IMG/VR virus record: IMGVR_UViG_3300027365_000686
Coordinates: 1-23,175 of that record
Strand: one strand, 5' to 3'
Origin: a virus
Length of the DNA: 23,175 nt
The notes beneath the pieces were generated by a model. That model was given only the letters and a program-made list of their open reading frames with translations. It was not told the DNA's origin and did not search any database. How positions within the stretch are numbered: the stretch's first letter is position 1; every line of letters starts with the position of its first letter. This document shows, in pieces, positions 1 to 23,175 of the stretch. The position numbers and the translations under genes were made by a program.

Positions 1-1755
1 GCGGTGGCCACCGCGCTGGACATCGAGTCCGACTACCAGTGGCGCTACCGCGACATCACCGCCCTGGACGAAGCCGGGCAGTGGTCGCAGCCCACTACCT
101 TCACCACGGCCAGCGTGTACATCGCCACGCCGTCGGTCACCAGCCCCGCCGACGGCGCGACCGACATCAGCGAGACCCCGACGCTGACCTCCAGCGCCTT
201 CACCGTCTCGCCCGGCACGGAATCGGATACCCATGTCGCCAGCTCCTGGCGGATCCGTGACGTCAACGGCAACGTGGTCTGGGAGTCCCTCGAGGACGCC
301 GGCAACCTGACATCGATCCAGGTGCCGAAGAACGTGCTGCAGGAAGGCGGGCGCGACTACACCGTCGAGGTTCGCCATCACGGCCAGCTCTACGGCGCCT
401 CGGCCTGGTCGGCCAAGGTCGGCTTCACCACCGCCGTGCGCTTCGCCGCCGACGTCGGTACCGCCGGCTCCCAGGGCTTCGGCGTGGGTGTCTACCCCGA
501 GACGCTGCCGGCCGGGTTCTCGACAATGGCCGGCTACAACGATCCAGCCAGCGACAACTACGGCAACTACCAGTACCAGGACGGCTCGGTGATGGTGTTC
601 GTGCCGGCGTTCTACTATCGCATCGGCAGCCCCAACAGCCCGCGCTATGGCGATTACGGGGCCAACGCCATCGACATCGTCAGCGCCGGCACCTACGCCG
701 ATCGCACCACGGCGGCGGCGGACGGCTATGCCCTGCACCGCGCCTTCATCGACGGCGGCCAGATCAAGACCGGGTTCTTCTACGACAAGTACCTGGCCTC
801 GAAGAACGGCACCGATACCTGCCGCTCGGTGAAGAACGGCGTACCGATCTCGCTGACCAGCCAGACCGGCTACACCAGCTCGGACGGCATGACCGGCTGC
901 ACCGGCATCTACGCCGACTCGGTGGTACTGGCTCGCGCCCGGGGCGCCGGCTTCAACGTCGCCAGCGTCTTCCAGGTCAGCGCCGTGGCGCTGCTGTCGC
1001 TGGCCCACGCCCAGGCCGCCACCGGCACCGTCAACTGCGCCTGGTACGACGGCACCGGCGCCGCCAACTTCCCCAAGGGCTGCAACGACGGTTCGCTGGG
1101 CGACAACGACGATGCCGAAGTCGTCTACGTCTCGGCCGGCGACAGCGGCAACGCCAACAAGCCGCAGACCGGCAGCGCCGCGCCCTTCGCCAAGACCACC
1201 CACAACGGCCAGGCCTGCGGCATCGCCGACGTCAACGGCGCCATGTGGCAGGTCGCGCTGGGCATCACCACTCCGGGCAGCTCCGCCACCTCGACGACCG
1301 TCGTCAGCAACGGCGACTGCTACGTGCTCAAGGAGAGCGTCGCGCTGGCCGACCTTACCGGCGGCTACGGCGGCGCCACCGATGCCTGGGGCGATGCCAC
1401 GGCCCTGTCGGCCAACTACGACGCCCAGGCCGGCATCCTGCCGTGGGGCTCGACCACCGGGGCGGTGTATTTCGGCAACGGCGCCAACCAGGTGTTCAGT
1501 GAGGCCACCGACGGCCAGGACTGGCTGCGCACCGCCTGCGGCATTCAGCAGGACACGGCCGCGATGAGCGCTGCCGGTACCAACCTGTTCGGCGCCGACT
1601 ACTGCTACCAGTACAACCGCGAGAATCTCTTCGTGATGACGGCCGGCTACTGGAGCAACGCGTCCGATGCCGGCGTGTTCAGCCGCAACTGGTACTACCA
1701 CCGCGCGAACTACAGCAACGGCGTGTCGTTCCGCGCCTCGGCCTATGGCCTGTAA
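1..1755 (+). CDS. DGR target protein: phage tail fibre/adhesin with FN3-like repeats and C-type-lectin-fold variable tip (5' partial)
   Basis: This is the probable receptor-binding tail fibre that the DGR diversifies. The frame is open at base 1, so the N-terminus lies outside the window. Residue numbers here count from the GTG at 4. Residues 1-145 look like fibronectin-III-type beta modules (WRYRD near 12, TFTTA and GFTTA module ends). Residues about 150-583 resemble the FGE-sulfatase/C-type-lectin fold of known DGR targets, with DVNGAMWQ near 408 and a C-terminal GVSFRAS motif. The last 42 residues are encoded by VR. Nine codons differ from the template: Y549, S560, Y564, Y565, H566, A568, Y570, G573 and A580. 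The surface-exposed lectin loop would contact the host receptor. The gene sits where P2 has fibre gene H, directly upstream of avd. The fold assignment comes from motifs and DGR context. The direct DNA evidence is the VR. Confidence 0.88.
   Translation, partial: AVATALDIESDYQWRYRDITALDEAGQWSQPTTFTTASVYIATPSVTSPADGATDISETPTLTSSAFTVSPGTESDTHVASSWRIRDVNGNVVWESLEDAGNLTSIQVPKNVLQEGGRDYTVEVRHHGQLYGASAWSAKVGFTTAVRFAADVGTAGSQGFGVGVYPETLPAGFSTMAGYNDPASDNYGNYQYQDGSVMVFVPAFYYRIGSPNSPRYGDYGANAIDIVSAGTYADRTTAAADGYALHRAFIDGGQIKTGFFYDKYLASKNGTDTCRSVKNGVPISLTSQTGYTSSDGMTGCTGIYADSVVLARARGAGFNVASVFQVSAVALLSLAHAQAATGTVNCAWYDGTGAANFPKGCNDGSLGDNDDAEVVYVSAGDSGNANKPQTGSAAPFAKTTHNGQACGIADVNGAMWQVALGITTPGSSATSTTVVSNGDCYVLKESVALADLTGGYGGATDAWGDATALSANYDAQAGILPWGSTTGAVYFGNGANQVFSEATDGQDWLRTACGIQQDTAAMSAAGTNLFGADYCYQYNRENLFVMTAGYWSNASDAGVFSRNWYYHRANYSNGVSFRASAYGL
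1626..1746 (+). repeat. DGR variable repeat (VR)
   Basis: This 121-bp segment at the 3' end of the fibre gene aligns without gaps to 2227-2347 at an offset of 601. Mismatches are at 1648, 1682, 1693, 1696, 1699, 1705, 1711, 1720, 1721 and 1742. Every one corresponds to A in the template: four became T, four became G and two became C. All non-A template positions are identical. The A-free stretch 1723-1741 near the 3' end is the likely core of the initiation-of-homing region. Confidence 0.97.
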
Positions 1756-1760
1756 CCGGT

Positions 1761-1782
1761 GGGCAGGCCGATAGGCCTGCCC
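1761..1782 (+). other. DGR-type hairpin/cruciform just after VR (may also act as terminator)
   Basis: GGGCAGGCC (1761-1769) and GGCCTGCCC (1774-1782) form a perfect 9-bp GC-rich stem with a GATA tetraloop, 14 nt after the end of VR and 6 nt after the fibre stop codon. Other DGRs, notably Bordetella phage BPP-1, need a short hairpin with a 4-nt loop just downstream of VR for efficient retrohoming. No matching hairpin follows TR. Only a weak T run follows, so a purely terminator role is less convincing. Confidence 0.7.
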
Positions 1783-1809
1783 CTTTCACCCGCATGACAG
1801 GGAGTCGAC

Positions 1810-2220
1810 ATGCCCCAGGCCAATCCCAAGGCGGCGATCTTTTTCAACTGCCGGGAGATGATCAAGCTGGCCAATGTCTATTTGAACCACTTCCCGCGCC
1901 ACGAGAAGTACGCCCTGGCCCAGGAAATCCGCTGCGCGGCCTACGACGTGTATGCGCTGCTGGTCGAGTGCCAGAAGCGCTATCACAACAAGACCAGCCT
2001 CACCCGGCTGGACGTGCGCCACGAGCAGCTGCGCATGCTGGTCAACCTGGCCTGGGAACTGGGGTATTTCGACTACCACGACAACAAGCGCGGCCGCTCA
2101 CCGGCGGAAGCGCAGCGCCGATACACCGCCCTCTCGGTCAGGATCAACGAGCTGGGCGCCCAGATCGGCGGATGGATTCGCGACCTGCGCAGGCAGGCCG
2201 CCAATGGGGCGGGCACTTGA
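1810..2220 (+). CDS. avd: Avd, DGR accessory variability determinant
   Basis: Avd is a small basic four-helix-bundle protein. In characterised DGRs it forms a pentamer that binds the reverse transcriptase and template RNA and is needed for mutagenic cDNA synthesis. This 136-aa product has the usual Avd size. It is almost entirely helical by inspection and rich in Arg/Lys/His, with an N-terminal AAIFFNCREMIKLAN helix and a C-terminal helix ending WIRDLRRQAA. The start is supported by AGGGAG at 1799-1804, 5 nt upstream. It lies between the fibre gene and TR, the same order as mtd-avd-TR-brt in BPP-1. The TR begins 7 nt after its stop. The identification rests on size, composition and position; the neighbouring TR and RT make it secure. 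Confidence 0.9.
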   Translation: MPQANPKAAIFFNCREMIKLANVYLNHFPRHEKYALAQEIRCAAYDVYALLVECQKRYHNKTSLTRLDVRHEQLRMLVNLAWELGYFDYHDNKRGRSPAEAQRRYTALSVRINELGAQIGGWIRDLRRQAANGAGT

Positions 2221-2226
2221 AATGCC

Positions 2227-2347
2227 TCTCTTCGTGATGACGGCCGGCAACTGGAGCAACGCGTCCGATGCCGGCGTGTTCAACCGCAACTGGAACAACA
2301 ACCGCACGAACAACAGCAACAACGTGTCGTTCCGCGCCTCGGACTAT
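2227..2347 (+). repeat. DGR template repeat (TR)
   Basis: This 121-bp template is the partner of VR 1626-1746. It is enriched in AAC codons when read in the VR frame (11 AAC codons, seven substituted in VR). This is the usual DGR design, because AAC can mutate to many residues but never to a stop codon. By hand count about 30 of the 121 bases are A, and 10 of these are changed in VR. It lies between avd and RT. It would be transcribed and reverse-transcribed with random misincorporation opposite A. Confidence 0.97.
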
Positions 2348-2461
2348 CTCTCTATTCCTGATATCCCGCGTGGGAAGACTGGAGACATAGGGAGTGACCC
2401 GTCCCGCCGCTCGGCGAAATCCGCGGGCCTCTGCGTTTCAGTACCAACAGGGACCATCCAC
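2348..2461 (+). other. TR-RT spacer of the DGR RNA
   Basis: This is a 114-nt segment between the end of TR and the RT start codon. In BPP-1 the equivalent spacer is part of the structured template RNA and is required for cDNA priming. I see short complementary blocks (CCC/GGG near 2363-2373) but no long perfect stem. The Shine-Dalgarno-like AGGGA for the RT is at 2449-2453, 8 nt before the ATG. Confidence 0.6.
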
Positions 2462-3472
2462 ATGCCCAAACGCTATTCCGGGCTCTTCGAGCAGTGCTTC
2501 ACCCTGGAGGCGCTGTTCGCGGCCTACGAGACCGCCCGGCGCGGCAAGCGCAAGACCGCCACGGTGATGCGCTTCGAGCGCGACCTGGGCGCCAACCTGC
2601 AGGCGCTGCACGACGAGCTGCACGCCGGCAGCTACGCGCCGCAGCCCTACCGGCGCTTCGAAGTGGTGCGCAACAAGCGGCGCACCATCAACGCCCCGGC
2701 GTTTCGCGACGTGATCGTCCAGCACGCCATCTACGCCGTGATCCAGCCGATCTTCGACCGTTCGTTCATCCACGACAGCCACGGCTGCCGCAAGAACAAG
2801 GGCACCCACAGCGCGAGCGATCGCGCCCAGCGCTTCCTGCGGCAGTCGCCGCGGGGCAGCTACACCCTGCAGCTCGACATCCGGCGGTTCTACTACCGCA
2901 TCGACCGGGCGATCCTGCGCCGCCTGGTCGCCCGCAAGATCAAGGACCGCCGCCTGCTCGCGCTGATGATGCGCTTCGCCGAGCACGACGAGCCGCTCGG
3001 CGTGCCGATCGGCAATCTGCTCTCGCAGATCTTCGCGCTGATCTATCTGAACCCGCTGGATCACTTCATCAAGCGCGAGCTCAAGGTGAAGCGCTACGTG
3101 CGCTACGTCGACGACTTCATCCTCTTCGGGCTGACCCGCGACGCCGCCTGTGAGCTGCGCGACCGGATCCGCGACTGGCTGGCCGAGCACCTGCGCCTGG
3201 AGTTCTCGCGCTGGACCATCGCCCCGGTCAGCCGCGGGGTCAACTTCGTTGGCTTTCGCACCTGGCGCACCACGCGCTTCGTGCGCAAGCACAGCATGCA
3301 CAGCTTCTCGAAGAGCCTGAGACGCGGCGACGTCCGCAGCCTCAACGCCATCATGGGCCATGCCGCCGCCACCGCCACGCTGGCCCACTTCAACCGCAGG
3401 ATCGCCGCCGAGCGGCGCGACCTGATACCGCAACTGCCACTCTACGAGGTGCGCCATGCCCACGCTGTATAA
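2462..3472 (+). CDS. DGR reverse transcriptase
   Basis: This 336-aa RNA-dependent DNA polymerase copies the TR transcript and introduces errors at template adenines. Visible motifs in order are: a palm aspartate in LDIRRFYYRI (D139), the DGR-specific IGNLLSQ motif at 183-189 (group II intron and retron RTs have a QGxxxSP-type motif there), the catalytic YVDD at 215-218, and NFVGF at 261-265. There is no maturase or endonuclease domain, as expected for a DGR RT. The ATG at 2462 is chosen for its AGGGA Shine-Dalgarno sequence at 8-nt spacing and normal family length. The frame is open further upstream through TR to an ATG at 2222. The 3' end overlaps the next gene by 17 bp. All catalytic residues are present, so the enzyme looks intact. 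Confidence 0.97.
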   Translation: MPKRYSGLFEQCFTLEALFAAYETARRGKRKTATVMRFERDLGANLQALHDELHAGSYAPQPYRRFEVVRNKRRTINAPAFRDVIVQHAIYAVIQPIFDRSFIHDSHGCRKNKGTHSASDRAQRFLRQSPRGSYTLQLDIRRFYYRIDRAILRRLVARKIKDRRLLALMMRFAEHDEPLGVPIGNLLSQIFALIYLNPLDHFIKRELKVKRYVRYVDDFILFGLTRDAACELRDRIRDWLAEHLRLEFSRWTIAPVSRGVNFVGFRTWRTTRFVRKHSMHSFSKSLRRGDVRSLNAIMGHAAATATLAHFNRRIAAERRDLIPQLPLYEVRHAHAV

Positions 3473-4040
3473 ATTCCAGCGCTACATCGAGACCGGACCC
3501 AATGGTGTCACGCTCGATTTCCGCAACGTCCAGGACGACACGGCCACGCCCGCCACACTGCTCGCCGAGATCGACGGCTGGCGGTACGTCAGCGTCCCCG
3601 ACGCCACCGTGATGCCCGACCAGCCCGACGAGATCTCCTGGCAGGCCGTCACGCCCACCCCCGAGCTGATCGACCAGCTCAAGCGCTGCCAGCCGGTGAA
3701 CGTCGCCAAGCACGCCGTCCGCCAGCGCATCGAGCTCGAGGTGGGCGACCTGCACGACCTGGTCGCCGACAGCATGCGCCTGTGCGAGTTCGCCATCGCC
3801 CTGAGCGTGCGCGTCAGTCACGAGGTGCTCACCAGCGAACCCATGGACGCCACGCTGCGCGAGGCCTACACCGCCCGCGTCACCACCGTGAAGGACGCCA
3901 TGGACAGCGGCGACCTGGTCGTGCGCAGCGACATCGAGGACCCGACCACCATGATGTCGCGGCTGATGGAGCGCTACACCACCATCACCCGCCTGATCGC
4001 CGACCACTACCAGCCGACGATCGACGAACTGCTCCCCTGA
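3456..4040 (+). CDS. Probable tail-fibre assembly chaperone (P2 gpG position), function not certain
   Basis: This is a 194-aa soluble protein. A short N-terminal region of about 75 residues has aromatic and proline turns (DGWRYVSV, EISWQAV). It is followed by a long helical region from about 80 to 190. It starts within the last 17 bp of the RT gene with GAGG a few bases upstream, so it is probably translationally coupled to it. It occupies the position of P2 gene G, between the fibre gene and the sheath gene. A fibre-folding chaperone matched to the variable fibre is the natural guess. I do not recognise a diagnostic family motif, so the function rests on position. A DGR-associated accessory protein is the main alternative. 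Confidence 0.6.
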   Translation: MPTLYKFQRYIETGPNGVTLDFRNVQDDTATPATLLAEIDGWRYVSVPDATVMPDQPDEISWQAVTPTPELIDQLKRCQPVNVAKHAVRQRIELEVGDLHDLVADSMRLCEFAIALSVRVSHEVLTSEPMDATLREAYTARVTTVKDAMDSGDLVVRSDIEDPTTMMSRLMERYTTITRLIADHYQPTIDELLP

Positions 4041-4052
4041 TCGAGCAAGGCC

Positions 4053-4074
4053 AAGCCCGCCGCCCGGCGGGCTT
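4053..4074 (+). terminator. Rho-independent terminator after the fibre/DGR operon
   Basis: AAGCCCGCC (4053-4061) pairs perfectly with GGCGGGCTT (4066-4074) around a GCCC loop, followed by the T-rich CTTGTCTCTT. It lies 12 nt after the stop of the preceding gene and separates the fibre/DGR unit from the tail operon. Confidence 0.85.
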
Positions 4075-4085
4075 CTTGTCTCTTG

Positions 4086-4150
4086 GTGTAAACCCCACCT
4101 CTTACACCCTGCCCCGCTAACACCCTGCCCGCACGCGCCGCACGATACCT
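4086..4150 (+). promoter_or_regulatory. Candidate Ogr-dependent late promoter for the tail operon (P2 PF equivalent)
   Basis: An inverted repeat GTGTAA (4086-4091) and TTACAC (4102-4107) lies just after the terminator and upstream of the sheath gene. P2 has late promoter PF at this place. P2 Ogr binds a TGT...ACA dyad centred near -55. Here the TGT and ACA arms are 14 nt apart rather than the P2 12 nt. GATACCT at 4144-4150 could serve as a -10, putting the dyad centre near -58. A short direct repeat, ACACCCTGCCC, follows at about 4104 and 4120. This is inference from position and an Ogr-like gene at 15495. Confidence 0.45.
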
Positions 4151-4190
4151 GCGTGAATTCACGTTCCGCTGAAACTGCGCAGGAGCCCTC

Positions 4191-5717
4191 ATGGCACTCG
4201 ATCAATATCACCACGGCGTGCGCGTCAAGGAGGTCAACGACGGCACGCGGACCATTCGCACCGTCTCGACCGCGATCATCGGCATCGTCTGCACCGCGCC
4301 GGATGCCGACCCCGGTACCGCCGCCGCGCTGACCCTCTCGCTCACCGCCGCCGATACCGGCGTGGTCTACACCGCCGCCGCGACCGGCACGGCCGGCAAC
4401 AAGATCCGCATCCGCTACGTCGACCCCGCGGCCAACTCGGCAGCGCTGGCGGTCAGCGTGTCCGGCAAGGACATCACCGTCTCGCTCGCGACCGACATCG
4501 ATGGCGCGATCATTTCCACCGCCGAGGATGTGGTGACCGCGGTCAACGCCGATGCCGCCGCCTCCGCTCTGGTCACCGCGGCGCTGGCCGACGGCGAAAC
4601 CGGCCTGGGCGTGCTCGCCGCGCAGGATTTCACCAAGCTGACCGGCGGCGTGGACGAGGCGTTCCCGCTCAACCAGCCCGCCCTGGTCACCAACGTCGAC
4701 ACGGCCATCGGCAAGGCCGGCACCACCGGCACGTTGAAAGACACGCTCACCACCATCGGCTACCAGTCCAAGCCGATCATCGTCGTGGTACGCGTCGCCG
4801 AGGGCAGCACGGCGGAAGAGACCACCAGTAACGTTATCGGCACCACCACGGCATCCGGCCAGCGCACCGGCCTGCAGGCGCTGCTCACCGCGAAACAGAA
4901 GCTCGGCGTCACGCCGCGCATCATCGGCGTACCGGCACTGGACACCCAGCCGGTGGCCACCGCCATGGTGCCGATCCTCCAGCAGCTGCGCGCCTTCGGC
5001 TACATCTACGCCCACGACTGCGCGACCATCACCGACGTCACCGCCTACCGCGACCAGTTCGGCGCCCGCGAGCTGATGGTGATCTGGCCGCAGTTCGAGG
5101 CCTTCGACACCGACGACGCCGCCACCGTCTCGGTCAGCCCCATCGCCGTCGCCCTGGGGATGCGCGCCTACCTGGACGAAACCGTCGGCTGGCACAAGAC
5201 CCTCTCCAACGTCGTGGTCAACGGCGTCACCGGCATCGACCGCGACGTGTTCTGGGATCTGCAATCACCCAACACCGACGCCGGGATCCTCAACGCCGCC
5301 GACGTTACCACGCTGATCAACCAGGGCGGCTACCGCTTCTGGGGCTCGCGCACCTGTGCCGGCCCGCAGTCACTGTTCCCGTTCGAGAACTACACCCGCA
5401 CCGCGCAGATCCTCGCCGACACCATCGCCGAGGCGCACCTCTGGGCCGTGGACAAGCCGCTACACGCCTCGCTGGCCCGCGACATCATCGAGGGCATCAA
5501 CGCCAAGTTCGCCGAGCTCAAGGCGCTGCGCCTGATCGTCGACGGCCAAGCCTGGCTGAACGAGGAGCTCAACACCCAGGAGTCCCTGAAGGCCGGCAAG
5601 CTGCGCATCGATTACGACTACACGCCGGTACCGCCCCTGGAAGACCTCGGGTTCCAGCAGCGCATCACCGACAGCTACCTAGCCGACTTCGCCGAGCGCG
5701 TCGCCGCGACCGCCTGA
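4191..5717 (+). CDS. FI: Contractile tail sheath protein (P2 FI family) with N-terminal insertion domain
   Basis: This is the structural subunit of the contractile tail sheath, which polymerises around the tube. The product is 508 aa, about 110 residues longer than P2 FI (about 396). The N-terminus (YHHGVRVKEVNDGTRTIRTV) and the C-terminal two thirds follow the FI pattern, including FWGSRTC, FENYTR and a C-terminal IDYDYTPVPPLEDL strand. The extra length is a Thr/Ala/Val-rich beta domain at about residues 42-155, inserted after TAPDADPGT and ending at FTKLTGGVDE. Such domains decorate the outer sheath surface in other phages. GGAG lies just upstream of the ATG. It is the first gene of the tail operon and is followed 16 nt later by the tube gene. 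Confidence 0.96.
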   Translation: MALDQYHHGVRVKEVNDGTRTIRTVSTAIIGIVCTAPDADPGTAAALTLSLTAADTGVVYTAAATGTAGNKIRIRYVDPAANSAALAVSVSGKDITVSLATDIDGAIISTAEDVVTAVNADAAASALVTAALADGETGLGVLAAQDFTKLTGGVDEAFPLNQPALVTNVDTAIGKAGTTGTLKDTLTTIGYQSKPIIVVVRVAEGSTAEETTSNVIGTTTASGQRTGLQALLTAKQKLGVTPRIIGVPALDTQPVATAMVPILQQLRAFGYIYAHDCATITDVTAYRDQFGARELMVIWPQFEAFDTDDAATVSVSPIAVALGMRAYLDETVGWHKTLSNVVVNGVTGIDRDVFWDLQSPNTDAGILNAADVTTLINQGGYRFWGSRTCAGPQSLFPFENYTRTAQILADTIAEAHLWAVDKPLHASLARDIIEGINAKFAELKALRLIVDGQAWLNEELNTQESLKAGKLRIDYDYTPVPPLEDLGFQQRITDSYLADFAERVAATA

Positions 5718-5733
5718 CAGGAGACACTGATCC

Positions 5734-6246
5734 ATGGCACTCCCCAAGAAGCTCAAGGACTTGAATCTGTTCTCTAACGGGGACAGCTGGCAAGGCATCA
5801 TCCAGTCCGTCACGTTGCCCACCCTCACCCGCAAGATCGAGGAATGGCGCGGCGGCGGCATGGACGGCACCGTCGGCATCGACATGGGCATGGACGGCCT
5901 GATGACCTGCCAGTGGACCGTCGGCGGGCTCGTGGAAAGCATCTTCGACAATTTCGGCTCGAGCCGCATCGATGCCGAGCTGCTGCGCATGACCGGCAGC
6001 TACGAGCGCGACGACGTCGACGAGGCCTCGGCAGTCGAGGTCGTGATGCGCGGCCGTCACACCGAGATCGACATGGGCGACGCCCAGGCCGGCGAGAACA
6101 CCGAGCACCAGGTCACTTCGACGCTCAGCTACTACAAGCTCTCGATCGACGGCCAGACCAAGATCGAGATCGACATCGTTAACGGCGTGTTCAAGGTCAA
6201 CGGCGAGGACCGGCTCGCCGGCCGCCGCCAGCGCCTGGGCATCTGA
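5734..6246 (+). CDS. FII: Major tail tube protein (P2 FII)
   Basis: This is the tail tube subunit that forms the inner channel for DNA passage under the contracting sheath. The 170-aa length is almost that of P2 FII (about 172). The N-terminal MALPKKLKDLNLF and central GGMDGTVGIDMGMDGL motifs are typical, and the C-terminal half is strand-rich (ending INGVFKVNGEDR-like). An AGGAGA Shine-Dalgarno sequence precedes the ATG. Its place between sheath and gpE follows P2 order exactly. Nothing unusual is seen. Confidence 0.96.
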   Translation: MALPKKLKDLNLFSNGDSWQGIIQSVTLPTLTRKIEEWRGGGMDGTVGIDMGMDGLMTCQWTVGGLVESIFDNFGSSRIDAELLRMTGSYERDDVDEASAVEVVMRGRHTEIDMGDAQAGENTEHQVTSTLSYYKLSIDGQTKIEIDIVNGVFKVNGEDRLAGRRQRLGI

Positions 6247-6284
6247 CCCGCTCACCACTCACCTTTCGATAGGACTCGATCCCC

Positions 6285-6593
6285 ATGACCAAAACCCAAG
6301 TCGCCCAGGCCATCACTGCCACCGTCGTCCTGGACACCCCGATCGCACGCGGCGAGACAACCATCGACGAGCTCACCTTGCGCAAACCGTCCTCCGGCGA
6401 GCTGCGCGGCGTGAACCTCGCCGACGTGCTGCAGATGCAGACCGACGCGCTGATCACCCTGATCCCGCGCCTGTCGAACCCGTCGCTGACCGCCCCCGAG
6501 GTGCGCCAGATGGACCCCGCCGACCTGGTGCAGTGCGGCGGCGAGATCGCCGGTTTTTTGCTCTCGAAGCGGGCCAAGGGCGAGATCGCATAA
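6285..6593 (+). CDS. E: Tail assembly chaperone gpE (zero-frame product)
   Basis: gpE is the short form of the tail assembly chaperone pair found between tube and tape-measure genes in long-tailed phages. It is not part of the virion and helps assemble the tape measure and tube. The product is 102 aa, close to P2 gpE (about 91), with an N-terminal beta region (TATVVLDTPI, IDELTLRKPS) and a helical second half. The start has AGGA about 9 nt upstream. A slippery heptamer near codon 91 allows ribosomes to shift into the E' frame before this stop. Confidence 0.93.
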   Translation: MTKTQVAQAITATVVLDTPIARGETTIDELTLRKPSSGELRGVNLADVLQMQTDALITLIPRLSNPSLTAPEVRQMDPADLVQCGGEIAGFLLSKRAKGEIA

Positions 6594-6763
6594 CGCTCCC
6601 CGCCAGCGTGGAAGAGGCGATGGCGGATCTCGCCATCGTCTTCCACTGGACCCCTGCCGACTGCGCGGATTTCACCCTGCGCGAACTGATGGACTGGCGT
6701 GAACGGGCGCGCAAGCGCGGCGCCACCGACAACCACGGGAACCGCAATGGCGCGAGATCTTAA
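6285..6763 (+). CDS. E': Tail assembly chaperone gpE+E', made by programmed -1 frameshift
   Basis: This is the long form of the chaperone. It shares the first 92 codons with gpE and then continues in the -1 frame from 6560 to a stop at 6761-6763, about 159 aa in total. The extension begins ALEAGQGRD after the shift and ends HGNRNGARS. It has a helical core with FHWTPADCADFTLRELMDWR. The extension has no credible independent start with a Shine-Dalgarno sequence. P2 makes gpE+E' by the same mechanism. In related chaperones the extension contacts the tape-measure protein. Its end overlaps the tape-measure start by 17 bp, as in P2. Confidence 0.85.
6554..6560 (+). promoter_or_regulatory. -1 ribosomal frameshift site T TTT TTG
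   Basis: The heptamer TTTTTTG lies in the correct phase (GGT TTT TTG in the E frame). P- and A-site tRNAs can therefore both re-pair one base upstream, giving entry to the E' frame at 6560. I recall the same heptamer being reported for P2 E/E'. Confidence 0.85.
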
Positions 6764-9700
6764 ACTCCAGGTCATCCTTGACGCCGTCGACAAGGCCACG
6801 GGGCCGCTCAAGAAAATCACCCAGGGCAGCGGCAAGACGGCCGAGGCCCTGAAGGCCAGCAAGCAGGCGCTGCGCGATCTCGAACGCCAGCAACGGGACC
6901 TGAGTTCGTTCCGCAAGCTCAAGGAAGTCACCCGCGAGAACGGCGAGGCCCTGGCCGCCGCCCAGGAACGGCTGCGCAACATGCGCGCCGAGCTCAAGCA
7001 GACCGACGCCCCCACCGAGAAATTCCAGCGTCAGTTCAAACAGGCCAGCGACGAGGTCGACCGCCTGACCGGCAAGATGGGCGAGCAGCGGCGCCGTCTG
7101 GGCGAACTCCGGTCCAGCCTCAAGCAGGGTGGCATCAGCACCGACAACCTCGGTCGCAGCGAGAACCGGCTCGCCGAACAGATACGCGACGCGAATCAGC
7201 AGTTCGACGCGCAAAAGCGGAAGATGGGCGAAGTGGCGCAACAGCAGCGCAGGATGAGCGAGGCTCAGAAGCGCTACCACCGCACCATCGGCCGGGCCAA
7301 CAACATGACCGGCGCGGGTTTCACCGCCGCGGCCACCGGCGGCGCCGCACTCTACGGTGCCGGCCGGCTGCTCGCCCCCGGCATCGACTACGGCGAGACC
7401 ATGAGCAAGGTGCAGGCGCTGACCCGCCTGCAGGCCGACGACCCGCGCCTCGCCGCTCTCAAGCAGCAATCCCGCGACCTTGGCGCGAGTACCGCCTTCA
7501 GTGCCTCCCAGGTCGGCCAGGGCCAGGCATTCCTGGCGATGGCGGGATTCACGCCGGAGGCGATCCGCCAGGCCATTCCGGACATGCTCAACATGGCCCT
7601 GGCCAACGGGTTGGATCTCGGTCGCACCGCCGACATCGGTTCCAACATCCTCTCAGGCTTCGGGCTCGACCCGTCCCAGATGGGCCGCGTCGCCGACGTC
7701 CTCACCGCCACCACCACCCGAGCGAACGTCGATCTCGAGATGCTCGGCGAGTCGATGAAGTACGTCGCCCCGCAGGCCAAGGCCATGGGCCTCTCGCTCG
7801 AGCAGGCCGCGGCGATGGCCGGGCTGCTGGGCAACGTCGGCATCCAGGGCAGCCAGGCCGGCACAACGCTGCGCGCGATGATGACCCGCCTTGCCGCGCC
7901 CACCGGCGCGGCAGCCGGCGCACTCAAGGAGCTCGGCGTCAACGCCAAGGACGCCGACGGCAATCTGCGCGACGTGCCCAAGATCCTCGCCGACGTGGCC
8001 AGGGCGACCCAGGACATGGGTAGCGCCGATCAGGCCAGCTACCTGAAGGCGATTTTCGGCGAGGAACCCGGCGCCGGCATGGCCGAACTGATCGCCCAAC
8101 AGGGTGCCGCCGGCGTCGAGAAGTTCGTCGGCATCCTGCAGAACGCCGCCGGCGAGAGCGGCCGCGTGGCCAAGACCATGGCCGACAACATCGGCGGCGA
8201 TCTCAAGGGCCTGAAGTCGGCCTGGGACGAGGTCGGCATCTCGATCACCGACACCAACAAGGGGCCGCTGCGCGAGCTGATCCAGAACGTCACCGCCATC
8301 ACCCGCGGCATCGGCAACTGGATCAAGGCCAACCCGGAGTTGGCTGGCGATCTGGCGAAGGTCGCCGCCGTGCTGGCTACCGTCGTCGCTGTCGGTGGCA
8401 CGCTGACGGTGATGCTGGCGTCGATTCTGGGGCCGATCGCCGCCATGCGCTACGGCATGACCATACTGGGCATCGGGCTCGGCGGCACCGAAGGGCGAAT
8501 GGCCAAGCTGGCCAAGGCCGTGCTGCCCAGCTTCGGCAAGGCATCCGAAGGCGCGGCCGGAAAGGCCTCCCTACTGAGCCAGGCTTGGCACGGCATGCGC
8601 GGCGCCTGGAAGAAGGCCAATCCACGTACCCTGACGCCCGCAGTCAAGAAGCTCGGCGAATCCCTGTTGCTGCTGCCCGCCAACATCGATGATGCCGTCA
8701 AGGCCACGTGGCGCTGGTCGAAGGTGACTGGAAAGAACGCCACGCAGGCTCTTGGCGGCACCATCAAGAACGTCGGCATACTCGCCCGGAACCGGCTCGT
8801 GGCCTTGAAGCAGGGGTTCATCGGCGCGACCCGGGCCGCCTACCGCTATGTCGCTGTCAATGGCGTGCTGGGTACCGGCATCAACATGACCAGCGGCGCG
8901 TTCAAGGGGCTGCGGGGTATTATCGGCGGCGGCTTGCAAGCGGCGCTGACTGCCACCGGCGGCGCCCTGCGCGTGGTCGGCCAGAGCCTGCTGTTCGTCG
9001 GTCGCGCCGCGCTGCTCAATCCCATCGGCCTGGTGATCACGGCCATCTCCGGGGCCGCCTTGCTGGTCTACAAGTACTGGCAACCGATCAAGGCCTTCTT
9101 CACCGGCTTCTGGCAGGGGCTGCGCGACGGCCTCGCCCCCGTTGCCGAGACGCTGGGACCGGCCTTCACCGCGCTGGGCAGCGCCTTGAAGCCGCTGAAA
9201 CCCATCTGGGATGGCATCGCCGGCGTGCTGGGCACCGTCTGGGGGTGGATCTCGAAGCTGCTGCAACCCGTTCAGTCCACTGCCGAAGACCTGAACGCCG
9301 CGACCTCCGCCGGCGAGAAATTTGGCCACTGGCTGGCCAATGTGATCAACATCATCCCCAACGCCATCGCCGACTTCACCAACTTCGGCGCCAATCTCAT
9401 TGACGGTGTCATCGGTGGAATCAAAGCCAAGTGGCAGGCGCTCAAGGACAGCGTCACAGACATCGCCAGCAGCGTGGCCGGCTGGTTCAAGGACAAGTTG
9501 GGCATCAACTCCCCATCTCGCGTCTTCAAGGCCTACGGCGGCTACACCGTCGATGGCTTGAACGTCGGCCTCGACGCCCAGCGCGACGAACCGGCCAAGC
9601 GTGTCGCCGAGATCGCCAGGCGCGTGCAGCGGGCCGGCGCCGGGCTGGCCCTGGGCGCGGCGGCCCTGCCCGCCGCGGCGATGCCGGGCATCACCCCACA

Positions 9701-9923
9701 GGAGCCGATTCGCTTTGACACCCGGCCGCCGCTGAGCCAGCCCGCCTCGCGCGAGTCAGGCGGTCTCACCATGGGTGACGTCAACATTGAAGTGAACGCC
9801 GCCCCGGGCATGGACGAACGCCAGCTCGCCCAGTACGTCGCCCAGGAAGTGCAGCGCGCCCTGGCCCAAGCCCAGCACGACGCCAGCGCCCGCCGGCGTT
9901 CCTCGCTGCGCGATATCGACTGA
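6747..9923 (+). CDS. T: Tail tape measure protein (P2 gpT)
   Basis: This protein sets tail length and is expelled through the tube at infection, probably helping DNA cross the membrane. Starting at ATG 6747 (MARDLKLQVILDAVDKATG) gives 1058 aa, longer than P2 gpT (about 815), so the tail may be longer. An in-frame ATG at 6699 would add 16 unlikely residues. Residues 1-175 form a long charged coiled coil. A conserved tape-measure domain follows, with GAALYGAGRLLAPGIDYG near 210, the NVGIQGSQAG and TTLRAMMTRLA segments, and a helical repeat region. Hydrophobic segments lie near residues 536-568 and 757-780. The C-terminal FKDKLGINSPSRVF motif near 915 is typical of tape-measure proteins. Its start overlaps the E' stop, implying translational coupling. 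Confidence 0.95.
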   Translation: MARDLKLQVILDAVDKATGPLKKITQGSGKTAEALKASKQALRDLERQQRDLSSFRKLKEVTRENGEALAAAQERLRNMRAELKQTDAPTEKFQRQFKQASDEVDRLTGKMGEQRRRLGELRSSLKQGGISTDNLGRSENRLAEQIRDANQQFDAQKRKMGEVAQQQRRMSEAQKRYHRTIGRANNMTGAGFTAAATGGAALYGAGRLLAPGIDYGETMSKVQALTRLQADDPRLAALKQQSRDLGASTAFSASQVGQGQAFLAMAGFTPEAIRQAIPDMLNMALANGLDLGRTADIGSNILSGFGLDPSQMGRVADVLTATTTRANVDLEMLGESMKYVAPQAKAMGLSLEQAAAMAGLLGNVGIQGSQAGTTLRAMMTRLAAPTGAAAGALKELGVNAKDADGNLRDVPKILADVARATQDMGSADQASYLKAIFGEEPGAGMAELIAQQGAAGVEKFVGILQNAAGESGRVAKTMADNIGGDLKGLKSAWDEVGISITDTNKGPLRELIQNVTAITRGIGNWIKANPELAGDLAKVAAVLATVVAVGGTLTVMLASILGPIAAMRYGMTILGIGLGGTEGRMAKLAKAVLPSFGKASEGAAGKASLLSQAWHGMRGAWKKANPRTLTPAVKKLGESLLLLPANIDDAVKATWRWSKVTGKNATQALGGTIKNVGILARNRLVALKQGFIGATRAAYRYVAVNGVLGTGINMTSGAFKGLRGIIGGGLQAALTATGGALRVVGQSLLFVGRAALLNPIGLVITAISGAALLVYKYWQPIKAFFTGFWQGLRDGLAPVAETLGPAFTALGSALKPLKPIWDGIAGVLGTVWGWISKLLQPVQSTAEDLNAATSAGEKFGHWLANVINIIPNAIADFTNFGANLIDGVIGGIKAKWQALKDSVTDIASSVAGWFKDKLGINSPSRVFKAYGGYTVDGLNVGLDAQRDEPAKRVAEIARRVQRAGAGLALGAAALPAAAMPGITPQEPIRFDTRPPLSQPASRESGGLTMGDVNIEVNAAPGMDERQLAQYVAQEVQRALAQAQHDASARRRSSLRDID

Positions 9924-9934
9924 AGGAGACCGCC

Positions 9935-10378
9935 ATGCTCATGGCCCTGGGAATGTTCGTTTTCGAGGTGAGCAGCGTGCCCTACCAGCAGTTGCAACGC
10001 TCCACCGAGTGGCGCCACGCCTCGCAATCCCGCGTCGGCGACCGGCCGGCGTATCAGTTCGTCGGCCCGGGCGCCGACACCATCACCCTCTCCGGCACCC
10101 TGCTGCCGGAATTCACTGGCGGCCGACTCGACCTGGACGAGATCCGCGACATGGCCGACCAGGGCAAGGCCTGGCCGCTGGTCGAAGGCACCGGGCGGCA
10201 GTACGGGCTCTGGGTGATCACCCGCGTCGATGAGACCTCGAGCTACTTCTTCAGTGACGGCGCCGCGGCGAAGATCGAGTTCACGCTCTCGCTCGAGCAC
10301 GTCGACGACGAACGCACCGACCTGCTCGGCGACCTGACCACCAGCGCCGTGGCACGCCTGGCCGGGGCCTACGCATGA
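9935..10378 (+). CDS. U: Tail completion/terminator protein (P2 gpU)
   Basis: gpU caps the tail tube at its head-proximal end in P2-like phages and stops tube polymerisation. The 147-aa product is slightly shorter than P2 gpU (about 159). It shows the family pattern: N-terminal MALGMFVFEVSSVPYQQLQR, a STEWRHASQSRVG segment, TITLSGTLLPEFTGG in the middle, and a C-terminal FTLSLEHVDDE strand. AAGGAG is 7 nt upstream of the ATG. The stop overlaps the start of gene D in ATGA, so the two are translationally coupled. Confidence 0.94.
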   Translation: MLMALGMFVFEVSSVPYQQLQRSTEWRHASQSRVGDRPAYQFVGPGADTITLSGTLLPEFTGGRLDLDEIRDMADQGKAWPLVEGTGRQYGLWVITRVDETSSYFFSDGAAAKIEFTLSLEHVDDERTDLLGDLTTSAVARLAGAYA

Positions 10379-11385
10379 GCAGCACCAACCGCTATCGACG
10401 GCCCAGCTACCGCATCACCCTGGGCGGCAACGACATCACCCCCCGCATCAACGGCCGGCTGATCAGCCTGCGCCTGCGCACTCAGCGCGGCCTCGAGGCC
10501 GACCAGTTGGACCTCACCCTAAGCGACCACGACGGCGCCCTCGAGCTGCCACGCCGCGGCGTCTCGCTCAGCGTCGCCTACGGCTGGCAAGACGAGGGGC
10601 TGATCAACAAGGGCCTGTTCACGGTGGACGAAGTCCAGCACAGCGGAAGCCCGGACCAGATCACCATCCGCGCGCGCAGCGCCGACATGCGCGGCCAGCT
10701 GCCCGGCAAGCGCACCCAGAGCTGGCACGACATCACCGTCGCCGACATCGTCGATACCATCGCCAAGCGCTACGGCCTCGACCCGGTGATCGGCAACGCC
10801 CTGGGCGGGATCCGCGTTGGCCACATCGACCAGACCGACGAATCGGATCTGAATTTTTTGACGCGGCTGGGGGAGCGTTACGACGCCATCGCCGCCGTGA
10901 AAGCCGGGCGCATGCTGTTCACCCAGGCCGGTGAAGCGCTGACGGCCAGCGGCCTGGCCATGCCCACCATCACCCTCACCCGCCGCGACGGCGACCAGCA
11001 CCGCTACAGCGTCACCGACCGCGAGGCCTACGGCGGCGTGAAGGCCTACTGGAACGACACCAGCGGCGCCGAGCGCAAGATCGTACTGGCCGGCAGCGGC
11101 GACAACGCCAAGCAGTTGCGCCCCACCTACGCAAGCCGAGACGACGCCCTCGCCGCCGCCCAGGCGGAATGGCAGCGCATCCAGCGCGGCCTGGCGGAAT
11201 TCGAGCTGACGATGGCCTACGGCCGGCCGGACATCGTGCCCGAAACACCCCTCGCCGTGAGCGGTTTCAAGCCCGACATCGATGCCACCGCGTGGCTGGT
11301 GACCGAGGTGGAGGACTCGCTCAGCGACAGCGGCTTCGGGACGCGGATGAAGTGTGAGGTGAAGGGAGTCGAGGCCGGCGGCTGA
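10375..11385 (+). CDS. D: Late control/baseplate hub protein gpD
   Basis: gpD belongs to the phage late control gene D family, homologous to the T4 gp27-type baseplate hub, which joins the tail tube to the spike. The 336-aa product contains the typical N-terminal beta barrel (ITLGGNDITPRINGRL), LRTQRGLEADQLDLTLSD, a TVDEVQHSGSPDQITIRARS strand pair, and a second barrel ending SDSGFGTRMKCEVKG. P2 gpD is about 387 aa. It is the last gene of the tail operon, coupled to U by ATGA, and followed 13 nt later by a strong inverted repeat. Confidence 0.95.
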   Translation: MSSTNRYRRPSYRITLGGNDITPRINGRLISLRLRTQRGLEADQLDLTLSDHDGALELPRRGVSLSVAYGWQDEGLINKGLFTVDEVQHSGSPDQITIRARSADMRGQLPGKRTQSWHDITVADIVDTIAKRYGLDPVIGNALGGIRVGHIDQTDESDLNFLTRLGERYDAIAAVKAGRMLFTQAGEALTASGLAMPTITLTRRDGDQHRYSVTDREAYGGVKAYWNDTSGAERKIVLAGSGDNAKQLRPTYASRDDALAAAQAEWQRIQRGLAEFELTMAYGRPDIVPETPLAVSGFKPDIDATAWLVTEVEDSLSDSGFGTRMKCEVKGVEAGG

Positions 11386-11398
11386 GAAAAATGTTTGC

Positions 11399-11423
11399 AA
11401 GGTAGCACCCAGGGTGCTACCTT
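11399..11423 (+). terminator. Strong inverted repeat after gene D: terminator, or operator of the next gene
   Basis: AAGGTAGCACC (11399-11409) pairs perfectly with GGTGCTACCTT (11413-11423) around a CAG loop. The 11-bp stem 13 nt after the tail operon would terminate it. However, only TTT follows, and TTGCAA (11395-11400) and TTTAAT (11422-11427) flank it like promoter boxes, although 21 nt apart. It could therefore instead be a palindromic operator for the gene at 11498. Confidence 0.6.
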
Positions 11424-11497
11424 TAATCGTGTGAGGCGAACGAAGCCCACATCAACCGAAGAACTGGCCATACCGGCGCAGAACTAGGAGACCTACC

Positions 11498-11884
11498 ATG
11501 AACAACGCCATCCGCAACATTGCCGACGACACCACTCGCGCTTTCGCTGAAGCCTGCTACAACGACAACTCCATCAGCGACCTGATGGGTGAGCCAAACG
11601 ACTACAGCGATGGTATCGACTGCAAACAGTGGGGGATCACCCTTGAGCAGCACCGCGAAGCGCTGAATGCCGCTCTCAATGATCGCCTGCACGACTGGGT
11701 GCTGGAGTATGCCGAGGGCTGCGAGTCCAACGGTGTCGATCCCCGCGAGGCTATCGCCGAGCAGATCAACGTCGATGTCGAGAGCGTTGAAATCGACGAC
11801 GATGGCGACATTCATGCTGGCCACTGGCTGACCATCGAGCAGCTGGCCGAGTTAGTCGAGTGGTACGAGCGCACCTACAACTGA
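11498..11884 (+). CDS. Small, strongly acidic phage protein of unknown function
   Basis: I do not recognise this 128-aa protein. It has about 30 Asp/Glu against 7 Lys/Arg, a net charge near -23. It has no signal peptide or membrane segment and only two aromatic clusters (HDWVLEYAEG and EWYERTYN). A run DDDGD sits near residue 105. The AGGAG Shine-Dalgarno sequence is well placed. It is a single-gene unit: the strong palindrome at 11399 lies upstream and a terminator lies 10 nt after its stop. It sits in the accessory slot between the late tail operon and the immunity region. Very acidic small phage proteins are sometimes DNA mimics that block restriction or other defences, but nothing here proves that. 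Confidence 0.75.
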   Translation: MNNAIRNIADDTTRAFAEACYNDNSISDLMGEPNDYSDGIDCKQWGITLEQHREALNAALNDRLHDWVLEYAEGCESNGVDPREAIAEQINVDVESVEIDDDGDIHAGHWLTIEQLAELVEWYERTYN

Positions 11885-11894
11885 TTCGAGTTTC

Positions 11895-11915
11895 GCCCCG
11901 GCCACGCGCCGGGGC
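11895..11915 (+). terminator. Rho-independent terminator
   Basis: GCCCCGGC (11895-11902) pairs with GCCGGGGC (11908-11915) around a 5-nt loop and is followed by TTTGCTTT. It lies 10 nt after the acidic gene's stop and isolates that gene from the next. Confidence 0.8.
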
Positions 11916-11938
11916 TTTGCTTTGGACTGGAGACCATC

Positions 11939-12292
11939 ATGACCGACAAGGCCCGCAACAAGAAACGCCCGAGCATCTACCTGAGCCCGCCGCTGGAGAC
12001 GGTCGTCGACAACCTTCGCGACGGGCAATCCCTGAGCGCCCGCCTGGCAGAGATCGCCGAGCGCTACCAGCTGGTGTGCAGTCAGGCGCCCACGCTCACC
12101 GACCAGGAGCGTGATCTGCTCGGCAATACGCTGTCAGGCTCCTTCGTCGAGCCGCTGCTGATCAAGTATCTCGACGCCGAGCTCGAGGACAGCGACGCCT
12201 GGGATCCCTCGGCGCTGCGAGATCTCGCCACCCGAGTGCGCGACATGAGCTACGCCCAACGCGTGGCGCTGATCGAGTCGCTGGGGTTGTGA
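11939..12292 (+). CDS. Small ribbon-helix-helix-like protein, unknown role
   Basis: This 117-aa protein has an N-terminal part resembling a ribbon-helix-helix DNA-binding fold: a basic RNKKRPSIYLSP strand, helix LETVVDNLR, and second helix SLSARLAEIAERY (residues about 6-43). The remaining 70 residues are an acidic helical domain. TGGAG is upstream of the ATG. It follows the terminator of the preceding gene at 23-nt distance, so it would need its own promoter or read-through. It converges with the leftward cassette starting at 12387 across a perfect inverted repeat. A regulator of the accessory genes is possible. The family is not recognised with certainty. Confidence 0.7.
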   Translation: MTDKARNKKRPSIYLSPPLETVVDNLRDGQSLSARLAEIAERYQLVCSQAPTLTDQERDLLGNTLSGSFVEPLLIKYLDAELEDSDAWDPSALRDLATRVRDMSYAQRVALIESLGL

Positions 12293-12322
12293 GACGCTCG
12301 AGGGAAGTGGCTAGATTTGAAA

Positions 12323-12345
12323 TCGGCGGGGGAATCCCCCGCCGA
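12323..12345. terminator. Bidirectional terminator between convergent genes
   Basis: TCGGCGGGGG (12323-12332) and CCCCCGCCGA (12336-12345) form a perfect 10-bp stem with an AAT loop. It lies between the converging ends of the genes at 12292 (plus) and 12387 (minus). T-rich segments occur on both sides in the relevant sense. Confidence 0.7.
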
Positions 12346-12386
12346 GTGCGTTACTTTTCGCGTAGCGCCGTGTCCGAAACAGCCAG

Positions 12387-12695
12387 TCAGTCGAAGCTGA
12401 AGGTGCTCTTGTTGCTGGCCGCTTCCGTCTCGTCGGAAACGCACAGGTCGAGCAGTGCGTAGCTGGGCAAGGCGCCCTGGTTGTCGGCGATGCAATATTG
12501 GCGGATATCCTCCGGTACTGAGGGCCAGGCCGACCTGAGATGGTCGTAGTACTGCTGCTCGTCATCGATGCACAGGTTATAGAGCGAATGGCTATCGGTG
12601 TCCGATTCGCAGTAGGCCTGGGGATCGTAGCGCGGAATATCCTGCGCGGCGGCGGTGAGAGGCACGAATGCCAACAGCGCTATCAAACGTCGCAT
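12387..12695 (-). CDS. Small exported cysteine-containing protein, unknown
   Basis: This is a 102-aa protein with a clear Sec signal peptide (MRRLIALLAFVPLTAAAQ, likely cut after AAA). The mature part has four cysteines (near residues 29, 42, 68 and 85) that could form two disulfides in the periplasm. No membrane anchor or lipobox is seen. AGGGAGG lies 7 nt before the start on the minus strand. It is the last gene of a leftward unit, 12 nt after another exported protein. Prophage-encoded small exported proteins in this position are often lysogenic-conversion or superinfection-exclusion factors, but I recognise no specific family. Confidence 0.78.
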   Translation of the reverse strand: MRRLIALLAFVPLTAAAQDIPRYDPQAYCESDTDSHSLYNLCIDDEQQYYDHLRSAWPSVPEDIRQYCIADNQGALPSYALLDLCVSDETEAASNKSTFSFD

Positions 12696-12707
12696 GGCGA
12701 TACCTCC

Positions 12708-13088
12708 CTAGTTCAGTTCGATCCAGCCTTTCATGATCATGATCATGGCCGCCGCGGCAGCCACTTTCTGACTGGCGAACATCTGGCGATTCTTCGCCGG
12801 ATCGGGATCGGGCTTGAATGCCGCATTGATTTCGGAAACCAGCGTGTCGGCAAGCGGCTTGAAATCATCGACTGTGGAGACCTGGCTGGTCACTACCGAG
12901 GCCAGCTTGTCACGCTGATAGGCAGCGGCGAGCAGATCGGCGCAGGTCGCCAGCTTGTTGGAGTAGCCCGCCTCCTGCCACTCCAGGGCGGTGGCATCGT
13001 GCAGATTTCCGCCCTCGTACCAGGCTGCATTGGCGGCGAAAGAGGCCAGCAGCAGAAAGATGCCCACCAGGAGCCGTTGTCGAAGCAT
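12708..13088 (-). CDS. Small exported protein, unknown
   Basis: This is a 126-aa protein beginning MLRQRLLVGIFLLLASFAANA, a good signal peptide with cleavage after ANA. The mature part carries one cysteine (TCADLL) and an Ala/Met-rich hydrophobic helix near the C-terminus (KVAAAAAMIMIMKGWIEL) that could contact a membrane. The start at 13088 has AGGGGAA upstream. An alternative ATG at 13139 would overlap the stop of the Xre gene in ATGA and add 17 residues before the signal sequence. It is followed 12 nt later by the second exported protein. The two look like partners acting at the cell envelope. The function is not recognised. Confidence 0.75.
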   Translation of the reverse strand: MLRQRLLVGIFLLLASFAANAAWYEGGNLHDATALEWQEAGYSNKLATCADLLAAAYQRDKLASVVTSQVSTVDDFKPLADTLVSEINAAFKPDPDPAKNRQMFASQKVAAAAAMIMIMKGWIELN

Positions 13089-13135
13089 CGTTGTTCCCCT
13101 TGCGTAATGCGGGTCATCGCCCGCCGTTCTGATTT

Positions 13136-13465
13136 TCATGTCACCTGCGGTTCCGCAACCGCATCGCCAGCCGTTGCTGGCTGCGTCTTTTTTTCCGGCG
13201 AGCTGGCCCGGTAATTGTCGACCAGGTCGCTCTCGTCGGCGCTCAGCGCCCGCTGCCCGGTGAGCAGGTAACTCACGTCAGCCCCGGCACTGGCCAGGCC
13301 GACCAGCTCGTCGGCGGCCGGGCCGGCGGGATCCTCGCCCTGCTCGAGCATTGCCAGCCGTGATTCGTTGATGCCGAGCCGCTCGGCGAATGCAGCGGGC
13401 TCAAGCCCGAGGCGCTCGCGTTCACGGCTCAGGCGCTCCCCCACTCCCTGCGCAAACTCAGCCAC
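13136..13465 (-). CDS. Xre-family HTH regulator (paralogue of the immunity repressor)
   Basis: This 109-aa Cro/C1-type helix-turn-helix protein has its HTH at about residues 9-45 (GERLSRERERLGL, AAFAERLGINESRLAMLEQG). It continues with ASAGADVSYLLTG and DLVDNYR segments that match those of the repressor at 13725. The start is GTG 13465 with GAGGG close upstream. No in-frame ATG extension exists. It reads leftward toward the two exported proteins. Its stop overlaps an alternative start of the first one, so the three probably form one transcript. It may control that cassette or modulate the main repressor. Confidence 0.85.
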   Translation of the reverse strand: MAEFAQGVGERLSRERERLGLEPAAFAERLGINESRLAMLEQGEDPAGPAADELVGLASAGADVSYLLTGQRALSADESDLVDNYRASSPEKKTQPATAGDAVAEPQVT

Positions 13466-13724
13466 CCCACCCTCATTCTTCCGTGTGGCCTGCCGCGCGC
13501 CGCTAGTACCAGTTTTCTAACCCTTCCAGTGCCGGTTTCACCAACACCATTCGACCCAGAAGAGTGAGCTATCTCATGCCAGCCACTCATTCGTGTGCAT
13601 CACGTAAGCCTTTATCGGACATGAAGAACGTACGATTTATGCGGCCAAGTTGAAGGCGTCGCCGTGTGGAGACGCCTACGTTAACGATAACACCAACGAA
13701 CACGGAATGGGCGGCGACTTCAGT
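13466..13724. other. 259-bp intergenic region between the two Xre genes
   Basis: This region is AT-richer than its surroundings and has no convincing gene. It should hold the leftward promoter of the Xre/exported-protein cassette. AGGCGTC (13654-13660) and GACGCCT (13671-13677) form a 7-bp stem with a 10-nt loop. This could end the leftward repressor transcript, although the T run is poor. A small palindrome, CGTTAACG, lies just beyond. Confidence 0.5.
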
Positions 13725-14102
13725 TTAATGAGAGCCCGTTTTCGTGTCCTTATCGGCCTTTCCAACAGAGGCGTAGACTTGGCTGACCTCGCTGATCGTG
13801 TGCCGACGCTCAGGATCGGTGTTGCGGTAGTTGTCCAGGAGCGCGGCCTCGTCCGGGGCTAGAGACGATTCAGTGACCACGCGAGTCCCGGTAAGCACGT
13901 AAAGCACGTCCACGCCTGCCCTGCCAAGCTCGGCGAGATAGTCCGCCTTGGGACTTCTGTCGTCGCTTTCATAGAGCATCTGGGTCTTCTTCGTCACCCC
14001 CGCCAGAGCAGCGAAATCCGACTGATTCAGCCCCAAACGGCCCCGCTCTTCACGTAACCTTTCACCCAAGGAGACCATTTGGTTTCTTTTCTCCCTTGAC
14101 AT
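13725..14102 (-). CDS. Prophage immunity repressor, Xre/CI-like HTH protein
   Basis: This is the likely repressor that maintains lysogeny. The 125-aa product has its HTH at about residues 12-48 (GERLREERGRLGLNQSDFAALAGVTKKTQ) and a short C-terminal region with GVDVLYVLTG and EAALLDNYR. There is no peptidase domain, so it resembles P2 C more than lambda CI in architecture and is probably not RecA-cleaved. ATG 14102 has no Shine-Dalgarno sequence. An internal ATG at 14078 has AGGGAG about 12 nt upstream and may be the true start. The gene diverges from the early operon, and a palindrome overlaps its 5' end, suggesting autoregulation. Confidence 0.88.
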   Translation of the reverse strand: MSREKRNQMVSLGERLREERGRLGLNQSDFAALAGVTKKTQMLYESDDRSPKADYLAELGRAGVDVLYVLTGTRVVTESSLAPDEAALLDNYRNTDPERRHTISEVSQVYASVGKADKDTKTGSH

Positions 14103-14124
14103 GGAAACCGAACGGTTCCATCAT
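14096..14124 (+). promoter_or_regulatory. Early promoter with operator in the spacer
   Basis: A perfect TTGACA -35 (14096-14101) is followed by a 17-bp spacer and CATCAT (14119-14124), which matches the -10 consensus at four of six positions. It points rightward into the early operon. The spacer is occupied by a near-palindrome (14101-14121: ATGGAA.CCG..CGG.TTCCAT with one unpaired base). A bound repressor would block polymerase. The site also covers the 5' end of the repressor gene, allowing feedback control. Confidence 0.7.
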
Positions 14125-14136
14125 CGTCACCAATGA

Positions 14137-14156
14137 ACACGATTAGACACGGATAG
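14137..14156 (+). repeat. Tandem 10-bp direct repeat in the early leader
   Basis: ACACGATTAG (14137-14146) is followed directly by ACACGGATAG (14147-14156); eight of ten bases match. It lies between the early promoter and the first early gene. Direct repeats of this kind bind Cox/Apl-like proteins in P2-related phages, so this may be a site for the product at 14161. The repeat is short and could be chance. Confidence 0.35.
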
Positions 14157-14160
14157 CACT

Positions 14161-14394
14161 ATGCCCACGCTACTTACCCCCGAGCAAGCCCGCGAGGCGC
14201 TCAACGAAAAAGGGATGAGCATCGCCGAGTTCAGCCGCGTCCACGGCCTGAACCGCCAGATGGTCAGCGACCTGCTCAACGGTAGGAAGAAAGGACTACG
14301 TGGCGAGGCGCATCGTGCTGCCGTCCTGCTCGGCATCAAGAATGGCGTGATCGTCGATCACACCAAGGCCACTCGACCAAAACCCTCACGCTGA
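14161..14394 (+). CDS. DNA-binding protein of the phage BcepMu gp16 family (Cro/Cox-like)
   Basis: This is a 77-aa protein with a single helix-turn-helix. The pattern TPEQAREALNEKGMSIAEFS, RVHGLNRQMVSDLLNGRKKG, LRGEAHRAAVLLGIK matches the BcepMu gp16 family of small phage DNA-binding proteins. As the first rightward early gene, divergent from the repressor, it occupies the place of P2 cox. It probably opposes the repressor and may assist excision. There is no strong Shine-Dalgarno sequence (GGATA before the ATG). Direct repeats just upstream could be its site. Confidence 0.82.
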   Translation: MPTLLTPEQAREALNEKGMSIAEFSRVHGLNRQMVSDLLNGRKKGLRGEAHRAAVLLGIKNGVIVDHTKATRPKPSR

Positions 14395-14405
14395 GAGATT
14401 CCGCC

Positions 14406-14609
14406 ATGTACCCAGACCCCAAACGTGTGCGCTCCCGCTACGCAGCGCTGAACCTCGATCAGTACGAAACCCAGCTGATCGACGCCCTGGTCGCCTACAC
14501 CGGCATCGACAAGGCCGTGCTGGTCCGCCAGCTGGTCATCAAGGAGGCGCTCGAAACCCTGGGTGTCGCCGACCTCGATATCGGCAATGTGCCTCACCAG
14601 GCGATGTGA
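14406..14609 (+). CDS. Small ribbon-helix-helix-like protein
   Basis: This 67-aa protein has a beta strand, YAALNLDQ, followed by helices YETQLIDALVAYTG and DKAVLVRQLVIKEALETL. That is the layout of an Arc/MetJ-type ribbon-helix-helix DNA-binding protein (residues about 12-53). GAGAG lies upstream. It is 11 nt after the BcepMu gp16-like gene, so the two are co-transcribed. A regulatory role in the early operon is likely. The target is unknown. Confidence 0.72.
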   Translation: MYPDPKRVRSRYAALNLDQYETQLIDALVAYTGIDKAVLVRQLVIKEALETLGVADLDIGNVPHQAM

Positions 14610-14648
14610 ACAGAGGCCCTTTTCAGGACCTCAAGGAGCCCTTGATTT

Positions 14649-14846
14649 ATGGCCGAGCGAAACGACGGCGAGACGCGCCTCCCCATCGACGCCCAGGTCG
14701 AGCAACTGCTCGAGCAAGTGCGCGACGAGAACGGACTGGCGTCAGTGGATCAGGCGGCCGAATGGCTGCTACGCCGGCGGCTGCGCAAAGGCACCCAGGG
14801 CCTGACCGGCCGAGGCCGAGCCCTTTACCCCGTCAACCAACAGTAA
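14649..14846 (+). CDS. Small ribbon-helix-helix-like protein
   Basis: This 65-aa protein has strand TRLPIDAQ, helix VEQLLEQVRDENG and helix SVDQAAEWLLRRRLRKG, again resembling a ribbon-helix-helix fold, with a basic tail. AAGGAG precedes the ATG. It lies 39 nt after a similar small protein, but the two share no clear sequence identity beyond the fold. Overlapping reading frames in this stretch lack start signals and are not real. Function inferred from fold pattern only. Confidence 0.65.
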   Translation: MAERNDGETRLPIDAQVEQLLEQVRDENGLASVDQAAEWLLRRRLRKGTQGLTGRGRALYPVNQQ

Positions 14847-14886
14847 ACCGCTGCCAAAAACCCTATAGCACGGCCTGGAGAGCACC

Positions 14887-15426
14887 ATGAACGACATGCA
14901 ACCGCTGGCTACCCCGTTTCTGTTCCAGGACGCCGAGGTCCGCACCGCCACCGACGACCAGGGCGAAGCCTGGTTCTGTGCCAAGGACGTCTTCGAGGCG
15001 CTGGAAATCAAGTGGGGAGGAAGCGGAACAAGCCTTAGAACCATGCCGGAAGAGTGGGTTTGCACCCTATATCTCAGGGGGCAAAGCGGGTCTGGCGAGG
15101 TGGTTTTCCTCTCGGAAGCCGCCGTCTATAGGGTGCTGTTCCGCTCCAACAAGCCCCAGGCGATCGAGTTTGCCAACTGGGTCTGCGGCGAAGTCCTCCC
15201 CGCGATCCGCAAGCAGGGCTTCTTCGGCCAGGTGCCACAGAAGGACCGCCTGGCGTTCTCTCGCCAGATCACGGCCATCACCCGCGACCTGATGCGCTGC
15301 CGCAACGCTTTTCAGCAGACCGTGCTGGTCGGCGAGCTGCGCGATCTGTGCCGGATGATCGGCAAGCCGCTGCCGGACCTGGCCCTGATCGGCGAAAAGC
15401 CCGGCCAGCTTCCGCTGCTCGACTGA
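14887..15426 (+). CDS. Bro-N domain protein, antirepressor-like
   Basis: This is a 179-aa protein whose first 115 residues match the Bro-N domain of phage antirepressors: FLFQDAEVRTATDDQGEAWFCAKDVFEALEI, a TLRTMPEEW-like segment, VVFLSEAAVYRVLFRSNKPQAIEFANWVCGEVLPAIRKQG. Bro-N proteins bind DNA and several act as antirepressors (P22 Ant type, phage Rha-like). The C-terminal 60 residues are helical and carry no KilAC domain. A separate KilAC-like protein is encoded at 18926. GGAG lies shortly upstream of the ATG. It belongs to the early operon between RHH-like genes and the Ogr-like activator. Confidence 0.88.
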   Translation: MNDMQPLATPFLFQDAEVRTATDDQGEAWFCAKDVFEALEIKWGGSGTSLRTMPEEWVCTLYLRGQSGSGEVVFLSEAAVYRVLFRSNKPQAIEFANWVCGEVLPAIRKQGFFGQVPQKDRLAFSRQITAITRDLMRCRNAFQQTVLVGELRDLCRMIGKPLPDLALIGEKPGQLPLLD

Positions 15427-15494
15427 GAAATCGCATAACCATTACGGGCAAAGCGGCCCAGACCGCGCCCACCCTACGCAGGGAGAAAAGATTC

Positions 15495-15758
15495 ATGACC
15501 ATTCAGAACCGCCACCGCATCCCTTGCCCGCACTGCGGGGAAAACGTGCGCATCCGCAAGAGCCAGGGCCTGACGCCACTCTACCGCGAGGCGATCTTCG
15601 AATGCCGTAACGAGGACTGCGGCTGGCGTGGCAAGGCATCTATCGAGATTACCCACACCATCGCGCCCAGCGACATGCCTAACCCCACGGTGGCGCTGCC
15701 GTTCGTGCCCCGACTGCGGGAAATGGTGATGAGACAGGCGGCGCTGCCCATCGGCTGA
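15495..15758 (+). CDS. ogr: Ogr/Delta-like zinc-finger activator of late genes
   Basis: This 87-aa protein has C11, C14, C37 and C42, the C-x2-C-x22-C-x4-C spacing of the P2 Ogr / P4 Delta family. The surrounding pattern also fits: PCPHCG, then RIRKSQGLTPLYREAIFECRN, EDCGW, then an IEITHTIAPS tail. Ogr-type proteins bind one zinc and activate late promoters by contacting RNA polymerase alpha. The start at 15495 has AGGGAG upstream. A longer in-frame extension would overlap the Bro-N gene and is unlikely. In P2, ogr lies right after D. Here it is within the early operon, so early transcription would directly switch on the late genes. Confidence 0.85.
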   Translation: MTIQNRHRIPCPHCGENVRIRKSQGLTPLYREAIFECRNEDCGWRGKASIEITHTIAPSDMPNPTVALPFVPRLREMVMRQAALPIG

Positions 15759-15877
15759 CGCGCCACACAGCACCCGAAAAAACCAGACGTTCCCCGCCTC
15801 CCGCTGGCCTTCTGGCCGGCCGGGCAGGAAAGGCACGTCCTGAAGAACACGAAACGCACGGAACGAAGGAACCAACC

Positions 15878-16210
15878 ATGTACGCACTCAACGTCAACGA
15901 TGCCGCCTGCGCCTACCTGCTGAAGCTGCCCCGCCCCTACCAGCGCGACGTGGCCCTGGAGCGCTGCACCGCTCACCTGGTCGAGCAGCACGGCTACAGC
16001 CAGGACACCGCGGCGCTGGCCGCCATCCAGGCGATCGCCGAGCTCGAGACGCTCAACCAGAGCGCCTACATCGATGCCGACGCCACCACCTCGCACGTGG
16101 TGATCGTGCGCCGGCCGGGCCAGACGGCCATGGCGTTCTCGGTGGCGGACCTGCTGCGCCTGCACGCCAAGGAGAAGACGCTCCCCGCTCCCGAGGAGCG
16201 CCTGCAGTAA
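15878..16210 (+). CDS. Hypothetical early protein
   Basis: This 110-aa soluble protein was not recognised. It is mostly helical: YLLKLPRPYQRDVALERCTAHLVEQHG, then an Ala-rich helix, a short strand HVVIVRRPGQTAMAF and a C-terminal helix ending EERLQ. AAGGAA lies upstream of the ATG. It follows a 119-nt gap after the Ogr-like gene with no clear promoter, and precedes the primase-helicase by 32 nt. Co-transcription with replication genes suggests a role in early DNA metabolism, but this is only context. Confidence 0.7.
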   Translation: MYALNVNDAACAYLLKLPRPYQRDVALERCTAHLVEQHGYSQDTAALAAIQAIAELETLNQSAYIDADATTSHVVIVRRPGQTAMAFSVADLLRLHAKEKTLPAPEERLQ

Positions 16211-16242
16211 CCCCTCCTTCGCCCGGATAAAAGGAGCCCAGC

Positions 16243-18915
16243 GTGAACCCATCGCTGCGCGCAGACATCATCAACCGGCTCGTCCGCGACTATGACGCGG
16301 TCGAGCGCGGGCCTTACCTGCAGAAGGTCGCCTGCCCGAGCTGCGGTAAGCGCGAGGCGTACATCGCGGCGGACACGCCGTGGATGCTGAAATGCGGGCG
16401 CGAGAACAACTGCGGCGACCAGCGCCACGTGAAGGAGCTGTTCCCGGAGCTGTTCGAGTCGTGGACGGAGCGCTATGCGGATCTGCCGCCGGCGCCGGGC
16501 AAGCCGGCCAGCACCACCCCGGTGGCCGACGGCTACCTGGCCGACGGCCGCGGCTTCGAGCTCGAGCGCATCCGCGGCTGGTACACGCAGGAGACGTTCT
16601 GGAGCCACAAGCACAATGCCGGCTCCACCACCGTACGCTTCGTGCTGCCCGGCGGCGCCTACTGGGAGCGGATCCTCGACAAGCCCGAGCGCTTCGGGAA
16701 GCAGAAGGCCAACTTCGTCGGGCGCTACAAGGGCGAGTGGTGGCAGCCGCCCACGCTGACTGACGACGACCTGGTCGAGGCCGGCGAGGTGTGGATCGTC
16801 GAGGGCATCTTCGACGCCATCGCCCACCTGCACCACGGCAAGGCCGCCGTCTCGGCGATGAGCTGCTCGAACTACCCGGACGTCGCGCTCAAGCGCCTGA
16901 GTGACGCCTCGCACGCTGCCGGCACCGCCCGCCCCACGCTGGTGTGGGCGCTGGACAGCAACCGCGCCGGCCAGAGTGCCACGCTCAAGCACGTCGAGCG
17001 GGCCCGGGCCGCGGGCTGGGAGTGCCGGGCGGCGCAGATCCCGGGCCAGCGTGACTGGAACGACGCCCATCAGGCGGGCGCGCTCAACGACCGCGACTAC
17101 GAGACCTACCGCTACCACGGCGCCCTGCTGCTCGCCGAGTCGGCGATGGCCAAGGCGCTGCTGATCTACAAGCGCCGCGAGCAGCGCGAATTCTGGTTCG
17201 AGTACAAGCATCAGCTGTGGTGGTGGAAGCTGGACATGGACGCCTTCGATCGCGCGGTGCGCGCCGAGGGTGAGGACGGCGGCGATCAGCAGCAGTTGAA
17301 CCCGGCGATCCGCGACGCCGCTCTCGAGCAGGCCGGCATGGTCAAGCGCATCTGCACTTGCTACCCCACCGCGCTCTATTACCAGGCCAACCCGGTCACC
17401 GACGAGTCCTGGTACTACTACCGCGTCGAGTTCCCCAACGGTACGGCCCCGGTGAAGAACACCTTCAGCGGTGGCCAGCTGGCCAGTGCCAGCGAGTTCA
17501 AGAAGCGCCTGCTGGGCATCGCCCCCGGCGCGGTGTGGACGGGGACCAGCCAGCAGCTGGACACCCTGCTGCAGGACCAGATCGGCGGCATCAAGACCGT
17601 CGACACGATCGATTTCATCGGCTATTCCCGCGACCACGGCGCCTGGGTGTTCGGCGATCTGGCGGTCGCCGGCGGCAAGCGCTTCGCCATCAACAGCGAG
17701 GACTACTTCGAGCTCGGCAAGCTGCAGCTCAAGACGCTGAGCCAGTCGGTCTCGCTGCACATCAACCCCAACCTGGACGACTACCACACCGGCTGGACGA
17801 CCAACCTGTTCGGCGCCTTCGGGGCGCGCGGCGTGGTGTCCCTAGCCTACTGGCTGGGCTCGCTGTTCGCCGAGCAGATCCGCCAGGCGATGGGCTCGTT
17901 CCCGTTCCTGGAGATCATCGGCGAGGCCGGCGCGGGCAAGTCCACGCTGATCGAGTTCCTGTGGAAGTTGTGCGGCCGCCAGGACTACGAGGGCTTCGAC
18001 CCGTCGAAGGCCACCATGCCGGCGCGCAGCCGCAACTTCGCCCAGGTCAGCAACCTGCCGGTGGTGCTGATCGAGTCCGACCGCGAACAGGAAGGCGGCG
18101 CACGGCAGAAGCAGTTCGACTGGGACGAGCTGAAGACCGCCTTCAACGGCCGTTCGATTCGCGCCCGGGGCGTGAAGAATAGCGGCAACGACACCTACGA
18201 GCCGCCCTTCCGCGGCAGCATCGTCATCAGCCAGAACGCGCCGGTGCAGGCCGGCGAGGCGATCCAGACCCGTATCTGCCACCTGCACTTCACCCGCGAG
18301 GGCCAGAACGCCCGCACCAAGGAGCTCGCCGAGGCGCTCGAGAAGGCCGACGTCGACAACGTCAGCCAATTCGCGCTCCACGCCACCCAGCGCGAGGCGG
18401 CGCTGATGGATCTGTTCCTGGAGCGCGCCAAGCCCTACGAGAACCAGCTCGCCGCCGACCCGGACATCAAGGTGCTGCGCATCGCCAAGTGCCACGGCCA
18501 GCTGATGGCCCTGGTGGACTGCCTCGGCCCCGATGGCCTGGGTCTGTTCGACGCCCAGGTGATCGACCAGGCCGCGGGGCTGGTGTGGCAGATGGCCCGC
18601 GAACGCCAGCAGGCGATCAACGCCGACCACCCGCTGGTCGCCGACTTCTGGGAGGCGTTCGATTACATCGAGGGCCTGCGCGCTGAGCCCACGCTCAACC
18701 ACTACGGCACCGGTACCGGCCAGATCGCCATCAATCTCAAGGAGTTCGAGCGCTATTGCGGCGAGCACAAGCTGCGCGTGCCCGAGATCCGCGAGCTCAA
18801 GCGTTACCTGAAGACCAGCAAGACCCGCAAGTTCGTCGATTCCAACCGTGCGGTGCGCAGCCAGATCCGGCTGAACAGCGCCACCGTGAAGTGCTGGGTA
18901 TTCCAGAGCGAGTAA
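16243..18915 (+). CDS. Primase-helicase (zinc ribbon, TOPRIM, helicase)
   Basis: This is a replication protein of 890 aa. An N-terminal zinc ribbon has C31, C34, C51 and C57 (CPSC and CGRENNC). A TOPRIM domain follows, with VEGIFDAIA at 186-194, D238 in ALDSNRAGQ and the metal-binding-like DWND at 271-274. The C-terminal half holds an ATPase with Walker A GEAGAGKST near 560-568 and Walker B-like VVLIESD near 607-613. A winged-helix-like tail follows (LKRYLKTSKTRKFV). It should make primers and unwind DNA at the phage origin, replacing the P2 A/B rolling-circle system. The start is GTG with AAAGGAG at good spacing. It is the largest early gene; no origin iteron array was seen in or near it. 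Confidence 0.92.
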   Translation: MNPSLRADIINRLVRDYDAVERGPYLQKVACPSCGKREAYIAADTPWMLKCGRENNCGDQRHVKELFPELFESWTERYADLPPAPGKPASTTPVADGYLADGRGFELERIRGWYTQETFWSHKHNAGSTTVRFVLPGGAYWERILDKPERFGKQKANFVGRYKGEWWQPPTLTDDDLVEAGEVWIVEGIFDAIAHLHHGKAAVSAMSCSNYPDVALKRLSDASHAAGTARPTLVWALDSNRAGQSATLKHVERARAAGWECRAAQIPGQRDWNDAHQAGALNDRDYETYRYHGALLLAESAMAKALLIYKRREQREFWFEYKHQLWWWKLDMDAFDRAVRAEGEDGGDQQQLNPAIRDAALEQAGMVKRICTCYPTALYYQANPVTDESWYYYRVEFPNGTAPVKNTFSGGQLASASEFKKRLLGIAPGAVWTGTSQQLDTLLQDQIGGIKTVDTIDFIGYSRDHGAWVFGDLAVAGGKRFAINSEDYFELGKLQLKTLSQSVSLHINPNLDDYHTGWTTNLFGAFGARGVVSLAYWLGSLFAEQIRQAMGSFPFLEIIGEAGAGKSTLIEFLWKLCGRQDYEGFDPSKATMPARSRNFAQVSNLPVVLIESDREQEGGARQKQFDWDELKTAFNGRSIRARGVKNSGNDTYEPPFRGSIVISQNAPVQAGEAIQTRICHLHFTREGQNARTKELAEALEKADVDNVSQFALHATQREAALMDLFLERAKPYENQLAADPDIKVLRIAKCHGQLMALVDCLGPDGLGLFDAQVIDQAAGLVWQMARERQQAINADHPLVADFWEAFDYIEGLRAEPTLNHYGTGTGQIAINLKEFERYCGEHKLRVPEIRELKRYLKTSKTRKFVDSNRAVRSQIRLNSATVKCWVFQSE

Positions 18916-18925
18916 GGAGCCACCG

Positions 18926-19246
18926 ATGCCGACCTACACCCTCGACCAAGCCGCGGCGCTGCTCAACCTGGGCCGCAACACCCTGGCCCGTCGCCTGCGC
19001 GACGCCGGCATGCTGGGCCGCGACAACCTGCCCGCCGGCCGGTACCGGGGCAGCAAGTGGCTGAGGGTGAAAACCGGCGTGTATCACCACCCGATCACTG
19101 GCTGGACCCACTACGGCCGCACTGAAATCACCGATGCCGGGCTCGACCACATCGCCTGCAAGCTCGGCATCGACATCGACCACCTGCCGCGGGTACCCGC
19201 CACGCGGCAGGCAACACCACAACGCGCCACGCAGGGCGCCCACTGA
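18926..19246 (+). CDS. Stand-alone KilAC-like DNA-binding protein
   Basis: This 106-aa protein resembles the KilAC (antirepressor C-terminal) domain. It has an HTH-like YTLDQAAALLNLGRNTLARR followed by LRDAGMLG, NLPAGRYRGSKWLRV and a strand-rich GVYHHPITGWTHYGRTEITDAGL tail. KilAC domains are usually fused behind Bro-N or KilA-N domains; here it is separate. AAGGAG lies upstream. It is 10 nt after the primase-helicase and 12 nt before the DksA-like gene. It may work with the Bro-N protein at 14887 as a split antirepressor. Confidence 0.78.
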   Translation: MPTYTLDQAAALLNLGRNTLARRLRDAGMLGRDNLPAGRYRGSKWLRVKTGVYHHPITGWTHYGRTEITDAGLDHIACKLGIDIDHLPRVPATRQATPQRATQGAH

Positions 19247-19258
19247 AGGAGAAGAACC

Positions 19259-19474
19259 ATGGCTGACGCCGCCGACATCGCTGGCGAGATCATCGACGCC
19301 AACCTCGCCACCACCCTGCAGCGCTCGCGCCTGCCCGCCACCGTGGCCAGCTGCGCCGAGTGCGAGGACTGCGGCGAAGAGATCCCCCAGGCCCGCCGCC
19401 ACGCGGCGCCCTGGGCGACCACCTGCACCGAATGCCAGGGAATTCGCGAAAACCAGGCGCGGCACCGCCGCTGA
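19259..19474 (+). CDS. TraR/DksA-family zinc-finger protein
   Basis: This is a 71-aa protein with the short phage TraR/DksA layout. An N-terminal helix MADAADIAGEIIDANLATTL carries acidic residues that reach into the RNA polymerase secondary channel. A four-cysteine zinc finger follows (C35, C38, C56 and C59: CEDCG, then CTECQ) with the family motif EEIPQARR between. Such proteins modulate host RNA polymerase, often mimicking DksA with ppGpp. GAAGGAG lies before the ATG. It is part of the early operon and precedes the AT-rich cargo gene. Confidence 0.9.
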   Translation: MADAADIAGEIIDANLATTLQRSRLPATVASCAECEDCGEEIPQARRHAAPWATTCTECQGIRENQARHRR

Positions 19475-19494
19475 AAGCAACCAGGAGAGAAAAG

Positions 19495-20331
19495 ATGGCA
19501 ATTCCGACTATCCAGATGAGCGTTGATGACTGGGACAAAGTTCAGGACAACCCAATTCAGCGTGACACAGAGCTGCACTCCAAGAAGCTTCTGCGTGGCA
19601 TCGATGGGTTTTCTGAGACGCACCAGAAAGTGGCTGCCGCACAGCTTCCAGATGGAAAGCTCATAAAGCTAGATGGCCACACAAGAGCCCTTTTGTGGAG
19701 CCAGGGTAAGCTGAAAAAGCCTGACAGCCTGAGTGTTGATATTTATCACGTCCAGACTGTCGACGATGTAATGAGGCTTTATAGGCACTTCGATAGCCAG
19801 GTTTCAGCAGAGAATGGCGTTGACAAAAAGCGTGGCGCGTTTCGGATGGTGGGATTTGATCCAAAATCGAGCCTCCTTCGCAACGGCGGGCTCTCTTCGG
19901 CGATCAGCGTTGCAGAGGGAACGCTGGGAAACACAGGTTTCGACATTTACCAAGCTGTGACTCGCTGGGAAAACGAGATCCGGCTAATTGATGAACAAGG
20001 TTTCACTCACAACCTCGTCAGTGCTGGCGTCTTTGCTGCCATGTTGCTGACTTTCCGGAAACATGGCACAGGCGCCATTGAATTCTGGAGCCGATATAAC
20101 GAAAAGGATGGTGTTAAAAATGGTAAGACGATGGATGGCGTGCATGCATTAGAGGTGTTCATAACCACCAAGCACATGCGAAAGCAGATAGGCGGTTACA
20201 ACAATGTCATGGAAATTGCCGAGAAATCACTTGCCTGCTTTGAAGGCTTCAAGAGCGGCTACTTCTACTCTGGCAAAAACCAGATTAAGCGTTTGTCTTT
20301 GAAGAAGTACCGCTCATCTCTCGGCATTTAA
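19495..20331 (+). CDS. AT-rich cargo gene encoding a ParB-like-domain protein
   Basis: This 278-aa protein has an N-terminal part resembling a ParB/Srx-like fold: QRDTELHSKKL, a strand KLIKLDGHTRALLW with the D-G-H-T-R motif at 60-64, and VDIYHVQTVDD. The rest is helical and unrecognised. The ATG has GGAGAG upstream. The open frame further upstream overlaps the DksA-like gene and is not used. The gene is clearly AT-richer than its neighbours: two hand-counted 60-base lines give 31 and 26 G/C, against about 43 in the next gene. Codons such as AAA, TTT and ATA are common. This points to recent acquisition, a moron inserted in the early operon. Role in defence, anti-defence or DNA modification is open. 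Confidence 0.75.
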   Translation: MAIPTIQMSVDDWDKVQDNPIQRDTELHSKKLLRGIDGFSETHQKVAAAQLPDGKLIKLDGHTRALLWSQGKLKKPDSLSVDIYHVQTVDDVMRLYRHFDSQVSAENGVDKKRGAFRMVGFDPKSSLLRNGGLSSAISVAEGTLGNTGFDIYQAVTRWENEIRLIDEQGFTHNLVSAGVFAAMLLTFRKHGTGAIEFWSRYNEKDGVKNGKTMDGVHALEVFITTKHMRKQIGGYNNVMEIAEKSLACFEGFKSGYFYSGKNQIKRLSLKKYRSSLGI

Positions 20332-20339
20332 TATTTACC

Positions 20340-20360
20340 GGGCGGAAGAAGCTGCCGCCC
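20340..20360 (+). terminator. Weak hairpin after the AT-rich gene
   Basis: GGGCGG (20340-20345) pairs with CCGCCC (20355-20360) around a 9-nt loop, 9 nt after the stop of the cargo gene. There is no T run. It could partly terminate the cargo transcript or protect its 3' end. Confidence 0.35.
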
Positions 20361-20375
20361 CAGTGGAGATTCCCC

Positions 20376-20789
20376 ATGCGCACCATCAATACCGACCGCC
20401 CGTTGACCACCGACCTCGCCGGCCGCCCGATCCCCGGCTACGACGACGTCGTCTACGTCGATTTCGACGCCCTGCGCGAGAAGAACCGCGCCCACCAGGC
20501 CGCGCTCAAGGAGCGCGGGCTGCCCGCCCTGCTGCGCTTGGTCGACGTCGCCGAGCTGCACAGCGGCCAGAGCCACCACTGCCGGCGCATCCTGCTCGCC
20601 ATCTACAACGGCGACGCGTGGCCGCTCGAGCTGAACCGCCTGCGCAACCTGGACGAAGATCTCCAGCGCGCCGCGCTCACCGTCATCGAATGGGCCACCT
20701 ACAGCGATCGCGAGCTGCACGAATACCTGCCCGACGGCAACGGCACGCTGCGCCACTTCTGGGAACGCGAGAAGGAGCTGGGGGAATGA
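20376..20789 (+). CDS. Conserved phage protein (DUF7673-like), unknown function
   Basis: This 137-aa soluble protein has the pattern ALLRLVDVAELHSGQSHHCRRILLAIYNGDAWPL, a LRNLDEDLQRAALTVIEWA helix and a C-terminal LRHFWEREKE. It resembles small phage and plasmid proteins grouped as DUF7673, though I recall that family only loosely. GGAG is upstream of the ATG. Its stop overlaps the next start in ATGA, the first of several coupled small genes. Function unknown. Confidence 0.75.
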   Translation: MRTINTDRPLTTDLAGRPIPGYDDVVYVDFDALREKNRAHQAALKERGLPALLRLVDVAELHSGQSHHCRRILLAIYNGDAWPLELNRLRNLDEDLQRAALTVIEWATYSDRELHEYLPDGNGTLRHFWEREKELGE

Positions 20790-21019
20790 GCCAGTCGACC
20801 GACCAGATCGTCACCAGCCTGCTGAGCACCAGTGCCGAAGACATGCGCGGCAGCCTGAACCTGATGAAGCCCACCGACGTGCTGGTGGTGGGCGCTGCCC
20901 TGCTGCAACGCCTCGAGGCGACCGGCGGCGAGCGGCTGACGCACCGCAAGAACACCGCCACCGCCATGCGCAAGGCGCTCAAGCAGCTGGAGTCAGGCAA
21001 CGGAGGGGCAGCCCAGTGA
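20786..21019 (+). CDS. Small hypothetical early protein
   Basis: This 77-aa protein was not recognised. It has a helical N-terminus (QIVTSLLSTSAEDMRGSLN), then LMKPTDVLVVGAALLQRLEAT, and a basic C-terminal helix (RKNTATAMRKALKQLE). It starts in an ATGA overlap with the preceding gene, with AAGGAG about 10 nt upstream inside that gene. It ends in a GTGA overlap with the next. The tight coupling supports a real gene. Confidence 0.7.
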   Translation: MSQSTDQIVTSLLSTSAEDMRGSLNLMKPTDVLVVGAALLQRLEATGGERLTHRKNTATAMRKALKQLESGNGGAAQ

Positions 21020-21327
21020 ACAAGACCTATCAGGAACTCTGCGACGAGAACCTCCAGCTGCGCGAGCAGCTGGAAACCGCCGAGGCCAGTGCCAAATGCG
21101 CCCGGCTGGCATCCCGCCAGGCATTGGCCAAGGCCGAAACGCTCGAGCAGTTTCAGGATGCGGCACGCCACGAGCTGCCCGTCCCCCGCGAAGTCCGGCG
21201 CACCAGTGACATGAGCGTCGAGCTTTCCTTTCACAGCTGCCGGCTCGCCAGCGAGTTCGAGCGACTGATGACACCAGTGAAGGCCCCGGTTTGGGTCGGC
21301 GTCGACATGGCAGGAGGTGCACGATGA
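21016..21327 (+). CDS. Small coiled-coil protein
   Basis: This 103-aa protein starts with GTG in a GTGA overlap. GGAGG lies upstream in the preceding gene. The first 60 residues form a coiled coil (YQELCDENLQLREQLETAEA and continuing). The rest is unstructured to strand-like, with SVELSFHSCRLASEFERL. It ends in an ATGA overlap with the next gene. Not recognised. Its place suggests an accessory role in early functions. Confidence 0.68.
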   Translation: MNKTYQELCDENLQLREQLETAEASAKCARLASRQALAKAETLEQFQDAARHELPVPREVRRTSDMSVELSFHSCRLASEFERLMTPVKAPVWVGVDMAGGAR

Positions 21328-21677
21328 TGGATTGCCACCACGGCCTGTTGCGGCGCAAGTGCCACGCCTGCTGCGAGGCCGACCGCGACCAACTGCGCAT
21401 CGAACTGGCCACTGCTCGGGAAGAACGGGATGCGCTGGCGGCGCACAATATCCGCCTGCTGCGCCTACGTAACCAGTACGACAACAGCAATGCGAAACCA
21501 GGCGATGCTATCGCGGAGCTACTGGCAATCATCGACGAGACGCCCGAAACCAGCCTCGCCCTGCGCGAAAAGGAAATGAAGGCGCTGGGTCTCGAGTGGT
21601 CTCTGATGCTGAGCCGTGCAGGGGCTCGCGACATGATCACCCGCCTACGCCGAGAGGCGAAGGAAGGCACTGTATGA
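21324..21677 (+). CDS. Small protein with Cys/His-rich N-terminus and coiled coil
   Basis: This 117-aa protein starts at the first of two consecutive ATGs, with AGGAGG upstream. The N-terminus is MMDCHHGLLRRKCHACCEAD, a Cys/His cluster that could bind zinc. A coiled coil (about 20-50) and a helical tail, TSLALREKEMKALGLEWSL, follow. It is coupled to its neighbours by ATGA at both ends. I do not recognise a named family. Confidence 0.7.
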   Translation: MMDCHHGLLRRKCHACCEADRDQLRIELATAREERDALAAHNIRLLRLRNQYDNSNAKPGDAIAELLAIIDETPETSLALREKEMKALGLEWSLMLSRAGARDMITRLRREAKEGTV

Positions 21678-21967
21678 GCGACCATCAACCCAAGGGCGGG
21701 CCGCTGGCCCGCTCCGCCGCCATGCTCTGCCGTGATGCTCAGTTCTGGCTCTATCTGGATCAAAGAAAACGGTATAAGTTCGGCCTCGCCGAGAGCGACC
21801 TGCCCGACGGCACCCACGGCGAGCAGGATGCCCGCGACTGGATCTGCCGCGCGTGCCGGGTCTCGAGCCGCGCCGAGCTCGACCACGAACCCCAGGCGGC
21901 AGCGACTTTCCGGATGATCCGCAATCGCTTCGCCCGGTGGCGATCCCGACTCAACGCCAACCAATGA
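21674..21967 (+). CDS. Small conserved phage protein, unknown
   Basis: This 97-aa basic protein has LARSAAMLCRDAQFWLYLDQ, WICRACRVSSRAELDHEP and ATFRMIRNRFARWRSRL. Similar-looking small proteins with the SSRAEL motif occur in prophage replication regions, as I remember it, without known function. The ATG overlaps the preceding stop (ATGA), with AAGGAA upstream. It is the last gene before the hairpin preceding the integrase. The Cys pair alone does not establish a zinc finger. Confidence 0.7.
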   Translation: MSDHQPKGGPLARSAAMLCRDAQFWLYLDQRKRYKFGLAESDLPDGTHGEQDARDWICRACRVSSRAELDHEPQAAATFRMIRNRFARWRSRLNANQ

Positions 21968-21973
21968 CCACGC

Positions 21974-21992
21974 CGCCGCCCTCGAGGCGGCG
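21974..21992 (+). terminator. Hairpin between early operon and integrase gene
   Basis: CGCCGCC (21974-21980) pairs with GGCGGCG (21986-21992) around CTCGA, followed by ATTCTTTC. It begins 6 nt after the preceding stop and lies only 8 nt before the integrase Shine-Dalgarno sequence. It could end the early transcript or limit int translation from read-through RNA. Confidence 0.55.
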
Positions 21993-22011
21993 ATTCTTTC
22001 AGGAGGTTCCC

Positions 22012-23175
22012 ATGCCTGATGGCTACGAAGTGCGCGGCAACACCGTGCGTGTCTACTTCCGCTGGAACAATGAACTGTGCCGCGAGGTGATGCCGGGCAA
22101 GGCGACGCCGGCCAACATCGAGCACGCCAAGCGCACGGCGGCGATCATCAACTATGAGATCGACGCCGGCACGTTCGACTACGCCCGGCATTTCCCCAAC
22201 TCGGAGCGCCTGAAGAAGGGCAGCTTCGGCCACTACCTGGACCTGTGGCTGGCGATCAAGAAGAACGAGCTCGCCTACTCCAGTTACCGCGGGTACGAGT
22301 CGAAGGCGGAAACTCACGTCCGCCCCCGTTGGGGCAGCGTCCAGGCCGACAAGATCGATCACATCGAGCTGCAGTCATGGCTCCAGAAGGACCTGGCCAA
22401 GCTGGCCAACAAGACGATCAAGGAGATCGTCAGCATCATGCGCCAGGTTTTCCGGCTCTACTCGACACGCAACAAGACGGCGTTCGACCCGACCTACGGC
22501 ATCAACATTCGCCTGCCCGACGACGAGGATCCCGACCCGTTCACTCAGTCGGAGATCGAGAAGATTCTCACCACGCCGACCAAGCGCGTCCAGGAGCTCA
22601 ACCTGATCAAGTACGCGCTCTATGACGGCCCGCGCACGTCCGAGGTCCAGGCGCTGGCCTGGGAAGACGTGCTCGATATCGAGAAAGGGATCGTGCGCTA
22701 CCGCCGCGCGGTGGTGCGCGGCCGCTTCAAGGTGACAAAGACCAAGCGCTCGACGCGCGTGCACCATCTGCTGAAGCCGGCACGCGAGGCGCTCACGGCC
22801 CAGTGGGAGATGACTGGCCACCTGCCCGCCCAGGTCTACGAGGTCGTCGATCGGGACAACCGCACGGTGCGCAAGGAGCAGCTGCGGCTGGTGTTCCTGA
22901 ATTCACTGTCAGGCAAGCCGTTCTACGAAAACGCGATCCGCGAGCGATTCTGGAAGGTCCACCTGGAGCACGCTGGCGTTCGGTACCGCGGGCCGAATCA
23001 GTGCCGGCACACCTTCATCAGTCAGATGCTGTCGCTTGGTGTGGTGCCTTTGCACTGGATCGCGCAGCACGTTGGCCACGCGACGATCGACATGATTCAG
23101 CGGCGATATGGGAAATGGATCCGGACGGATGGGCAGGACGTGCCGCAGATGATCGAGAAGCTTCTGGATCTATAA
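22012..23175 (+). CDS. int: Tyrosine-recombinase integrase
   Basis: This 387-aa site-specific recombinase inserts and excises the prophage. It has an N-terminal arm-binding region (to about 65), a SAM-like core-binding domain (about 70-155: FGHYLDLWLAIKKNELAYSS) and a catalytic domain. The likely active residues are R208 (GPRTSEVQAL), a lysine near 243-245, R332 and H333 (QCRHTF), H356 (HVGH) and the nucleophile Y366 (QRRYGKW). The first histidine of the usual HxxR box is Asn (N329), as seen in many phage integrases of this type. AGGAGG lies 6 nt before the ATG. The longer open frame upstream overlaps the hairpin and previous gene and is unlikely. The gene ends at the window edge, so attP/attR is presumably just beyond. 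Confidence 0.95.
   Translation: MPDGYEVRGNTVRVYFRWNNELCREVMPGKATPANIEHAKRTAAIINYEIDAGTFDYARHFPNSERLKKGSFGHYLDLWLAIKKNELAYSSYRGYESKAETHVRPRWGSVQADKIDHIELQSWLQKDLAKLANKTIKEIVSIMRQVFRLYSTRNKTAFDPTYGINIRLPDDEDPDPFTQSEIEKILTTPTKRVQELNLIKYALYDGPRTSEVQALAWEDVLDIEKGIVRYRRAVVRGRFKVTKTKRSTRVHHLLKPAREALTAQWEMTGHLPAQVYEVVDRDNRTVRKEQLRLVFLNSLSGKPFYENAIRERFWKVHLEHAGVRYRGPNQCRHTFISQMLSLGVVPLHWIAQHVGHATIDMIQRRYGKWIRTDGQDVPQMIEKLLDL

Follow-up and report, generated by a model that had tools for sequence, protein, structure and literature searches.

An Avd-type diversity-generating retroelement among the P2-like tail genes of a probably temperate phage

The stretch of viral DNA analysed here (the window) comprises 23,175 bases and is a virus record of IMG/VR. 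It very probably carries a functional Avd-type diversity-generating retroelement (DGR), located among the tail genes of a temperate phage of P2 type, a reading to which we give a probability of about 0.95. All parts of the cassette could be located (Table 1), and they lie in the order target-avd-TR-RT known from BPP-1, as a reading of the sequence alone had proposed. By analogy with BPP-1, the reverse transcriptase (RT) and Avd would bind a transcript that contains the 3' end of avd, the template repeat (TR) and a structured spacer, and the RT would produce a cDNA that is miscopied at template adenines. This cDNA would then be swapped in for the variable repeat (VR) at the 3' end of the fibre gene while TR stays unchanged, and an adenine-free IMH block together with a hairpin past the stop codon would guide the transfer. 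The AAC codons of the template would direct the changes to the side of a C-type-lectin domain that binds the ligand, and therefore progeny phages with altered receptor-binding tips would be expected, presumably also at the present day.

Table 1. Features of the DGR cassette and its surroundings in the window
Feature	Position	Strand	Remarks
Target gene, 3' part (584 codons; start codon beyond window)	1..1755	+	gpH-position tail fibre / receptor-binding protein
VR (variable repeat)	1626..1746	+	final 40 codons ahead of target gene end
VR invariant 3' end, IMH-like	1723..1755	+	A-free identity block 1723-1741, fixed C 1742
Hairpin/cruciform GGGCAGGCC-GATA-GGCCTGCCC	1761..1782	+	perfect 9-bp stem, GRNA loop
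avd (accessory variability determinant), 136 aa	1810..2220	+	
TR (template repeat)	2227..2347	+	11 AAC codons in target frame
TR 3' end, IMH*-type	2343..2347	+	GAC where VR has GCC
Conserved spacer-RNA element TGGA..AGGGA..TCCyGC-hairpin-GGCGAAATC..AGTA	2377..2444	+	
DGR reverse transcriptase, 336 aa	2462..3472	+	IGNLLSQ and YVDD
194-aa gene, conserved	3456..4040	+	17-bp overlap with RT stop
P2-like tail module (sheath FI, tube FII, tape measure, gpU, gpD)	4191..11385	+	
Tyrosine integrase	21853..23175	+	final gene of the record

The 5' edge of the record lies inside the target gene and its 3' edge at the stop codon of the integrase gene. The earlier description of the DGR as complete therefore holds for the cassette parts, all of which are present, but not for the target gene, whose 5' end falls outside the 23-kb fragment. 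The order of tail genes is that of P2 (J-I-H-...-FI-FII-...-U-D), with FI, FII, U and D within the window, and a J-like gene, the I gene and a gpH-type N-terminus were found upstream in a relative (L011). The same description had spoken of a P2-like prophage. P2-like status was borne out for the tail module, to which it is confined because the head genes fall beyond the 23,175-base record, whereas a prophage state is suggested by the integrase, repressor-like and Bro-N genes of a record without host flank. Our search for a sigma-70-type promoter near the cassette found none, and the cassette may be transcribed from the late operon. Searches of Pfam, PHROGs, NCBIfam and phage records with the 194-aa gene downstream of the RT gave no match; the gene sits where P2 has gpG and is possibly a fibre-assembly protein. 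The same gene also follows the RT in L003-L007 and in L023.

Realignment of the two repeats recovered the coordinates of the sequence-only reading, with 121 bp each and no gaps (a 92% direct repeat), and when the alignment was extended both ways the homology ended immediately outside 1626 and 1746. TR contains 30 adenines. All ten TR/VR differences fall on these and none on the 91 other bases, with A changed to T in four cases, to G in four and to C in two, and the chance of such a distribution is p = 2.4e-7. The earlier count of ten differences on template adenines was thus correct, but one of them is a fixed mark rather than a diversified site, which leaves nine among the 28 adenines of positions 1-116 (p = 9.1e-7). 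These nine are spread over eight codons, and every altered VR codon is non-synonymous. Our recount of the AAC codons in the target frame also agreed with the earlier one, seven of the eleven being altered.

The fixed mark is the A at TR position 2343, opposite the C at VR position 1742, which gives GAC in TR and GCC in VR. The same two triplets were found in 23/23 related cassettes, which come from phages as well as from several bacterial classes. Since random adenine mutagenesis would vary at this site, we conclude that it is a fixed IMH/IMH* difference and not a product of mutagenesis; it would mark the end of the rewritten tract. Beyond position 1742 in the 3' direction, VR is non-homologous to TR up to and including the stop codon. 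The difference between the IMH of VR and the IMH* of TR by which DGRs are recognised is therefore present in the window.

A genome-contig search for the RT with a single sequence gave no match, and with an alignment it gave 80 loci. For a test of concerted evolution, the TRs of the window and of four relatives (L003, L005, L006 and L007) were aligned and the VRs were carried along. In pairwise comparison of these five loci, the VRs differ at 9-18 of the 23-28 template sites where both have an adenine, and at 0 or 1 of the 59-77 shared template sites with another base. For the window and L003 the values are 12/26 and 0/67 (Fisher 2e-8), for L005 and L006 13/28 and 1/77, and for L006 and L007 18/28 and 0/68. 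The target gene 5' of VR has diverged by 27.7% between the window and L003, and at that rate 0/67 would be expected with a probability of 4e-10. Where the TRs of this pair differ at non-adenine bases, the difference is mirrored in VR in 9/9 cases, and over all ten pairs, which are non-independent, 110/110 such TR differences are mirrored in the respective VR. Because VR variation is confined to adenines and each VR tracks its own TR, VR has been rewritten from TR repeatedly since the lineages split, and homing has been ongoing across the clade in evolutionary time.

A comparison of VRs across relatives had been suggested as a check in the sequence-only reading, and its outcome, variation at adenines and not at the other shared bases, is the one foreseen there. 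The qualification of the system as apparently active is likewise upheld over evolutionary time, but L003 and L004, which come from two metagenomes, have identical VRs and leave the last event undated. A rare non-adenine mismatch between TR and VR was seen in L005 and L007, where the TR codon after TTC (at about 4818-4831) is TAT instead of the AAC of L006, with GCT in both VRs. In these two loci the change in TR seems to be younger than the last rewriting of VR.

The RT and Avd frames are free of stop codons, and both the YVDD and the DGR-type IGNLLSQ motif noted earlier are intact. Among solved structures the best relative of the RT is the BPP-1 RT (8ub7; E = 1.3e-58), and the PHROG reverse transcriptase family was matched at 3e-106. 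In a tree of 34 RTs with group II RTs as outgroup, the window and its viral relatives lie within the set that had been collected as DGR RTs, which also includes BPP-1, ACA1 and Bise; the four group II intron RTs stand apart. This is the DGR grouping that the sequence-only reading called for. R74 and I183 of the RT do not vary among the RTs of the set; in the alignment with bRT they fall opposite R74 and I181, two residues that affect adenine infidelity in bRT. Avd exceeded the cut-off of the Pfam bAvd model (51 bits against 40) and matched PHROG 3206 (Avd; 6e-20), whereas it stayed under the cut-off of the NCBIfam Avd model (70.6 bits against 80). The dN/dS of avd is about 0.1-0.2, and the RT compared with that of L003 has a dN of 0.07 and a dS of 1.0, values that point to strong purifying selection on both genes. 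The RT starts at 2462, and its open frame continues upstream across TR. An open TR that could form an N-terminal extension of the RT is found in the window, L003, L008, L023 and ACA1, but the frame is closed in L005-L007, so we rejected translation of TR as a general feature. Codon 239 of the L006 RT (5001-5717) is an in-frame stop, which means either that the RT was broken recently or that the assembly is wrong there; TR and VR of this locus still differ at adenines only.

We considered whether the repeats could have arisen by plain gene duplication, followed by point mutation or positive selection and without any retrohoming. A direct repeat of 92% identity is what such a history would leave, yet adenine-only change would then be a matter of chance (p = 9e-7), VR mirrors TR at every non-adenine site while the remaining gene is 28% diverged, and RT and Avd genes adjoin the repeats. 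We regard this explanation as extremely improbable, and the adenine-only VR variation among the five loci refutes it. Hardly any more credence can be given to the idea that the RT belongs to a group II intron, a retron or a defence (DRT) system and lies beside the repeat by chance. Its weak matches to group II maturase, Drt3a and retron models would fit this idea, but these NCBIfam matches are far under the cut-offs, the motif reads IGNLLSQ and not QGGPLSP, the tree joins the RT to DGR RTs and Rfam finds no intron or retron RNA. These identities were thus rejected on scores, motif and tree, where the tree bears on group II only, since retron and DRT RTs had no rows in it and were judged by motif and score.

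It is also conceivable, though in our judgement unlikely, that the DGR has recently died, i.e. that the ancestors of this copy homed, the present copy does not, and VR is a fixed final product. The window is a single snapshot, the VR of L006 looks fresh despite the stop codon in its RT, and the VRs of L003 and L004 are the same in both samples, all of which would be compatible with such a loss. Against it, the RT, Avd, TR, IMH block, hairpin and spacer of the window are all intact, purifying selection on RT and Avd is strong, and the 91 non-adenine sites have accumulated no difference between TR and VR.

The target gene, of which 584 aa are encoded in the window as compared with 830-885 aa in homologues, had no match in a Pfam search, and a single-sequence search against solved structures returned only noise (MccB). 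A profile of 24 DGR targets, however, matched TaqVP (5VF4; E 2e-8), a solved DGR variable protein from a Thermus aquaticus prophage (PMC6328139). Using an alignment of 24 sequences, AlphaFold modelled residues 145-584 (the C-terminal 440) with a pLDDT of 86 and a pTM of 0.91, whereas a full-length model from six sequences reached a pLDDT of only 33. In the predicted fold, residues 145-584 make up a C-type-lectin domain of the FGE type, and VR lies at the C-terminal end of this domain. The model resembles TaqVP most (Z 29.2 over 296 residues), followed by Mtd of BPP-1 (Z 12.2), TvpA (Z 11.9) and formylglycine-generating enzymes (Z about 11), and at the level of predicted fold it supports the earlier assignment of VR to the lectin tip of a tail fibre. 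In L011 the N-terminus of the homologue is that of a P2 tail fibre (PF12571), and the gene follows the P2 gpI gene. The targets of L009 and L011 have unrelated fibre N-termini and a variable lectin C-terminus in common, a pattern that suggests modular exchange of the fibre-attachment part.

Two further elements, a hairpin behind VR and a conserved RNA element in the spacer between TR and RT, had been absent from the sequence-only reading. The hairpin begins 14 nt past VR and agrees with those described for phage DGRs by Guo et al., which have GC-rich stems of 7-10 bp, 4-nt GRNA loops and a spacing of 4-34 bp, and which are required for efficient homing in BPP-1 (PMC3240598). In the window and nine relatives the stems are 6-9 bp long, some of the relatives' being one pair below the published range; their sequences differ, and the loops are GATA, GGTA or GGCA.

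The spacer element was found in 27/27 clade cassettes examined (proteobacterial, campylobacterial and phage), about 20-70 nt upstream of the RT. A covariance model (R1), built with Bise left out of the training set and run against 295 kb, matched the window, its near relatives L006, L034 and L035, and phage Bise, and nothing further; BPP-1, ACA1 and the distant DGR-RT loci searched gave no match. In 250 genomes of one order the spacer model had one match, the already known cassette. An Rfam search of the window assigned the element to no family, RF03022 (Phage_DGR) being without a match even at E <= 1, whereas the spacer of BPP-1 matches RF03022 at 104.7 bits. By eye, BPP-1 has the core GTCCTGC..GGCGAA in common with the clade spacer. 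RNAalifold supported pairing for short stretches of the spacer alignment only, because the variable hairpin aligns poorly. In BPP-1 the folded spacer recruits the complex of bRT and Avd and contributes the adenine from which cDNA synthesis is primed (PMC12875486), and by analogy the spacer of the window likely has the same role. We tentatively propose, at somewhat less than even odds, that the clade spacer (TGGA..AGGGA..TCCkGC-[variable hairpin]-GCGAAATC..GTAG) is an RNA class separate from RF03022 that serves as a platform for RT-Avd binding and priming, with GAC (TR)/GCC (VR) as a universal mark of the homing boundary.

DGRs acting on phage tail fibres have been standard knowledge since BPP-1, and our general understanding of them is unchanged by the present case. 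Thousands of metagenomic and viral DGRs have been analysed in large surveys (PMC8144416). The BPP-1 system (mtd-avd-TR-brt) has the gene order, the adenine-specific TR/VR pair, Avd, a GRNA-loop hairpin past VR, a structured spacer between TR and RT and a C-type-lectin target at the tail-fibre tip in common with the window, and the two RTs are 41% identical. BPP-1 is a podophage, however, whereas the window has a myophage tail module of P2 type and a target with TaqVP-like inserts. TaqVP itself, the closest solved structure to the target domain, is only 19% identical to it and comes from a different host. Published DGRs also include those that act on the antireceptor of P2-family phages, namely of Pseudoalteromonas ACA1/ACA2 and VHML-like phages (PMC10612066). 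ACA1/ACA2 resemble the window in the target-avd-TR-RT order, the adenine-specific VR and the GRNA hairpin, but the ACA RT is only 38% identical to that of the window, the VHML-type antireceptor gene is separate from the fibre-attachment gene, and the RT carries the translated TR as an N-terminal extension.

The type of system is therefore already well described, and the additions made here, the clade spacer RNA and the invariant GAC/GCC mark, are modest. They do offer concrete limits for cDNA priming and integration that can be put to the test beyond the BPP-1 model. The window is a well-resolved P2-like case in which every mechanistic part can be read from the sequence, and together with L003 and L005-L007 it forms a small natural series that shows concerted evolution of TR and VR.

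Among annotated phages, Pseudomonas phage Bise (OR683401) has the closest RT (55.6%). Like the window, it has adenine-only TR/VR changes, a gene for an Avd-like four-helix bundle, a GRNA hairpin and the spacer-RNA element of the clade; unlike the window, it has a different tail context and a DNA adenine methylase downstream. Its TR/VR pair (5006-5123 and 5720-5837 of L013) belongs to a DGR that is absent from the annotation of the record, in which a probably spurious minus-strand 'hypothetical protein' (WWQ71694.1) is annotated across TR. A close relative in a cultured bacterium, Ectothiorhodospira mobilis DSM 237 (L023, 5154-7606), has its cassette near prfC and is a possible culture model. 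In Psychrobacter sp. 72-O-c, L030 and L035 lie about 35 kb apart on one contig with equal DGR TR/VR coordinates and counts, and are apparently a duplicated cassette.
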